From Isoalcanivorax pacificus W11-5 (GTDB lineage Bacteria > Pseudomonadota > Gammaproteobacteria > Pseudomonadales > Alcanivoracaceae): a DNA stretch of 64,000 bases. A model generated the notes under the pieces. That model was not told where the DNA came from. It worked only from the letters and a program-made list of their open reading frames with translations, and made no database searches. The DNA lies in the NCBI RefSeq assembly GCF_000299335.2, contig NZ_CP004387.1, positions 2,232,001-2,296,000 on the forward strand, written 5' to 3'. Below, one piece after another: positions 1 through 64,000 of this stretch (its first letter is position 1; the number at the start of each line of letters is the position of its first letter). The position numbers were made by a program, and so were the translations under genes.

Positions 1-300
1 AATTCATCCCCATGATGTCTTCATGAAAGTGCGCTCTGAATATGAATGTGAATGCCCTGATGCGTTACCGATAACATCGCTGGTACATGGCGAACAATGG
101 CAACATAACAGAAGCATTCAGCAGCAACGCACAAGAACACGATGAATTATTTGAGAATAAATAGCATTTACAAAATGGCCATTGTCGACCGGTCCAATAC
201 AAAGCGACCTAAAGGCTGGCATCCGGTGGCTGTTTTCACCGAATAGCTTTGCAACTTCTGCCTAAGCTGCTCTTTTCCTGATATTTGATGTTACATTGCA
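1..300. other. AT-richer left edge, no clear gene
   Basis: This stretch is clearly richer in A and T than the rest of the window. One forward frame is open from the window edge at base 2 to a stop at 143-145 (about 47 codons) and could be the tail of a gene lying to the left. Its composition is not typical of the neighbouring genes and I do not recognise the peptide. Nothing else can be supported here. Confidence 0.3.
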
Positions 301-305
301 TCAGA

Positions 306-330
306 CCCGCCCCCCGGCGGGCTTTTTTTT
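306..330 (+). terminator. Rho-independent terminator
   Basis: A 6-bp GC stem (CCCGCC / GGCGGG, loop CCCC) is followed by eight T residues on the plus strand. It would end transcription coming from the left of the window, and so insulate the glycerophosphodiesterase gene that starts at 492. Confidence 0.7.
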
Positions 331-491
331 GGGAGCAGGAAAATGCGCCGTCTGGCGAAAAGGCCACCTCCTCTCCCTGAAACACCCGCCCCAACTCTCT
401 TCTTCTCGTAGCTTGTAGCTTGTAACGCCGCCACGCGCCCTCTGGACGGAATGTCACACCCTCGTCATAGTAGCGCCTGACACTGTCCCTG

Positions 492-1274
492 ATGACGATC
501 CCTATGCCCTCTGTTACCTCTGCTGTCCCGGCCATGGTCGGCCACCGCGGCGCTCGCGGTGAGGCCCCTGAAAACACCCTGGCCGGCTTCCTGCTGGCCG
601 TCGAGGCCGGCGTCAAGGCCATCGAACTTGATGTACGCATGTCTGCTGACGGTCAGTTGATCGTGCTGCATGATTCCCATGTGGACCGCACCACCTGGCA
701 CTCCGGCAAGGCACGGCAGTTTACCCAGTCGGAGCTGGGCCTGCTGGACGCGCGCCGCAACACGCCGGGCTGGCATAGCCCTGTGGGCATCCCGACGCTG
801 GCCGAGGTGGTGGACCATTGCCCGGACTGGATGGGTTTCCAGTTCGAAGTAAAAGGTGGGGATGACCGACGCTATCAGAATCGCCTGGCCCACAATCTGC
901 GGCGGCTGATCCACGAGCGGGGCATGCATGACCGGGTCGTGGTCACGTCCAGTGACACCGGCTTTTTGCGCATGATGGGCACCCAGGCGCCAGACGTGAT
1001 GCGCGGCTACGTGTGCGAGTACCGCTACCTGCAACCGACCCGGCGCACTGCGGCGCTGGGTTGCCGCTGGCTGATCGCCCACTACAGCCTGGTCACCCCC
1101 CGGCTGATGGAGCGTGCGCGCCGGCGCGGCCTGCATGTCTCGGTGTGGACGGTGAACGATCTGAACGAAGCGGAACGCCTGGCCTCACTGGGCGTGGACA
1201 GCATCATCACGGATTTCCCGACCAGTTTCATGGCCCATTTCAGCAGCCGCGAAGCCCGGCGCGCCCGGCAATGA
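492..1274 (+). CDS. ugpQ: Glycerophosphodiester phosphodiesterase
   Basis: This 260-residue protein should hydrolyse glycerophosphodiesters from phospholipid turnover to glycerol-3-phosphate and an alcohol. The N-terminus carries the GDPD signature GHRGARGEAPENT, with the first catalytic His. It is followed by ELDVRMSADG and LHDSHVDRTT, with acidic metal ligands and the second catalytic His. The C-terminus has the family pattern VWTVND and DSIITDFP. There is no signal peptide, so it is cytoplasmic and closer to UgpQ than to periplasmic GlpQ. The start is uncertain because no good ribosome site is seen: ATG codons at 504 and 534 are alternatives, and the domain begins right at the latter. It converges on the patatin gene with a 9-bp gap. 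Confidence 0.9.
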   Translation: MTIPMPSVTSAVPAMVGHRGARGEAPENTLAGFLLAVEAGVKAIELDVRMSADGQLIVLHDSHVDRTTWHSGKARQFTQSELGLLDARRNTPGWHSPVGIPTLAEVVDHCPDWMGFQFEVKGGDDRRYQNRLAHNLRRLIHERGMHDRVVVTSSDTGFLRMMGTQAPDVMRGYVCEYRYLQPTRRTAALGCRWLIAHYSLVTPRLMERARRRGLHVSVWTVNDLNEAERLASLGVDSIITDFPTSFMAHFSSREARRARQ

Positions 1275-1283
1275 ACCGCCGGA

Positions 1284-2462
1284 TCAGGCCTGTTGTTCCT
1301 GCTTTGACAGCGCCAGAAAGGCACGAATCTCGGCCTCGCGGGCCGTGGCATCGCGGTAACCCAGCTCGATCAGCCGCCGGCAGAATCCTGGCTGGAACAG
1401 CAGGTAACTGACCGCCGCTGCGCCCGGCGACCGGGTGCCGCCGGACCCACGCAGCATGAAGCGCAGCGCGCGCGGCAGTTCGTGCAGGTGCGCAGCGGCG
1501 ATCTCGTCAATCGGCTCCGACGGATAGATTTTCAGCACCTCCACCTGCTTCAGCCCGATGCCTTCGCGCTGGCGCACGGCTTCCGGAATCGCCGCCACAG
1601 TACCGTTGATGCGCTCAAGCCGCTCCACATCCCCTTCCAGCGTGTCCACGAACACACTGTTGAGTACATGGCCCAGCACCTGCGCCATCGAAGGATAGGC
1701 CTGTAACTGGCGCTGGTGCCCGGCCGAGGTATTGCCGGATACACCGATCACCAGCACCCGGGTTGCCCCGAGGTGCAGCGCCGGGCTGATCGGCGCCAGT
1801 TGCCGCACGGCGCCGTCACCGTAATAGTGGTCCTCGACTTTTTGTGCGGGAAACAGGATCGGGATCGCCGAGGACGCCAGCAGGTGCGGTAAGGCAATCC
1901 GGGTACGCTTGCCTTTGCGACGTGCGCGCGTCCATTCCTCCAGGTCATCCCGCCCCTGGAAGAAAGCGACCGACTCACCGTTGGCGTAGGACGACGCAGT
2001 GATCGACAGCGCGTCCAGTTCACCGCGCCGGATGGATTGCTCAATGCGCTGGAAATTGATCACCAGCGACAACAGCCGCTCCAGCGGCCGGCTGTCCAGC
2101 AACGCGCTGTTCACCGGTGTGGCGCCAGTCAGATAAGCCGGCAACGCCCAGCGCAATAATGATTTGACGAAGGACCAGACTTCCGTGCGGTAGACCTGCT
2201 CGGCGGTCAGATTGCTCCAGACCCGCTCCAGGCCACGCACCGCCATGCGGAAGTTGCTGGCATGCACCGCCAGCGCCGCAGCATTGATGGCGCCGGCAGA
2301 AGTCCCACAGATGATCGGGAAAGGGTTGGGGCTGCCACGTGGCACCAGTTCGGCCAGCGCCATCAGCACACCCACCTGGTAGGCGGCGCGGGCGCCACCA
2401 CCGGAGAGGATCAGGCCGGTACGGGCCACGGGTTCTTCCTTGCGCCGTAACGCGCCGATCAT
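1284..2462 (-). CDS. Patatin-like phospholipase family protein
   Basis: This is a probable lipid acyl hydrolase of about 392 residues. It shows the oxyanion loop LSGGGARAAYQVG, the nucleophile elbow GTSAG (Ser in GxSxG) and the catalytic Asp in YGDGAVR, the Ser-Asp dyad of patatins. No signal peptide is visible, so it probably acts in the cytoplasm or at the inner face of the membrane, like RssA-type proteins. A TTG at 2480 gives a longer frame; the ATG at 2462 sits six residues later, behind a G-rich stretch, and is preferred. It lies 30 bp downstream of nqrM on the same strand and may be read through from the nqr operon. The substrate is unknown. Confidence 0.85.
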   Translation of the reverse strand: MIGALRRKEEPVARTGLILSGGGARAAYQVGVLMALAELVPRGSPNPFPIICGTSAGAINAAALAVHASNFRMAVRGLERVWSNLTAEQVYRTEVWSFVKSLLRWALPAYLTGATPVNSALLDSRPLERLLSLVINFQRIEQSIRRGELDALSITASSYANGESVAFFQGRDDLEEWTRARRKGKRTRIALPHLLASSAIPILFPAQKVEDHYYGDGAVRQLAPISPALHLGATRVLVIGVSGNTSAGHQRQLQAYPSMAQVLGHVLNSVFVDTLEGDVERLERINGTVAAIPEAVRQREGIGLKQVEVLKIYPSEPIDEIAAAHLHELPRALRFMLRGSGGTRSPGAAAVSYLLFQPGFCRRLIELGYRDATAREAEIRAFLALSKQEQQA

Positions 2463-2492
2463 ACCCGCCCCCAGGTTCAAGAATGGCTCAGA

Positions 2493-2732
2493 TCAATCGC
2501 GACGATTGGCGTCGACGGCCAGTGCGGCAGCACGTTCTGCCTGAACACGCGTATCAGGATTGTCGCAGTCGGACGGATTGCGCCCGCAGATCTCGCATTC
2601 ACCGTCCAGGCCCACTGCACTGAGGCCGCCACAGGAGCCTTTTACCGGCTTGTTGGCCACGATCACGCCAATCGCCATGCCGGTGAACAGCAGGCCGATC
2701 AGTACGATGGCGGCAATCAGGGTCATCAGCAT
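2493..2732 (-). CDS. nqrM: Na+-NQR maturation protein NqrM
   Basis: This 79-residue protein has one N-terminal transmembrane helix (about residues 3-27) and then a conserved four-cysteine segment (CGGLSAVG, CEIC, DCD). That is the hallmark of NqrM (formerly DUF539), which supplies iron for the membrane Fe centre of the Na+-translocating NADH:quinone oxidoreductase. A strong ribosome site (GGAGGAGA) precedes the ATG, which overlaps the apbE stop by one base (TGATG), so the two are probably translationally coupled. Its place at the end of nqrABCDEF-apbE is the usual one. Confidence 0.93.
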   Translation of the reverse strand: MLMTLIAAIVLIGLLFTGMAIGVIVANKPVKGSCGGLSAVGLDGECEICGRNPSDCDNPDTRVQAERAAALAVDANRRD

Positions 2733-3778
2733 CAGTCTGTCTCCTCCATATAGCGGCGGAAGCTGTCCGTCATCAGTTCACGGAAACCGTCTTCCTCACG
2801 CACGATCAAGAGTACCGCCAGGTCGTGGCGGCTCGCAAATGCCATCCCTTCCTCCGGCCCGAGTACCGTAAGCAGCGTAGCCAGCCCGTCGGCCTGCATG
2901 CAGCTCGGGTGCAGCACGGTGACCGACGCCAGGCGATGGTTCACCGGCTCGGCAGTGCGCGGGTCGATGGTGTGGGAAAAGCTGTGGCCGTTGTCTTCAA
3001 AGAAATTGCGGTAATCACCGGATGTAGCCATCGCCATGTCGCCAGGCCGCACCACGGTGTTGATTTCACGCGTACCGGCCACGGGCCGTTCCACGGCGAT
3101 GCGCCACGGCTGGCCATCCGCTTTGTTGCCGCGGGTCCGGACTTCACCGCCGATGTCCACCAGCCAGGCCTCAATGCCCTGCCCGCTCAGATATTCCCCG
3201 ACCCGGTCCACGGCGTAGCCTTTGGCGATCGCGGAAAAGTCCAGGTAGATGCCGCCTGGCTGCCACAGACGCCGGTTCGCCGCGTCCCACTGCAATCGCT
3301 GCCAGCCTACCCGGCTCCGGGCCGCGTCACGCTCTTCTGTGGCTGGCGCCTGATCACGATGCCCAGTGGGGCCGAACCCCCACAGATTGACCAGCGGACC
3401 GATGGTCGGGTCGAACGCGCCATCGCTGCGCTGCGACAATGCCAGGGCCGCCTCCAGTACGCGGGCAAAATCCGGTGGCACCTCATGCCAGGTGCCGGCA
3501 TCGGCCTGATTGAAACGGGAGATGTCGGAGTCTTCGATGTAGGTGCTCATCTGCTGATTGATGGTCGTCAGCAGCACCTCGATATCGGTGCGCAGCTGTT
3601 TCACACGTACGCCGGCGGGCAATTCCGCGAGTGTCACTTCCCAGGTGGTGCCCATGGTCGGACCACCAAAGGAATACACTTGCGCACTCTGTGAGCAGCT
3701 CGCCAGCCACAGGCTCAGCACCAACAGGAACAGGGCCCTGAGGCCCTGTCCTGGTTTACCGGTATGCGGAAGGTGCAT
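2732..3778 (-). CDS. apbE: FAD:protein FMN transferase (lipoprotein)
   Basis: ApbE attaches FMN covalently to threonines in NqrB and NqrC. The 348-residue protein begins with a lipoprotein signal (hydrophobic stretch then LASC, Cys near residue 28) and so should be anchored on the periplasmic side. Family motifs include GTTWEV near the N-terminus, the DFSAIAKGYAVD segment, DIGGEVR and the C-terminal metal/FAD region around HTIDPRT and AMATSGDYRNF. A GTG at 3790 would overlap nqrF; the ATG at 3778 leaves a 4-bp gap and keeps a normal signal peptide, so it is preferred. Genetic linkage to nqr identifies its clients. Confidence 0.93.
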   Translation of the reverse strand: MHLPHTGKPGQGLRALFLLVLSLWLASCSQSAQVYSFGGPTMGTTWEVTLAELPAGVRVKQLRTDIEVLLTTINQQMSTYIEDSDISRFNQADAGTWHEVPPDFARVLEAALALSQRSDGAFDPTIGPLVNLWGFGPTGHRDQAPATEERDAARSRVGWQRLQWDAANRRLWQPGGIYLDFSAIAKGYAVDRVGEYLSGQGIEAWLVDIGGEVRTRGNKADGQPWRIAVERPVAGTREINTVVRPGDMAMATSGDYRNFFEDNGHSFSHTIDPRTAEPVNHRLASVTVLHPSCMQADGLATLLTVLGPEEGMAFASRHDLAVLLIVREEDGFRELMTDSFRRYMEETD

Positions 3779-3782
3779 GGCC

Positions 3783-5012
3783 TCAGCCACCGAAGTCGTC
3801 CAGCAGGATGTTGTCCCGCTCTACGCCCAGGTCTTCCAGCATCTTGATCACCGCAGCGTTCATCATCGGCGGGCCGCACATGTAGAACTCGCAGTCCTCC
3901 GGCGCCGGGTGGTCTTTCAGGTAGTTGTCAAACAGCACCTGGTGAATGAAGCCGGTCAGGCCGGTCCAGTTGTCTTCCGGTTGCGGATCAGACAGCGCCA
4001 GATGCCATTTGAAGTTGTCGTTCTCTTCGGCAAGCTGATCATATTCCTCGGTATAGAACGCCTCGCGCATGGAGCGCGCACCGTACCAGAAGCTGATCTT
4101 GCGCTTGGAGCCCAGGCGCTTGAGCTGGTCAAAGATGTGCGACCGCATCGGCGCCATGCCGGCACCACCGCCGATGAACACCATCTCGGCATCGGTGTCC
4201 TTGGCAAAGAATTCCCCGAACGGACCGAACACCGTGATCTTGTCACCCGGCTTGAGATTGAACACGAAGCTGGACATCTTGCCCGGCTGGATGTCCTTGC
4301 TGCCCGGCGGCGGTGTGGCAATGCGGATGTTGAATTTCAGAATGCCACGCTCGTCCGGATAGTTCGCCATCGAATAGGCACGGATCACGTCTTCATCATT
4401 CTTCGCCGTCAGGTCGAAGAATTTGAAGCGCTCCCAGTCACCGCGATATTCGTCAGCGATATCAAAGTCGGAGAACTTGATCTCGTAAGGCGGGCATTCG
4501 AGCTGCACATAACCACCAGCGCGGAAATCCACTTCCTCGCCTTCCGGCAGCTTCAGCACCAGTTCCTTGATGAAGGTGGCCACGTTGTCATTGGAGATGA
4601 CTTCGCACTCCCACTTCTTCACACCGAAGAATTCTTCCGGCACTTCAATCTTCATGTCCTGCTTGACGTTGACCTGGCAGGACAGACGATAGCCTTCGCG
4701 AATCTGCGACTTGGTGAAGTGGCCTTCCTCGGTCGGCAGGATGTCACCACCACCTTCCAGCACCACGCACTTGCACTGCGCGCAGGTACCGCCGCCGCCA
4801 CAGGCGGACGACAGGAAAATGCCCTTGTCAGCCAGCGTATTCAGCAGCTTGCCGCCCGCCGGCACGTCGATGCTCTTTGACTCATCGCCATTGATATTGA
4901 TGTGCACGTCACCACTGGACACCAGCCGTGAGCGTGCCGCCAGAATGAATGCCACCAGCACCAGCACGATGGCGGTGAACATGGTGACCCCGAACAGGAT
5001 TTCGATATTCAT
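3783..5012 (-). CDS. nqrF: Na+-NQR subunit F (NADH dehydrogenase, FAD and 2Fe-2S)
   Basis: This is the electron-entry subunit of Na+-NQR. It oxidises NADH and passes electrons through FAD and a 2Fe-2S centre. The 409-residue protein has an N-terminal transmembrane helix (about 3-26), a plant-type ferredoxin domain with the cysteines of [14 protein letters not shown] plus a later LSC, an FAD domain with RAYSMAN, and an NADH-binding domain with [10 protein letters not shown] and the C-terminal MCGPPMM. Length and domain order match the family. It follows nqrE by 27 bp and precedes apbE. Confidence 0.97.
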
Positions 5013-5039
5013 CAGTACGCCTCTCTCGCCCTGTGTCGG

Positions 5040-5660
5040 TTACAGCTGAACGCCGGAGAAGGACATGAAGCCAAGCGACATCAGCCCTACGGTGATAAAG
5101 GTGATGCCCAGGCCCTTGAGGCCGTTCGGCACGTCGCTGTACTTCAGCTTTTCACGGATCGCCGCGAGCAGCGTGATGGCCAGTGCCCAGCCCACCCCTG
5201 CACCCAGACCATAGACCGCGCTTTCACCAAAGGCGTAGTCACGCTCCACCATGAACAGGCTGGCGCCGAGAATGGCACAGTTTACGGTGATCAGTGGCAG
5301 GAAAATGCCCAGTGCGTTGTAGAGCGCCGGCACGTATTTATCCAGCAGCATCTCCAGCACCTGCACCAGTGCCGCGATTACACCGATGTAGCTCAGCAGG
5401 CCGAGGAAGCGCAGGTCCAGCGCCGCCAGTTCAGGGATGCCGGTCCACTCCAGCGCGCCTTCGGCGAGCAGGTAGTTCAGCAGCAGGTTGTTCACCGGCA
5501 CCGTGATGGCCAGCACCACGACCACGGCCACACCAAGACCAATGGCGGTCTGCACCTTCTTCGATACGGCGATGAAGGTGCACATGCCCAGGAAGAACGC
5601 CAGCGCCATATTCTCGACGAATACAGCCCGGACAAAGAGGCTCAGATAATGTTCAAACAC
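5040..5660 (-). CDS. nqrE: Na+-NQR subunit E
   Basis: This integral membrane subunit has about six helices in 206 residues and is homologous to NqrD, with inverted topology. With NqrD it holds the iron centre in the membrane core. The start is a GTG preceded by GGGGAGAG at proper spacing; no nearby ATG preserves the conserved N-terminus ([16 protein letters not shown]). The NCAILGAS segment carries the conserved cysteine expected as an Fe ligand. Confidence 0.96.
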
Positions 5661-5675
5661 GGCTATCTCTCCCCT

Positions 5676-6347
5676 TTAGAACGCGTCGCTGACGCGGCGC
5701 GAGTTAGGTGCGATCTTGAACTGGTCTTCTTCCACCTGTTCCGGTTTCCAGCTGCGCAGCGCCCAGATGAACAAACCGATCAGGAAGAAAGCACTCGGCG
5801 GCAGCAGCAACAGGCCGTTGCTGACGTACCAGCCACCGTTGGTGACCAGCGGCAGGATTTCAAAACCGAACAGGCTGCCGGAGCCCAGCAGCTCACGCAC
5901 CACACCCACACTCAGCAGCACGACGCTGTAGCCCAGGCCATTGGCGAAGCCGTCCACCCAGGACACCACCGGCGGGTTCTTCATGGCGAACGCTTCGGCG
6001 CGCCCCATCACGATACAGTTGGTGATGATCAGGCCGACAAACACGGACATCTGACGGCTGATGTCATAGGCGTAGGCACGCAGGAACTGGTCTACCACAA
6101 TCACCAGGGAGGCGATGATGGTCATCTGCACGATGATGCGGATGCTGGAGGGAATCTGGTTCCGGATCGCGCTCACGAAGAAGCTCGAGAAGGCGGTCAC
6201 CAGCGTCAGCGCCACGCACATGGTCAACGTGGTGGAGAGCTGGGTGGTCACCGCCAGGGCGGAACAGATGCCCAGAATCTGCAGCGCGATCGGGTTGTTG
6301 TCGAAGATCGGCTGGAACAGGATGTCCTTTTTCTTCAATTCGGCCAT
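5676..6347 (-). CDS. nqrD: Na+-NQR subunit D
   Basis: This multi-helix membrane subunit of about 223 residues pairs with NqrE. The conserved [17 protein letters not shown] region and the [13 protein letters not shown] segment with the Fe-ligand cysteine are present. The open frame extends upstream to 6389, but that part lies inside nqrC. The ATG at 6347 has a strong ribosome site (GAGGAGA) and begins with the family N-terminus [13 protein letters not shown]. It lies 10 bp after the nqrC stop. Confidence 0.96.
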
Positions 6348-6357
6348 GACTGTCTCC

Positions 6358-7140
6358 TCAGTTCTGCGCTGCGTCGCCGCGACGCACACGTTCCAGGTAC
6401 GGGCCGAAACCGTTCTCGCCGACCCAGAAACGCACCAGATTGCTGACCCCTTTGCTGGTCAGTGTAGCGCCGGACAGGCCATCCACCTTGTGTTCGGCAT
6501 CCGGCGTACTGCCGTCAACACTGCCCTTGATGACCTGGATGGTGACATTGCCCTGCTCATCGAACAGTTGCTTGCCTTCCCAGATGCCGCGCCAGCGCGG
6601 GTTATCCACTTCGCCGCCCAGGCCCGGGGTCTCGGCGTGCTCGTAGAACACCAGCCCTTTCACGGTTTCGGCGTCCGGCTCCAGCGACAGGAAGCCGTAC
6701 AGGGTCGACCACAGGCCGTAACCGTGCACCGGCAGGATGATGCTGGTCAGGTCGCCGCTGTCATCCCGCGACAGGTACACCTCGGCCACTTTCGCCTGAC
6801 GGCGAATGCTGGCGATGTCGGTCTCGCCGTCAAGGCGAATGCTCTGCTCCGGATCACGCGATGCGGCACGCTGGTCATAGCTGGCCGGCATGTCCACGTA
6901 TTCGCCGGTGGACAGCTCGACAAAGCGACGCTCCATCTTCTCGAACTCGGCCTGCACGTCCATGCCCGGTTCGTACATGCCGGCGGCGCGCAGGATATTC
7001 ACCTGGCGGTCGAGCACCTGGTTGGCCTGCTGCTTGGGACGCAGTTGCACCGCCGCAGTGGACACCACCACGGCGCACACCAGACACAGGATCAGCGCGA
7101 CGAGCAGGGTTCTGGTTACACTGTCTTTGTTCGCTGCCAT
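6358..7140 (-). CDS. nqrC: Na+-NQR subunit C (FMN-bound)
   Basis: This 260-residue subunit has one N-terminal transmembrane helix (about 9-31) and a periplasmic FMN-binding domain. The flavinylation motif DGLSGATLT is at about residues 220-228, with Thr226 the expected site of covalent FMN attachment by ApbE. Its start overlaps the nqrB stop by one base (TAATG), indicating translational coupling. Confidence 0.97.
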
Positions 7141-8390
7141 TATGCCGCCCCTCCTGCCGTGCGCCGCTGGCGCCGGCGAATGTTCGCCTGGACTACAAAG
7201 AAATCAATCAACGGTGCGCACAGGTTGCCGAACAGGATCGCCAGCATCACGCCTTCCGGGAAGGCCGGGTTCAGCACCCGGATCATCACCACCATCAGGC
7301 CGATGACGATGCCGAAGATCCATTTACCCGTGTCGGTCATGGCGGCAGACACCGGGTCAGTGGCCATGAATACCAGACCGAACGCCAGGCCACCCAGGGT
7401 CAGGTGCCAGTACCACGGCATGGCGAACATCGGGTTGGTGTCGCTGCCAACGCTGTTCAGCAGGCTCGCCAGTGCGACCACGCCGACCACCACACCGGCC
7501 ATGATGCGCCAGGACGCAATGCGGGTAATCAGCAGCAGTGCGGCACCGAACAGGATCGCCAGGGTTGAGGTCTCGCCAATGGAGCCCTGGATGCCGCCCA
7601 GGAAAGTCTGCATCCAGCTCAGGTCCATGCCCTGCCCTGCCAGCGCATTGCCGGTCAGGCCAGCGGCAAAGTCCAGGTCACCGGAGGCCGCCAGTGACAG
7701 CGGCGTGGCGCCACTGAAGTTGTCTACCGCCGTCCAGACCGCATCACCGGACATCTGTGCCGGGTAGGCAAAGAACAGGAAGGCACGGCCGACCAGCGCC
7801 GGGTTGAGGAAGTTCTTGCCGGTGCCACCGAACACTTCCTTGCCGATCACGACACCGAAGGAAATACCCAGGAACACCTGCCACAGCGGAATCGCCGGCG
7901 GCAGGATCAGGGTGAACAGGATACCGGTGACGAAGAAACCTTCGTTCACTTCATGGCCGCGTTTCCAGGCGAACAACCCTTCCCAGATAAAACCGCCGAC
8001 ATACACGGTGATCATGATCGGAATGTAGTACACCGCACCGTGCAGCATGTTCGCCCACAGGCTGGTGTAGTCGAAGCCGGCCAACAGTGCCACCAGGTCG
8101 GTACGCCAGCCTTCGATCGGGCTGTAGCCGAATTCGGTGATCTGCAGGTTGGCCTGGTAGCCGGTGTTGTACAGACCGAACAGGATCGCCGGGAACGTCG
8201 CGAACCAGACCGTCATCATCACCCGCTTCAGGTCGATGCCGTCACGCACGTGCGAGGCCGTCCGGGTGGTATCCGGCGGCGAGTACAGCATGGTGTCGAA
8301 CATCTCGTAGAAGACGTAGTACTTTTCGAGTTTGCCACCCTCGTGAAAATGCGGGGCGACCTTGCTGTCCAGATAATGTCTCAGGCCCAT
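7140..8390 (-). CDS. nqrB: Na+-NQR subunit B (FMN-bound, riboflavin/quinone site)
   Basis: This is the large membrane subunit (416 residues, about ten helices) that forms much of the Na+ path and the quinone pocket. The flavinylation motif NFSGATPL places covalent FMN on Thr229. The GKEVFGGTGKNFLNPALVGRAFLFFAYP segment family pattern is intact around residues 183-210. It follows nqrA by 2 bp. Confidence 0.97.
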   Translation of the reverse strand: MGLRHYLDSKVAPHFHEGGKLEKYYVFYEMFDTMLYSPPDTTRTASHVRDGIDLKRVMMTVWFATFPAILFGLYNTGYQANLQITEFGYSPIEGWRTDLVALLAGFDYTSLWANMLHGAVYYIPIMITVYVGGFIWEGLFAWKRGHEVNEGFFVTGILFTLILPPAIPLWQVFLGISFGVVIGKEVFGGTGKNFLNPALVGRAFLFFAYPAQMSGDAVWTAVDNFSGATPLSLAASGDLDFAAGLTGNALAGQGMDLSWMQTFLGGIQGSIGETSTLAILFGAALLLITRIASWRIMAGVVVGVVALASLLNSVGSDTNPMFAMPWYWHLTLGGLAFGLVFMATDPVSAAMTDTGKWIFGIVIGLMVVMIRVLNPAFPEGVMLAILFGNLCAPLIDFFVVQANIRRRQRRTAGGAA

Positions 8391-8392
8391 GG

Positions 8393-9739
8393 TCAGCCCT
8401 CCAGCTCAATGCGGGTGAGGTTGTCACGCAGGATGGGGCCGTACTCGTACTTGCCTACGCAGACGTAGGAGCACAGCGCCAGGTCCTCTTCCACCAGTTC
8501 CAGCGCACCCAGCGCCTGGGCCGTGTCGGTGTCGCCGACGACCAGCGCACGCAGCAGTTGCGTCGGCAGAATGTCGAGCGGCATCACGGTCTCGTAATTG
8601 CCGATCGGCACCATGGCGCGCTCACTGCCGTTGGTGGTGGTGGTGAAACTGAATTTCTTGCCCGGCATCAGCTTCGACAGATAGATGTTCATCACCGAGT
8701 GCTTGTTGATGCCCGGCGAGATATACCCCAGCAGCTGGCGTTCACGGCCTTCAAGCAGCACCGTGATCTGGTTCGTTGTACGGCCCAGATAGCCCAGCGG
8801 ACCACGGGCGATGTGGCCATTGAACACGGAACCGGAAATGACGCGGTTGTCGCCCGCCTTGAGCTGGCCTTCCACCAGGTCATCGGTGCAGGCACCCACA
8901 CGGGTACGCAGCAGGCGCGGGTTTTCCACTTGCGGGCCGGACAGAGCGATCACGCGGTCCGTGTAGATCTTGCCGCTGGTGAACAGATGGCCGATGGCGA
9001 TCACGTCCTGGTAATTCACACTCCAGACGGTCTTGTTCATGCTGACCGGGTCCAGATGATGAATGTGGGTCCCGGCGTTACCGGCCGGATGCGGGCCGGC
9101 GAACTGCTCCTCGCGCACCTGGCCACCCGCGAAGGACGGCTGCCCGGCGTCGGCCGCCCTGCACACCCAGACCGGGCCGTCGGTGAGACGGGTCAGCACG
9201 GTCAGGCCGTTGCGGAACGCCTGCTCCTGCTCCTTGATGATCAGGTCAGGGTTGGCCGCCAGCGGGTTGGTGTCGATCGCGGTGACGAAGATCGAGTTCG
9301 GTGTCGAGCCCGGCGCCGGCACCTTGCCGAACGGGCGCGTGCGCAGCACCGTCCAGACGCCGGATTCCACCAGCTGCTCCTGTACCGCTGCGCGGGACAG
9401 GCCGCCGAGGCTGCCTTCGTTGTGGGCAGCGAAGGTCAGTTGGTCATCATCGCCACTGAGCTCGATGACCACTGATTGCAGCACCCGCTTGTTACCCCGG
9501 TTGATCGCCTTGATCACCCCGGAAGCCGGTGCGGTGTATTTCACCCCTTCGGTCTTCTTGTCGGAGAATATCAACTGGCCCTTGCGGACCTGATCCCCTT
9601 CTTTGATTTCCATGGTGGGCTTCATGCCCACATAGTCACCGCCGAGTATGGCGACGGTGCGTACGCGCGGCCCATCCTCGATCGACTGGCGCGGTGCGCC
9701 GGTGATCGGCAGGTCGAGTCCCCGTTTGATTTTGATCAT
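8393..9739 (-). CDS. nqrA: Na+-NQR subunit A
   Basis: This soluble first subunit of the Na+-translocating NADH:quinone oxidoreductase is 448 residues long. It begins with the conserved [16 protein letters not shown] and contains the [11 protein letters not shown] and biotinyl-lipoyl-like segments. The open frame runs about 76 codons further upstream, but that part has atypical composition. The ATG at 9739, behind a GAGAG ribosome site, gives the normal N-terminus. It opens the operon nqrA-B-C-D-E-F-apbE-nqrM, which couples NADH oxidation to Na+ export, an arrangement common in marine gammaproteobacteria. Confidence 0.96.
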
Positions 9740-9932
9740 AGTCTCTCGCCCACGTTCAGAAACTCTGGAAGGTGCTCCCGGGCGACCGCTGCGTCCGGGA
9801 GACTGGAATCGCTCCAGCCGACACCTTGAAAACCGGCACTTGCGCAAATAAAGGCCGGACGGTCTGCTGGCGCGCGCCATTATAAAGACCACCCGGAACC
9901 CGTACCAGCCGCACCCCTGCGGCCCCTTCACG
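9740..9932 (-). promoter_or_regulatory. nqr operon promoter and long structured leader
   Basis: On the minus strand a perfect TATAAT lies at 9884-9879, about 140 bases before the nqrA ATG; no good -35 box is seen. The resulting leader would be about 130 bases. It contains two potential stem-loops, CTGGA-GCGAT-TCCAG and a CCGGGA / TCCCGG pair. Confidence 0.45.
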
Positions 9933-9957
9933 CAACAAAAGGCCCGCAGAGCGGGCC
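9933..9957 (-). terminator. Rho-independent terminator after gap
   Basis: A 7-bp perfect stem GGCCCGC / GCGGGCC with a 3-base loop is followed, on the minus strand, by TTTTGTTG. It sits 6 bp beyond the gap stop and separates gap from the nqr promoter. Confidence 0.85.
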
Positions 9958-9963
9958 TGATGA

Positions 9964-11403
9964 TCAATCCTTCGGATAGGCCGGGAATTCCACACCGGAA
10001 ATCTGCTGCAGGATGCGCAACACCTGGCAGCTATAGCCGAACTCGTTGTCGTACCAGACATAGAGCACGCAATGCTTGCCGTTGACGATGGTGGCTTCCG
10101 CATCAATCACCGAGGCATGGCGCGAGCCGACAAAGTCGGTGGACACCGCGTCCGGTGAGCTGATGAAGTCGATCTGACGTTGCAGCGGTGAATGCAGGGA
10201 AACCCAACGCAGGTAGCTGTTGAGTTCATCCAGCGTGGTGTCTTTTTCCAGCGTGATATTCAGGATCGCCAGCGACACGTTCGGTGTCGGCACGCGAATG
10301 GAATTACCGGTCAGCTTGCCGGCCAGTTCCGGCAGCGCCTTGGCGGCTGCGGTGGCGGCGCCGGTTTCGGTAATCACCATGTTCAGCGGGGCGGCACGGC
10401 CACGGCGCGGGCCCTTGTGGAAGTTGTCCAGCAGGTTCTGGTCGTTGGTGTAGGAGTGCACTGTTTCCACGTGACCGACGGCAATGCCGAACTTGTCGTT
10501 CAGCGCCTTCAGCGGCGGCACGATCGCATTGGTGGTGCAGCTGGCCGCAGAGATGATGGTGTCGCTGTCTTCGATCAGGGCGTTGTTCACCCCGTGCACG
10601 ATATTCTTGAGGTCACCCTTGCCCGGTGCAGTCAGGATCACCCGCTTGATACCCGGGCACTTGAGGTGCTGGCCGAGACCTTCACGGTCACGCCACTTGC
10701 CGGTGTTGTCGATCAGTACCGCATCCTTGATGCCGTACTGGGTGTAATCCACGCTCGCGGGATCGCCGGAGTAGATCACACGGATATAGTTGCCGTTGGC
10801 GATGATGGCGCTTTCTTCCTCGTCCACCGCAATGGTGCCGGAGAACGGGCCGTGTACCGAATCACGGCGCAGCAGGCTGGCGCGCTTCTGCAGGTCGCCC
10901 TTGCCCGATTCACGTACCACCACGGCCCGCAGGCGCAGGCCGTTGCCACTGCCGGCCTTCTCGATCAGCAGGCGGGCCAGGATGCGGCCGATACGGCCAA
11001 AGCCGTACAGCACCACATCGGTGGGCTGCGGCTGGATGTCCTTGTCGGAGATGGCCCCGGCCAGCTCGTCACGGACGTATTCTTCAATGGACTGGCCGCG
11101 GCTGTCCTTCTTGTAGTTGACCGCCAGCTTGCCGATATCCACGCGGCAGGGGCCGAGATCCAGCTTCACCACTTCCTGCAGGATCGGGAAAGTATCCACC
11201 ACAGACAGCTCAGCATCCTCCACCTGCTTGACGAAGCGGTGGGTCTTGAGAATCTGGATTACAGACTTGTTGACCAGCGAGCGGCTGTAGACCGTGGTAG
11301 TGACATTCTTCTCACGGTACAGCTTGCCGAGCATCGGGATCATCGACTCGGCAATCTCTTCGCGGTTTTTCCAGCGTCCGAAGTGGTCTTCCTGTTTGTT
11401 CAC
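9964..11403 (-). CDS. gap: Glyceraldehyde-3-phosphate dehydrogenase, long form
   Basis: This protein oxidises glyceraldehyde-3-phosphate with NAD(P)+. At 479 residues it is about 140 longer than ordinary GAPDH. The extra part is an N-terminal helical region before the Rossmann motif YGFGRIGRI. The catalytic cysteine lies in SAASCTTNA, and the C-terminal NEFGYSCQV is typical. Long GAPDHs of this kind are known in Pseudomonas next to mfd, as here. The start is GTG at 11403 with a weak AGAGGG upstream; an ATG 20 codons later is possible. Promoter and terminator flank it, so it is probably monocistronic. Confidence 0.9.
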
Positions 11404-11454
11404 GGGGTAAGGCCCTCTGGGGTGGCTTGGTGATGGCAGGTGTTTCGGGCGCGC

Positions 11455-11483
11455 ATTCTAGCGCTTAAATGCCCGTTTATCCA
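11455..11483 (-). promoter_or_regulatory. Sigma70-type promoter of gap
   Basis: On the minus strand TGGATA (11483-11478) and TAGAAT (11460-11455) are separated by 17 bases, about 50 bases before the gap start. The position and spacing fit a housekeeping promoter. Confidence 0.5.
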
Positions 11484-11525
11484 CCGGCTGACCAGGGTCT
11501 TTCGGCCCCTTTTCCGGCTTTTGAC

Positions 11526-12134
11526 TCAGGCACTTGGCGCCGCCGACAACGCCTCGCGCACTGCCTCCCGCAGGGCCGGCACCACCTCGGCCTCGAACCA
11601 GGGCCGCTGGCGCAGCCAGAGCCGGTTACGCGGGCTCGGATGCGGCAGCGGAAAGTAGCCCGGCAGCACTGCGGCATAGTGCCGCACGTTCTCCGTCAGC
11701 GAGCCACGCCAGGCACCGGAGGGCGCCAGATAGTAACGCTGGGCGTACTGCCCGATCAGCAACGTCAGGCGCAGCGCGGGCAGTTCCGCCCTCACCCGCT
11801 CATGCCACGTCGGCGCGCATTCCGGCCTGGGCGGCAGATCACCGCTGCGGCCGCGGCCGGGATAACACAATCCCATCGGCATGATCGCAATACGACGTTC
11901 GTCATAGAACGTCTCCGCATCCATCGCCAGCCACTCCCGCAGGCGGTCGCCGGAGGGGTCATTCCAGGGGATGCCGGTGGCGTGCACCCGCGTGCCGGGT
12001 GCCTGGCCAATAATCAGTATCCGCGCGCTGCGCGCCGCCCGGATCACCGGACGCGGGCCCAGCGGCAGCACGTCCTCGCACAGCCGGCAGGCGCGGACCT
12101 CCTCCAGCAGACGGATCAGGCGCGGCCGGGCCAT
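11526..12134 (-). CDS. Uracil-DNA glycosylase family protein, Fe-S type
   Basis: This 202-residue protein is predicted to excise uracil or deaminated bases from DNA. It shows the UDG-superfamily motif GQAPG (residues 43-47) and the C-terminal HPSPRN motif. Cysteines at 16, 19, 90 and 106 give the C-x2-C-xn-C-x15-C arrangement that binds a 4Fe-4S cluster in family 4/5 glycosylases. It lies 4 bp downstream of tesB and is probably cotranscribed. The substrate preference within the superfamily cannot be read from sequence. Confidence 0.85.
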   Translation of the reverse strand: MARPRLIRLLEEVRACRLCEDVLPLGPRPVIRAARSARILIIGQAPGTRVHATGIPWNDPSGDRLREWLAMDAETFYDERRIAIMPMGLCYPGRGRSGDLPPRPECAPTWHERVRAELPALRLTLLIGQYAQRYYLAPSGAWRGSLTENVRHYAAVLPGYFPLPHPSPRNRLWLRQRPWFEAEVVPALREAVREALSAAPSA

Positions 12135-12138
12135 CGTC

Positions 12139-13017
12139 TCAGATCGGCGCAGCAGGCGGGTTGACGCGGATCAGCCCTTCCTGCGCCACACTGGCCACCA
12201 GCACGCCGTCGGCGCGGTAGATCGAGCCCCGGTTGAAGCCCCGGGCGCCAGAGGCGGACGGGCTGTCCATGTCGTACAGCAGCCATTCATTGACCTTGAA
12301 TGGCCGGTGGAACCACATGGCGTGGTCGATGCTGGCCGACATCACGTTCGGCTGGAAGAAGCTGACCCCGTGCGGCAGCATCGCTGTGCCGAGCAGGCCG
12401 TAATCCGAACAATAGGCCAGCAGTGCCCGGTGCGTCGCCACATCCACGTCGAAGTCCCCGGGGATGCGGAACCAGGTGCGCCGGATCGGCGCTTGCGGCG
12501 AGGTGTCGAAGGGATTGGACGGGTTCACTGGCCGGAACTCCACCGGACGCGGCTGCATGAAGGCTTCACGCACGCTCTCGGGCACCTTGCCAACGAGACG
12601 CTCGCGCAGCGTCTCGTCATCCTCCAGTTCGTCCGGCATCGGCACGTCGGGCAGATCGGTCTGGTGCTCGATCCCCTCCTCCTCGACCTGGAACGAGGCC
12701 TCCAGGCAGAAGATCGGCCGCCCGTGCTGGATCGCGGTGACCCGGCGGGTCGCGAAACTGTTGCCGTCGCGGATGCGATCAACGTCGTAGATGATCGGCA
12801 CACTGTAGTCGCCAGGACGCAGGAAGTAGGCATGCAGGGAATGCGCGGGGCGCTCGGCATCCACCGTGCGTCCCGCTGCCATCAGCGCCTGGCCGGCCAC
12901 CAGGCCACCAAAGATGCCCCGCTGGCGGGTGTTGCGGCTGGCGCCACGAAACAGGTTCTGTTCCAGTTGCTCAAGGCGAATCACCTCAAGCAGATCGTTG
13001 ACAACTTCTTTCATCAT
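12139..13017 (-). CDS. tesB: Acyl-CoA thioesterase II
   Basis: TesB hydrolyses medium- and long-chain acyl-CoAs to free acids. The 292-residue protein is a double hot-dog; it has QRGIFGGLVAGQAL in the first half and SIDHAMWFHRPF with the catalytic Asp in the second. It continues through SPSASGARGFNRG to the catalytic Gln in VAQEGLIR. The threonine of the E. coli triad region reads as Ser here. The start was set at ATG 13017 (a second ATG follows directly); the longer frame to 13080 overlaps the mfd upstream region and looks non-coding. Confidence 0.92.
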   Translation of the reverse strand: MMKEVVNDLLEVIRLEQLEQNLFRGASRNTRQRGIFGGLVAGQALMAAGRTVDAERPAHSLHAYFLRPGDYSVPIIYDVDRIRDGNSFATRRVTAIQHGRPIFCLEASFQVEEEGIEHQTDLPDVPMPDELEDDETLRERLVGKVPESVREAFMQPRPVEFRPVNPSNPFDTSPQAPIRRTWFRIPGDFDVDVATHRALLAYCSDYGLLGTAMLPHGVSFFQPNVMSASIDHAMWFHRPFKVNEWLLYDMDSPSASGARGFNRGSIYRADGVLVASVAQEGLIRVNPPAAPI

Positions 13018-13152
13018 GTCAGGTCCCGGGGTGTAGGATGCGGCGATGATAGCAGCGCCCCGGCGCCAGCCGCCAATCAAGGGTTTGCTGCTCGCAGACC
13101 AGCCAGTGCACCGCTACAATGCTGCGCCCGAAAAGCCGAAGGCGACCACGCC

Positions 13153-16100
13153 ATGACGTTACTGCCCGCGAACTCGCTGTTTCCCACCGGCGCGGAACAT
13201 TTCCGCGACTGGAGCGGGCTGGACGCCGGCAGCCTCGCCGTGGTGCTGGCCGAAGTGGCGGCTCGCACGCCGCACCTGTTGCTGGTGGTCACGCCGAATT
13301 CCAGCCAGGCACAGCAACTGGCCGACAGCCTGACGTTCTACCTGGCCAGCCAGGACGACACCCCGGTGCTGCTGTTCCCGGACTGGGAGACCCTGCCCTA
13401 CGACCTGTTCTCCCCGCATCAGGACATCATCAGCGAGCGCATCGAAGTCCTGCACCGGCTGCCGCACACCCGGCGCGGCATTCTCATTGCGCCGGTGAAC
13501 ACCCTGATGCAGCGGCTGGCGCCGCTGTCGCACATCAACGGCAACAGTTTCCAGCTTCGCGTCGGCGAACGCTTCGACATGGAAACCACCCGGCGGCAGC
13601 TGGTGGCCAGCGGCTACCGCCAGCGCGACAACGTGTATGAACACGGCGAATTCGCCGTGCGGGGCGCCATCATGGATATCTTCCCGATGGGCGCCGAACA
13701 GCCCTTCCGCATTGAGCTGTTCGATGAAGACATCGACTCCCTGCGGCTGTTCGACCCGGACACACAGCGCTCCACCGGCCAGGTCCAGGAAATCGCCCTG
13801 CTGCCGGCGGCAGAATTTTCCCTCAGCAGCGACGGCATCAGCAGCTTCCGCAACCGTTTCCGCGAACGCTTCGATGTCGATCATCGCCAGTGCAGCCTGT
13901 ACACCGATGTCTCCGATGGCATGGCCAGCCCCGGGCTGGAATATTATCTGCCGCTGTTCTTCGACCAGCTCGCCAGCCTGTTCGACTATCTGCCCGACGA
14001 CGTGCATCTGGTGCAACTGGCCGGCACCGAGGACGCGGCCAGCCATTTCTGGCATGACGTCGGCGAACGTTTCGAGGACCGCCGCCACGACATCCGCCGC
14101 CCGATCCTGTCCCCGGCAGAATTATTCCTGCCGGTGGAAGAACTGAACCGTCATCTGCGCCAGCACCCGCGCGCGCGCGTGCAGCCCGGCATGCGGGAGA
14201 GTAATGAAAAGAGTGACAAGGGTGTGCCGTTCGATTTCCGCGCCCTGCCCCCTGCCGCGCCACAACGCAGCGGCAATCCGTTCGCGCCCCTGCAGACGCT
14301 GGTGATGGAGCATGCGCCGTTGCGTGTGCTGGTGTGCGCGGAGACCGCCGGCCGCCGCGAAGCCTTGCTGGAACTGATGCAGAAACAGGGCATCCAGCCG
14401 ACGCTGGTCGATGGCTGGCAGGCGTTCCTGGCCGGCCAGGGCGACTGGCAACTTACCGTGGGTGAACTGGAACAGGGGTTCTGGGCGCCGCAGCACGGTT
14501 TGCTGGTGGTAGCCGAAAGCCAGCTCTACGGCGAGCGCATCATGCAGCGCCGGCGCCGCAAGACCGGCCAGGAAACCTCCGCCGACCAGGCGTTCCGCTC
14601 GCTGGGCGAACTGGTGCCCGGCTCGCCGGTGGTGCATATCGATCACGGCGTCGGCCGCTACCAGGGCCTGACGCACATGACCGTCGATGGCCAGCAGCAT
14701 GAATTCCTGCTGCTGGAATATGCCGGCGGCGACAAGATCTATCTGCCGGTGTCGTCATTGCACCTGATCAGCCGTTACGGCGGCGGTGATCCGGAACATG
14801 CGCCATTGACCCGCCTGGGCTCGGACCAGTGGCAACGTGCGCGGCAAAAAGCCGCAGAAAAGATCCACGACGTCGCCGCCGAACTGCTCAACACCTATGC
14901 CCGCCGCGAAGCCCGGCAGGGCCGCGCCTTCCAGTTGCCGGAAGACGACTATGCGCGCTTCGCCAGCGCATTTCCGTTCGAGGAAACGGCCGACCAGCAG
15001 GCCGCCATCGCTGCGGTGTTGCGGGACTTGCAGGCCAACCGGCCCATGGACCGGCTGGTCTGCGGTGATGTCGGCTTTGGCAAGACCGAGGTGGCCATGC
15101 GCGCCACCTTTGTGGCAGTGCAGAACAATACCCAGGTGGCGGTGCTGGTGCCGACCACCCTGCTCGCCCAGCAGCATTTCGAATCCTTTTCCGACCGTTT
15201 CGCCGACTGGCCCGTGACCATCGAAGTGCTGAGCCGCTTCCGCAGCCAGAAGGAAAAAACCGATGTGCTGGCGCGCCTCAAGGCTGGCAAGGTAGATATC
15301 GTTGTCGGCACACATCAGCTGCTGCAGGAAAGCGTGCAGTTTCGTGACCTGGGTCTGGTGGTGGTGGACGAGGAACACCGCTTCGGTGTGCGCCACAAGG
15401 AACGCCTGAAAGAAATGCGGGCAGAAGCCGATATCCTCACGCTCACCGCCACGCCGATCCCGCGCACGCTGAACATGGCCATGTCCGGCATGCGCGATAT
15501 CTCCATCATCGCCACGCCGCCGGAAAAACGGCTGTCGGTGAAAACCTTCGTGCAGCAGAAGAACGACACGGCCATCAAGGAAGCGATCCTGCGCGAGCTG
15601 CTGCGCGGCGGCCAGCTCTACTACCTGCACAACGACATCGACAGCATGGCGCGCACCGCCGAGACCCTGCGTGAGCTGGTGCCGGATGCACGCATCGGCA
15701 TTGCCCATGGCCAGATGCGCGAGCGTGACCTGGAACAGGTGATGTCGGATTTCTACCACCGCCGTTTCAACGTGCTGCTGTGCACCACCATTATTGAAAC
15801 CGGCATCGACGTGCCGTCGGCCAACACCATCATCATCGAGCGCGCCGACAAGTTCGGTCTGGCGCAGTTGCACCAGTTGCGCGGCCGCGTCGGCCGTTCG
15901 CACCACCAGGCCTATGCGTTCCTGCTCACCCCTCCCCCGAAAGCCATGACCAAGGATGCGGTGAAACGGCTGGAAGCCATCGAGCAGGCCTCTGACCTCG
16001 GCGCCGGCTTCATGCTCGCCAGCCACGATCTGGAAATTCGCGGTGCCGGCGAACTGCTCGGCGAAGAACAGCACGGCCATATCGAATCGATCGGCTTCTC

Positions 16101-16614
16101 GCTGTACATGGAAATGCTCGAACAGGCGGTAGAAGCCCTCAAGCGTGGCGAACAGCCGGACACCCGCAAGCCGCTGTCCGGTGGTCCGGAGATCAATCTG
16201 CGCGTACCGGCACTGATCCCTGATGATTACCTGCCCGATGTGTTCAGCCGCCTGACGCTGTACAAGCGCATTGCCAGTTGCGACACCGGCGAGCAACTGG
16301 ACGAGCTGAAAGTGGAGATGATCGACCGCTTCGGCCTGCTGCCACCGCAGGTGAAGAACCTGTTCCGCGTCACCGCCCTGCGCCAGCGCGCCCAGGCGCT
16401 GGGTGTCAGCCGCATCGATGCAGGGGCCGAGCAGGGCCGGCTCGAGTTCTCAGAACGCACCGCCATTGATCCACTGAGGCTGGTCAAGCTGGTCCAATCC
16501 GGGCCTAATCGTTATAAATTACAAGGTGCCAGCGCCCTGCGCTTCAGCGTGGATGCCGAAACCGGCGAAGAACGGTTCGCAGAAGTGGAAGCCCTGCTCG
16601 ACAAGCTGGCCTGA
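13153..16614 (+). CDS. mfd: Transcription-repair coupling factor
   Basis: Mfd displaces RNA polymerase stalled at DNA damage and recruits UvrA. The 1153-residue protein has an N-terminal UvrB-like module, an RNA-polymerase-interacting region around VVHIDHGVGRYQGL, and a RecG-like motor. The motor contains Walker A GDVGFGKTEV, Walker B DEEH and the TATPIPRTL motif; a C-terminal regulatory domain follows. Length matches the family (about 1150). The frame is open far upstream, but ATG 13153 gives the normal N-terminus MTLLPANSLFP. It is divergent from tesB, and csiV follows 26 bp downstream. Confidence 0.97.
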   Translation: MTLLPANSLFPTGAEHFRDWSGLDAGSLAVVLAEVAARTPHLLLVVTPNSSQAQQLADSLTFYLASQDDTPVLLFPDWETLPYDLFSPHQDIISERIEVLHRLPHTRRGILIAPVNTLMQRLAPLSHINGNSFQLRVGERFDMETTRRQLVASGYRQRDNVYEHGEFAVRGAIMDIFPMGAEQPFRIELFDEDIDSLRLFDPDTQRSTGQVQEIALLPAAEFSLSSDGISSFRNRFRERFDVDHRQCSLYTDVSDGMASPGLEYYLPLFFDQLASLFDYLPDDVHLVQLAGTEDAASHFWHDVGERFEDRRHDIRRPILSPAELFLPVEELNRHLRQHPRARVQPGMRESNEKSDKGVPFDFRALPPAAPQRSGNPFAPLQTLVMEHAPLRVLVCAETAGRREALLELMQKQGIQPTLVDGWQAFLAGQGDWQLTVGELEQGFWAPQHGLLVVAESQLYGERIMQRRRRKTGQETSADQAFRSLGELVPGSPVVHIDHGVGRYQGLTHMTVDGQQHEFLLLEYAGGDKIYLPVSSLHLISRYGGGDPEHAPLTRLGSDQWQRARQKAAEKIHDVAAELLNTYARREARQGRAFQLPEDDYARFASAFPFEETADQQAAIAAVLRDLQANRPMDRLVCGDVGFGKTEVAMRATFVAVQNNTQVAVLVPTTLLAQQHFESFSDRFADWPVTIEVLSRFRSQKEKTDVLARLKAGKVDIVVGTHQLLQESVQFRDLGLVVVDEEHRFGVRHKERLKEMRAEADILTLTATPIPRTLNMAMSGMRDISIIATPPEKRLSVKTFVQQKNDTAIKEAILRELLRGGQLYYLHNDIDSMARTAETLRELVPDARIGIAHGQMRERDLEQVMSDFYHRRFNVLLCTTIIETGIDVPSANTIIIERADKFGLAQLHQLRGRVGRSHHQAYAFLLTPPPKAMTKDAVKRLEAIEQASDLGAGFMLASHDLEIRGAGELLGEEQHGHIESIGFSLYMEMLEQAVEALKRGEQPDTRKPLSGGPEINLRVPALIPDDYLPDVFSRLTLYKRIASCDTGEQLDELKVEMIDRFGLLPPQVKNLFRVTALRQRAQALGVSRIDAGAEQGRLEFSERTAIDPLRLVKLVQSGPNRYKLQGASALRFSVDAETGEERFAEVEALLDKLA

Positions 16615-16640
16615 ACCGCAGACTTTTTTGGGGGAATACC

Positions 16641-17312
16641 ATGAATTTCCGCGCTACACCGCTGCGGCGGCTGGCGCTGGCCGTGCTTGCACTGGGCCTC
16701 AGTGCACAGGCATTCGCCGGCTGGTACCAGGTCGAAGTGATGATCATCGCTCACAACAGCACCGCCACCGGCGAATCCAGCCGCGAGCTGCCCTACCCTG
16801 ACTATCCCGCCGACGCCGTATTGCTGGGCATCGCCGAGGCACCCCATCTGCCCGAGCAGGCCAGCACCGCCCTGCAGGACGCCGTCGCCAACGGCGGCTG
16901 GCAGGCCGGCACGGACGCCCTGACACTGACCGAGATGGGCCGGCGCATGACGGAGAGCAGCAAGTACCGCGTGCTGTTCCACCAGCGCTGGCGGCAGCCG
17001 GTGGATGACGGCGCGATGGCCGTCCCGGTGTACCTGGAAGGCGGCGAGCCGACGCCCGTCCCTGTGGTGCTGAACGGCGACCTGCTGCCTGATGACGCTC
17101 CACACCCCGCTACCGAACCGGAATTGCAGGGCACGCTGCAACTGAGCCTGTCACGCTCGCTGCAAGTGGATACCGACCTGTGGCTGGCCGGCACCAACAG
17201 CGAAGGCATGCGCTATTTCAGCCCGATGCGCGAGAGCCGGCGGCTGGGTGAAGGGGAACTGCATTACCTGGACAGCCCCCGTCTCGGCGTACTGATCCGC
17301 GTCACCCCATGA
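16641..17312 (+). CDS. CsiV-like exported protein
   Basis: This 223-residue protein has a clear signal peptide (cleavage near AFA-GWYQ). The mature start GWYQVEVMII, the central YRVLFHQRWRQPV and the C-terminal HYLDSPRLGVLIRVTP are the recurring elements of the CsiV family. CsiV was described in Vibrio cholerae as a peptidoglycan-binding, LpoA-like activator acting with a D-amino-acid cue. In pseudomonads a homologue also follows mfd. A GGGGG-rich ribosome site precedes the ATG. The family call is good; the function in this organism is inferred. Confidence 0.75.
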   Translation: MNFRATPLRRLALAVLALGLSAQAFAGWYQVEVMIIAHNSTATGESSRELPYPDYPADAVLLGIAEAPHLPEQASTALQDAVANGGWQAGTDALTLTEMGRRMTESSKYRVLFHQRWRQPVDDGAMAVPVYLEGGEPTPVPVVLNGDLLPDDAPHPATEPELQGTLQLSLSRSLQVDTDLWLAGTNSEGMRYFSPMRESRRLGEGELHYLDSPRLGVLIRVTP

Positions 17313-17328
17313 CTCGCAGCCCGAAGCT

Positions 17329-17345
17329 CGCCGCTCACAGCGGCG
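17329..17345. terminator. Hairpin between convergent genes
   Basis: A 7-bp perfect inverted repeat CGCCGCT-CAC-AGCGGCG lies between the converging csiV and flavoprotein genes. It lacks a long T-run on either strand, so its terminator role is only probable. Confidence 0.4.
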
Positions 17346-17346
17346 C

Positions 17347-18525
17347 TTAAACAACCTGACCGGCGCAGTAGCCCGATGACCAGGCCCACTGGAAATTGTG
17401 CCCGCCAAGCTGCCCGGTCATGTCCAGCACCTCTCCGATGAAGAACAATCCCGGCACTTCGTTGGCGGCGAAAGTCCGCGAGGAAATGGCCCGCGTATCC
17501 ACCCCGCCCAGGGTGACTTCCGCCGTACGGTAGCCTTCCGTCCCGCCGGGTTTCACCTGCCAGTCGCGCAGCTGCGCATCCAGTTCGTCCAGCGCCGCAT
17601 TGCTGAAGGATTGCAGCGGCTGCTGCCAGCCGTGCCACTCGCTGAGGGTTTGCGCCAACCGGCGTGGCAACAGGTCATTCAGGTGCTGCTCCACGGTGCT
17701 GGACGGCCTGCGCTCACGCAATGGGCGCCAGGGCGACGCGGTCTGCTGCGGCAGCAGGTCCACATGCAGCGTGTCCCCAGGCTGCCAGTAACTGGAAATC
17801 TGCAACATCGCCGGCCCGCTCAGGCCACGATGGGTGATCAGCATGGGTTCACTGAAACGCTGATCACCGCAACGCACACTGACCGGACAACTGATCCCCG
17901 ACAAGGGGGCCAGCCGGGTCTTGAGATCCGGCTGCAAGGTAAAGGGCACCAGCCCCGCGCGCGTCGGCAACACCGGCAGGCCGAACTGTTCGGCAATGCG
18001 ATAACCGAAACCGCTCGCGCCCAGGGTCGGAATTGACAGGCCGCCCGAGGCGATCACCACCGAGGCACACTGGACGCGCCCGCCGCTGGTCTCCAGCTCA
18101 AAGCCATCGCCCCGCCGGCTGATGCGCTGCACTGCGGTCTTGAGATGGATATCAACACCGGCCCACTCGCACTCGGTCAGCAGCAGGTCCAGTATCGGCC
18201 GGCTGCTGTCGGTGCAGAACAACTGCCCCGGCGCTTTTTCACACCAGTCAACGCCGTGACGTTCCACCAGCTCGAAAAAATCATGGGCGGTATAACGCTT
18301 CAGTGCGGAAATGCAGAACGCGGGGTTGGCGGACAGAAAATGCTGTGGCGTGGTGTTCAGATTGGTGAAATTGCAGCGCCCGCCACCGGACATGAGAATT
18401 TTCTTGCCCGGCATATTGGCGTGATCGATCACCCGCACGCTGCGCCCCCGGTAACCTGCCGTCGCGGCACACATCAGCCCGGCGGCCCCCGCGCCGATCA
18501 CCACCACATCGACGGTAGCGATCAT
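17347..18525 (-). CDS. HI0933/BaiN-family NAD(P)/FAD-dependent oxidoreductase
   Basis: This 392-residue flavoprotein starts with the dinucleotide motif VVIGAGAAGLM. It carries the family signature SGGGRCNFTN at about residues 50-60, the middle ASGGLSIPTLGASGFGY and the C-terminal GGVDTRAISSRT and GHNFQWAWSSG. The reaction of most members is unknown. The start ATG 18525 overlaps the upstream gene by four bases (ATGA). It is the last gene of the nagZ-mscS-hpt-mtnP run. Confidence 0.88.
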   Translation of the reverse strand: MIATVDVVVIGAGAAGLMCAATAGYRGRSVRVIDHANMPGKKILMSGGGRCNFTNLNTTPQHFLSANPAFCISALKRYTAHDFFELVERHGVDWCEKAPGQLFCTDSSRPILDLLLTECEWAGVDIHLKTAVQRISRRGDGFELETSGGRVQCASVVIASGGLSIPTLGASGFGYRIAEQFGLPVLPTRAGLVPFTLQPDLKTRLAPLSGISCPVSVRCGDQRFSEPMLITHRGLSGPAMLQISSYWQPGDTLHVDLLPQQTASPWRPLRERRPSSTVEQHLNDLLPRRLAQTLSEWHGWQQPLQSFSNAALDELDAQLRDWQVKPGGTEGYRTAEVTLGGVDTRAISSRTFAANEVPGLFFIGEVLDMTGQLGGHNFQWAWSSGYCAGQVV

Positions 18526-18956
18526 GCCAGTTGTCTCAGCGCATTGAGCAGCGCCTGCGCTGCCAGCCCGGGCGGCGGGCGCCGTCCCGGCGCGCATTCA
18601 CAGGCCAGCACCGGGGCGAGAATGGCACGGTCGGCCGCTTCGCGGCCTTCGCGCTCGCACAGATCGGCGAGCCACAGGCGCACTTCGTTGTCGTAGCCGT
18701 TGTCGATCATGTGGCGGAAGACCCGGGTGAATTCCGCCAGCCGCCGCCCCAGGTAATCCGGGTCGGTACGGCGGGCGGCATAGTGTTCGTCGCGGATGCG
18801 GAAGTCACGCCAGGCCTCTTCGGCGAGGCTCTGGCATTTTTGTTCAAGATAATGCGCACCGGGCAGGCCGGAGATACGACGACTGCGCCACCACAGCGGC
18901 GCCACCACCAGCGCCAGCAGCGTGAACAGCACCACCGCGACCAGCATCTGCAACAT
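18522..18956 (-). CDS. Membrane-anchored hypothetical protein
   Basis: This 144-residue protein has one N-terminal transmembrane helix (about 2-22) followed by a charged, mostly helical cytoplasmic part (for example YLEQKCQSLAEEAWRDF) and a Pro/Arg-rich tail. I do not recognise a family. The ribosome site GAGG lies 7 bases before the ATG. It is flanked by a 9-bp gap to mtnP and a 4-bp overlap with the flavoprotein, so it is a real member of the operon. Confidence 0.65.
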   Translation of the reverse strand: MLQMLVAVVLFTLLALVVAPLWWRSRRISGLPGAHYLEQKCQSLAEEAWRDFRIRDEHYAARRTDPDYLGRRLAEFTRVFRHMIDNGYDNEVRLWLADLCEREGREAADRAILAPVLACECAPGRRPPPGLAAQALLNALRQLA

Positions 18957-18965
18957 GGTGCGGCC

Positions 18966-20258
<1,293 letters not shown>

Positions 20259-20262
<4 letters not shown>

Positions 20263-21386
20263 GCGGGGCGTTCCTCCGGTGCGGCATGCTGTTCGGGGGT
20301 CATCTGTGCCACCGCCGATTGCAGGTGCAGCGTCCGCGTCGGGAATGCGAACTCGGCCCCATGCCCATCCACGATGGCCATGATCTTCAGCAGCACATCC
20401 TGCTTGATCTGGTGATAACGCACCCACTCGGTGGTCTTGGTGAACGTGTAGATAAAGAATTGCAGCGCGGAATCGCCGTAGCTGTCGAAGTTCACCATCA
20501 GCGTCTGCCGGGTGTCGATCTCCTCGTGCTGTTCGAGCATCTCGCGCACGTCACGGCAGATGGCCTCCATCTTGTCCCAGTCGTCATAGCGAATGCCGAG
20601 CGTCTCGTTGATACGGCGATTGAGCATGCGCGACGGGTTCTCCACCACAATCGAGGCAAACATCGAATTGGGAATATACAGCGGCCGCTTGTCGAAGGTA
20701 CGGATGCGCGTCAGGCGCCAGCCGATGTCCTCTACTGTGCCTTCGATCTGGCGGTCCGGCGAGCGGACCCAGTCTCCCACGACGAACGGCTTGTCGAGAT
20801 AGATCATCATGCCGCCAAAGAAATTGGCCAGCAGGTCCTTGGCAGCAAAACCGATGGCGATACCGCCCACCCCGCCGAACGCCAGCACGCCGGAGACGGA
20901 ATAACCCAGCGTCTGCATCAGTACCAGCGTGGCGGTGATGATCACCGACAGCCGCAGCAGCTTGCCGATAGCCCTTGCGGTGGTCTGGTCCATCGGCTTG
21001 CGCATGCGCGACGGGTCCACCACATTATGTTCGACGTTGCGAATAATGCGTGTACACAACAGCGCCAGGATAAACACAAACGCCACGCGCCGCGCCTCCG
21101 GCAGATACTCGAAGATCGCCGATGGCGCAGCGGCTTCCATGATCTCGATGGCGATGGAAACACCCACCACCCAGAGCACCAGCCTGATCGGTACGCGCGC
21201 GGCTTCCAGCAGCGCGTCGTCCCAGAGGTTTTCCGTCTTGCCTGCCAGACGCTCGATCAGGTCAATGATCCGCATCAGGATGAAATTCACCGTGACGGTG
21301 GCCAGCACCACCAGAAAGACCTGCGTCAGCCAGATACGTGTTTCCGTGGAGGGTTCCAGCAGCAGCGCCAGTTCATCGCCGTTCAT
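20259..21386 (-). CDS. MscS-family mechanosensitive ion channel
   Basis: This 375-residue membrane protein has about four helices before the pore-lining segment rich in Gly and Ala (GVGGIAIGFAAKDLLANFFGG). A cytoplasmic beta domain starting near PFVVGDWVRSP follows. It should open on hypo-osmotic stress. The ATG at 21386 overlaps the nagZ stop by one base; a TTG one codon earlier is also possible. Its presence in a nucleoside/cell-wall salvage operon is unexplained. Confidence 0.9.
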
Positions 21387-22405
21387 CAAAGCTCCTCTGC
21401 ATCACGGCACAGGGACGCCGCCACCGTCGCGGCCTGTGCCTTGAGTGCCGCCGGCATCGGGGCAGTGGGCCGGGCACGCAGCCCGCTGGCAGGCACGCGC
21501 ACGCGGTCTTCTGCGTAGGCGGTGACCGCCTCCACCACCTGAGCGGCAGCATGTCGGTCGTTGCAGACCAGCACCATATCGCAGCCGGCAGAGAGTGCCG
21601 CATGGGTCCGCGCAGCATAATCGCCGGTGGCGGCAGCCCCCTGCATGGTGAGGTCGTCACTGAAAATCACACCACGGAAGCCCAGTTCCCCGCGCAGCAC
21701 CTGTTGCAGCCAGAACGGCGAAAAGCCGGCCGGCTCCGGCGCCACCGCCGGATACACCACATGCGCCGGCATGATACCGGCCAGCCTGGGTGCCAGTGCG
21801 GCGAACGGTTTCAGGTCGGCAGCGCGGATCGTGTCCAGGTCACGCTCATCGCGCGGCAGTTCCAGGTGTGAATCGGCCGTCACAAAGCCATGGCCGGGAA
21901 AATGCTTGCCGGTGGCCGCCATGCCCGCCTCGGCCATGCCGTCGATCCAGGCGGTGGCCAGTGTGGTCAGGGTGCCGGCATCCGAATGGAAACTCCGGTC
22001 ACCGATCACGCTGCTGACGCCGTAATCCAGATCCAGCACCGGCGCGAAACTGATGTCCACGTCGCAGCACACCAGTTCATCCGCCATCAGCCGGCCCAGC
22101 AAGCGTGCCTCGGCCAGCGCCGCGTCCGGGGCTGTTTCATAGCGACGGCCCAGCGCCGCCATTGGCGGCAGGCGGACAAAATCACGCCGGAAGCGCTGCA
22201 CCCGGCCGCCCTCCTGATCCACCGCGATCAGTATGTCCGGCCGCACGGCGCGAATCGACGCCGTCAGCGCACGCAACTGCTCGCGGTCTTCAAAATTGCG
22301 TGCAAACAGGATCAGCCCGCCCACTGCCGGGTGCGCCAGCCACTCGCGATCCGAGGCATCCAGCGCGGTACCGGCAATATCAAGCATCACAACGGGAGCG
22401 GTCAT
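21386..22405 (-). CDS. nagZ: Beta-N-acetylhexosaminidase
   Basis: NagZ removes GlcNAc from anhydro-muropeptides during cytoplasmic peptidoglycan recycling. The 339-residue protein has AVDQEGGRVQRFR, the catalytic His loop KHFPGHG and the nucleophile Asp in FSDDLTMQG. It lacks a signal peptide, as expected. It is the first gene of a minus-strand run with one- to four-base overlaps through mscS and hpt. Confidence 0.95.
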   Translation of the reverse strand: MTAPVVMLDIAGTALDASDREWLAHPAVGGLILFARNFEDREQLRALTASIRAVRPDILIAVDQEGGRVQRFRRDFVRLPPMAALGRRYETAPDAALAEARLLGRLMADELVCCDVDISFAPVLDLDYGVSSVIGDRSFHSDAGTLTTLATAWIDGMAEAGMAATGKHFPGHGFVTADSHLELPRDERDLDTIRAADLKPFAALAPRLAGIMPAHVVYPAVAPEPAGFSPFWLQQVLRGELGFRGVIFSDDLTMQGAAATGDYAARTHAALSAGCDMVLVCNDRHAAAQVVEAVTAYAEDRVRVPASGLRARPTAPMPAALKAQAATVAASLCRDAEEL

Positions 22406-22450
22406 GGGGCTTCCTGAACGTTGACACGGGAAAGGACGACCGGCACGCGG

Positions 22451-22924
22451 TCACTCAAGTACAACCGGGCAGCCTGCAGGCACCCGGTCAAACAGATCCA
22501 GCACATCCTGGTTACGCATGCGCACACAGCCGTGCGAACGCGGCAAGCCCATCGGCTCGGTATCCGGCGTGCCGTGAATATAAATGAAGCGCCGCATGGA
22601 ATCCACGCGGCCCAGCCGGTTGACGCCCGGCTCACAGCCGGACAGCCACAGGATACGGGTGAGAATCCAGTCGCGTTGCGGATGTTCCGCAGCAAGTGCC
22701 GGCGTCCAGATCTCGCCCGTCGGCCGGCGGCCGATAAACACCGCGTTCAGCGGCGCGCCGTCGCCAATGCGGGCACGCACGATATGTCGGCCACGCGGAG
22801 TGCATCCGCTACCCTGCTGTTCGCCCGGCCCGTTGGCTGCCGTCGACACCGGATACTCGTGCACGCGCCCGCGGGTGTCCCGGAACGTCAGCAATTGCTC
22901 GGCAAAGGAAATGTGGATCAGCAT
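22451..22924 (-). CDS. Signal-less YkuD (L,D-transpeptidase-fold) protein
   Basis: This 157-residue protein has the YkuD active-site motif SHGCVRM with Cys133, preceded by IYIHGTP carrying the conserved His. Unlike ordinary L,D-transpeptidases it starts directly with the fold and has no signal peptide or membrane helix. It sits 45 bp upstream of nagZ on the same strand. A cytoplasmic role on recycled muropeptides, for example L,D-carboxypeptidase activity, is therefore conceivable; that is inference. A missed upstream signal peptide is unlikely because the ATG at 22924 lies only 32 bp from the psrA stop. Confidence 0.85.
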   Translation of the reverse strand: MLIHISFAEQLLTFRDTRGRVHEYPVSTAANGPGEQQGSGCTPRGRHIVRARIGDGAPLNAVFIGRRPTGEIWTPALAAEHPQRDWILTRILWLSGCEPGVNRLGRVDSMRRFIYIHGTPDTEPMGLPRSHGCVRMRNQDVLDLFDRVPAGCPVVLE

Positions 22925-22956
22925 ACCGGTATCAAGTAGACAGCCTGCGGCGCTGA

Positions 22957-23601
22957 TCAGGATGCGGCATTGTCAGCGCGAATGCCACCCACGATAAACG
23001 GCAGCAGGCGCTGGTTTACATCTGCCACGGACAGCTCCTCGCCGAAATCGCTCTTGCAGATCGCGCGCAGCGAATCCATACCCGACATCGCAAACACGGT
23101 GGCGCCCAGCCCGAAGTGTACCCGCCAGAACAGCTCCATCGGCGGCACATCCGGCGCGGCCGCGTTGAGCAGGCGCAGGAAGCGTTTGAAGACCGCGCCG
23201 TAATGTTCGCGCAGGTATTTGCGCAGATGCCCCTGGGCCTGGGTGTAGGCGAGGCCGCACAGGCGGAAGAACAGCGCCACCCGGTGCGGGTTTTGCGCCT
23301 GGGACGTGAGGGCGATGCCCGACACCAGCATCAGCAGTTGATCCAGCGTCAGCGGCGTATCGTCCGCATCACCCAGCCGGTCCAGCTCCGCGCCCAGTGC
23401 GGTGCAGAATGGTGCCAGGAAACGTTCGAACACGGCCTGTATCAGCGCTTCCTTGGAACCGAAGTGATAGTTGACCGCCGCCAGATTGACGCCGGCCTTG
23501 CTGGTAATGGCCCGCAGGCTGGTTTCGGCAAACCCTTTCTGTGCGAACAGCACCTCGGCCGTATCGAGGATGCGTTCAACCGTACCCGCCTGCACTGCCA
23601 T
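22957..23601 (-). CDS. psrA: TetR-family fatty-acid-responsive regulator PsrA
   Basis: This 214-residue protein has a TetR helix-turn-helix (TSLRAITSKAGVNLAAVNYHFGSKEALIQAVF) at about residues 25-56 and a long ligand domain. Both sequence and location, close to nagZ, topA and lexA, match Pseudomonas PsrA. PsrA binds long-chain fatty acids, represses beta-oxidation genes and activates rpoS. The start ATG 23601 gives the usual N-terminus. Two copies of the PsrA-type operator lie 30-55 bp upstream, implying autorepression. Confidence 0.88.
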   Translation of the reverse strand: MAVQAGTVERILDTAEVLFAQKGFAETSLRAITSKAGVNLAAVNYHFGSKEALIQAVFERFLAPFCTALGAELDRLGDADDTPLTLDQLLMLVSGIALTSQAQNPHRVALFFRLCGLAYTQAQGHLRKYLREHYGAVFKRFLRLLNAAAPDVPPMELFWRVHFGLGATVFAMSGMDSLRAICKSDFGEELSVADVNQRLLPFIVGGIRADNAAS

Positions 23602-23630
23602 GAAGGAAATCTCCGCCGGTCCTGCCAACA

Positions 23631-23656
23631 AAACACACGTTTGAAACATATGTTTG
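23631..23656. promoter_or_regulatory. Tandem PsrA-type operators
   Basis: Two AAAC-N4-GTTT palindromes lie in tandem: AAACACACGTTT (23631-23642) and AAACATATGTTT (23644-23655). The second has flanking G on both sides, exactly the published pattern (G/C)AAAC-N4-GTTT(G/C). They sit just upstream of psrA and also in front of nothing else on the plus strand, so autoregulation is the simplest reading. Confidence 0.75.
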
Positions 23657-23698
23657 CGTGGCCACACTGTCAAGGCGAGTGCCGCCGTGGCAGCCCGG

Positions 23699-24370
23699 TC
23701 AGTCGTTGTCGGGCAGGTTGTCGCGCCGGTCGTCCGGCTGCTTGCGGTAGGAGCGCACTACAGTGCGGAACGCCTGATCGACGGAATCAGTGACCTGGAT
23801 CAGCTTCATGTCAGCCGGGCCGATACAGCCCTCCTCCAGCATCCGCTGGCCGAGCCAGTCCACCAGACCGGACCAGTAGGACTCACCGAACAGGACAATG
23901 GGGAACGAAGCAATCTTGCCAGTCTGCACCAGCGTCAACGCCTCGAACAACTCGTCCATGGTGCCGAAACCGCCGGGGAATACCACGAAACCCACGGCAT
24001 GCTTGACGAACATCAGCTTGCGCACGAAGAAGTAGCGGAAATTGATGCTCAGGTCCTGGTAGCGGTTGGCGCTTTCCTCAAACGGCAGGCTGATGTTCAG
24101 ACCGATGGAACAGGCACCCTTGCCATGCGCACCCCGGTTGGCGCCCTCCATGATGCCGGGGCCACCGCCGGTCAGCACATTCAGGCCGGCCTCGGAAAAT
24201 TTCGCGGCCAGCTCTTCTGCTTTCTTGTAGTAGTCCGATTGCTCACCCAGCCGCGCGCTGCCGAAGATCGTCACCGACGGGCCAATCGTGGCCAGCTTGT
24301 CGATGCCGTCCACCAGCTCCGCCTGGATACGCAATATGCGCCAGGCTTCCCTTATCCGTACTGCATCCAT
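23699..24370 (-). CDS. LOG-family (TIGR00730) Rossmann-fold protein
   Basis: This 223-residue protein has the two family motifs GGGPGIMEGANRGAH and PGGFGTMDELFE. Members act as nucleotide 5'-monophosphate phosphoribohydrolases (plant LOG releases cytokinins; bacterial PpnN splits purine nucleotides). The longer N-terminal region here resembles the bacterial group with an FGSARLGEQSDYY segment. It lies between psrA and the DUF6586-like gene; the real substrate is not known. Confidence 0.85.
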   Translation of the reverse strand: MDAVRIREAWRILRIQAELVDGIDKLATIGPSVTIFGSARLGEQSDYYKKAEELAAKFSEAGLNVLTGGGPGIMEGANRGAHGKGACSIGLNISLPFEESANRYQDLSINFRYFFVRKLMFVKHAVGFVVFPGGFGTMDELFEALTLVQTGKIASFPIVLFGESYWSGLVDWLGQRMLEEGCIGPADMKLIQVTDSVDQAFRTVVRSYRKQPDDRRDNLPDND

Positions 24371-24416
24371 GTCCTGTCCTCAACACGGCGGGCCTCGCCG
24401 GAATACCGCTGTCGTG

Positions 24417-24950
24417 TCACCACTCCTGCGCATAGGGGGCGCAGTCTTCCAGCAGGGTGCCGACACGATCGAGCATGGCCGTGAGACGCTGCAGATCGCC
24501 ATCTTCCAGCACTGCATAAGGGTCTTCCGCCGCCACGGCCAGCAGATTGGTCTCGTTACGCGGCGACGGTCGGCGCGCCAGGCCAGCGGCACCAAACAAC
24601 GCCATCATTTCCTGGTCCAGCCAGCAGATCAGGTCCGCCCGATCACGCCGTGCGCGCGCCACCAGCGCCATCTCCGGCGCCTCGACACCCGCGTCGGCAA
24701 AGGCCTGCTCCAGCGTCGCCAGTGACACCCGGCTGGCGTAATCGGGCACCTGATAACTTTTCGCGGCCTGGCGCACCAGCCCCACCAGGACACTGTAACC
24801 GTGACTGACTACCGCACCGCGCAGCGCCAGCAGGCGGCCGCGTGCGGCGCCCAGCTCGCGCTGCTGTTGCAGCAGCCGCAGCATGTCCTGCGCGAAGAAC
24901 AGCCGCTCGCGCAGTCCGCTGGTTTCACTGTCCCGTACCATGCGCGACAT
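24417..24950 (-). CDS. DUF6586-like hypothetical protein
   Basis: This 177-residue, mostly alpha-helical protein begins with a glutamine- and leucine-rich helix (RERLFFAQDMLRLLQQQREL). It has no signal peptide or membrane segment. It starts 3 bp after the topA stop and is surely cotranscribed. A gene of similar size occupies the same place downstream of topA in pseudomonads and has been called DUF6586; I assign it from memory of that context. Function is unknown. Confidence 0.65.
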   Translation of the reverse strand: MSRMVRDSETSGLRERLFFAQDMLRLLQQQRELGAARGRLLALRGAVVSHGYSVLVGLVRQAAKSYQVPDYASRVSLATLEQAFADAGVEAPEMALVARARRDRADLICWLDQEMMALFGAAGLARRPSPRNETNLLAVAAEDPYAVLEDGDLQRLTAMLDRVGTLLEDCAPYAQEW

Positions 24951-24953
24951 GCG

Positions 24954-27704
24954 TCAGTCCTTCTTCGCCGCAGCTTTCTTTTTCGCCGGGGCCTTTTTCT
25001 TCACCGTCGACTTTTTGGCTGCCGCCTTTTTCTTCGCCGCCGGTTTTTTCGCCGCGGCGGCTTTTTCGTCGATCACCCAGGCGCCATCGCGATAGAACGC
25101 CGACCAGCCAGTGGGCTTGCCATCCACCTCGGTCATCACGTACTGCTCGCGGGTCTTGCGGCTGAAACGCAGCACCGCCTTGTTGCCCTGGCTGTCGGTG
25201 GCCGGCGCATCGGCGAGATAACGATGCTTCGGATCAAGCTGTTCTTTCACCGACTGGACTTCCTCCACCAGCGGTGCACGCGTCTCGCGGTTGCGCGGGA
25301 ACTGGCTGGCTGCCAGGAACAAACCGGACGCCCCATCGCGCAGCAGGTAATAGTCGTCCACTTTTTCGCACTTCAGGTGCTTCATCGGGATCGGGTCAGC
25401 ACGCGGTGGCGCCGGCTCCCCGTTACGCAGCAGTTTGCGGGTGTTACCGCATGCCTCGTTGGTGCACTTGAAGAACTTTCCGAAGCGGCCCGTGCGCAGT
25501 TGCATTTCACTGCCGCACTTTTCGCACTCCAGCACCGGGCCGTCGTAGCCCTTGATGCGGAACTCGCCCTGCTCCACCAGGTAACCGGCGCAGTCAGGAT
25601 TGTTGCCACAGATGTGCAGCTTGCGTTTTTCGTCCAGCAGATAACTGTCCATGGCCGTGCCACAGATCGGGCAACGCTTCTTGCGCCGCTGCTCCAGCGC
25701 CTCGGCTTCGTCGTCATCGGCGCTGACGGCTTCCTCGCCCGGCAGCAGATTCAGCGTCGCGGTGCAGCGCTCCTTCGGCGGCAGGCTGTAGCCGGAGCAA
25801 CCGAGGAACACGCCGGTGGAGCCGGTGCGAATCTGCATCGGCCGGCCGCAGGTCGGACAGGCAATGTCGGTGTCCGTGGGCAGGTTGGCACGCATGCCAC
25901 CCTGCGCCTGCTTGCCGGCACCGTCGCCCTGGGCCGCTTCCAGTTTGGCACTGAAATCGGCATAGAACTCATCCAGCACGTCGCGCCATTTCAGGTCACC
26001 GGAGGCGATGCGGTCGAGCGTTTCCTCCATGCGTGCGGTGAAGCCGTAGTCCAGCAGATTGGGGAAATTCTCCACCAGACGGTCGGTGACGATATCGCCC
26101 ATTTTTTCTGCGTAGAAGCGGCGGTTCTGCTGCCGCACATAACCGCGTTCCTGAATGGTCGAAATGATCGCCGCGTACGTGGACGGCCGGCCGATGCCGC
26201 GCTTCTCCAGTTCTTTCACCAGGCTGGCCTCGGTATAGCGTGCCGGCGGCTTGGTGAAGTGCTGGGTGGTGTCGATGCGGGTAATGTTCAGCAGATCGCC
26301 ACGTTCCAGCGCCGGCAGGACCACGTCTTCCTGGCCCTTGTTGCGCGCCATCGGCGGCAGCATGCGGGTCCAGCCATCGAACTTGAGGATACGGCCCTTG
26401 GCTTTCAGCTCGTAATCGCCGTGCGTGGCCGTGATGGTGCTGCTGAGGTATTCCGCCGGCGGCATCTGGCAGGCGATGAACTGGTTGCGGATCAGTTCGT
26501 ACAGGCGCCGCGCATCGCGCTCCATGTCGCTGAGTGAATCCGGCGTGCGGCCCACTTCCGACGGGCGGATCGCCTCGTGCGCTTCCTGCGCGCCATCACG
26601 GCTGGAGTAGCTGATCGGCGCTTCCGGCAGGTAGCGCTCACCCAGCTCGGCCTTGATCCAGTCACGGCACGCCGCCACGGCATCGGCAGAGAGGTTGGTG
26701 GAATCGGTCCGCATATAGGAGATATGACCGGCTTCGTACAGACGCTGCGCCATGGTCATGGTTTTCTTCACACTGAAGCCCAGGCGCGTACTGGCCGCCT
26801 GTTGCAGTGTGGAGGTAATAAACGGCGCCGACGGTTTGGAACGGGTCGGGCGGTCTTCGCGCGCCACCACTTCCAGCTTGCCGGCATCGCGCAGTGCCTT
26901 TTCGTGACGCCGCGCATCGGTTTCGTTGTTCGGGCGGAAATGCTCGCCGGCGTAACGCGCCAGCTCCAGTCGCACCTGCTCGCCTTTCGGTGCTTTCGTG
27001 TCGGTATGCAGTTCCCAGTATTCTTCCGGCTGGAAGGCGCGGATTTCACGCTCGCGCTCGACCACCAGCTCCACGGCCACCGACTGCACCCGGCCGGCGG
27101 ACAGGCCCCGGGCAATCTTGTCCCACAGCAGCGGTGACACCATGAAGCCCACCACCCGGTCGAGGAAGCGGCGCGCCTGCTGTGCTTCCACGCGCGGCAT
27201 GTCCAGCTTGCCGGGTTGCTTGAAGGCTTCCTGAATGGCCTTGCGGGTAATTTCGTTGAACACCACGCGATCAAACCGCGTGTCGTCACCACCGATCACC
27301 TCGCGCAGGTGCCAGGCAATGGCTTCCCCCTCCCGATCCAAGTCGGTGGCGAGATAGATGCGGTCGGCTTTTGCCGCCAGACGCTTGAGCTCGTCGATCA
27401 CCTTTTCCTTGCCAGGCAGGATCTCGTACTGCGCCGCCCATTGCCGCTCCGGGTCGACACCCATACGGTTGATCAACTGGTCACGGGCCTTCTTTTTCTT
27501 GTAGCGCTCGCGCTCCTCTGGCGGCAGCGAGCGGGTGTAGGCCGCCTCTTTGGCCCGCTCACTGGGGCTGCTCTTGGCGCCGCCACTCACCGGCAGGTCA
27601 CGCACGTGGCCCACGCTGGACTTGACGATGAAATCGTCGCCCAGATAGCGGTTAATGGTCTTCGCCTTGGCCGGCGACTCAACAATCACAAGCGATTTGG
27701 CCAT
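24954..27704 (-). CDS. topA: DNA topoisomerase I
   Basis: This type IA topoisomerase relaxes negative supercoils. The 916-residue protein opens with the Toprim motif [12 protein letters not shown] and has the DxDxE site [10 protein letters not shown]. The active-site tyrosine is in SYMRTDS, and three C-terminal C4 zinc ribbons start at CPTCGRP, CPICGTA and CEKCGSE. It ends in an unusually long Lys/Ala-rich tail (last ~30 residues, repeated AAKK and PAKKK), reminiscent of histone H1-like tails. It is about 50 residues longer than E. coli TopA, mostly because of this tail. Confidence 0.97.
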
Positions 27705-28046
27705 CAGTTTTCTGCACTCAGCTCTCGGTTATGCGCCCGGTATTTGCCCTGGCGCGACCCGCCGGCTCCTGTCCGGCGGCCGCCTATTTACGCAAGCGGC
27801 CACCGCCGAGGTCAAGGCGAGCCTGTCCAGGCACCACCTCGCCAGCACCTGCCGGGCAGCCTTTGCGGCCCCGCCACGGCCGATGCCGCGTGCTCTCGCG
27901 GCTGCTTTATACCACCGCAGCCACCCCGGACGGCAAGCTTCCGTGGATGTGGACAGGCGGAATCGTTCACTGAGATGATGGCGGAGCCGATGAAAACGTC
28001 GTGGAGACAGGCCTGATGCCGGGCAAAGGCCGGCGGGAGACATCAG
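27705..28046. other. Intergenic region between divergent topA and uspA
   Basis: The 342-bp stretch is GC-rich and holds the promoters of topA (minus) and uspA (plus), but no clear -10/-35 pair stands out. A GGCGGGAG ribosome site for uspA lies at its right end. No RNA gene or repeat is seen. Confidence 0.5.
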
Positions 28047-28487
28047 ATGAGTGAGAGTTACCGGGATGTACTGGTCGCCATCGATGGCAGCGAGGAATCG
28101 CGGCATATCCTGACCCGCGCACTCTCCATCGCCTGCACCGGCGGCGGCCGTCTGCACCTGCTGCACGTGATCGAGCCGCTGGCGCTGGCGTATGGCGCCG
28201 ACGTGCCGATGGACGTCACCGAACTGCAAAGCAGCCTGATGGACCAGGCACGGGAGAACGTGAACCGCTATGCGACCGAATTCTCCATTCCCCCGGACAG
28301 GGTCCATGTGGAACTCGGGTCCATCGAAAAGACCATTCAGGAAAAGGCCGATGTGCTGTGCGCCGACCTGATCGTGATCGGCAGCCACACCCGCAGCGGC
28401 CTGGCCCTGCTGCTCGGCTCCACCGCCCGAGGCGTGGTGCCCGGTGCGCACTGTGATGTCCTGGCGGTGAAAATCCGGCGCAGCTGA
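28047..28487 (+). CDS. Universal stress protein (UspA family)
   Basis: This 146-residue single-domain Usp begins with VLVAIDGSEESRHIL. It ends with the ATP-binding loop GSHTRSGLALLLGSTARGVV followed by CDVLAVKI, so it belongs to the nucleotide-binding Usp class. Its role in starvation or redox stress is inferred from the family. It converges on a cNMP-binding gene, with 31 bp between the stops. Confidence 0.9.
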   Translation: MSESYRDVLVAIDGSEESRHILTRALSIACTGGGRLHLLHVIEPLALAYGADVPMDVTELQSSLMDQARENVNRYATEFSIPPDRVHVELGSIEKTIQEKADVLCADLIVIGSHTRSGLALLLGSTARGVVPGAHCDVLAVKIRRS

Positions 28488-28518
28488 GGCCAGCCTGTTG
28501 CAGCGCGTCCGGCCCGGC

Positions 28519-29181
28519 CTACCCCAGCGCGCCGGTCGATGCCGGCGTACCGTTCCAGCGGCACAGCAGATCGGCCAGTATGTGCGCCTGCTGATGCAGC
28601 GCCACCAGTTCCGCCTGCGATCCCCGTTCGCCGCTGAAGACCGGCACCTTGCGCAGCAGCGACACCACCTCGTGGTGAGGCTCCTGCATGCGGTTCACTT
28701 CCAGCGTCCAGCGGATGTTGTGCACCACCATGTGATAGAAGGCCAGCTTGGTCGGCAGCGTGAACACGGAAAAATCCGTGATGTTGCTGAAGAAGACAAA
28801 ATCGATCCGCGCCAGCACCGCTTCGCGTGTCGCCGCATCGACACAGATCGTTGCAGTGCGCGGCGTATCACGCAGCATCGACAAGGTGCCGAACACTTCG
28901 CCGGGAGAAATATGATTGAGCACTTTCGGCGCTGTGCCCGGCCCGGGCGATGCGTCGGCGAGCACCGCAAGCTGGCCACGCAACAGAAAGTACAGGCCGC
29001 TGTCGCTGCCCCCCTGGCGAATCACCACATCGCCGCTGCCCGCCTCGAGCAATTCGCAACGTTCCAGCAGCACATCGAACTGGGCCGCATCCTGCCGCAG
29101 TATTTCATTGAAGAACGGCACGCCAGACACCAGACGCCGGATGCGATCCGGCGTGTAGATGGCACGTTCCACTGCTTTCAT
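28519..29181 (-). CDS. Cyclic nucleotide-binding domain protein
   Basis: This 220-residue protein has a central cNMP-binding fold (about 30-140). GDVVIRQGGSDSGLYFLLRGQLAVL is followed by the phosphate-binding cassette region GEVFGTLSMLRDTPRTATI. The Arg typical of cAMP binding lies near PRTATI. No DNA-binding helix-turn-helix follows; the C-terminal part is helical and unrecognised. The frame is open 63 codons further upstream, but ATG 29181 is preferred because upstream composition is odd. A second cNMP-domain gene lies at 47-48 kb. Confidence 0.7.
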   Translation of the reverse strand: MKAVERAIYTPDRIRRLVSGVPFFNEILRQDAAQFDVLLERCELLEAGSGDVVIRQGGSDSGLYFLLRGQLAVLADASPGPGTAPKVLNHISPGEVFGTLSMLRDTPRTATICVDAATREAVLARIDFVFFSNITDFSVFTLPTKLAFYHMVVHNIRWTLEVNRMQEPHHEVVSLLRKVPVFSGERGSQAELVALHQQAHILADLLCRWNGTPASTGALG

Positions 29182-29572
29182 TACCACTGTGTTCAACCCC
29201 CCCGGGTTTTCAGGACCGCCACCTGACCAAGTGACGGCAATCACCGCTGGCACACCACGCTGTTCCGCCACAACCCCAATGCGTCGCACAGCCGGCATGC
29301 TGCGTACATCACAGATCACTCTGCGAACCGGATCACACTGCCCCGCCCCACGTGGCGTGGCCCGGCGCAATCTTTATAAGCTAACCCGTTGATTAGGATT
29401 ACTTATATCGGAGCCGGCCGGAATCACAGCGAGACATTCGTACACGCGTGCACACCCGACAAGTCTGCCACTGATCCGGGGGCAAATCCTATGACCTGCG
29501 GCAGGCCTGTTCAACGCCATCCATCCTCTCCTGATGACCGGTGCGTTCCGCCTCGGGGCTGATCAAAAGGCA
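29182..29572. other. Divergent intergenic region before lexA
   Basis: Between the cNMP gene and lexA lie about 390 bases without a supported gene. The middle part around 29370-29410 is AT-rich (ATCTTTATAAGC and ACTTATATC) and could hold the cNMP-gene promoter. The right end holds the SOS boxes listed separately. Confidence 0.4.
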
Positions 29573-29588
29573 CTGTTCATTTCGACAG
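29573..29588. promoter_or_regulatory. LexA (SOS) box 1
   Basis: CTGTTCATTTCGACAG is a CTG-N10-CAG site, extended to ACTG...CAGT, matching the gammaproteobacterial LexA consensus. It lies about 40 bp before the lexA ATG. Confidence 0.85.
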
Positions 29589-29591
29589 TGG

Positions 29592-29607
29592 CTGTGCTAG
29601 CATCCAG
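29592..29607. promoter_or_regulatory. LexA (SOS) box 2
   Basis: CTGTGCTAGCATCCAG is a second CTG-N10-CAG site, 19 bp after the first (start to start) and 21 bp before the lexA ATG. Paired boxes at lexA are also known in E. coli and give tight autoregulation. It overlaps a possible extended -10 (TGCTAGCAT). Confidence 0.8.
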
Positions 29608-29628
29608 TCAACGCATGAGGACAGGCTT

Positions 29629-30237
29629 ATGAGCGAGAAGCTTACAGTTCGTCAGCAACAGGTACTCGACTGCATCCGTCAGTTCCAGAACGACACCGGC
29701 ATGGCACCGACCCGGGCCGAGCTGGCCGAGCTGATGGGGTTCCAGTCCAAGAACGCCGCATCGGACCACCTGCGTGCACTGGAGCGCAAGGGCTGTGTCC
29801 GGCTGCACAATGATCGCTCGCGCGGCATCCAGCTGCTGAACGCCGCCCTGTGGCCGGATGATGAACTGCCGGTGATCGGCCGCGTCGCCGCCGGGGTGCC
29901 GATCGAGGCAGTGGAAAACGTCGAACGCAGCGTGCCGGTACCGCAGGGCCTGTTCCGGCAGCGCCCCACCTATCTGCTGCGCGTCCAGGGCGACAGCATG
30001 AAGGATGCCGGCATTTTTGACGGTGACCTGATTGCCGTGCGCAAGACCAGCGTCGCCCGGTCTGGCCAGATCGTGGTCGCCCGGCTGGACGACGACGTGA
30101 CCGTGAAAACCCTCAAGCTGAGCCCGCAGGGCGCCACCCTGATGCCCGCCAACGAGGACTACACGCCGATTCGTGTGTCACCGGATCAACTGGTCATCGA
30201 GGGCGTGTTCGTCGGCCTGATCCGCGATGCGGTGTAA
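29629..30237 (+). CDS. lexA: SOS repressor LexA
   Basis: LexA represses DNA-damage genes and self-cleaves on RecA activation. The 202-residue protein has an N-terminal winged HTH (APTRAELAELMGFQSKNAASDHLRALERKG). The Ala88-Gly89 cleavage bond lies in RVAAGVP, and the catalytic dyad is Ser123 (GDSM) and Lys160 (VTVKTL). Two SOS boxes precede it. Its 3' end overlaps the DUF1499 gene by 11 bases, so the downstream genes are likely part of the LexA-controlled transcript. Confidence 0.97.
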   Translation: MSEKLTVRQQQVLDCIRQFQNDTGMAPTRAELAELMGFQSKNAASDHLRALERKGCVRLHNDRSRGIQLLNAALWPDDELPVIGRVAAGVPIEAVENVERSVPVPQGLFRQRPTYLLRVQGDSMKDAGIFDGDLIAVRKTSVARSGQIVVARLDDDVTVKTLKLSPQGATLMPANEDYTPIRVSPDQLVIEGVFVGLIRDAV

Positions 30238-30700
30238 GGCACGGCTGGCTGTCCTTCTGCTCTGCACGGCCTCGTTAGCGAAGGCCGTGGCAGAGCCGCT
30301 GCTCCCACCCTGCCCTGAGTCCCCCAATTGTGTGTCCAGCCTCGCCGACAATGCGCGGCATGCTGTGCCTGCCCTGCAGGCCGGCGACACCATGGAAAGC
30401 GCCAGAACAGCACTGGTCACCATGCTGGACAACCTGCCCCGCGTCACCTGGACACAGCCGGATGAACGCAGGCTGCACGCGACATTCACGACCCGCCTGC
30501 TGCGCTTTACCGATGACGTGGACTTTTATCTGCACGACGATGGCCGGGTTGAGGTACGCTCGGCCTCGCGTGTGGGATATTACGACTTCGGCACCAATCG
30601 ACGCCGGGTCGATACTCTGCGTGACACCCTGCGTGATACCCTGCGTGACGCCCTGCACGACGCCCTGCACACACAGACCGGACCCACACACGCCCCATGA
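30227..30700 (+). CDS. DUF1499 family exported protein
   Basis: This 157-residue protein has a signal peptide (cleavage near AVAEP). It shows the DUF1499 elements SPNCVSS, VDFYLHDDG and VRSASRVGYYDFGTNRRRVD. The C-terminus ends in a low-complexity tail of repeated four-residue units (TLRD, TLRD, ALHD), encoded by a 12-bp tandem repeat. It overlaps lexA by 11 bp and tatD by 4 bp (ATGA). In Pseudomonas this position after lexA holds the division inhibitor sulA; this protein is unrelated to SulA. Function unknown. Confidence 0.8.
   Translation: MRCKARLAVLLLCTASLAKAVAEPLLPPCPESPNCVSSLADNARHAVPALQAGDTMESARTALVTMLDNLPRVTWTQPDERRLHATFTTRLLRFTDDVDFYLHDDGRVEVRSASRVGYYDFGTNRRRVDTLRDTLRDTLRDALHDALHTQTGPTHAP
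30611..30670 (+). repeat. 12-bp tandem repeat, five units, in the DUF1499 gene
   Basis: Five consecutive 12-bp units of the form GAYRCYCTGCRY run in frame at the 3' end of the gene. Each encodes four residues (DTLR or DALH), so the unit count can change without a frameshift. Confidence 0.85.
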
Positions 30701-31494
30701 CACACCCGCTCGCCGATATCGGTATCAACCTCACCGACAAACGCTTTCGCCCTGATCTGGATGACGTGCTTGAACGCGCCCGCGCGGTGGGTGTGCGCTG
30801 GCAACTGATCACAGGGACCGACGCGGACAGCAGCCGGCAGGCGCTGGAACTGGCACGGCAACATGACACGCTGTTCTGCACCGCTGGCCTGCACCCTCAT
30901 CAGGCCAGCGCGTTCACGCCGGCCCTGCTCAGTGAACTCGACGCCCTCACCCGCGCTGAACAGGTACGGGCCATTGGCGAAACCGGGCTCGATTTCAATC
31001 GCGATTTTTCTCCCCGCGCCATGCAGGAAAAGGCCTTCGCCGCGCAACTGGCACTCGCCGTCACACAACAGAAGCCGGTTTTTCTGCACCAGCGCGATGC
31101 GCATGCGCGCTTTCTGCCTATTCTGCGTGAACAGCGCGATCAGCTCCCCGATGCCGTGGTGCACTGTTTTACCGGCACGCAACGGGAACTGTTCGATTAT
31201 CTGGACATGGATTGCCACATCGGCATCACCGGCTGGTTATGCGATGAACGGCGCGGCGGTACGCTGCAGGCGCTGGTGCATAACATCCCCGCAGATCGCC
31301 TGCTGGTGGAAACCGACGGCCCGTATCTGTTGCCCCGTGACCTGCCGGAAAAACCGCCCGTCAAAGGACGCAATGAACCGTCGCTGCTACCGTGGATTGT
31401 GAAGCGGCTCGCCGAATGCCGGGGAGAGGACGTGCAGCAGGTGGCCGACGCCACTTACCGGAACAGCTGCCGGATGTTCGGGGTTGCATTGTAG
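30697..31494 (+). CDS. tatD: TatD family 3'-5' DNase
   Basis: This metal-dependent hydrolase of 265 residues has a TIM-barrel fold. The N-terminus reads DIGINLTD, as in E. coli TatD, rather than the HxH metal pair of the YcfH type. Remaining metal and catalytic residues are visible in TAGLHPHQA, GETGLDF, FLHQRDA, HCFTG and ETDGPYLLP. E. coli TatD is a Mg-dependent 3'-5' exonuclease that helps repair oxidised DNA. Here it is coupled by an ATGA overlap to the lexA-DUF1499 run, which suggests SOS control. Confidence 0.92.
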   Translation: MTHPLADIGINLTDKRFRPDLDDVLERARAVGVRWQLITGTDADSSRQALELARQHDTLFCTAGLHPHQASAFTPALLSELDALTRAEQVRAIGETGLDFNRDFSPRAMQEKAFAAQLALAVTQQKPVFLHQRDAHARFLPILREQRDQLPDAVVHCFTGTQRELFDYLDMDCHIGITGWLCDERRGGTLQALVHNIPADRLLVETDGPYLLPRDLPEKPPVKGRNEPSLLPWIVKRLAECRGEDVQQVADATYRNSCRMFGVAL

Positions 31495-31522
31495 GTGGAT
31501 CCCGCTCCATCACGCCGGTGCA

Positions 31523-31750
31523 TTACTCGCGCACCAACCGCTCCCTCACATCCAGCAATCCGAACGGCCAGTCCAGTTCACGCCCGGCATAGCGCACCAC
31601 CGGGATGCGTTCACCGTACGCTTCGATCAGCGCATCCTCCTCGGCAATATCAATCTTCTCGATCTGCGCCATCGGCAGTGCCTGCCGCAGCAGGGCTTCT
31701 GCCTGCTCGCACAGATGGCAACCGAGCGTGGTCAGCAGCTCAATCTTCAT
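31523..31750 (-). CDS. Glutaredoxin-like thiol protein (DUF836 type)
   Basis: This 75-residue thioredoxin-fold protein has the N-terminal LLTTLGCHLCEQA with a CxxC pair and the cis-Pro region ERIPVV. It is a small redox protein; the partner is unknown. The ATG at 31750 overlaps the end of rlmKL by 11 bases, so translation is coupled. The longer upstream frame lies inside rlmKL and is not real. Confidence 0.85.
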   Translation of the reverse strand: MKIELLTTLGCHLCEQAEALLRQALPMAQIEKIDIAEEDALIEAYGERIPVVRYAGRELDWPFGLLDVRERLVRE

Positions 31751-33854
31751 GGCCGTGGGTAATCCTGTAGCAATGGTGAATGCGCTCGTTGCGACTGAAA
31801 TCCGGCGGAATGCTCCAGCGCGTAATATCTTCCACCACATACCAGCGGCGAATATTTTCCTCCAGCTCAAAGCGACGGAAATTACAGGAAAAATAGAGCG
31901 TGCCGCCGGGCTCCAGCCGCTTCATCAAGGCACGGATCAGATCACCGTGGTCGCGCTGGACGACAAAATCATCCCGGCTCTTGTTGTTCGAGAACGTCGG
32001 CGGGTCACAAAAAATCAGGTCAAATTGCTGCGGCGTGTCCTCCACCCACTGCCGGACATCGGCACGCACCAGTTCATGCTGCCGCATGCCAAACCCGTTC
32101 GCGGCCAGATTGCAGCCGGCCCAGTCCAGGTAGCGACGTGATGCATCCACAGTCACTGTGCGCGAGGCGCCTCCCAGTGCCGCATGCACAGACGCCGCAC
32201 CGGTGTAGCCGAACAGGTTGAGAAACCGTTTGCCGCGCGCTTCCTCACCCAGCCGCAGGCGCATCGGGCGATGGTCCAGGAACAACCCGCTGTCGAGGTA
32301 ATCGCGCAGGTTGATCAGCAGCCGTGCTTCGCCTTCCGTGACCACATGATAGTCACTACCCTGATCCAGCTTCTGGTACTGGCCCTTGCCTTTCTGCTGG
32401 CTGCGGGTGCGCAGGAATACCTGTTCGCGGTGTACCCCCAACGCCGCGCGTACCGCGCTCACCGCCAGCGTGCGCCGCTGTGCGGCGGCCTGTTCGTCGA
32501 TGGTCTTCGGCGGCGCGTATTCCTGCACCAGTGCCTTGTCGCCGTAAATATCAATGGAGAAATTGAACTCCGGCAGATCACGGTCATACAGCCGATAGGC
32601 CTGTACGCCGGACTGGTCCAGCCAGCGCCGCAACTGCCTGCTGTTCTTGCGCAGCCGGTTCACCAGCGCCTGGGCCGGTTCCGGCACATCAAAGGCCGCT
32701 TCGCCAACTACCTGCAATGGCGGTGGCGGCACTTTGCGCTGCGGCGTCATGCGCCGCAGGTAGACCTGCATCGGGCCGTTGCGCACGCGCCAGCTTTCCA
32801 GCATCTGCATCCCGCTGCGGTCCAGCGCTTCGACCTGGCTCGCCACCACCAGCGCGTGCCAGTGCGGCGCCAGACGTCCCAGCACCTGGCCGAGCGCATA
32901 ATACAGCCAGCCGGCACGCTGCTGTTCCTCCAGCCGCTCGCCCCAGGGCGGATTGGTCACGACCAGGCCTTTATCACCGGCAAAATCCCGTGCACGCAGC
33001 GCACCGAGTTCTCGACGTTCCAGATGAATCAGCGCGCCGACGCCAGCGCGCTCGGCATTGGCACGCGCCTGATGCAGGACGGATGCGTCAGCATCAAAAC
33101 CCTTCAACGACAGGCCCGGCGGCGGTTCACGCCTGGCCGCCTGTGCTTCATCGCGCAGTTCTCGCCACACGCTGAGGTCGGTGCCCGGCCAGTGCAGCAA
33201 GCCATATTCATCCCGCAGCAATCCGGGGGCATGCTGTAACAGCATGCCGGCCGCTTCCACCAGCAGCGTGCCGCTGCCACAGAAAGGGTCCAGCAGTACC
33301 GGGGTACCGTCACCGGGCCAGCCTGCAGCGATCAGCATCGCCGCTGCCAGCGTCTCGCGCAGCGGCGCCAGGCCTCCCTCAAGACGGTAGCCGCGCCGCT
33401 GCAGGGATTCGCCACTGAAATCCACGAACAGCTCGCTGTGCGTCTCGCCCACGCTCATGCGCAGGCAGAGCGCACCGGCAGCCTGGTCCGACGGCGCCAT
33501 GGCGGTCGGTGCCTGACGCAAAAAACGGCTGCGGGTGACACGGTTATCCCCACGCACACCACGTTCGTGGTCCACCCGTACATGGAGACGCCGTACATCC
33601 CGCGTATGCGTGGCCCAGTCAAACACCTGCGCCAGTACATCAGCGGCCTGCTCCGGAGCCCCCTCGTGCCGCGCCACGGGCAGCAGTACACGCTCGGCCA
33701 CGCGGGACCAGAGGCATACACGCATCGCGGCCTGTACCCCGCCCTCCAGCCGTACCGCAGCGCCGCCCTGCTCCGTCGTCGCCAGGCCGAGGCCGGTCAG
33801 TTCGCGTTGCAGCAATGGCGCCAGGCCAGGCATGCAGGTAATGACAAATTCCAT
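31740..33854 (-). CDS. rlmL: Bifunctional 23S rRNA methyltransferase RlmKL
   Basis: This fused enzyme of 704 residues (E. coli 702) makes m2G2445 and m7G2069 in 23S rRNA. The N-terminal half has a THUMP domain and the RlmL motif DPFCGSGTLLVEA with the catalytic TNPPWGERL. The C-terminal RlmK half has LNLFGYTGAASVHAAL and FDLIFCDPPTFSNN. The start ATG 33854 gives the family N-terminus MEFVITCMPGL; an earlier TTG is not needed. The neighbours rmf and pyrD are the same in Pseudomonas. Confidence 0.95.
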   Translation of the reverse strand: MEFVITCMPGLAPLLQRELTGLGLATTEQGGAAVRLEGGVQAAMRVCLWSRVAERVLLPVARHEGAPEQAADVLAQVFDWATHTRDVRRLHVRVDHERGVRGDNRVTRSRFLRQAPTAMAPSDQAAGALCLRMSVGETHSELFVDFSGESLQRRGYRLEGGLAPLRETLAAAMLIAAGWPGDGTPVLLDPFCGSGTLLVEAAGMLLQHAPGLLRDEYGLLHWPGTDLSVWRELRDEAQAARREPPPGLSLKGFDADASVLHQARANAERAGVGALIHLERRELGALRARDFAGDKGLVVTNPPWGERLEEQQRAGWLYYALGQVLGRLAPHWHALVVASQVEALDRSGMQMLESWRVRNGPMQVYLRRMTPQRKVPPPPLQVVGEAAFDVPEPAQALVNRLRKNSRQLRRWLDQSGVQAYRLYDRDLPEFNFSIDIYGDKALVQEYAPPKTIDEQAAAQRRTLAVSAVRAALGVHREQVFLRTRSQQKGKGQYQKLDQGSDYHVVTEGEARLLINLRDYLDSGLFLDHRPMRLRLGEEARGKRFLNLFGYTGAASVHAALGGASRTVTVDASRRYLDWAGCNLAANGFGMRQHELVRADVRQWVEDTPQQFDLIFCDPPTFSNNKSRDDFVVQRDHGDLIRALMKRLEPGGTLYFSCNFRRFELEENIRRWYVVEDITRWSIPPDFSRNERIHHCYRITHGHED

Positions 33855-33919
33855 AACAAATCCGCTGCAAGTAGTTGAATAGCGCTTCAATCAATCTTGA
33901 GTGAACACCGGTTATTCAG

Positions 33920-33947
33920 CATATGCCTAACCACGCACCGGCATATG
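33920..33947. promoter_or_regulatory. Large dyad between rlmKL and rmf
   Basis: CATATGCC (33920-33927) and GGCATATG (33940-33947) form a perfect 8-bp inverted repeat with a 12-bp spacer. It lies about 150 bp before rmf and 66 bp before rlmKL. The half-site spacing suits a dimeric regulator; no known factor is recognised. Confidence 0.4.
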
Positions 33948-34096
33948 ACAACTCGATATTCGACCTGCCCGTGCTGCGTTCCCATACTGGAATCGCACAC
34001 ATCGCCATGACGGCCTCCCGCCCGGCCTCTCCGGGCAAGCCTTCATGCGCCTCAGCTTTCACTTGGATTACTGCTACCAGGAAAGGGGAACAGTAG

Positions 34097-34303
34097 ATGA
34101 AAAGACAGAAACGCGATCGGACCAACCGCGCTTATTCTCGAGGCTACCATGCCGGCTTACATGGCAAATCCCAGGATCTCTGCCCATTCGATGCCCTCAT
34201 GTCCCGCTCAAGCTGGATCAACGGCTGGCGCGAAGGCCGTACCGACCATATCAACGGCTACGTGGGTGTGGCCAGCGTGCAGAATCTGAAGAACCTGGGC
34301 TGA
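34097..34303 (+). CDS. rmf: Ribosome modulation factor
   Basis: This 68-residue basic protein dimerises 70S ribosomes into dormant 100S particles in stationary phase. The family pattern is complete: MKRQKRDR, RGYHAGLHGKS, CPF and WINGWREGR. An AAGGGG ribosome site precedes the ATG and a terminator follows, so it is a single-gene transcript. Location between rlmKL and pyrD is conserved in pseudomonads. Confidence 0.96.
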   Translation: MKRQKRDRTNRAYSRGYHAGLHGKSQDLCPFDALMSRSSWINGWREGRTDHINGYVGVASVQNLKNLG

Positions 34304-34370
34304 TTCCCCGCCCGGTACGATTTTTTGGCTCCACAACCTGTTCACCACGACGCGCGTCAAGCGCTCTCCA

Positions 34371-34392
34371 GGGCCCCTCCAGGGCCCTTTTT
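34371..34392 (+). terminator. Rho-independent terminator of rmf
   Basis: GGGCCC (34371-34376), loop CTCCA, GGGCCC (34382-34387) and five T residues form a compact terminator 68 bp after the rmf stop. Confidence 0.75.
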
Positions 34393-34418
34393 AATGCGAT
34401 GCTGAAAAACGAACCTCT

Positions 34419-35429
34419 TCAAGCCACCTTCTGCATCGCCCGGACCGATTCCGCCACCAGCGCCGGCCCACGGTAGATCAGGCCGGTGTAGACCTGTACC
34501 AGCGGGGCACCCAGACGCTGTTTGTCTGCCGCGTCCTCGCCGGTCAGGATGCCACCCACCCCGATGACCGGCATGCGCCCGTCCAGTGCCTTCACCATGC
34601 TCGACAGCGCCTGATCCGCCAGGGGCTTCAGCGGCTGCCCGCTGAGGCCGCCCTGTTCGGTGCCGTGCGGCAGCGCTTCCACGTGCGGGCGCGTGATCGT
34701 GGTATTGCCCACCGTGACGCCATCAATGCCATGGCGTACCAGGGCTTCCGCCATCACGCCCATCGCCTCGGCATCGTTGTCCGGTGCGATCTTGATCACC
34801 AGCGGCACCCGGCGGCCGGCACGCTGGTCCAGTGCGGTCTGGCGTTCACGCAGGGTGCCCAGCAACGACTCCAGCGCGTCACCGTGCTGCAGCGTACGCA
34901 GGCCCGGCGTGTTCGGCGAGGACACGTTCACCACCACATAGCTGGCCTCGGTATGCACCCGGTCCAGGCAGTACAGGTAGTCATCCACCGCCTGTTCTAC
35001 CGGCGTGCTGGCGTTCTTGCCGATATTGATACCCAGGACACCCTCGAAGCGGCGCGTGGCGACGGCCTTGACCAGATAGTCCACACCCCGGTTGTTGAAC
35101 CCCATGCGGTTGATCAGGGCCGAGGCCGCCGGCAGCCGGAACATGCGTGGTTTGGGATTGCCCGGTTGCGGACGCGGCGTCACCGTGCCCACTTCGACAA
35201 ACCCGAAGCCCAGGCTGGCCAGGCCGTCCACGCAGTCACCGTTCTTGTCCAGGCCCGCCGCAAGCCCCACCGGATTCGGAAACCGCAGCCCCATCACCTC
35301 CACCGGCATCGCCGGCACGCTGACCGGGTATAATCGGCCCAGCCCCTTGCGCAGCATCGCCAGCGTCAGTTCGTGCACAGTCTCTTCGGGCAGGGAAAAC
35401 AGCAACGGGCGGGCGATCTGGTACAGCAT
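34419..35429 (-). CDS. pyrD: Dihydroorotate dehydrogenase (quinone)
   Basis: This class 2, membrane-associated enzyme oxidises dihydroorotate to orotate with quinone in pyrimidine synthesis. The 336-residue protein has an N-terminal membrane-binding helix, the FMN-binding NPVGLAAGLDKNG, the catalytic Ser region NVSSPNTPGLR, and VIKIAPD and GVGGI for phosphate binding. It converges on rmf. Confidence 0.96.
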   Translation of the reverse strand: MLYQIARPLLFSLPEETVHELTLAMLRKGLGRLYPVSVPAMPVEVMGLRFPNPVGLAAGLDKNGDCVDGLASLGFGFVEVGTVTPRPQPGNPKPRMFRLPAASALINRMGFNNRGVDYLVKAVATRRFEGVLGINIGKNASTPVEQAVDDYLYCLDRVHTEASYVVVNVSSPNTPGLRTLQHGDALESLLGTLRERQTALDQRAGRRVPLVIKIAPDNDAEAMGVMAEALVRHGIDGVTVGNTTITRPHVEALPHGTEQGGLSGQPLKPLADQALSSMVKALDGRMPVIGVGGILTGEDAADKQRLGAPLVQVYTGLIYRGPALVAESVRAMQKVA

Positions 35430-35525
35430 GAGAGGCTCCGTGGTGGCGAATGGCGCGCATTATATACAACGGCGCGCCGGGGCGCCGTAGCTGCGGGTGG
35501 CGAGGCATTGCGGGCAGGAGAAAGC

Positions 35526-35553
35526 AGAAGGGCCGGCATGAGCCGGCCCTTCT
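35526..35553 (-). terminator. Strong hairpin terminator after the RND gene
   Basis: A perfect 12-bp inverted repeat (AGAAGGGCCGGC / GCCGGCCCTTCT, 4-base loop) lies 17 bp beyond the stop of the RND gene. The run after it on the minus strand is T-rich but interrupted. It separates the transport cluster from the pyrD promoter region. Confidence 0.7.
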
Positions 35554-35569
35554 GTGGGGTGCGGAGCGG

Positions 35570-37942
35570 TTAGCTGGCCTTTTGCTCGTGTTTGAGCAGG
35601 AAGCGGGCCAGTGCCGGCAGCAGCCAGAGCGCACCGATCATGTTCCAGAGGAACATGAAGGTGAGCAGAATGCCCATGTCGGCCTGGAACTTGATCGACG
35701 AGAACACCCAGAACACCACACCCACCGCCAATGCCAGGCCAGTGAATGCAACGGCCTTGCCGGTGGTTTTCAGCGTTTCGGAATAGGCTTCTTCCAGCGG
35801 CAGACCCGCCTTCAGATACTCTTCCAGCTTGCTGTAGATATAGATGCCGTAATCCACACCAATGCCGACACCCAGCGCGATGACCGGCAATGTCGCGACT
35901 TTCACGCCGATGCCCATCCAGGTCATCAGCGCCTGGCACAGCACTGACGTCAGGCCCAGCGGGATCAGGATACAGAGCACCGCCCGGATCGAGCGGAAGG
36001 CAATCAGACACAGCACCGCCACCACGGCGTACACCAGCGCCAGCATCGGGTACTGACTGGCATTGATGGTCTGGTTGGTCGCTGCTTCGATACCGGCGTT
36101 GCCGGAAGCCAGCTTGAATTCGATCACGTCCGGGTTATTGTGCGCTTGCGCGTACTTCGCCACAGCGTCTGTGACATTGTTCAGCGTCGCTGCGCGATGG
36201 TCGTCCAGGAACACATAGATCGGCGTCACTGAACAGTCCAGGTTATAGAGCGAATCCGGCATGAACATCATCGCGTTGTTCAGCGCGTACTGATCGCGGG
36301 ATATGGTCGCCCACTTCAGGTTGCCTTCGTTGGTATTGGCACTGATCAGTTTCGCAGTGGACGCGATGGATGCCACGTCCTGCACGCCCGGCACGTTCAG
36401 CAGTGCCCACGACAGGCTGTCGATCTGCTGCATCGCGTCATAGCTGTTGCAGGCTTCCAGCGGTGTCTTGCCGATCACCACCAGCACGTCGGCACTGACG
36501 CTGTAGTTCGATACCAGCATGTTGATGTCGTGGTTGTACTGATAACGACGCTCCGGAATATAACCGCGCGGACACTCCTGCTCCTGACACGGGTCTGGCC
36601 ACAGCTCAGGCGCACCACGGTCCAGATCCCCGACCTGGATATCCTTGGCGACCCACAGCCCGCCGGCGTAGCCCAGCGCTGCCACCACGATCGACGCAGC
36701 CGCCCAGCCCGGCCGGGCAAAGCGCGAGAAGAATGACGCCAGTGGATGCGAGCCGCCGCGCTTCTTGCGGATCTTCGCTATCGCAGACTCGCCTACGCCG
36801 GTGTATGACAGCAGCACCGGCACGATCACCAGGTTGGTGAGGATGATCACCGCCACGCCCACACTGGCAGCAATCGCCAGCTCACGAATCACGCCCACAT
36901 CGATGATGTACAGCGTAACGAAACCAATCCCATCACTGACCAGCGCCACGACGCCGGGCACTGCCAGCACGGAGAAGGTCTTCATTGCCGCGCTGAGCTT
37001 GTCGAGCCCGTCGGCGGCGTTGTTGGCCAGCGCATTGACCATCTGGACGCCATGGCTCACCGCGATGGCGAAGACCAGGAACGGCACCAGCATCGAATAA
37101 GGGTCGATGGTGAAACCGAGCATGGAAACAACGCCCAGTTGCCAGATCACTGCGACAAATGAACACAGCGTCACCACCAGCGAACTGCGCAGGCTGCGGG
37201 TGTCAATCAACAGCAGCAGCGCTGTCAGGCCCAGCGTCACGAAGAAGAACATCGCGACTTCGGCTGCCGCCGCCATCACATCGCCGGCCATCTTGGCGGC
37301 GCCGACAATATGGATACGCAGGTCCGGGTACTTTTCCTGGTAGCGGCTACGGATGTCATCCAGCGCAGCGGACAACTGCGGGATATCGACAGTCGACCCT
37401 TCCGAAAGCACATCCAGCAGATTGGCGTGCACGATGGAAGAACGGAAATCATCCGCCACCAGGCTGCCAACATGCCGGGAACGCAGCACGTTGGTGCGCA
37501 GGTCTTCCAGGCTCTCGGCGGAACCATCGTAGGCCGGCGGAATGATCTCACCACCTTCGAAACCGTCCTCGGTCACCTCGGCCCAGCGGACGTTCGGCGT
37601 CCACAGCGAACTGATCTTGGACGGATCCACGCCATCCAGGGAGAACACTTCATCCGTGATCTCGCTGAGCGCCTGCATGTAGGTCTCGTTGAAGATGTCA
37701 TCGTGGGTGACATCGGCCACGATCACCCGCACATCATTGCCAAGCGAGACATCGTTGCGGTGTTCCAGGAAGTTCTGAATGTACGGATGGCTGATCGGCA
37801 CCATCTTGCGCACATCGGTATTGAGCTTGATATTGAGCGCCTGCATGCCCAGAAACACGGTCAGCGCCACGAAAACCAGCAGCAGCACTGGCCGCGCGCC
37901 AAACACGACCCGGGCCACGGCGGATGAAAATTTACCTGTCAT
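35570..37942 (-). CDS. MMPL/RND-superfamily transporter
   Basis: This 790-residue inner-membrane protein has the two-repeat RND layout: TM1, a periplasmic loop of about 190 residues, five helices, then TM7, a second loop and five more helices. The second half contains the MMPL signature GVGIGVDYGIYIYS. The second periplasmic loop has several cysteines (DPCQEQEC, CNSYD, LDC), suggesting disulfides. It resembles hydrophobe/lipid exporters rather than drug-efflux AcrB. It lies 17 bp after the YCF48 gene and downstream of DUF1302/DUF1329, a combination that recurs in lipid-using proteobacteria. The cargo is unknown. Confidence 0.85.
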   Translation of the reverse strand: MTGKFSSAVARVVFGARPVLLLVFVALTVFLGMQALNIKLNTDVRKMVPISHPYIQNFLEHRNDVSLGNDVRVIVADVTHDDIFNETYMQALSEITDEVFSLDGVDPSKISSLWTPNVRWAEVTEDGFEGGEIIPPAYDGSAESLEDLRTNVLRSRHVGSLVADDFRSSIVHANLLDVLSEGSTVDIPQLSAALDDIRSRYQEKYPDLRIHIVGAAKMAGDVMAAAAEVAMFFFVTLGLTALLLLIDTRSLRSSLVVTLCSFVAVIWQLGVVSMLGFTIDPYSMLVPFLVFAIAVSHGVQMVNALANNAADGLDKLSAAMKTFSVLAVPGVVALVSDGIGFVTLYIIDVGVIRELAIAASVGVAVIILTNLVIVPVLLSYTGVGESAIAKIRKKRGGSHPLASFFSRFARPGWAAASIVVAALGYAGGLWVAKDIQVGDLDRGAPELWPDPCQEQECPRGYIPERRYQYNHDINMLVSNYSVSADVLVVIGKTPLEACNSYDAMQQIDSLSWALLNVPGVQDVASIASTAKLISANTNEGNLKWATISRDQYALNNAMMFMPDSLYNLDCSVTPIYVFLDDHRAATLNNVTDAVAKYAQAHNNPDVIEFKLASGNAGIEAATNQTINASQYPMLALVYAVVAVLCLIAFRSIRAVLCILIPLGLTSVLCQALMTWMGIGVKVATLPVIALGVGIGVDYGIYIYSKLEEYLKAGLPLEEAYSETLKTTGKAVAFTGLALAVGVVFWVFSSIKFQADMGILLTFMFLWNMIGALWLLPALARFLLKHEQKAS

Positions 37943-37959
37943 GATGATCGCTCCCGCCG

Positions 37960-39030
37960 TTATCGGATGTTATCGAAAATACGCACGCCGCTGGCGCCTG
38001 CGGTGAGTACACCGCCGCCCTTGCGCGGCAATACCGACGAGATGGTCTGCCGACCCTGCACGAACTGTACCGACAGCATGCTGCCCTGATCATGGCTGGT
38101 CAGCACCGCGCCAGCGTTACCCACCATCACCAGGGTGCCATCGCTGAGGACGGTACCGGCATTGACACCACTGCGCAGGCCACTGCTGACTTTTTGCCAG
38201 GTTTCACCCCGGTCACGGCTGAGCCAGACATTGCCCTGCAGGCCGTGCGCCAGCAATGTGCGCACGTCCGAACTGACCGTACCGAAGAAAGTACCGTGGT
38301 AAGGGCTATCCAGTTTTGTCCAGGTCTCCCCCCGGTCGCGGGAGCGATACAGCGTGCCTTTTTCTCCGGAAATGAACAGCGTGTCCGGCTCGCCATTGAG
38401 CGGCGCGATGGAGTAGAAATGCCAGCCGTCGGCATTGTCCATGTCGCGGTTCGCCTGTTGCCAGCTATCGCCACCATCACGGGTTTCGACCATGTAACCG
38501 TAACCACCGACCGCGATGGCATGGCGGGTGGAATCACACCAGACATCGAGCAGTGGTGCACCGGAGGTATCGACCATGGCAGCACCTTCATCGGCGTACG
38601 GATCATCGCTGTAGAGGTCGTCGCTGTAGATATCGTCGTTGTACAGCTCTTCGTCGGAGAGCGCTTCATCGTCCAGCGCCTCGGCACCGTCATCCAGCGC
38701 GTCGCTGTACTGGAGCGTCCAGGTGGTGCCGCCATCGCGCGTGCCCAGCACAACGGCATCATGCCCTACTGCCCAGCCATGCTCCGCATCGGCGAAGCAG
38801 ACCGCGGTCAGCAACACGCTGGTGGGCGTTTCCGCCTGCCGCCAGTGCTGGCCTTCGTCATCAGAATAAATAATGTGTCCACGGTCACCGACCGCAACCA
38901 CCCTGTCCCCTGCCCGGGCCAGATCCACATAGATACTGCCACGCAGCAGCGGATCGGTGGCGGGGACCACCCCGTTTGCCTGCACGACTGCAGAGATGGC
39001 CAACAGGCCAAGCGCAACTGTTTTTTTCAT
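37960..39030 (-). CDS. YCF48/BNR-repeat periplasmic beta-propeller protein
   Basis: This 356-residue protein has a signal peptide (cleavage near VQA-NGV). It then has repeated BNR/YCF48 blades of the type SDDEGQHW, TRDGGTTW, TRDGGDSWQ, SRDRGETWTKL and SRDRGETWQKV. Between blades there is a very acidic, Asp/Tyr/Ser-rich insert at about residues 110-149 with the repeated unit YSDD. In plants and cyanobacteria YCF48 is a photosystem II assembly factor; bacterial homologues next to RND pumps are probably accessory periplasmic proteins. It is transcribed with the RND gene. Confidence 0.8.
   Translation of the reverse strand: MKKTVALGLLAISAVVQANGVVPATDPLLRGSIYVDLARAGDRVVAVGDRGHIIYSDDEGQHWRQAETPTSVLLTAVCFADAEHGWAVGHDAVVLGTRDGGTTWTLQYSDALDDGAEALDDEALSDEELYNDDIYSDDLYSDDPYADEGAAMVDTSGAPLLDVWCDSTRHAIAVGGYGYMVETRDGGDSWQQANRDMDNADGWHFYSIAPLNGEPDTLFISGEKGTLYRSRDRGETWTKLDSPYHGTFFGTVSSDVRTLLAHGLQGNVWLSRDRGETWQKVSSGLRSGVNAGTVLSDGTLVMVGNAGAVLTSHDQGSMLSVQFVQGRQTISSVLPRKGGGVLTAGASGVRIFDNIR
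38584..38703 (-). repeat. Acidic Asp/Tyr-rich low-complexity insert
   Basis: This segment encodes about 40 residues in which Asp, Glu, Ser and Tyr dominate, with near-repeats LYNDD, IYSDD, LYSDD and PYADE. It interrupts the beta-propeller. It resembles calcium-binding acidic loops, but no canonical motif is complete. Confidence 0.6.
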
Positions 39031-39146
39031 TGGAACCTACTCGGCTAAAGCTGCCAGTCCTGAATTCACCCTTAATGAAAACCCCCGCTGCTTCCTTGAG
39101 CCGAAGCTGCTACGGCAACGGGACAGGAAAACAACAGGGGCTTGTC

Positions 39147-39172
39147 AAAACGGGCACGCTCACACGTGCCCG
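39147..39172 (-). terminator. Rho-independent terminator after DUF1329 gene
   Basis: CGGGCACG / CGTGCCCG with a 6-base loop is followed on the minus strand by TTTTGACA. It lies 19 bp beyond the DUF1329 stop, so DUF1302-DUF1329 and YCF48-RND are likely two transcripts or are linked only by read-through. Confidence 0.75.
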
Positions 39173-39190
39173 CGATCCGTGTCGGGACAA

Positions 39191-40594
39191 TTACCGGCCG
39201 CGACGTCGCAGCGCGGCGGGGTGGAAATACTGGTCCCCCGGTGCCGGCTGAGTGAAATCGAGGCTGGACGGCTCTTCGTTAGACAGCAACTGCACGTGGT
39301 AACGACGGGCGCGCAGGTCGTGGAATGTATCCAGCGCGGTCCACTGAGTCGGCACCTCGTAGTAGTTCTTGATGTACGCCAGGCTGACACGCCACAGGTC
39401 GCCACGGCTGTCGTACTGGTCGATGGCCGCGATCTGCCAGGAGTCCGCATCAATGTAGAAGGTACGGCGCGCATAGATGTGACGCTGGCCTTCTTTCAAT
39501 GTGGCTTCCACAACCCAGACGCGGTGCAGTTCCCACCGGGTGTACTCGGGGTTGAGGTGGCCCGGCAGCAGCAGGTCGCTGTATTTCACGCTCGGGTCGG
39601 CCAGACGGTAGTTGTTGTACGGAATGTACATTTCCACCGGCTGCTCGTTCACCATGCGCCAGTTGTAGCGATCCGGCGAGCCGTTGTACATGTCGGTATC
39701 ATCGGCAGTACGCAGACCGTCCGAAGCGGCGATCGGTGTGTCATAAGCCAGGTTCGGCGACCGCTGTACGCGACGGGTACCGGCGTTGTAGCCCCAGGCC
39801 TGACGCGGCAGTTTCTGCTGGTCAAGCGTCTCGTGGACCAGCACCGCGCCACCGGCCAGACGTGCCGGCGCCATGGTAAAGGACAGATAGTAGAAGATGA
39901 TGTTGTCGAGCTTTTCTTCCGACAGCTGCGGATCGTAGTAACGGAAATACACTTCCTGCTGCGACGTCACCAGCGAGTAGGAGCCGTTACGCTGCACCGC
40001 CACTTCAGAAGCACGACGCACCACGTAGATACCGCGCCAGCGCAGGATGTGGTTCCAGATCGCCTGCATCGCCTTCTGTTCGTTGTTGCCGCTGAGGATC
40101 GGGAACGGAATGCCACCGAAGGCACCGGTGACGCCCGTCGCGCCGAGGTTGGCGTTGGTGGCGTTCTTCTTGGTGTTGTCATACACCCATTGCGGCGCAG
40201 AAGTGGTACGGCGGCTCGGGTAGACATTGACCTTGAAGGTATCCGGATAGGTTTCCATCATCGCCTTCACACCGGTCGGCAGCTTGGCCGCGTACTGACC
40301 GACATTGTTGGCATCGATGGTCAGCAGCACGTTGTCACTGGCGAACGGGTCCGGGTGATGCTGGCCGGGACGGGTGTAGGAAGAAGGAACGTCGCTCTTG
40401 TCGAAACCGGTCCAGGCGGGAATGCCTTCCGGCGAAGACGGATCCTTGCCATTACCCTGCTTGACGGCCCCGAAAGGCGTCAGGCTGTTTCCCAGCTGTG
40501 CGGCCTCCTGGGCCGACACAGAGGCATGGGAAACCGAAGCCGCCGCCAGCGTCAGAGCCAGAGCGCTTCCCATGAAAGTGAGTTTTTTCAGCAT
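39191..40594 (-). CDS. DUF1329 family periplasmic (LolA/LolB-like) protein
   Basis: This 467-residue protein has a signal peptide (cleavage near SHA-SVS). The family core is present: NNVGQYAAKLPTG, YPSRRTTSAPQWVYDNTKKN, WRMVNEQPVEMYIPYNNYRL and VWVVEATLKEGQRHIYARRTFYIDAD. DUF1329 proteins are related to the lipoprotein-carrier LolA/LolB fold, so a role in ferrying a lipid-like molecule across the periplasm is a reasonable inference. It is paired with the DUF1302 gene upstream, with a hairpin between them. A GGAGAG ribosome site sets the start. Confidence 0.87.
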   Translation of the reverse strand: MLKKLTFMGSALALTLAAASVSHASVSAQEAAQLGNSLTPFGAVKQGNGKDPSSPEGIPAWTGFDKSDVPSSYTRPGQHHPDPFASDNVLLTIDANNVGQYAAKLPTGVKAMMETYPDTFKVNVYPSRRTTSAPQWVYDNTKKNATNANLGATGVTGAFGGIPFPILSGNNEQKAMQAIWNHILRWRGIYVVRRASEVAVQRNGSYSLVTSQQEVYFRYYDPQLSEEKLDNIIFYYLSFTMAPARLAGGAVLVHETLDQQKLPRQAWGYNAGTRRVQRSPNLAYDTPIAASDGLRTADDTDMYNGSPDRYNWRMVNEQPVEMYIPYNNYRLADPSVKYSDLLLPGHLNPEYTRWELHRVWVVEATLKEGQRHIYARRTFYIDADSWQIAAIDQYDSRGDLWRVSLAYIKNYYEVPTQWTALDTFHDLRARRYHVQLLSNEEPSSLDFTQPAPGDQYFHPAALRRRGR

Positions 40595-40621
40595 GTTTTT
40601 ACTCTCCGTCAGGATTCTGTC

Positions 40622-40646
40622 GCCGGGGCGCAGTGCTGCCCCCGGC
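40622..40646. promoter_or_regulatory. Intercistronic hairpin between DUF1302 and DUF1329 genes
   Basis: GCCGGGG ... CCCCGGC with an inner GCAG/CTGC pairing forms a strong stem in the 61-bp gap. There is no T-run after it on the minus strand. It may adjust the relative amounts of the two products through mRNA stability. Confidence 0.5.
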
Positions 40647-40655
40647 TTATTCTTT

Positions 40656-42662
40656 TTAGAATGAGTACTTCACGGATACAGAAGCGTTGTCACGGTCGTT
40701 CAGCTTGTTGCTGTAGCCCGCGCCCCAGAAACTGGTGGCCTGCAGGCCGAGTTCCAGGTTGTTCTGGTAGACAAAGTTCAGACCCAGCGTCGCCGCCTTG
40801 CGGTCTTCCATGAAGTTGCCACCGATCACGGAGTTACCTTCAACATCGTGGGCGATGGTCAGGCTGGGGTTAAAGGATACCCCGGCAAAAATGTCGTTAT
40901 AGTTGGCACGGACGGCTGCACGATAACCCCAGGAGAATTCATCCAGATAGGTTTTGTAGACATCACCCGGGCTCTGGATAGCGGCCTCGCCATACTGGAT
41001 CGCCGCCGTAGAGTTGTAGTACAGCTTGTTGCCGTTCGCGTCGCGGCTTTTCAGGCCACCGGCATGTTCAGCACCCAGTTCCAGCAGGAACAGCATGCCG
41101 TCGGTGCCCCACATCGGGCCGAAGCTGAAAATGCTGACCAGCGAGGCGTTGGTCATTTTCGCTTCGTCATAGAAGTAGTAGTACTGGCCCGGATTCACCG
41201 AACTGTTGGGGTCCAGGCAGCTGCCTCCCACCTTGGCTCGTACACAGTGATTGGTGAAGTCACCGACGGTCGGCGCCACACCCGAGAGCCCCGCCTGCGC
41301 AGCAATGCCGGCCAGGTTCTGGATCAGGTTGTCGCCCACTTCGTTGATGATCGGCTGCTTCGGCCGGTAGGCAATTTCACCGGACAGCGCCATGGTGCCG
41401 ATGTTCGAGGAGAAGCTCAGGCCGAACATGTCGATATCTTCGCCATACACCATGTTGTACTCGGTGTTGTCGATCATGGCTGCGGCAGCCACTGCACCGC
41501 CGCCCACGCTCAGCATGTTCAGGCGAGCACCCACGGTCGGCAGCTTGGCATGCGTGCGGGTGTAGTACACACCGAACTCAGTGCCGTTGAGAGAATCCGC
41601 GAAGTATCGTGCCGCCAGACCGAACTGGCCCTGGTCATCGGCTTCCATGTCACGGCCACGGCTCACCGTTACCTGGGTGGCTTCGTATTCATAGCCCGGG
41701 CCATAGGTGGCATTGGTGTAGGCTGCGAAGCCATCGGCAATCGCCGGCACAGCGGCGGAGGCGGCGATCAGGCGGCCATCCACGATCACGTTGTTGGCCC
41801 CTTTGCCCGGGAACGCATCGTGGGTCGAGTAAAAGGTGCCCACCGGCGCATCTTCGGTGTTCTTCCACTCGTACTGGTAGAAGGCTTCCGTTGTGAGGTT
41901 ATTGGTCAGGCCGTAGGAGAAATACACCGAGCCGAGCGGCAGCAGTGCTTCCTTGATTTCCGCACCCGGCTGACGCAGCGCGGCCAGATCAATGTAGTTG
42001 GCAGAGTTGATGCCGTTCTGGATGAACAGCGCTTCACCCCAGTTGATCACCTGGCGGCCGGCGCGTACCAGCAGCGGGCGATCAGCGACGAAGAACTCGC
42101 CCCATACATAAGCATCAAGCATCCGCGAGCGCTGCCCCGCGTTGCGTCGTGCCGCACGGGAGAAGCGGTCGCCGGTGCCATTGTTGGCATAGTCGGAATA
42201 CAAAGCGTAACGGTTGCTGCCGCCGACACTCGGATACGGCGCGCTGCTGACCAGCGCACCGCCATCATGGCCCTCGTCCATGATGACATGGTCATAGAAG
42301 GTCGTGCCGCGCATGAACACGCCATAGCTGCTGCCGAAATCAAGCGCGAGTTCCGTCGTCGCCTTGCCCACCAGCGACGCCAGACCGGTGTCATAATTGT
42401 TGTTGGCGTCGTTCTTGTTGATCTGTGTGCTGTAGCCGCGCGTGGACATGTAGACGATGTCGTCGGTCGCAGCCAGCATGCGATCACGGCCTTCAGTACG
42501 CCACAGCGCACCTGCGGATAACGTGGTATCGAGACGACCGGAGATATTGGGGTTATCGAATTGCAGTTCGAAGGCATGGGCCGGTAAACCCAGTGCACTG
42601 GCGAGCGACGCACTGGCGACTGCCACCGCCAGACGTTTCTTCAGCATGGTCTTGTTTTTCAT
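40656..42662 (-). CDS. DUF1302 family outer-membrane protein
   Basis: This 668-residue protein has a signal peptide (cleavage near AHA-FEL) and an alternating-residue pattern throughout. It ends in ASVSVKYSF, a terminal Phe typical of outer-membrane beta-barrels. Family elements include NPNISGRLDTTLSAG, RAGRQVINWGEALFIQNGIN and SYGLTNNLTTEAFYQYEW. DUF1302 members are thought to be large barrels tied to hydrophobic-substrate use, but no activity is established. A GGAG ribosome site precedes ATG 42662. Confidence 0.87.
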   Translation of the reverse strand: MKNKTMLKKRLAVAVASASLASALGLPAHAFELQFDNPNISGRLDTTLSAGALWRTEGRDRMLAATDDIVYMSTRGYSTQINKNDANNNYDTGLASLVGKATTELALDFGSSYGVFMRGTTFYDHVIMDEGHDGGALVSSAPYPSVGGSNRYALYSDYANNGTGDRFSRAARRNAGQRSRMLDAYVWGEFFVADRPLLVRAGRQVINWGEALFIQNGINSANYIDLAALRQPGAEIKEALLPLGSVYFSYGLTNNLTTEAFYQYEWKNTEDAPVGTFYSTHDAFPGKGANNVIVDGRLIAASAAVPAIADGFAAYTNATYGPGYEYEATQVTVSRGRDMEADDQGQFGLAARYFADSLNGTEFGVYYTRTHAKLPTVGARLNMLSVGGGAVAAAAMIDNTEYNMVYGEDIDMFGLSFSSNIGTMALSGEIAYRPKQPIINEVGDNLIQNLAGIAAQAGLSGVAPTVGDFTNHCVRAKVGGSCLDPNSSVNPGQYYYFYDEAKMTNASLVSIFSFGPMWGTDGMLFLLELGAEHAGGLKSRDANGNKLYYNSTAAIQYGEAAIQSPGDVYKTYLDEFSWGYRAAVRANYNDIFAGVSFNPSLTIAHDVEGNSVIGGNFMEDRKAATLGLNFVYQNNLELGLQATSFWGAGYSNKLNDRDNASVSVKYSF

Positions 42663-42689
42663 TGCGCAACTCCGTGATTGCGAATTTGT

Positions 42690-42701
42690 AGCGCTAGCGC
42701 T
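42690..42701. promoter_or_regulatory. Palindrome upstream of the DUF1302 gene
   Basis: AGCGCTAGCGCT is a perfect 12-bp palindrome 28 bp before the start codon. On the minus strand it sits just after a possible -35 TTGCAA, a position where a bound repressor would block transcription. The factor is unknown. Confidence 0.45.
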
Positions 42702-42949
42702 TTGTTATTGTTGCAACCTGGCGGTGGGCACCAGGCAGCTCTCCCTTTGTACCAGACTGACCACAGGGGTTGTCTAGGCGTATTTTCGTATATTCAAAAC
42801 CAAATCAGCCGGATACGCCACCGTAAAACGTGACCTTCGGGTCTGGCTTGCTGAGGGATGGCGTCGACGGGTCGGCCTGGGGGCAAAAGAGATCCCCGAT
42901 CAGGCAGGTGAGTTCATCACCGGGGAACAAGGAGAATGGCCGGCACCGC
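42702..42949. other. Intergenic region upstream of the DUF1302 gene
   Basis: This part of the 328-bp gap between pepN and the DUF1302 gene is AT-rich near 42780-42800 (TATTTTCGTATATTC) and then GC-rich. It probably holds the transport-cluster promoter, but I see no convincing pair of boxes. No ORF is supported. Confidence 0.35.
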
Positions 42950-42983
42950 CCTGCCCCGCATGGCAGCGACCATGCGGGGCAGG
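42950..42983 (-). terminator. Long hairpin after pepN
   Basis: A perfect 14-bp inverted repeat (CCTGCCCCGCATGG / CCATGCGGGGCAGG, 6-base loop) lies 8 bp beyond the pepN stop. It lacks a T-run, so it may act as a mRNA 3' stabiliser or a weak terminator. Confidence 0.55.
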
Positions 42984-42990
42984 CAGCGTT

Positions 42991-45615
42991 TCAGCCAGCG
43001 CTGGCGAGGATGCGCTCAAGCATCTCGCGCAGATTGGCCGAGCGTGAACGGGACAGCACATCCCGCAGCGCAGCGGCCAGGGCCTCGCGACGTGCATCCG
43101 GCAGGCGCGGCAGGCGTGCGCAGGCCCCCGCCATGCGGGCGGCGATCTGCGGGTTGACCTCATCCAGGCGCGCCAGCGCCTCGGCATACAGGCGGTAACC
43201 TTCGCCGGAGGCAGCATGGAACGCCGTCGGGTTGCCGTTGGCGAAACTGCCCAGCAACCCGCGCACCCGGTTCGGCACACGCCAGTCAAAGTCCGCGTGC
43301 GCGAGCAGCGCACGCACCTGTGCCAGGGTCTGTTCGCCGGGCACAGTGGCCTGTACCGCGAACCACTGGTCCATCACCAGTGCCTCGTCGTGCCACCGGG
43401 CAGCAAAGTCAGCCAGCGCCTGTGCGGCGCCCGGCAGGCGGTAATGCACCAGCAGCCGCAGTGCGCCAAGTTGATCGGTCATGTTGTCCGCATCGCGGCA
43501 CAACGCCTCCAGGTGCGAGGCGACCCGCTCATCGGCGGCAGCGGCCAGATAGGCCAGCGCCCGGTGTCGCAGGCTGCGCTTGCCAATATCGGCGGCGCTC
43601 GGCCGGTATGGCCCGGGGGTCAGGCAGGCCTGGCCTGCCTGCCACCACTGCCTTGCCAGTTGCCGACCCAGCTCAGCCTGCAAGGCACCGCGTGCAGCGT
43701 GTATCCGGTCCGGTTCCAGCACATCCAGGCGGTCACCGATGGCAACCTCGCCTGGCAGCGTCAATAACAGCGCCGCTTCGGCCGGGTCATCCATGGCACG
43801 CGCCAGCACCTGCTCCAGCGCCGGCCGCAGCGCCGCCGCTTCCGCCTCTGCGGCGGACGGATCGGCCAGCAGCCGCGTCACAGCAGCGTGATACAGCCGC
43901 TGCGCGGCATCCCAGCGGCAGTACCCGTCGCTGTCGTGGGCCAGCAGGAAGTGCAGCTGTGCCGGCGAGAAGTCGTAGCGCAGTTCCACCGGCGCGGAGA
44001 ATCCACGCAGCAGGGAGGGCACTGGCGCCTGCGTGCCCGGCACGGCGAACGCGAAGGTCTGTTCGGCCTCGGTCAGCACCAGCACGGTTTCCGTGTTGCC
44101 GTCGGCGTCCAGCGGCAAGGCGGCGCCGTCCGCGCCCAGCAGCGCCAGCTTGACCGGAATCATCAGCGGCAGCTTGTCCGGCTGGCCCGGCGTCGGTGGC
44201 GTGGACTGGCGCAGCGTCAGCCGGTACTCGCCATCGGCAAACGTATCGCTGGCTTCCAGCCGGGGCGTACCGGCCTGGCTGTACCAGCGGCGGAACTGCG
44301 TCAGGTCGATACCGCCGGCTTCAGCCATGCAATCGACAAAGTCATCGGTGGTCACCGCCTGGCCATCGAAGCGGCTGAAATACAGGTCGGTCCCGGCACG
44401 GAAGCGCTCCGGCCCCAGCAGGCCATGCTGCATGCGCACCAGTTCTGCGCCCTTCTCGTAGATGGTGACGGTGTAGAAGTTGTCGATCTTCTGATATTCC
44501 GCCGGGCGCACCGGGTGCGCCATCGGTCCCTGGTCCTCAGGAAACTGCACCGTGCGCAGCATGTCCACGTCTTCCACCCGTTTCACGGCGATGGAGTTCA
44601 TGTCGGCAGAGAAACTCTGGTCGCGGAACACCGTGAAGCCTTCTTTCAGGCTGAGCTGGAACCAGTCGCGGCAGGTCACCCGGTTGCCGGACCAGTTGTG
44701 GAAGTATTCGTGTGCCACCACCGCCTCGACGCGCTGGAAGCCGGCATCGGTGGTGGTCTTCGGGTGCGCCAGCACGCACGCGGTGTTGAAGATGTTCAGG
44801 CCCTTGTTTTCCATGGCGCCCATGTTGAAGTGGCTGACGGCGACGATCATGTAGATGCCGAGGTCGTATTCCAGCCCGTAGGTCTGCTCATCCCAGGCCA
44901 TCGCCGCCTTCAGCGACGCCATGGCATGGTCGAGCTTGTCCAGATCGCGCTCTTCGGCATAGATCTGCAGGGTAATCTCGCGGCCGGAGCCGGTCCGGTA
45001 ACGCTCTTCCAGGCAGGCCAGGTCGCCGGCCACCAGGGCAAACAGGTAACAGGGTTTCGGGAACGGGTCTTCCCAGGTCACCCAGTGGCGGGCGCCCTCC
45101 TCGCCCCGCGCCACCGGGTTGCCATTCGACAGCAGCACCGGGAAACGCACCTTGTCGGCACGCACGGTGGTACTGAAGCGGCTCAGCACGTCCGGGCGAT
45201 CCGGGAAGAACGTGATGCGTCGAAACCCTTCCGCTTCGCACTGGGTACAGAACATGCCACGCGACACGTAGAGCCCTTCCAGCGCTGTGTTGCGCTGCGG
45301 CTCGATGATGACCTGCGTGGCCAGCGTGAAGGTATCCGGCATGCCCCGCAGCACCAGCTGCTCGCCGTCATAGCGCCAGGCCTCTTCCGCCAGCGGCTCA
45401 CCGTCCACCGACAGGGCTTCCAGCGTCAGGCCGACACCGTCGAGCACGCAGTCGGCACCGGCCGGCGCATCCGGGTGCCGGCGCAGCGCCAGCGTGGCAT
45501 TGACCCGGGTGTGCTCATCAAACAGGTCCACGTCCAGGTGCACCTGGCCCACCAGATAAGCCGGCACCTGATAATCCACCAGCCGGATCGGGGTGCCCGG
45601 TTGTCCATCACGCAT
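42991..45615 (-). CDS. pepN: Aminopeptidase N
   Basis: This M1 zinc aminopeptidase removes N-terminal residues from peptides in the cytoplasm. The 874-residue protein (E. coli 870) has the GAMEN motif MGAMENKGLNIF and the zinc site VVAHEYFHNW followed by LKEGFTVF with the third ligand Glu. The C-terminal helical domain is complete. The start ATG 45615 has a strong AAGGAG ribosome site; the longer frame to 45720 lies in the upstream gene. It overlaps the DUF1315 gene by 8 bases. Confidence 0.96.
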   Translation of the reverse strand: MRDGQPGTPIRLVDYQVPAYLVGQVHLDVDLFDEHTRVNATLALRRHPDAPAGADCVLDGVGLTLEALSVDGEPLAEEAWRYDGEQLVLRGMPDTFTLATQVIIEPQRNTALEGLYVSRGMFCTQCEAEGFRRITFFPDRPDVLSRFSTTVRADKVRFPVLLSNGNPVARGEEGARHWVTWEDPFPKPCYLFALVAGDLACLEERYRTGSGREITLQIYAEERDLDKLDHAMASLKAAMAWDEQTYGLEYDLGIYMIVAVSHFNMGAMENKGLNIFNTACVLAHPKTTTDAGFQRVEAVVAHEYFHNWSGNRVTCRDWFQLSLKEGFTVFRDQSFSADMNSIAVKRVEDVDMLRTVQFPEDQGPMAHPVRPAEYQKIDNFYTVTIYEKGAELVRMQHGLLGPERFRAGTDLYFSRFDGQAVTTDDFVDCMAEAGGIDLTQFRRWYSQAGTPRLEASDTFADGEYRLTLRQSTPPTPGQPDKLPLMIPVKLALLGADGAALPLDADGNTETVLVLTEAEQTFAFAVPGTQAPVPSLLRGFSAPVELRYDFSPAQLHFLLAHDSDGYCRWDAAQRLYHAAVTRLLADPSAAEAEAAALRPALEQVLARAMDDPAEAALLLTLPGEVAIGDRLDVLEPDRIHAARGALQAELGRQLARQWWQAGQACLTPGPYRPSAADIGKRSLRHRALAYLAAAADERVASHLEALCRDADNMTDQLGALRLLVHYRLPGAAQALADFAARWHDEALVMDQWFAVQATVPGEQTLAQVRALLAHADFDWRVPNRVRGLLGSFANGNPTAFHAASGEGYRLYAEALARLDEVNPQIAARMAGACARLPRLPDARREALAAALRDVLSRSRSANLREMLERILASAG

Positions 45616-45907
45616 GGTCGTCTCCTTTCGCCGGGCGCAGGCTGACCGGCTGTTCCGGGTGGTCATGGCTGTCGCAATCCGGCTGCGGCACATGGCCGGT
45701 GCGCTCATGCTCGGGGACATTGTTGCGGATTTCCCAGGCCAGCACCGCCTGAAGGCTCAGTTCACGCTGCTCCGGGGTCAGCCGGCGGCCATCGGGCCAG
45801 CGGCCGGTTTCCACGGCCCGGCGCATGTTGTGCCAGACCTCCATACTCATGCCGTCGATCATGGCAGCGAAACTTTGCGGGGAATGTTCTTGCGTCATCA
45901 ATGGCAT
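45608..45907 (-). CDS. DUF1315 (YeaC-like) protein
   Basis: This 99-residue small protein has the DUF1315 core FAAMIDGMSMEVWHNMRRAVETGRWPDG followed by LTPEQRE, and an acidic/His-rich tail. Function is unknown; the gene commonly lies next to pepN in pseudomonads. ATG codons at 45907 and 45898 are both possible, and neither has a good ribosome site. Its stop overlaps pepN, indicating coupling. Confidence 0.8.
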   Translation of the reverse strand: MPLMTQEHSPQSFAAMIDGMSMEVWHNMRRAVETGRWPDGRRLTPEQRELSLQAVLAWEIRNNVPEHERTGHVPQPDCDSHDHPEQPVSLRPAKGDDHA

Positions 45908-45928
45908 CTCGCAGACAGAATGCGTCGG

Positions 45929-46804
45929 TCAGCCGTCACCCAGGCGGTTGCTCCAGCCCAGTTTCGAACGGCAGGCCTCGTAGAAATCATGGCCCGGCGG
46001 GTGCAGCAGTTTCAGCCGCTGGGGTTTCTTGCTGATGCGTATTTCGTCGTCCAGCTGCACACGCACGCCATCCTGGCCGTCACAACTCACCAGGGGATGC
46101 AGCTTGTGGGTGGTGACACGTATGCGGATATCGCTGTTGCCATCCACCACCAGAGGACGGCTGGTCAGGGTATGGGGATTCATCGGCACCAGCACAATGG
46201 CATCCAGACGCGGGTGCATGATCGGCCCGCCGCCGGAAAGCGCGTAGGCGGTGGAGCCGGTCGGCGTGGAAATGATCAGGCCATCGGAGCGTTGTTTGTA
46301 GACAAACAGCCCGTCGATGAACAGCTCGAATTCGATCATGTGCACGCTGTCACCAGACAGCAGCACCACGTCATTGAGGGCGCTGCCATGCCCGATCGCC
46401 GCGCCACCGCGCCGTACCTCCATATCCATCAGGAAGCGGTACTCGGTGGTGAATTCACCGTCGAGCACCTGCCCGACACGGGTTTCCAGTTCGGAGGGCA
46501 GGATATCGGTCAGAAAACCGAGCCGGCCACGGTTGATGCCCAGCAGTGGCACGTCGAATCCGGCAAAGGTGCGCGCCGCACCCAGCAGCGACCCGTCGCC
46601 GCCGACCACGATCACCAGATCACAGGACTGGCCGAGCTGCTTGCGGGTGCCGCCCTGCAGCCCCATATCGCCCAGCTCATTGAGCAGCGCCTTCTCGACA
46701 ATGATGTGGCAACCACGCTGCTGCAGGAAATGCACCAGTTGCCGCAGGGAGTACAGGGCCTGCTCGCTGCCGGCACGCGCCACCAGACCAATATTACGAA
46801 ACAT
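45929..46804 (-). CDS. nadK: NAD kinase
   Basis: NadK phosphorylates NAD+ to NADP+. The 291-residue protein has the catalytic GGDGSLLGAAR motif, the GINRGRLGFLTD segment, LNDVVLLSG and STPTGSTAYALSGGGPI. The start ATG 46804 matches the family N-terminus MFRNIGLVAR; the frame is open to 46963 but that part runs through a tandem repeat and is rejected. It is followed by DUF1315-pepN after 21 bp. Confidence 0.95.
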   Translation of the reverse strand: MFRNIGLVARAGSEQALYSLRQLVHFLQQRGCHIIVEKALLNELGDMGLQGGTRKQLGQSCDLVIVVGGDGSLLGAARTFAGFDVPLLGINRGRLGFLTDILPSELETRVGQVLDGEFTTEYRFLMDMEVRRGGAAIGHGSALNDVVLLSGDSVHMIEFELFIDGLFVYKQRSDGLIISTPTGSTAYALSGGGPIMHPRLDAIVLVPMNPHTLTSRPLVVDGNSDIRIRVTTHKLHPLVSCDGQDGVRVQLDDEIRISKKPQRLKLLHPPGHDFYEACRSKLGWSNRLGDG

Positions 46805-46922
46805 CTCGCGTGCCACCCGGGTACCTCTGTATGTGGTTTGCGCAGACACGACACCACGCCGGCCACAGGCCGGGCAACGGGCGTTCGCCGCCAGATGATA
46901 CCAGTGAACAGGGGTGAATGTA

Positions 46923-46967
46923 CCGGGAGCCGATGCTCCGGGAGCCGATGCCTCGGGGAGCAATGCT
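46923..46967. repeat. 15-bp tandem repeat, three units
   Basis: Three units of about 15 bp (CCGGGAGCCGATGCT twice with one change, then a degenerate copy) lie between nadK and the cNMP-rhodanese gene. The third unit and the sequence after it can form small hairpins (GGAGC-AAT-GCTCC; GGGCCG / CGGCCC), perhaps helping to end the upstream transcript. Confidence 0.7.
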
Positions 46968-47002
46968 CCGGGGGCCGAGGACGGCCCCGGGCAGGATGAA
47001 GC

Positions 47003-48073
47003 TCAGGATGCGTGGGCAAGCAATGCCGGGTTGCCGTGGAGGCCGCCCTCCACGACCTGCACTTCAATGCCGGCATTGCGCAGCAGAAACACTGCCGACA
47101 CACTGCGGCGGCCGGTATCACAGTAGGCAATATAGGGCCGCGACGGGTCCAGCAACCGGCTTTTCAGGCGCAATACACTCAATGGCATGTTCAGCGCCCC
47201 CGGCAGGTGCTGCTGCTCATATTCGTCCGGCGTGCGCACGTCCAGCCAGCGGGCCCCGGACGCGACGCGCTGCACCGCGTCGTTGACGTCGATCTGGTCC
47301 ACCAAAGGCTCACGCAGCAACTGGTCGAAATCCGGGCGGTCCAGCCGCATCAGCACACCGTCGGTAGCCATGCTGACGGTGGCATTTCGCGGCGCCCCGG
47401 ACAACAGTGCCTCTTCGCCGAACCACTGGCCGGTCTCCAGGATTGCCACCGGCGTGCTTTCAAAGGCACCGGCCACCTGGACCGACACCTCGCACATGCC
47501 TTCCTTGATGATGAAGCAGCAATCGGCGTCATCCCCCTGGCGGATGATCACATCCCCGGCCTTGTGCTTGCGCTGCTTGAGGCGCCGGAAGATCTCGAAA
47601 ATATTGCCCGGCGGCACACGATAGAACAGCTTTGATCGCAGCAACCGCAGCATCCATTCCCGATCACTCTCGTAGGCGGGGTTGGCATTGATGTCCAGCA
47701 TGACGTAGTTGACGGACTGGTCCCAGGCCAGCAAGGCATCCAGCCGGCTGCTGTCGAAACACACTACCGACACGTCCCCCACCGCCCGCGCCTGGCTGCG
47801 GCGGGGTTGAAAATGGTCCAGGGGGTGCCAGGATTCGACACCTCCTGCACCCACCAACTGACATTCTCCGTCACTTCCGGTCAGCGCCACTTCGCCGCTG
47901 AGCAGGTAAATGGTGGTAGTGTCACGCTCCCCTGCCTCGAAAATCAGTTCCCCCGGCGCATAACTGCGCACTTCCTGCAGATCGAGCAAGCGGTCCAGGT
48001 GTTCGCTGCTGAGCGCATTCACGGGCACAAACGTCTGTAAAAGGCGCTTATCTATCGACTGGCCCTGGGACAT
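47003..48073 (-). CDS. Double cNMP-binding domain - rhodanese fusion
   Basis: This 356-residue protein has two cyclic-nucleotide-binding folds. The first, with APGELIFEAGERDTTTIYLLSGEV, is at about 35-110. The second, with AGDVIIRQGDDADCCFIIKEG, GQWFGEEALLSGAPRNATV and the phosphate-cassette Arg, is at about 165-260. A C-terminal rhodanese domain follows with the active-site cysteine in IAYCDTGRRS. It has no DNA-binding domain. Sulfur transfer or a degenerate phosphatase-like role gated by cyclic nucleotides is inference. The start ATG 48073 has an AAGGAG site. Confidence 0.85.
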   Translation of the reverse strand: MSQGQSIDKRLLQTFVPVNALSSEHLDRLLDLQEVRSYAPGELIFEAGERDTTTIYLLSGEVALTGSDGECQLVGAGGVESWHPLDHFQPRRSQARAVGDVSVVCFDSSRLDALLAWDQSVNYVMLDINANPAYESDREWMLRLLRSKLFYRVPPGNIFEIFRRLKQRKHKAGDVIIRQGDDADCCFIIKEGMCEVSVQVAGAFESTPVAILETGQWFGEEALLSGAPRNATVSMATDGVLMRLDRPDFDQLLREPLVDQIDVNDAVQRVASGARWLDVRTPDEYEQQHLPGALNMPLSVLRLKSRLLDPSRPYIAYCDTGRRSVSAVFLLRNAGIEVQVVEGGLHGNPALLAHAS

Positions 48074-48253
48074 GCGGTTGTTCTCCTTCTTGCAGTCCGT
48101 TACTTCGGCCGGTGCGGGGCGGGCCATACATCACATCTTTTCCCCAAGGCGCGCCATCGCCCGCCCCGCATTTACCGGCCAGCAAACTCGTTATGAACAG
48201 GTATAAAGCAGAAAACGTACCAACCGGCAGCCCTGGCCACCGGCCTGGTCCGA

Positions 48254-49645
48254 TTATTTGAACTTCAGCACATTATCGATGGCGGCGTCCGAACGGCAGT
48301 GCGGGCACCGGTTCGAGTTGCGGTCAGAGACACCGGGCTTGAACTGGTTCGGCACATCGACCCGGATGACCCGCTTGCCGCAGGATGCACCTTCGCCGGT
48401 GGACACCTGGCAGACCGGGTTTTCGTAGTGACGCAGCCAGGCGCGGTAGTGCTCTTCGGTGACCAGGCACTTGCGCGCGGCGAACGCGATGGGATTCTGC
48501 ATGTAATCGGAAATTTCCTGGGCACTGATGGAGACGTGCCCCGCCCCCGGATGGAAAGCGATAAAGTTCAGGCCCAGCGCCTGCAGTTTCTCCAGCAGTT
48601 TCTGCGCACCACTGTTGGCCATCTTGATCTGCTCGCGCCGGGCTTCCTGCAGTGCATCTTCCAGCGTCGCGATCTTTTCCTCGCGGTCCAGCACTTCCAG
48701 TTCCTTGCTGTGCATCTGCTCGGTCAGGCGGGCGCGCTCCTCTTCCAGGCGTTGCGCCAGCGCGCGCCGGTACTGCTCGGTGAGGATTTCGATTTCGCCG
48801 CCCTGGGAAGCATGCTGGCGAGCCTGGTCTTCCAGGCTGCTGTGCAGTGAATCCACCTGCTCCTTGAGCGAGACATTCTGCTCTTTCAACGCCGCGTTCT
48901 GTGATTTCAGCGTCTTGAACTGCATCAGCACCTTTTCAAGCTGGGTACTGAGGATTTCTTCCTTCTGCTGGTGTGCATAACGCAATTGCGCCACTTCGTC
49001 ACGGTGCTTGCTTTCCATCGTCTGCACCCGCAGGCGCAGTTCCTTGATGGCGCGCGCCAGGCGCATGCGCTCCTGCTCGGAATGACGTGCAGAGGATGCC
49101 GCAGCAGCGGTTTCCGAGACGGTGGGAATGCGCTCACCGACGACAGGCACAGGGGCGGCGGGTACCGGCGCAACCACCGGTGGCGGCGCAGACTCGTCCA
49201 CGAACAGCCCCATCTTGCGGCCGCGTTCGCGCAATGTGTCGCGGATAAAGACGAAATCGTTGGCACCCGGCTTCATGCCCGGGTCCCAGAGCTGTTCCTG
49301 GTGCCAGGCCACCGGGCACTGGCTGCGGCAGGCAAGGCGGATTGGCCCGGCGCCCATATCAGGCCCGGGGCCTGCGTGCTCAACCAGATGGCGCAGCGGA
49401 ATGTTCCAGGAGGTATCGGCCATGCCGTCTTCATCGAAATCGATCAGGAACAGCACGATGCCCATCACCTGCAGGCGGGCGTCCACCAGCGCGTAGGCAC
49501 CCCGCACTTCCGTATCGGTGAATTCGGGCACCCCGACCATGCCGTCGAGAATCGCCTCGAAATCGGAATAGAGCATACTCTTGGTGATGCCGCGTTCATC
49601 AAAGAACAACACGGCCTCGGAGGTCACTGACGACATGCTCATCAT
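48254..49645 (-). CDS. Coiled-coil protein with C-terminal Cys4 motif
   Basis: This 463-residue protein has three parts. The first is an N-terminal globular domain of about 150 residues (EAVLFFDERGITKSMLYSDFE). After a Pro/Val linker comes a long coiled coil (about 200-355, repeated LKEQNVSLKEQVDSL). The C-terminus has four cysteines (VCQV, SCGK, CPHC) that could bind zinc. Relatives in pseudomonads have been annotated loosely as chromosome-partitioning proteins, which the sequence does not support. Of the ATGs at 49645, 49642 and 49636, the first is chosen; AAGGA lies upstream. Confidence 0.7.
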   Translation of the reverse strand: MMSMSSVTSEAVLFFDERGITKSMLYSDFEAILDGMVGVPEFTDTEVRGAYALVDARLQVMGIVLFLIDFDEDGMADTSWNIPLRHLVEHAGPGPDMGAGPIRLACRSQCPVAWHQEQLWDPGMKPGANDFVFIRDTLRERGRKMGLFVDESAPPPVVAPVPAAPVPVVGERIPTVSETAAAASSARHSEQERMRLARAIKELRLRVQTMESKHRDEVAQLRYAHQQKEEILSTQLEKVLMQFKTLKSQNAALKEQNVSLKEQVDSLHSSLEDQARQHASQGGEIEILTEQYRRALAQRLEEERARLTEQMHSKELEVLDREEKIATLEDALQEARREQIKMANSGAQKLLEKLQALGLNFIAFHPGAGHVSISAQEISDYMQNPIAFAARKCLVTEEHYRAWLRHYENPVCQVSTGEGASCGKRVIRVDVPNQFKPGVSDRNSNRCPHCRSDAAIDNVLKFK

Positions 49646-49952
49646 GGAGTCCTTTATTATTGGCCAGGCGAGGCGACTGCGTTCCCCACTGCACCCTGCA
49701 CCACCGCATACGGCAGGTGGCACAACACGACCTGTCACTGGCTGCCGATTATAGTCGGCCACTTTTTGAAGAGTGTGACTTGGATTGCAGATAAAGAAAA
49801 GTTAGACCAGAGAGTAACGGCACTCTGCCCTCACCCGCCCCGGGAGGCACCAGGCCTGGCCGGAAAAGCGGTTGGGAACAGTCGGTATTGCGGAAAGGGA
49901 AATCGGGGTGATGCGGAAGGAAGCTGAGGCTTGCGGGACGCAGACGGGCAGA
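49646..49952. other. Intergenic region upstream of the coiled-coil gene
   Basis: On the minus strand a TATAAT (49753-49748) lies about 100 bp before the coiled-coil start, without a clear -35. Farther up, AGAGT/ACTCT forms a weak stem. No other gene is seen. Confidence 0.45.
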
Positions 49953-50051
49953 CTACAGCTCGAAGCCGTCGTCTTCACCGTCGTCGTCCTGGTCGTCCAG
50001 GCTTTCCAGCCACAGGCGCTCTTCGAGGCGCTCGTCGATCAGTTCGTCCAT
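49953..50051 (-). CDS. Very small acidic protein (32 residues)
   Basis: The frame encodes 32 residues, beginning MDELIDERLEERLWLESL and continuing with a run of Asp and Glu before FEL. It has a textbook ribosome site (AAGGAG, 7 bases before ATG). Twelve or more acidic residues give it a strongly negative charge. It is too short for standard gene callers. I believe similar tiny acidic proteins exist at this place in pseudomonads but cannot confirm it. Function unknown. Confidence 0.7.
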   Translation of the reverse strand: MDELIDERLEERLWLESLDDQDDDGEDDGFEL

Positions 50052-50228
50052 TGGTGTTCTCCTTGTTGTAGGTTGTTTCGGGTTCAGACCGGCACAGGTA
50101 CCGGTACGCCTGCATCATGCACTGCGTTTTGTGACAGGAGAATGAATACAGAAGTTCCGCCGCACAGGTAAAGCGGAAGGGTGTAACGGGAAGTATCAGG
50201 GGTAACACGGGAAGATGAGGATGAAAGT

Positions 50229-50322
50229 TTCAAGAGTGGCGGAGCGGACGGGACTCGAACCCGCGACCCCCGGCGTGACAGGCCGGTATTCTAACCAACT
50301 GAACTACCGCTCCACTCTTGAA
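50229..50322 (-). repeat. Inverted repeat bracketing tRNA-Asp
   Basis: TTCAAGAGT (50229-50237) and ACTCTTGAA (50314-50322) are perfect 9-bp complements that directly abut the mature tRNA ends. In the precursor they would extend the acceptor stem. Confidence 0.7.
50237..50313 (-). tRNA. tRNA-Asp (GTC)
   Basis: The 77-base cloverleaf starts GGAGCGG and ends CCGCTCC-G-CCA, so the CCA end is encoded. The anticodon loop reads CCTGTCACG with anticodon GTC. The D-loop (AGTTCAGTTGGTTAGAATA) and T-loop GGTTCGAGTCC are standard. Confidence 0.97.
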
Positions 50323-50365
50323 CCTTTCCTGACGGACTGTTGGGAAACAGGCTGCCAGTTAAAAC

Positions 50366-50441
50366 TGGTGGGTGGTGACGGGATCGAACCGCCGACCCTC
50401 TGCTTGTAAGGCAGATGCTCTCCCAGCTGAGCTAACCACCC
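50366..50441 (-). tRNA. tRNA-Val (TAC)
   Basis: The 76-base cloverleaf starts GGGTGGT and ends ACCACCC-A-CCA. The anticodon loop reads CCTTACAAG (anticodon TAC). T-loop GGTTCGATCC is standard. It lies upstream of tRNA-Asp and shares its promoter. Confidence 0.97.
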
Positions 50442-50454
50442 GAAAGAGGCCGCC

Positions 50455-50482
50455 ATTCTAGGGAATTCGGCCGGGCTGTCAA
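50455..50482 (-). promoter_or_regulatory. Promoter of the tRNA-Val/tRNA-Asp operon
   Basis: On the minus strand a perfect TTGACA (50482-50477) and TAGAAT (50460-50455) are separated by 16 bases, with a GC-rich stretch after the -10 as in stringent stable-RNA promoters. Transcription would start about 7 bases before the tRNA-Val 5' end. Confidence 0.85.
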
Positions 50483-50622
50483 CGCTTTTTATGACCAAAA
50501 TAAAAAAAATCCGCGAGGACTGCCTGTTAAATCATCAACGCCGCTAAGTCCGCGCAAAACATGAACAAATTGCCTGTTTTTTGTGCTTCCACGACACGCT
50601 ATCAAGGCCTGTATCAGGCCCT

Positions 50623-50826
50623 TCAGGTGCGCGCTGCGCTGGCTTCCAGTTCCTCTATATAGGCACGGGCCACGTCCAGGCTGGGGAACCGCTGCGGCAG
50701 CGTCTCCCCCTGTCTGTCAGCCACCAGATAGTGCCGTATGCGCAGGCTGTGGGAGGTCGGGTCCAGCTCCCCCTCCTCCAGGATGGTGTAGCCGGTCTTG
50801 CCCCAGGGGAATACGTTACCGATCAC
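50623..50826 (-). CDS. Small hypothetical protein
   Basis: This 67-residue protein starts at GTG 50826, preceded by AGGGAG, and overlaps the end of the upstream TetR gene by 11 bases. A longer form from GTG 50865 is possible. The sequence (GKTGYTILEEGELD, RIRHYLVADRQGE, SLDVARAYIEELE) looks like a small alpha/beta protein; I do not recognise it. Coupling to the terpene regulator is the only hint of a role. Confidence 0.5.
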   Translation of the reverse strand: MIGNVFPWGKTGYTILEEGELDPTSHSLRIRHYLVADRQGETLPQRFPSLDVARAYIEELEASAART

Positions 50827-51445
50827 CGCGCGCTCCCTGTCCGGCCAGTGCCACCGCTTCCTCACCGACTACCCGGCGTGCAATCAGCCGGGCCAGGTCT
50901 TCCAGTTGCAAGCTGCCCTGCTGGTCAAACCAGGTATTGGTCCAGCTCGCCATCCCGGTGATCAGGCGCCGCATCAGGAACTCGTCGTCGTGGAAATAAC
51001 CCGCTGCACGCAGGTCCCTGAGCACATCCAGCCACAGCCCTTCGTAAATGTCACGCAGCGCGAGCGCCTGGGCCTGCTTCGCCGGCGACAGGCAGCGCCA
51101 CTCGTAGACCAGCACGCTCATGGCTTCCCGGGTATCACCGATGATGGACTGCAACTCGCCCCGAACCAGCGCCAGCAGGCGATCCACCGGCGCCTCAACC
51201 CCATCGACCGCCCGCTGCAAGCGCTCTGTATTGAAGCGGATCACCTCTGCCATCACGGCAAACAGAATGTCTTCCTTGGTCGGGAAATGGTGGAAGATGC
51301 TGCCACTCTGAATGCCCACCTCACGGGCAATGTCACGCACCGTGGTACGGTCAAACCCCTTATCGCGAAACAGACGTGCAGCCGCGGAGAGCAGCTTGCC
51401 GCGTGGCGAATCGTCCATCCCGTTGATGCGTTGTGCCTGGGTCAT
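50816..51445 (-). CDS. atuR: TetR-family regulator, probable AtuR
   Basis: This 209-residue repressor has an N-terminal HTH (TTVRDIAREVGIQSGSIFHHFPTKEDIL) and a ligand domain of the type found in acyl-CoA-sensing TetR proteins. It is divergent from atuABCDEF, as atuR is in P. aeruginosa, and a palindromic operator lies in the shared promoter region. ATG 51445 is chosen; ATG 51418 is an alternative. The open frame to 51634 would run through the promoter region and is rejected. Confidence 0.8.
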   Translation of the reverse strand: MTQAQRINGMDDSPRGKLLSAAARLFRDKGFDRTTVRDIAREVGIQSGSIFHHFPTKEDILFAVMAEVIRFNTERLQRAVDGVEAPVDRLLALVRGELQSIIGDTREAMSVLVYEWRCLSPAKQAQALALRDIYEGLWLDVLRDLRAAGYFHDDEFLMRRLITGMASWTNTWFDQQGSLQLEDLARLIARRVVGEEAVALAGQGARGDR

Positions 51446-51588
51446 GCCCGCCACCCTGGTAAAGCCGTCGAATGCAGGCGCCATTATCGGCGCCACCTGG
51501 CTGGCTGCAAGTATCGTCTGGCGCACCTGACCGTTTCGCTCAGCACGGTGTTTCCGGTCAGTGTGACGCCCTGGCGACCTCTTTACAG

Positions 51589-51606
51589 ACCAAGCGCTTG
51601 CTTGGT
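51589..51606. promoter_or_regulatory. Probable AtuR operator in the atuA promoter
   Basis: ACCAAGC-GCTT-GCTTGGT is an 18-bp dyad with a perfect inner palindrome CAAGCGCTTG, the kind of site bound by acyl-CoA-responsive TetR proteins. A possible -35 TTTACA (51582-51587) lies at its left edge, and the -10 region follows it, so a bound repressor would cover the promoter. Confidence 0.65.
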
Positions 51607-51672
51607 AGCTTACCGAAGCATCAGGAGCCGGCACAAGCCGAGGCTCCGCAGATCCGCCGACAGGAGCAGGCT

Positions 51673-53466
51673 ATGACATCCGCACCCATTCGTATCGGCT
51701 GCGCCGCCGGGTTCTGGGGCGACACCAATACCGCCGCCTTCCAGCTGGTGCGCCAGGCCCGCCTTGATTACCTCGTGTTCGATTATCTCGCCGAAGTCAC
51801 CCTGTCCATCATGGCCGGCGCACGCATGAAAGACCCGGGCATGGGCTACGCCCACGATTTCGTCACCCAGGTAATGGCCCCGCTGGCAAAAGAGATCAAG
51901 CAACAGGGCATCCGTGTGATCAGCAATGCCGGCGGCGTCAATCCGCAGGCATGCCGCAAGGCACTGGAAGAGGCATTTGCCGCCGCAGGCGTGGACATGA
52001 AGATCGCGCTGGTGGAAGGCGACGACCTCAACAGCCGGCGCGGTGAGTTCCAGGACGCCCGTGAAATGGAAACCGGCGCCCCGCTACCGCCCTTTACCGT
52101 GACCATGAATGCCTACCTCGGCGCGCTGCCAATCAAGGCCGCGCTGGATGCCGGTGCCGACATCGTGCTGACCGGCCGCATTGCCGACTCGGCGCTGGCG
52201 CTCGGCCCGCTGATGCACGAATTCAACTGGTCGGAAACCGACTACGACAAACTGGCACAAGGCTCGCTGGCCGGCCACGTGATCGAATGCGGCGCGCAGT
52301 GCACCGGTGGCAATTTCACCGACTGGGAACAGGTGCCCGATTACTTCAACATGGGCTTCCCGGTTGCCGAGTGCGAACCCGACGGCAGTTTCGTTATCAG
52401 CAAGCCCGAGCACACCGGCGGGCTGGTGACGACCGCCACGGTCGGCGAACAGATCGTCTATGAAATCGGTGACCCGCGCGCCTATCTGTTGCCGGATGTC
52501 GTCTGTGATTTCACCGGCGTACAACTGGAGCAGGTCGGCGACAACCGTGTCCGCGTCACCGGCGCTCGCGGCCTGCCACCCACCGACCAGTACAAGGTCT
52601 CCGCCACCTGGCCAGACGGCCAGCGCATCACCGCCAGTTTTTTGATCGGTGGTATCGACGCGGCCCGCAAAGGCCAGGCTGTGGCGGATGCCATCCTGAA
52701 GAAAGTACGCGGCATTTTCCAGCAATTAAAGATGGAGGACTTCCGCGAAGTCTCGGTGGAACTGCTCGGCACCGAAGCCACCTATGGCGCCCAGGCGCGG
52801 CGCGGCGACACTCGCGAAGTGGTGGTCAAAATCGGTGCCGTCCACAACGACAAAAAGGCACTTGGCATTTTTGGCCGCGAAATTGCCCAGGCAGCGACCG
52901 GCATGGCGCCCGGTCTGACCGGCATCGTTGGCGGCCGGCCCAAGCCGATGCCGCGTATCCGCCTGTTCTCCACGCTGGTGAGCAAGCAGGCTCTCACCTG
53001 TCAGGTGGATATGGGGGGTGAAAAAACAGAGGTGCCGATCCCGTCCGGCGAACCGTTCGACAGCACTCGCCTGCCGGTGGACCACCCGCCTGCACCGGCG
53101 CAGGATGCCGGTACCCACACAGTGCCACTGATCCGTCTCGCCTGGGCCCGCAGCGGCGACAAGGGCAACCACGCCAATATTGGCGTGATCGCCCGCGACC
53201 CGGCCTACCTGCCTTATCTCAGCGCCGCATTGACTGAAAACGCTGTGGCCGACTATATGCGCCACACGCTGGACCCGGAACATGGCAGCGTGCAGCGCTG
53301 GTTCATGCCCGGCTTCAACGCATTCAATTTCCTGCTGAAGAATGCCCTCGGCGGTGGCGGCATCGCTTCCGTGCGCATTGATCCACAGGGCAAAGCCTTC
53401 GCCCAGCAGCTGCTGGATTTTCCGGTGCCGGTATCCGACACCCTGTACAACACTCTGAACAAATAA
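51673..53466 (+). CDS. atuA: Acyclic terpene utilisation protein AtuA
   Basis: This 597-residue protein has a large N-terminal DUF1446 domain ([45 protein letters not shown]) and a smaller C-terminal domain with [17 protein letters not shown]. AtuA is required for growth on citronellol-type compounds in P. aeruginosa, though its reaction is not established. ATG 51673 follows a CAGGAG ribosome site; the frame is open further upstream through the promoter. It is the first gene of the atu operon, 18 bp before atuB. Confidence 0.9.
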
Positions 53467-53484
53467 AGAAGAGGCCAGTTACCG

Positions 53485-54372
53485 ATGGGTTATCGCTCCG
53501 TATTTCGTCCTGACCTGTTTGCCGGACGCAACATCATCGTGACCGGCGGCGGCAGTGGCATCGGCCGTTGCACCGCGCACGAACTCGCCAGCCTCGGTGC
53601 ACGCGTCGTGCTGATTGGCCGCAAGGAAGACAAACTGAAAAACGTCGCGGCAGAAATAACCGAAGACGGGGGCCAGGCCATCTGGTTCACCTGTGATATC
53701 CGCGAAGAAGAAGCCGTAAAAAATACCGTCGCGGACGTCTACAAGGCGGTCGAAGTGGTACACGGCCTGGTCAATAATGCCGGCGGGCAGTTCCCCTCCC
53801 CGCTCGCGCTGATCAGCCAGAAGGGCTGGGAAACCGTGGTACGCACCAACCTGACGGGCGGCTTTCTGATGGCGCGCGAAGTGTTCATGCAGGGCATGAA
53901 CCGGAATGGCGGCAGCATCGTCAATATCATTGCCGACATGTGGGGCGGCATGCCCGGCATGGGGCACTCCGGCGCGGCACGGGCCGGCATGGACAACTTC
54001 ACCAAGACCGCTGCGTTTGAGTGGGGCTGCACCGGCGTACGCGTCAACGCGGTAGCGCCAGGCTGGATTGCCTCCAGCGGCATGGACACCTACCCGGAAA
54101 GCTTCAAATCCACCATCCGCACCCTGCGCGCCGCCGTCCCGCTGAAACGCATGGGCGAGGAAGCCGAGGTATCCGCCGCGATCTGTTTTCTGTTGTCCGA
54201 TGCAGCGGCCTTTATCAGCGGCGACACCCTGCGTATCGACGGCGCGGCCTCCCAGGGCAATATCGCCATCTTCCCGCTGCCGGATCACCAGCACAGCAAA
54301 CCCTTCGACGGCTTCCACCGCGCGGTGAAGCCGGCCCTGTTCAACGAGGACAGCGACGATGCCAGTCATTGA
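53485..54372 (+). CDS. atuB: SDR-family protein AtuB (trans-2-enoyl-CoA reductase-like)
   Basis: This 295-residue Rossmann protein has TGGGSGIG (20-27) for cofactor binding and VNNAG (96-100). The usual YxxxK catalytic pair is replaced: the site reads GHSGAARAGMDNFTK, as in PECR/DECR-type enoyl-CoA reductases. The C-terminus has VNAVAPGWI. Its exact step in terpene oxidation is unproven. It overlaps atuC by 14 bases. Confidence 0.87.
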   Translation: MGYRSVFRPDLFAGRNIIVTGGGSGIGRCTAHELASLGARVVLIGRKEDKLKNVAAEITEDGGQAIWFTCDIREEEAVKNTVADVYKAVEVVHGLVNNAGGQFPSPLALISQKGWETVVRTNLTGGFLMAREVFMQGMNRNGGSIVNIIADMWGGMPGMGHSGAARAGMDNFTKTAAFEWGCTGVRVNAVAPGWIASSGMDTYPESFKSTIRTLRAAVPLKRMGEEAEVSAAICFLLSDAAAFISGDTLRIDGAASQGNIAIFPLPDHQHSKPFDGFHRAVKPALFNEDSDDASH

Positions 54373-55975
54373 GTCCCAGCTCGATACCCAGAGCGAGGAA
54401 TTCCGCCAGAACCATGCGGCCGTGCTGGAGGCCGTCGCGGAATGCCGTGCCATTGAAAACAAAGTAGTGGAGAAATCCGAAAGCCAGCGGGAGAAATTCG
54501 AGAAAAGAGGCAAGCTGCTGCCCCATGAGCGCGTGGCCCGCCTGCTGGACCCCGGCTCCCCCTTCCTGGCCCTGCAACCGCTGGCCGGCTACATGATGCA
54601 TGACGACCGCGACGGCACCGAGGCCGGCGGCGCCAGCATCGCCGGCATCGGCTATGTATCCGGTGCACGTGTGCTGCTGGCGGCCAGCAACTCGGCCATC
54701 AAGGGCGGCACCATCACCCCGGCCGGCCTGCGCAAAAGCCTGCGGCTGCAGGAGATCGCGCGTGAGAACAAACTGCCGATCATTTCCCTGTCAGAATCCG
54801 GCGGCGCCAACCTGAACTATGCCGCTGAGATTTTTGTCGAGGGCGCACGTACTTTCGCCAACCAGGCACGGCTTTCCGCCATGGGCATTCCACAAATCAC
54901 CGTGGTGCACGGCAATGCCACCGCAGGGGGGGCCTACCAGCCCGGTCTGTCCGATTACTGCATCATGGTGCGCGGCCAGGCGAAGATGTTTCTGGCCGGC
55001 CCGCCGCTGCTGAAAGCCGCCACCGGCGAGGTCGCCACCGATGAAGAGCTGGGTGGTGCAGAGATGCACGCCACGGTCGCGGGCACGGCGGAATATGTGG
55101 CGGAAAACGACGCCGACGGCATTCGTATTGCCCGGGAAATCATGGCCAGCCTGGGCTGGCAGGACCAGATCACGCCGGCGCCGAAAAAGGACTTCCTGCC
55201 CCCGCGGTACGATGCAGAAGAACTGCCCGGCGTGGTGCCAGCGGACCCGCGCAAGCCCTACGATGTACGCGAGATCATTGCCCGCATCGCCGACAACTCC
55301 GACTTCCTGGACTTCAAGAACGACTGGGACGGCGCCACCGTGTGTGGCTGGATTCACATGGAAGGCTATCCGGTGGGCGTGATCGGCAACAACGGCCCCA
55401 TCACCCACCAGGGCGCCGCCAAGGCTGCGCAGTTCATCCAGTTGTGCGACCAGACCAATCGCCCGCTGCTGTTCCTGCATAACACCACCGGCTTCCTGGT
55501 CGGCACCGAGCCGGAACAGGGCGGCATCATCAAGCATGGCTCCAAGATGATCCAGGCGGTGGCCAATGCCCGCGTACCGAAGATCAGCATTGTCATCGGC
55601 GGCTCCTACGGCGCCGGCAACTACGCCATGTGCGGCCGGGGCCTGGACCCGCGCTTCATCTTTGCCTGGCCGAACAGCAAGGTGGCGGTGATGGGCGGCC
55701 AGCAGGCCGGCATGGTGCTGCGCATCGTGGCCGAGCAGAAACAGCGCGCCATGGGCATGGAGCCGGATGAAAAAGTACTTGAGCTGCTGCAGCAGAGCAC
55801 CGCGCAAAAGCTCGACAGCCAGTCCACTGCACTGTACGGCACCGCCCACATGTGGGACGACGGCATCATCGACCCGCGCGATACGCGCAAGGTCGTGGCA
55901 TTCGTGCTCGATATCTGCCGCGAGGCGCAACGCCGCCCGCTCAATACCAATACCTTCGGCGTCGCCCGCCTCTGA
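54359..55975 (+). CDS. atuC: Geranyl-CoA carboxylase, beta (carboxyltransferase) subunit
   Basis: This 538-residue carboxyltransferase transfers CO2 from biotin to the methyl branch of cis-geranyl-CoA. The N-half has SESGGANLNYAAEIF and GNATAGGAYQPGLSDY; the C-half has GGSYGAGNYAMCGR and FAWPNSKVAVMGG. Aligned by eye with methylcrotonyl-CoA carboxylase, the substrate-pocket Phe is Gly162 here. The small residue is the known mark of geranyl-CoA enzymes, which accept the longer chain. The partner is AtuF. Confidence 0.92.
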   Translation: MPVIESQLDTQSEEFRQNHAAVLEAVAECRAIENKVVEKSESQREKFEKRGKLLPHERVARLLDPGSPFLALQPLAGYMMHDDRDGTEAGGASIAGIGYVSGARVLLAASNSAIKGGTITPAGLRKSLRLQEIARENKLPIISLSESGGANLNYAAEIFVEGARTFANQARLSAMGIPQITVVHGNATAGGAYQPGLSDYCIMVRGQAKMFLAGPPLLKAATGEVATDEELGGAEMHATVAGTAEYVAENDADGIRIAREIMASLGWQDQITPAPKKDFLPPRYDAEELPGVVPADPRKPYDVREIIARIADNSDFLDFKNDWDGATVCGWIHMEGYPVGVIGNNGPITHQGAAKAAQFIQLCDQTNRPLLFLHNTTGFLVGTEPEQGGIIKHGSKMIQAVANARVPKISIVIGGSYGAGNYAMCGRGLDPRFIFAWPNSKVAVMGGQQAGMVLRIVAEQKQRAMGMEPDEKVLELLQQSTAQKLDSQSTALYGTAHMWDDGIIDPRDTRKVVAFVLDICREAQRRPLNTNTFGVARL

Positions 55976-55992
55976 CTCTCAGGAGAATCGTC

Positions 55993-57153
55993 ATGCTGTT
56001 TACACAAGAACATGAAGAACTGCGCCGTACGGTCCGCAACTTCGTCGAGAAAGAAATCAATCCGTATGTGGACGAGTGGGAAAACAGCCCGCCCTTCCCT
56101 GCCCATGAGCTGTTCAAGAAACTCGGCAACCTGGGCCTGCTCGGCATCAGCAAGCCGGTGGAATACGGCGGCATGGGCCTGGATTACACCTATTCCATCG
56201 TGGCCTCGGAAGAATTCGGTGGCATCCGCTGCGGCGGTGTGCCGATGGCCATCGGCGTGCAGACCGACATGGCCACCCCGGCGCTGGCACGCTTCGGCTC
56301 AGACGAACTGCGCCGCGAGTTCCTGGCCCCGGCCATCGCCGGCGACATGGTGGCCTCCATTGCCGTGAGCGAACCCCACGCCGGCTCCGACGTGGCCAAC
56401 ATCAAGACCACCGCCCGCAAGGACGGCGATGACTACGTCATCAACGGCACCAAGATGTGGATCACCAACTCGACCCAGAACGATTTCTTCTGTTTGCTGG
56501 CGAATACCGGCGACGGTCCGAAACACATGAACAAATCGCTGATCGTCGTACCGAAGAAAACGCCGGGCATTTCAGTCTCCGAACCGCTGAACAAGCTGGG
56601 CATGCGCTCCTCGGATACCGCACAGGTATTTTTTGACGACGTGCGCGTACCGCAACGCTACTGCATTGGCCAGGAAGGCATGGGCTTCATGATGCAGATG
56701 ATGCAGTTCCAGGAAGAGCGCCTGTTCGCTGCCGCCAACAGCCTGCGCGGCATGGACGTGGCGATTGCCGAAACGATCGACTACTGCCGCACCCGCCAGG
56801 TGTTCGACATGCCCCTGATCGACAACCAGGTGGTGCACTTCCGTCTGGCCGAGCTGAAATCCGAAGTCGAACTGCTGCGCGCACTGATCTACCAGGCCAG
56901 CGAAGAATACGTCAACGGCAAGGACGTGCTGCAAAAAGCCTCCATTGCCAAACTCAAGGCCGGCCGGCTGGCGCGCGAAGTCTACGATAGCTGCCTGCAA
57001 TACTGGGGCGGCCAGGGCTTCATGTGGGATTCCATGGTGGCCCGTGGCTACCGTGACTGCCGCCTGGGTTCCATCGGCGGCGGTGCCGACGAAATCATGC
57101 TCGGCATTATCTGCAAGACCATGGATATCCTGCCGGGCAAGAAAAAGAAATAA
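55993..57153 (+). CDS. atuD: Citronellyl-CoA dehydrogenase
   Basis: This FAD acyl-CoA dehydrogenase of 386 residues introduces the double bond that makes geranyl-CoA from citronellyl-CoA. Family motifs include AVSEPHAGSDVANIKTTA, INGTKMWITNSTQ and the C-terminal YWGGQGFMWDS and GGGADEIML. ATG 55993 has a CAGGAGA site. The assignment to citronellyl-CoA rests on the operon; by sequence alone it is a branched-chain-type dehydrogenase. Confidence 0.9.
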   Translation: MLFTQEHEELRRTVRNFVEKEINPYVDEWENSPPFPAHELFKKLGNLGLLGISKPVEYGGMGLDYTYSIVASEEFGGIRCGGVPMAIGVQTDMATPALARFGSDELRREFLAPAIAGDMVASIAVSEPHAGSDVANIKTTARKDGDDYVINGTKMWITNSTQNDFFCLLANTGDGPKHMNKSLIVVPKKTPGISVSEPLNKLGMRSSDTAQVFFDDVRVPQRYCIGQEGMGFMMQMMQFQEERLFAAANSLRGMDVAIAETIDYCRTRQVFDMPLIDNQVVHFRLAELKSEVELLRALIYQASEEYVNGKDVLQKASIAKLKAGRLAREVYDSCLQYWGGQGFMWDSMVARGYRDCRLGSIGGGADEIMLGIICKTMDILPGKKKK

Positions 57154-57196
57154 GGGCAGCGGCGAGCGGCAAGCTCCGGGACACGAGGAGAGAAAA

Positions 57197-58000
57197 ATGG
57201 CATTGCCAGAGACCGAAACATTGTTGCTGGAGCAGGACGGGCCAGTGTTGCATGTGACGCTGAATCGTCCGGAAAGCCGCAACGCAATGAGCCTGGGCAT
57301 GGTCAACGAACTGATGGCAGTGTTCGATGCCGTCGCGGACGATGACACGGTACGCGCCATAGTATTGCGCGGCACCGGCGGGCATTTCTGTGCCGGCGGT
57401 GACATCAAGGACATGGCCGGCGCCCGCGCTCGCGCGGCCGGCGGCGATGCCGATGCCTTTTATGCATTGAACCGCCGCTTCGGCGAGATGATTACCCGCG
57501 CCAACGTGCAGCCACAGGTCATCGTCGCTGTGCTGGAAGGTGCCGTGCTCGGTGGCGGCTTCGGCCTGGCCTGTGTATCGGATGTAGCCATCGCCGCCGA
57601 CGATGCGCAGTTCGGCCTGCCGGAAACCGGCCTCGGCGTGATTCCCGCGCAGATTGCGCCGTTCGTGGTGCAGCGCATCGGGCTCACCCAGGCGCGCCGG
57701 CTGGCGCTGACCGGCGCGCGCTTCAACGGCGTCGAAGCCGCCCGTCTCGGCATCGCCCATGAAGCCGTACCCGCCACCGACATCGACACCCGCCTGGCGG
57801 ACACGCTCAAGCAGATCCGCCGCTGCGCACCGCATGCCAACCGCGTCACCAAACAGCTGGTGCTCAACACCCTGAGCCAACCACTGAGTGACGTACTGGA
57901 CCAGGCCGCACACGACTTCGCCAGCGCCGTGGCCAGCGCCGAAGGTGCCGAAGGCACCATGGCGTTTGTACAGAAACGACTCCCCCAATGGGCTGAATAA
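57197..58000 (+). CDS. atuE: Isohexenylglutaconyl-CoA hydratase
   Basis: This 267-residue crotonase-fold enzyme hydrates the carboxylated intermediate. The oxyanion-hole segments are HFCAGGDIKDMAG and EGAVLGGGFGLAC, followed by LPETGLGVIPAQI. GAGGAGA precedes ATG 57197. Its operon place between the dehydrogenase and the carboxylase alpha subunit matches P. aeruginosa atu order. Confidence 0.9.
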   Translation: MALPETETLLLEQDGPVLHVTLNRPESRNAMSLGMVNELMAVFDAVADDDTVRAIVLRGTGGHFCAGGDIKDMAGARARAAGGDADAFYALNRRFGEMITRANVQPQVIVAVLEGAVLGGGFGLACVSDVAIAADDAQFGLPETGLGVIPAQIAPFVVQRIGLTQARRLALTGARFNGVEAARLGIAHEAVPATDIDTRLADTLKQIRRCAPHANRVTKQLVLNTLSQPLSDVLDQAAHDFASAVASAEGAEGTMAFVQKRLPQWAE

Positions 58001-58014
58001 CAGTGGGCACACAC

Positions 58015-60006
58015 ATGGCCGACAGCACTTCCGTCACCGTTGCTTTTGAAAAGATCCTGATCGCCAATCGCGGCGAGATTGCCTGCCGCGTGATCCGTAC
58101 CGCGCGCGCCATGGGTTACCGTACCGTGGCGGTTTTTTCCGACGCGGACCGCGACGCCCTGCATGTACAGCTGGCTGACGAAGCGGTTTGTATCGGCCCC
58201 GCCACCGTCAGCCAGTCGTATCTGAACATCGACGCGATTCTCGACGCCGCGCGCAAGACCGGCGCCAACGCCGTGCATCCCGGTTACGGATTCCTGTCCG
58301 AAAATGCCGACTTCGCCCGCACCTGCGCGGCGGCGGACATTGTCTTTATCGGCCCGCCGGTGGACGCCATTCACCTGATGGGCTCCAAACGCCTGTCAAA
58401 AATCGCCATGCAGGACGCTGGCGTGCCCTGCATTCCGGGTTACGAAGGCGCTGAGCAGGATGACGCCACACTGCTGCGCGAAGCGGAACGCATCGGCCTG
58501 CCGTTGATGGTCAAAGCCTCCGCCGGCGGCGGCGGCCGCGGCATGCGCGTGGTCACCGATGCGGCCGACCTTCCCGAGCAACTGCGCAGTGCACGCTCGG
58601 AGGCGCGCAACGCCTTCGGCAGCGACGAGCTGATTCTCGAGCGCGCGGTGATGCGTCCACGCCATGTTGAAATTCAGGTCTTCGGTGATCATCACGGCAA
58701 TGTCATTCACCTCGGCGAACGTGACTGTTCCGTGCAGCGCCGCCACCAGAAAGTGGTCGAGGAGGCACCCTCGCCCGCCGTCGATGCCGCCCTGCGCGAA
58801 CGCATGGGGGCGGCCGCCGTACAGGCAGCAAAAGCCTGCCGGTACGTCGGTGCCGGCACGGTGGAGTTCCTGCTCGCCGACAACGGCGATTTCTTTTTCC
58901 TGGAAATGAATACCCGCCTGCAGGTAGAGCATCCGGTCACCGAACTGATCACCGGGCAGGATCTGGTCGCCTGGCAGCTTCGCGTCGCGCGCGGTGAAAC
59001 CCTGCCGCTGACACAGGAGCAGGTCACGCTCGATGGCCATGCCATGGAGGTGCGCCTGTACGCCGAAGACCCGGCCGCCGGCTTTCTGCCGCAAACCGGT
59101 CCGGTATTGCGCTGGGCACCGGCCACTGGCGAGGGTGTACGGATCGACCATGGCCTGCGCGAAGGCTACCGTGTCGGCAGCCACTACGACCCCATGCTGG
59201 CCAAGATCATCGCCTGGGGCCCCACCCGCGAGGACGCGCGTCGCCGCCTGATCCGCGCGGTGGAGGACACCTGCCTGCTTGGTGTACAGGACAACCGCCG
59301 CTTTCTGGCCGCCATATTGCGCCACCCGGCTTTTGCCGCTGGCGACGCCACCACCGCCTTTATCGGTGACGAGTTCGCGGCGGACAACAGCCTGCAAACC
59401 GCCCATCCGACAAGTCGCGACTGGGCAGTCGCAGCAACACTGATCAGTCACGCCTATAGCGGCACGCATACCGCACCCGGCTGGCGCAGTGCCGGTCCGG
59501 CGCAGCAGCGCCTGCTGTTGCAGCAAGGCGAACAAAAGCAGGACGTACTGCTGGGCGCACGCCATGGCCACCAGCTGGCCGTCCAGGTCGGCGAGCACAC
59601 CCATCAGATCATCTACCCGGCCAGGGACGGGCGTATCGATGTGGACGGTGTGCGCTATCCGCTTGTCGCACATCACGACGGTGAAACAATGTGGCTGGCC
59701 AGTCACGGTCAGCTCTGGTGTTTCACCGATCGCACGCATGCATTGCCGGAATCCGCCGGCGGCGCCGGCAGCGGCAAGATCCGTGCGCCCATGGACGGCG
59801 CCGTGCTGGAAGTGCGCTGCGCGGAAGGTGACCTTGTGCGCAAAGGCCAGGTGCTGGTGTTGCTCGAGGCCATGAAAATCGAACACAGCCTCAAGGCCGA
59901 TACCGACGGCACTGTCGCGACGGTCAGTGTCAGCGCTGGCGATCAGGTAAAAAGTAAACAGATACTGCTTTCGATAGCGACAGAAGAAGCCGAAACACAG
60001 GCCTGA
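58015..60006 (+). CDS. atuF: Geranyl-CoA carboxylase, alpha (biotin) subunit
   Basis: This 663-residue biotin carboxylase/carrier protein begins with KILIANRGEIACRVIRTARAMG. It has the ATP-grasp loop KASAGGGGRGMR, the catalytic FLEMNTRLQVEHPVTE, and a C-terminal biotinyl domain with EAMKIEHS, where the Lys carries biotin (Ile replaces the usual Met after it). ATG 58015 follows GTGGG; an upstream GTG at 58003 is possible. It ends the atu operon. Confidence 0.92.
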   Translation: MADSTSVTVAFEKILIANRGEIACRVIRTARAMGYRTVAVFSDADRDALHVQLADEAVCIGPATVSQSYLNIDAILDAARKTGANAVHPGYGFLSENADFARTCAAADIVFIGPPVDAIHLMGSKRLSKIAMQDAGVPCIPGYEGAEQDDATLLREAERIGLPLMVKASAGGGGRGMRVVTDAADLPEQLRSARSEARNAFGSDELILERAVMRPRHVEIQVFGDHHGNVIHLGERDCSVQRRHQKVVEEAPSPAVDAALRERMGAAAVQAAKACRYVGAGTVEFLLADNGDFFFLEMNTRLQVEHPVTELITGQDLVAWQLRVARGETLPLTQEQVTLDGHAMEVRLYAEDPAAGFLPQTGPVLRWAPATGEGVRIDHGLREGYRVGSHYDPMLAKIIAWGPTREDARRRLIRAVEDTCLLGVQDNRRFLAAILRHPAFAAGDATTAFIGDEFAADNSLQTAHPTSRDWAVAATLISHAYSGTHTAPGWRSAGPAQQRLLLQQGEQKQDVLLGARHGHQLAVQVGEHTHQIIYPARDGRIDVDGVRYPLVAHHDGETMWLASHGQLWCFTDRTHALPESAGGAGSGKIRAPMDGAVLEVRCAEGDLVRKGQVLVLLEAMKIEHSLKADTDGTVATVSVSAGDQVKSKQILLSIATEEAETQA

Positions 60007-60284
60007 ACTTGCTCCGGCTGAGCCGTGCAGTTAAGGTTAGCAGCCCACACAATCAGGCACTGGAGAATTCCTGGCGGGATTCTTCTCCCACCCTTGCCGG
60101 CAATCGTTGGCAATGGTGGCCAGGGCATCCACCGGCAGACCGGTGGAGCCTGCCACGGCACTCCGGCGCCGTGGCACGGGCAAGTCAGTGACTGCCCGGT
60201 TTTGTCTCTTTTCTGGTGCCCGGAGAAATGGAAGTCACCTCTCCGGGCGTGCACGATTTCAGTACCTAGAATAACGGAGATCCT
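60007..60284. other. Intergenic region between atuF and the acyl-CoA synthetase
   Basis: The 278-bp gap has no ORF of note. A 9-bp inverted repeat GCCCGGAGA / TCTCCGGGC (60218-60226 and 60240-60248) lies 36 bp before the synthetase start. No atuG homologue is present here. The gap suggests a separate promoter for the synthetase. Confidence 0.55.
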
Positions 60285-62117
60285 ATGAGCAACGCCGACG
60301 TCATTACGTTGCCCAAGCTGCTTGCCCGCTTGCCCATGGTGTTTGCAAACCTGCCCGGCCTCGTCAAAGGGTCCAAGATGGGCAAGTTTTCCGACCCGGA
60401 CAAACCTATCGGCCTGGGCCTGGCCATCCAGCGGGCCACCGAGATGAACCCCAACGGCGTTGCCGTGATCTACCAGGACACCCAACTGACCTACCGCCAG
60501 TTCAATGCCTGGGCCAACCGGATTGCAGACTATCTGTCCTCCATCGGCCTGAAAAAAGGCGACTCCATCGCGGTGGATATCGAGAACCGCCCGGAGCTTC
60601 TGGCCACGGTCGTCGGCGCTGCCAAGATCGGTGTCTGCTCGGCGCTGATCAATACTTCCCAGCGCGGCAAGGTGCTGGTTCACAGCTTCAACCTGGTACA
60701 GCCGAAAGCAGCCCTGATCGGTGCCGAACTCACCGACGCTATTGATGAAGTGCGCGACCAGCTTGAACTGGCCGCTGACCGCTTCTACTGCTGGGCCGAC
60801 CAGGACACCCTGGAAGATGCCGGCAGCGTACCGGAAGGCTACCGCAACATCGCCGAGGCGATCCGCGACTGCTCTTCGGAAAACCCGGAACAGGCCAGCC
60901 ATATCTTCCTGAAAGATCCGTTGTTCTACATCTATACCTCAGGCACCACCGGCCTGCCGAAAGCGGTTGTGTTCAACCACGGCCGCTGGCAGAAAGCCTA
61001 CGGTGCATTCGGCTTCGCCGCAGTGCGCCTGAACAAGCATGACCGCATGTACTCCACCCTGCCGTTCTATCATGCTACCGGCATGGTGATCAGCTGGGCC
61101 TCGGCCATCGCCGCAGGCGCTGGCCTGGTGCTGGCGCGCAAATTCTCGGCCAGCCGCTTCTGGGAAGACGTGCGCAAATACGACTGCACCGCGTTCGCCT
61201 ACGTAGGCGAGCTGTGCCGCTACCTGAACGAGCAGCCGGGCAAACCGAATGACCGTGACAACCGTGTCCATGTGATCGTCGGCAACGGCCTGCGGCCAAG
61301 CATCTGGAAACAGTTCAAGGACCGCTTCGGTATCGAGCGTGTCGTCGAACTGTACGCCTCCTCTGAAGGCAACGTCGCCTTCACCAACGTGTTCAACTTC
61401 GACAACACGGTGGGTTTCTCCCCGGTCAGCTATGCCATCGTGAAGTACGACAAGGAACGCGAAGAGCCCATTCGCGGCAACGATGGCTTCCTGATCAAGG
61501 TCGGCAAAGGTGAAGCCGGCCTGCTGATCGGCGAAATCACCGACAAGACGCCGTTTGACGGCTACACCGACAAGGAAAAGACAGAGAAATCGATCCTGCG
61601 CAACGTGTTCGTCAAGGGCGATGCCTATTTCGACACCGGCGACATGATGCGTGACATCGGCTTCAAGCACGCCCAGTTCGTTGATCGTCTCGGCGACACC
61701 TTCCGCTGGAAAGGCGAGAACGTCTCCACCACGGAAGTGGAACAGATTCTTGACGGCGCCGAAGGTGTGGTCGAAACCGTCGTGTACGGGGTGGAAATCC
61801 CGAACACCAATGGCCGTGCCGGCATGGCCGAGATACGCCTGGATACCGGGCACGAGCAGTTCGACTTCCAGGCCCTGTGCGACTACCTGCAGCGCGAGCT
61901 GCCACCGTACGCGATCCCGGTCTTCCTGCGCATCGCCAACCATCCGGTGGACACCACCGGCACCTTCAAGCACCAGAAGAACAAGCTGAAAGAAGAGAAG
62001 TACGATCTGGGCAAGCATGAAGATCCTGTCTATGTCCTGCTGCCAGGTGAGCGCTGTTACCAGCGCCTGACCACCGAGATCCAGCAAGGCATCGACGGCG
62101 GCCAGTACCGCTTCTGA
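60285..62117 (+). CDS. Long/very-long-chain acyl-CoA synthetase (FATP/FadD6 type)
   Basis: This 610-residue AMP-forming ligase activates fatty or branched acids to CoA esters. The AMP-binding motif is YIYTSGTTGLPKAVVF; further motifs are VVELYASSEGNVAF and FRWKGENVSTTEVEQ, and the C-terminal KHQKNKLKEE carries the catalytic Lys region. FATP features (LPFYHATGMV, NVFNFDN) separate it from classical FadD. By position it could serve as AtuH, feeding citronellate into the pathway; that is inference. The start is preceded by ACGGAG. Confidence 0.9.
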   Translation: MSNADVITLPKLLARLPMVFANLPGLVKGSKMGKFSDPDKPIGLGLAIQRATEMNPNGVAVIYQDTQLTYRQFNAWANRIADYLSSIGLKKGDSIAVDIENRPELLATVVGAAKIGVCSALINTSQRGKVLVHSFNLVQPKAALIGAELTDAIDEVRDQLELAADRFYCWADQDTLEDAGSVPEGYRNIAEAIRDCSSENPEQASHIFLKDPLFYIYTSGTTGLPKAVVFNHGRWQKAYGAFGFAAVRLNKHDRMYSTLPFYHATGMVISWASAIAAGAGLVLARKFSASRFWEDVRKYDCTAFAYVGELCRYLNEQPGKPNDRDNRVHVIVGNGLRPSIWKQFKDRFGIERVVELYASSEGNVAFTNVFNFDNTVGFSPVSYAIVKYDKEREEPIRGNDGFLIKVGKGEAGLLIGEITDKTPFDGYTDKEKTEKSILRNVFVKGDAYFDTGDMMRDIGFKHAQFVDRLGDTFRWKGENVSTTEVEQILDGAEGVVETVVYGVEIPNTNGRAGMAEIRLDTGHEQFDFQALCDYLQRELPPYAIPVFLRIANHPVDTTGTFKHQKNKLKEEKYDLGKHEDPVYVLLPGERCYQRLTTEIQQGIDGGQYRF

Positions 62118-62136
62118 TCCCGCCCAGGCACACAAG

Positions 62137-62160
62137 AGCCCTCCCCTGCGGAGGGCTTTT
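62137..62160 (+). terminator. Rho-independent terminator of the acyl-CoA synthetase gene
   Basis: AGCCCTCC-CCTGC-GGAGGGCT followed by TTTT lies 20 bp after the stop codon. Confidence 0.85.
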
Positions 62161-62298
62161 GCGTTTTGCCCCCGTCACAGATGCCTTCAGAATGCCCCCA
62201 TTGCAGTATCACGCCCCTGCATGACAGGGACTCACGTACACAATCCCGACAACTACTGGATAAAACCTGTCAGAGCGTAACACCTCTGCCACATATCC

Positions 62299-62307
62299 TG
62301 TGGATAA
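62299..62307. promoter_or_regulatory. DnaA box (perfect)
   Basis: TGTGGATAA is the reverse complement of the consensus TTATCCACA. The surrounding sequence CTGTGGATAACTTTGTG recurs with two changes at 62539. Confidence 0.55.
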
Positions 62308-62525
62308 CTTTGTGCATAGTTACTGCAAAAGGATTTCGTAACTGCTACCTGTCACTGTCACGAAAAGTGACACTGTCAACCCCGCCAATGGTCAACTCAT
62401 ATTTTTCATAGAGTTATATGCACATATGCAGGCAGTAGATCAGGTTGGCGCCCTAACCTTCGTTCACCTGCCTCGAAACAGACCGCTGTGCACAAGTGCA
62501 CAAAAAGGGGGCTTCGCTGCAATTC

Positions 62526-62548
62526 TTTTCCACAGATTCTGTGGACAA
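62526..62548. promoter_or_regulatory. Pair of DnaA-box-like sites
   Basis: TTTTCCACA (62526-62534) and TGTGGACAA (62540-62548) face each other across five bases; each differs from the DnaA consensus by one base. Confidence 0.45.
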
Positions 62549-62700
62549 CTTTGTTGAAAAGCGATGCCTAAAGCCGTGGAACCATGATTAAACAGGCCCC
62601 CTCCCCCCTTGACGTTTTTTTGATCGCAAAATGAACCCATTCCCTGGCCACACCACAAACCGTCTGGAAGGAAACGAAAATACGCACTTTGTCGACTGGT

Positions 62701-62728
62701 TTGCAGGCGTGAATAAACACGGTAGTAT
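62701..62728 (+). promoter_or_regulatory. Promoter of candidate small RNA
   Basis: TTGCAG (62701-62706) and TAGTAT (62723-62728) are separated by 16 bases; no ribosome site or credible reading frame follows before the terminator at 62871-62902. Confidence 0.5.
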
Positions 62729-62734
62729 CACTTT

Positions 62735-62902
62735 CGCATAAGACCTCAGTGCCAAAATGGCATCGCCCGTCGGGCGAACACATGGGGCCCGGAAAATGCA
62801 CCATTGCCATAGCATGGCAACCCACAAGAGAGGCCCAGCCTCCGGGACAGCTTGTGCGCTACAAGCAAATAAAAACCGCTCTTTGGGAGCGGTTTTTTTT
62901 TT
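62735..62902 (+). ncRNA. Candidate intergenic small RNA, about 170 nt
   Basis: A promoter-like pair and a strong terminator (AAAAACCGCTC / GAGCGGTTTTT, then more T) bound a sequence without a plausible ORF. It is rich in local stems: TGCCA-AAA-TGGCA, CGCCC-GTC-GGGCG, TTGCCAT-AGC-ATGGCAA and CTTGT-GCGCT-ACAAG. The sequence does not match RsmY/Z, CrcZ, 6S or another RNA that I can recognise. The 5' end is an estimate. Confidence 0.45.
62871..62902 (+). terminator. Strong rho-independent terminator of candidate small RNA
   Basis: An 11-bp stem AAAAACCGCTC / GAGCGGTTTTT with loop TTTGG runs into an uninterrupted T tract to 62902. Confidence 0.9.
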
Positions 62903-62918
62903 GCAGCGCGTCGTTGTT

Positions 62919-62950
62919 CCAAAAAAAAAGGGCCTCAGAGGGTGAGGCCC
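62919..62950 (-). terminator. Rho-independent terminator of phasin gene
   Basis: On the minus strand GGGCCTCA / TGAGGCCC with a 5-base loop is followed by nine T residues. It lies 46 bp beyond the phasin stop and faces the small-RNA terminator. Confidence 0.88.
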
Positions 62951-62995
62951 GGAAAATACACCACTAAGGGGATAGCGGTGTGCGCTACAACATCG

Positions 62996-63448
62996 TTACC
63001 CTTTGCCCTTGGTTTTGCCCTTGCCAGGCTCCGCAGGCGTGGAGTTGGACATTTCATCCAGCGCAGCGGTGAGTTCCTGAACTCGCTGCTGCAGCGCTTC
63101 CACTTCGCGCTTGTTGGGAATTCCGAGACGCGACAAGGCCTTGTTCAATCGCTCGTCGAACGCCTTTTCCATCTTTTCCATGGTCTCCCCGGTACGGTTG
63201 CGGACGCGCTCCTTGATCTCCTCGACCCGCGATTCGGATTTATCACGGGTCTTGGATTCAAGGTCACGCCCGGTATCGACCAGGGCATCAAAAAATCGGC
63301 CACCTTCTTCCTCCGCCTTGGCGAAGGCGCCCAGACCGGCCAGCCATATCTGGTGCGTGTACTTTCGCAGATCAAGGGAGCCCCCACCCAAGCGGATGGA
63401 TTTGCTCTTGTCCTCTTTCTGCAGATCATCTTGCTTGCGGTCTGACAT
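62996..63448 (-). CDS. Phasin family (PHA granule-associated) protein
   Basis: This 150-residue protein has the phasin core RKYTHQIWLAGLGAFAKAEEEGGRFFDALVDTG, then an amphipathic, highly charged helix and a heptad-rich coiled coil. It ends in a short Gly/Lys tail. It resembles PhaI and the N-terminal half of PhaF of pseudomonads and should coat polyhydroxyalkanoate or similar storage granules. ATG 63448 has a GGAG site at 8 bases. No PHA synthase is in the window. Confidence 0.88.
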   Translation of the reverse strand: MSDRKQDDLQKEDKSKSIRLGGGSLDLRKYTHQIWLAGLGAFAKAEEEGGRFFDALVDTGRDLESKTRDKSESRVEEIKERVRNRTGETMEKMEKAFDERLNKALSRLGIPNKREVEALQQRVQELTAALDEMSNSTPAEPGKGKTKGKG

Positions 63449-63636
63449 CACTTATCTCCAGGATGCAATTCCACAAGCCAACGCAGTGCGGAAAACAGAA
63501 AACAAAATCAAACAAGTACAACAACAGTGGATCAGCGCAATATCAAAGTGAGCACAGTATAGGAGCGGGCAAGAGAAATCACGCGGAATGTTGTCCTACA
63601 ATACGACACTGACACCCGCCAATGTCATAAACGGTA
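63449..63636. other. Phasin promoter region
   Basis: This 188-bp gap is A-rich next to the phasin start. On the minus strand a TATACT about 110 bp before the phasin ATG could be its -10; no firm -35 is seen. Confidence 0.35.
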
Positions 63637-63933
63637 TCAACGTGGGGGCAGGTCATCATCATCAGGGAGATCCCGGCCATTCTGGCGGGCGCCAAACAGG
63701 CCGATTCCCCGGGCAAGGTCCTTTACCGCCTTGCCGCCGGTCACCAGATTCAGCACCCGCCGGCGCAGCCTCTCTTCCAGGTCGGCAGCTCCCTGCTGCA
63801 GCCGGTCATCCACCTTCTGCTCCAGCCGGGGGGCAGAATAGAAATGCACGACCAGGAACACCACCGTCAGGGTAATCGCAGAGGACAGCAGCGCCGCCCC
63901 GAGCATCCACCAGAACAGCGTCTGCGTATCCAT
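63637..63933 (-). CDS. Small membrane protein with cytoplasmic helical tail
   Basis: This 98-residue protein has one N-terminal transmembrane helix (about 7-31), a charged helix (RLEQKVDDRLQQGAADLEERLRRRV) and an acidic tail. I do not recognise a family. The ATG overlaps the stop of the upstream gene by one base, so the two are coupled. Confidence 0.6.
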   Translation of the reverse strand: MDTQTLFWWMLGAALLSSAITLTVVFLVVHFYSAPRLEQKVDDRLQQGAADLEERLRRRVLNLVTGGKAVKDLARGIGLFGARQNGRDLPDDDDLPPR

Positions 63934-64000
63934 CAGCTCATCCCGAAAACCAGGAACAACTGGATGAAGCCGGCAGCCATGCCAAGCACACCACCGACCA
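63933..64000 (-). CDS. Partial CDS, C-terminal end of a membrane protein
   Basis: The last 68 bases of the window read, on the minus strand, as the final 21 residues of a protein (VGGVLGMAAGFIQLFLVFGM then Ser and stop), a single hydrophobic helix. The stop overlaps the next ATG (TGATG). The rest of the gene lies beyond the window. Confidence 0.55.
   Translation of the reverse strand, partial: VGGVLGMAAGFIQLFLVFGMS

Follow-up and report, generated by a model that had tools for sequence, protein, structure and literature searches.

A pepN-linked, AmeABCD-type gene block of Isoalcanivorax pacificus probably encodes a four-part route for water-insoluble molecules across the cell envelope

In Isoalcanivorax pacificus W11-5, which is related to Alcanivorax, a marine degrader of oil, four adjacent chromosomal genes probably encode a single machine for the passage of oily molecules through the cell envelope. 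To our knowledge, the bacterial transfer of water-insoluble carbon across the periplasm is a largely open question. The genes lie in a stretch of 64,000 nucleotides (the window; NZ_CP004387.1, positions 2,232,001 to 2,296,000) and encode proteins of the DUF1302, DUF1329, YCF48 and MMPL families. We give an even chance to the reading that they form an AmeABCD-type four-part RND system which moves water-insoluble molecules between cell surface and inner membrane, mainly inward, the window copy being an old chromosomal, vertically inherited member of this type beside pepN. The basis is gene order, co-occurrence, predicted folds, linkage to lipase and ligase genes, and the published mutant phenotypes of relatives. 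If this is true, a single machine underlies separate findings on terpenes, phenanthrene, benzene, Tween and aromatics, published under different names, and there is a cargo lead testable in a standard marine oil degrader. New here are the lipase linkage, the linkage to FadD-type ligases and the duplicated or moved barrel-carrier pairs.

The quartet occupies positions 35570-42662 of the window on the minus strand, in the order DUF1302, DUF1329, YCF48, MMPL, with the following features and borders:

42991..45720, minus strand: pepN, conserved upstream neighbour, context rather than machine part (PF17432/PF01433)
42944..42988, minus strand: hairpin just after pepN, upstream border of the block (folding)
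40656..42662, minus strand: DUF1302 outer-membrane barrel (AmeA type), 668 aa (PF06980, E 1.1e-153)
39191..40594, minus strand: DUF1329 periplasmic carrier (AmeB type), 467 aa (PF07044, E 2.3e-150)
37960..39030, minus strand: YCF48-type propeller (AmeC / PhnL type), 356 aa (PF14870, E 3.2e-21)
38585..38700, minus strand: Asp/Glu/Tyr-rich insert within the YCF48 protein, with LYxDD/YSDD repeats (read from sequence)
35570..37942, minus strand: MMPL/HAE3-like RND permease (AmeD type), 790 aa (PF03176, E 6.8e-29)
35525..35554, minus strand: terminator-like hairpin with a 13-pair stem, end of the block (folding)
34419..35429, minus strand: pyrD, conserved downstream neighbour, context (PF01180)

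An earlier note on this DNA had named these four families in one strand block with a hairpin at its end; families, coordinates and hairpin all hold. The genes are contiguous and run in the same direction, as in AmeABCD, with gaps of 61, 160 and 17 nt. The hairpin at the end of the block (a 66-nt stretch, -31 kcal/mol, z -5.45) has a weak T tail. Since a second strong hairpin lies just after pepN (-40.2 kcal/mol, z -4.32 by computed folding), the arrangement points to a block transcribed as a unit of its own; a consensus search found no sigma-70-like promoter for it. The block sits between pepN and pyrD, and catabolic genes are not directly adjacent. pepN lies upstream of the set in 34 of the 80 named loci, and at 14 of these 34 the fetched stretch also holds pyrD. 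For Pseudomonas putida, we take PP_2017 to be pepN and PP_2018 to be of YCF48 type.

That the four genes belong together is more than chance, as both co-occurrence and gene order demonstrate. Among 143 genomes of the class, DUF1302 is present in 24, MMPL in 23 and DUF1329 and YCF48 in an identical set of 22, so that the four sets nearly coincide (Fisher 2e-26 to 6e-21); presence was called at thresholds of our own choice (DUF1302 and DUF1329 above 100 bits, MMPL at E 1e-20, YCF48 at E 1e-8). At E 0.001, DUF1329 matches appear in 63 of the 143 genomes, mostly weak ones to LolA-like proteins. The ordered quartet is found in 16 of the 22 DUF1329 genomes and in 46 of the 80 named loci, counts which disregard any gene between the four, as in L056. 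The earlier note had named a lack of co-occurrence beyond chance as refuting its reading, and this survey does not refute it; a chance neighbourhood is rejected for these 143 genomes. The set also occurs on plasmids. DUF1329 is encoded on 41 of them; among the ten that were read, the quartet is complete and clustered in eight, with the standard order in seven of these, and the remaining two have just the pair. Neighbours at the plasmid loci L047, L048, L049 and L053 give no clear hydrocarbon pathway.

The proteins provide one part for each envelope layer, as the earlier note had supposed. Signal-peptide-like starts were read by eye on the DUF1302, DUF1329 and YCF48 proteins, as was the DUF1302 C-terminus, ...VKYSF. 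The predicted DUF1302 structure is a porin-like barrel, and a PDB sequence search with this protein gave no match; residues 167-466 of DUF1329 are predicted to adopt the LolA fold. Inserts resembling the Asp/Glu/Tyr-rich stretch of the YCF48 protein also occur in L055, L056 and L069. The best NCBIfam match of the permease is TIGR00921 (HAE3, the COG1033 group; E 6e-43), at 146.9 of the 351.9 bits needed and hence below the cut-off; D697-Y698 and S296-H297 are invariant across 25 aligned sequences. In a tree of 102 permeases, from which AmeD and other RND families were left out, the window copy groups with the permeases of pepN-linked cassettes (45 rows are labelled pepN, including L149 and L150, whose fetched stretches lack it). 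Scores lie far below the curated ones for the hopanoid transporter HpnN (TIGR03480, 72.1 of 751.85 bits; NF052374, 21 of 1100) and the sterol transporter BstA (NF045600, 42.5 of 1400 bits), and both were rejected. The set does not fit a tripartite HAE1 pump like AcrAB-TolC either, as Pfam at E 0.01 shows no membrane fusion protein and no TolC-like channel among the four proteins.

The description of the set as an undescribed machine has to be given up. AmeABCD of Castellaniella defragrans 65Phen, reported in 2018, consists of these four families in identical order (DUF1302 in the outer membrane, DUF1329 in the periplasm, YCF48/COG4447, HAE3 RND), and other reports, as far as their available text goes, cover all or part of the set (PMC6394551; PMC6449761, PMC3958437, PMC13101534, PMC10866462). 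Unlike the window copy, AmeABCD sits in a monoterpene island and is triggered by monoterpenes; according to the accessible part of that report, its deletion mutant grows poorly on apolar monoterpenes and normally on acetate and perillyl compounds, whereas for an ameB transposon mutant growth on perillic acid, too, is described as poor (PMC6394551). In P. putida, growth on Tween 20 reportedly requires PP_0765, PP_0766, PP_2018 and PP_2019, which comprise a DUF1302 and a DUF1329 protein, a periplasmic protein and an efflux permease and were proposed to form a transport system; this set is split over two loci, whereas that of the window is one block (PMC10866462). The Delftia phn cluster shares YCF48 (PhnL), DUF1302 and DUF1329, but it is a hydrocarbon cluster tied to vesicles and nanopods, with phenanthrene rather than lipid as substrate (PMC3110197; PMC3958437, both in part). 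Its phnL mutant is impaired on phenanthrene and not on pyruvate; the available text of PMC3958437 names phnL with a YCF48 domain, and in PMC13101534 the mutant is referred to as a deletion of DUF1329. The latter source describes, in its accessible part, a 'nanopod' cluster of a benzene-degrading consortium, in which DUF1329, YCF48 and MMPL accompany a porin-like protein and which is proposed to move benzene, no direction being specified; this one belongs to an anaerobe, lies in a genomic island and has extra genes in between, e.g. for a universal stress protein (PMC13101534).

A lipase gene within the block of close relatives is a new clue to the cargo. A VolA/Pla-1-type lipase lies between DUF1329 and YCF48 in L165, L166 and L171, and by frame and motif in L056, and directly before pepN in L055, L069 and L170. 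Three related genera have it within the block, and a fourth has it next to pepN. Of the 12 genomes that have both a lipase and a DUF1302 gene, 6 have the two no more than 5 kb apart, against an expectation of 0.13 (P 5e-9). At 10 of the 70 non-pepN loci a FadD-type ligase adjoins the set in the same orientation, at a distance of up to 330 nt (0.07 expected). The P values are too small for lipase and ligase alike because the counts include related loci. By clustering, the lipase is present at no fewer than 8 of 107 classified loci (23 of 130 were left out as 'other'), a lower bound, since clustering missed L056. Five lipases scanned all score above the PF12262 and below the TIGR03502 cut-off, and a lipobox expression matches 7 of 13 lipase starts examined. 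In the host genome a VolA-like lipase lies 62 kb from the block, and the three same-genus blocks read (L157-L159) hold none. The ligase cluster has 12 members, one on the opposite strand and two more than 2 kb away; the one member scanned reaches 858.7 of 884 bits for the NCBIfam FadD model. Glycerolipid use, suggested by FGGY-kinase and G3P-dehydrogenase-like genes beside some Pseudomonas pairs, is not claimed, as these genes do not reach curated cut-offs.

These data favour a hydrophobe or lipid route, the job to which the earlier note had compared the set; the cargo here is probably acyl lipids, and the direction more likely inward. Acyl chains or hydrocarbons would cross the outer membrane through the DUF1302 barrel, and the LolA-fold carrier would shield them across the periplasm. 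The YCF48 propeller may dock the carrier on the MMPL permease, which would draw on the proton gradient to insert the cargo into the inner membrane, from where it could pass to FadD and beta-oxidation or to oxygenases. Fatty acids freed by a surface lipase are probably among the cargo in the Alcanivorax group.

RND pumps are commonly exporters, and efflux, with the quartet serving as a channel for the expulsion of membrane-damaging hydrophobes, is a real rival, although we think it less likely. It is the reading of the AmeABCD authors themselves; in the available part of their report the mutant grows worse above 5 mM limonene with acetate and takes up slightly more Nile Red under CCCP, and an RND inhibitor raises the Nile Red load of the wild type, whereas Nile Red efflux kinetics are almost identical in mutant and wild type (PMC6394551). 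A study of an aromatic regulon likewise names the quartet among possible means of dealing with toxic aromatics and solvent stress (PMC6449761). Efflux sits poorly with the requirement for the P. putida set on Tween 20 (PMC10866462, in part), and an export pump would hardly be expected to have a lipase within its gene block. The barrel moreover resembles porins, and the four proteins include neither a fusion protein nor a TolC-like channel by Pfam at E 0.01. Were the system only for efflux, it would still be a widespread, under-named pump relevant to solvent tolerance. For the mainly inward route, we note as contrary observations the ameB transposon result, the limonene and CCCP effects, the distant host lipase, the same-genus blocks that hold none, the few loci with a lipase and the sister-genus findings given below.

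An improbable rival is envelope lipid export, by which the set moves lipid outward, swells the outer membrane and drives vesicle formation. A housekeeping role in lipids would agree with a core copy at pepN, and DUF1302 and DUF1329 proteins are found in nanopods. In the accessible text on the Delftia phnL mutant M6, extracellular protein is down 96% and vesicles are greatly diminished, but the formation of vesicles and of short nanopods was not abolished in M6, and the effect, from one strain on phenanthrene, may be indirect (PMC3958437); lipid export also leaves the catabolic neighbours of other loci unexplained. Export or assembly of surface lipoproteins, in which the lipase itself would be the cargo that the LolA-like DUF1329 and the barrel deliver to the cell surface, draws on the shared fold with the lipoprotein carrier LolA, the lipobox matches and the lipases within some blocks, and is very improbable given that clustering finds no lipase at 99 of the 107 classified loci and that the Castellaniella set works with terpene genes (PMC6394551, available part).

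The four-part type is dispensable, for the permease is absent from all 13 genomes of a sister genus at E 1e-100. In three of these genomes that were fetched, a divergent DUF1329 stands alone between pepN and pyrD, contrary to the expectation from a strict four-part unit; nine of the sister-genus genomes lack the DUF1329 of 404-408 bits. Triads of RND, LolA_like (PF17131) and a DUF1302-like barrel (L029 and L032, the two loci checked by Pfam) have the three layers in common with the block; their carrier is shorter (270-276 aa), loci L025-L038 show no YCF48 match, and an RND match is present in 10 of the 14 fetched. A second DUF1302 of the host genome (L004, 7643-9865) was not counted as a machine part, because no DUF1329, YCF48 or MMPL match occurs in the 18 kb fetched around it and a C13-peptidase/MORN protein is next on the same strand.

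DUF1302-DUF1329 pairs are themselves duplicated or moved, and all nine such genomes tested hold the YCF48-MMPL 'engine' elsewhere. We tentatively consider it possible that an inward, proton-driven RND machine passes acyl chains and hydrocarbons from surface lipases via an exchangeable barrel-carrier 'port' to a shared engine, and that genomes add or move ports to suit new substrates. It might be likened to the hand-off from NPC2 to NPC1, of which it would be a bacterial counterpart. One engine with many ports is no rule for all bacteria, as permeases exceed barrel genes by one in G091 (6 to 5) and G120 (3 to 2). In the genus of the window, a tandem second barrel-carrier pair is present in three of seven genomes.

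The quartet lies in the window as one block:
35570-42662, minus strand, DUF1302, DUF1329, YCF48 and MMPL genes, between pepN (upstream) and pyrD (downstream)

The coordinates agree exactly with those of the earlier note. Intergenic gaps measure 61, 160 and 17 nt. Beyond the MMPL stop codon, the last of the block, stands a hairpin of 13 pairs whose T tail is weak; with a further strong hairpin at the close of pepN, the block looks like a single transcription unit. The I. pacificus genome (one contig, 4.17 Mb) encodes one DUF1329 and two DUF1302 proteins. The nearest named DUF1329 proteins, which place the organism in the Alcanivorax group, belong to a Pseudomonadales MAG (77%), to Alcanivorax sp. 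DG881 (76%) and to Alcanivorax sp. 1008 (70%). The second DUF1302 gene (locus L004, 7643-9865) is solitary; it is followed by a MORN/C13-peptidase protein, and an AraC-type regulator is near.

Among 143 genomes drawn over the class (DUF1329 and DUF1302 counted above 100 bits), DUF1329 is present in 22, the YCF48 type in the identical 22, the permease in 23 and DUF1302 in 24, with Fisher tests ranging from 2e-26 to 6e-21. The sole DUF1329 genome lacking a DUF1302 match, G008, is 75% complete; DUF1302 without DUF1329 occurs in three genomes, scoring barely above 100 bits. Sixteen of the 22 DUF1329 genomes carry the quartet in the same order (14 by locus count, plus the window and L013, which has an additional MMPL on the opposite strand). 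The 80 named loci, found through DUF1329, comprise 46 ordered quartets, 12 DUF1329-YCF48-MMPL clusters with no DUF1302 directly before, 16 DUF1302-DUF1329 pairs alone (two, L072 and L105, stop at a contig end) and six other or cut arrangements. Because the families co-occur and keep their order in this survey, the chance association that the earlier note had named as evidence against itself does not apply. The four-part set is real and conserved and probably forms one machine, as had been suggested; yet it is not undescribed, but of the known AmeABCD type of Castellaniella, comprising barrel (AmeA), DUF1329 carrier (AmeB), YCF48 propeller (AmeC) and MMPL/RND permease (AmeD). New here are the linkage to lipases and ligases and the layout of barrel-carrier pairs ("ports") and YCF48-MMPL "engines", which make cargo and direction testable.

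The quartet of the window is an old copy, chromosomal in location. Of the 80 named loci, 34 have pepN upstream in the same orientation, at no more than 660 nt in 32 of them, and pyrD falls within the downstream stretch fetched for 14 pepN-linked loci. On a quick-method tree of 102 permeases the pepN label requires 4 changes versus 33.4 in shuffles. Its pepN-linked rows form two main groups: the first, with the window copy, holds Alcanivorax, Pseudomonas, Hahella and Oceanospirillaceae-type genera (33/40 rows pepN-linked) and 7 of the 8 plasmid rows; the second holds Alteromonadales and Rheinheimera-type genera (12/13). Within the Alcanivoracaceae (46 genomes), the permease is found at E 1e-100 in 32 and window-type DUF1329 above 470 bits in 33, the odd genome (G186) being an incomplete MAG in which the contig (L167) stops within DUF1302. 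None of the 13 genomes of one sister genus reaches either threshold. Four of them have a divergent DUF1329 (404-408 bits), and three more a distant one, which in the locus fetched (L164) clusters with distant MMPL and YCF48. In the three of these four that were fetched (L161, L162, L163) the divergent DUF1329 stands alone between pepN and pyrD, DUF1302, YCF48 and MMPL being absent there.

Genomes of nine of the 16 pair-only loci were searched; all nine encode an AmeD-type permease with YCF48 adjoining, and in seven pepN lies within the same 14-kb stretch. Engine sites among these carry the whole quartet (L148, L152-L154), YCF48-MMPL only (L151) or DUF1329-YCF48-MMPL (L155-L156), so that in these seven the stand-alone pair is extra or split off. 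P. putida shows a comparable pattern of two loci with a common Tween 20 phenotype (PMC10866462). Three of seven genomes of the window's genus (L157, L158, L159) have a tandem second pair between MMPL and pyrD, giving pepN-[quartet]-[second DUF1302-DUF1329]-pyrD. In a near relative (G190, permease 98% identical to that of the window) a second cassette, L160, is ordered YCF48-MMPL-DUF1302-DUF1329 and adjoins an acyl-CoA dehydrogenase and two CoA-transferases.

As to cargo, a protein cluster of VolA/Pla-1-type lipases is represented at 8 of 107 classified loci. At E 1e-20 such a lipase occurs in 20 of the 143 class genomes, 12 of them also with a DUF1302 match; in 6 of these 12 it lies within 5 kb of DUF1302 (0.13 expected), beside quartets in G056, G093 and G126 and at DUF1302 genes without an adjoining quartet in G025, G038 and G112. 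In Alcanivoracaceae the lipase is inserted between DUF1329 and YCF48 (L165, L166, L171 and, by frame and motif only, L056) or directly precedes pepN (L055, L069, L170). All 14 lipases read contain GxSxG, and 7 of 13 starts match a lipobox pattern. The window's own genome has a 56%-identical lipase 62 kb away, outside the window. A protein cluster of FadD-type AMP-binding ligases is represented at 12/70 non-pepN loci, in 10 of them in the same orientation and no more than 330 nt off, compared with 0.07 loci expected from 3.2 AMP-binding genes per Mb (ten genomes); P values for lipase and ligase are only a guide, since related loci are not independent. A cluster of thiolases is represented at nine loci, one pepN-linked. 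DUF1329 is found on 41 plasmids. Of ten plasmid loci read, one adjoins a ring-hydroxylating dioxygenase cluster (L052), two have acyl-CoA and CoA-transferase genes (L045, L050), one a fatty acid-CoA ligase (L046) and two aromatic-type catabolic genes nearby (L051, L054); neighbours at the other four show no clear pathway. At L068, L070, L074 and similar Pseudomonas loci, the DUF1302-DUF1329 pair has in its vicinity genes for an FGGY kinase (8 loci) and for a FAD enzyme resembling G3P dehydrogenase (6 loci), which may be part of a pathway for glycerolipids or sugar alcohols.

A barrel, a LolA-fold carrier and a permease are each predicted, the parts co-occur, and ligase and lipase neighbours are enriched. 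Cargo leaving a surface lipase or oil film might cross the barrel and be carried onward by DUF1329; the propeller would dock the loaded carrier and the proton-driven permease would move the cargo. We give such inward transport an even chance, favoured by sole-carbon growth defects, Tween dependence, a lipase in the block and the porin-like barrel. Efflux, which we consider less likely, accords with the habits of RND pumps and with the limonene and Nile Red data of Castellaniella; the authors of that study proposed efflux for AmeABCD, Nile Red efflux kinetics were nearly identical in mutant and wild type, and an earlier ameB transposon mutant also grew poorly on perillic acid (PMC6394551). A transport role was proposed for the P. 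putida Tween 20 gene set, and a published AlphaFold contact map predicts strong contact of PP_2018 with PP_2019 and weak contact of PP_0766 with both PP_2019 and PP_0765 (PMC10866462). A Delftia phnL (YCF48) mutant lags 48 h versus 6 h on phenanthrene, forms far fewer vesicles and leaks metabolites, as does an S-layer mutant with intact phnL (PMC3958437); nanopods contain DUF1302 and DUF1329 proteins (PMC3110197). In benzene degradation a DUF1329-YCF48-MMPL cluster with a porin-like protein is highly expressed, its authors committing to neither direction (PMC13101534). A DUF1302-DUF1329 pair lies inside a phenol-hydroxylase cluster (PMC7012976). The quartet belongs to predicted AphR, AphS and AphT regulons, and in Burkholderia sp. 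383 an adjoining operon of the same regulon encodes an esterase/lipase of COG657, unlike the VolA/Pla-1-type family found here (PMC6449761). Titles and abstract openings yielded no account of the quartet in Alcanivorax and no VolA-type lipase linked to it.

Weak DUF1302 and DUF1329 matches elsewhere mark triads of RND, LolA_like (PF17131) and DUF1302-like barrel (Pfam check on L029 and L032); an RND match is present in 10 of the 14 such loci fetched (L025-L038), and YCF48 gives no match in these loci. They are a possible sister system, and the quartet therefore looks like one branch of a broader RND-carrier-barrel theme.

In the YCF48 protein of the window, 38585-38700 encodes a long insert that is rich in Asp, Glu and Tyr and carries LYxDD/YSDD repeats, similar to inserts in L055, L056 and L069. 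A 30-residue stretch with at least 12 acidic residues occurs in 13/36 pepN-linked versus 3/48 other full-cassette homologues. Elsewhere in the window, at 30227-30700, a small exported-looking protein repeats RDTL/RDAL units at its C-terminus. Outside it, several AMP-binding domains in frames of up to 3983 aa (contig C1 of the same genome, about 1161000-1190500) suggest a nonribosomal peptide cluster.
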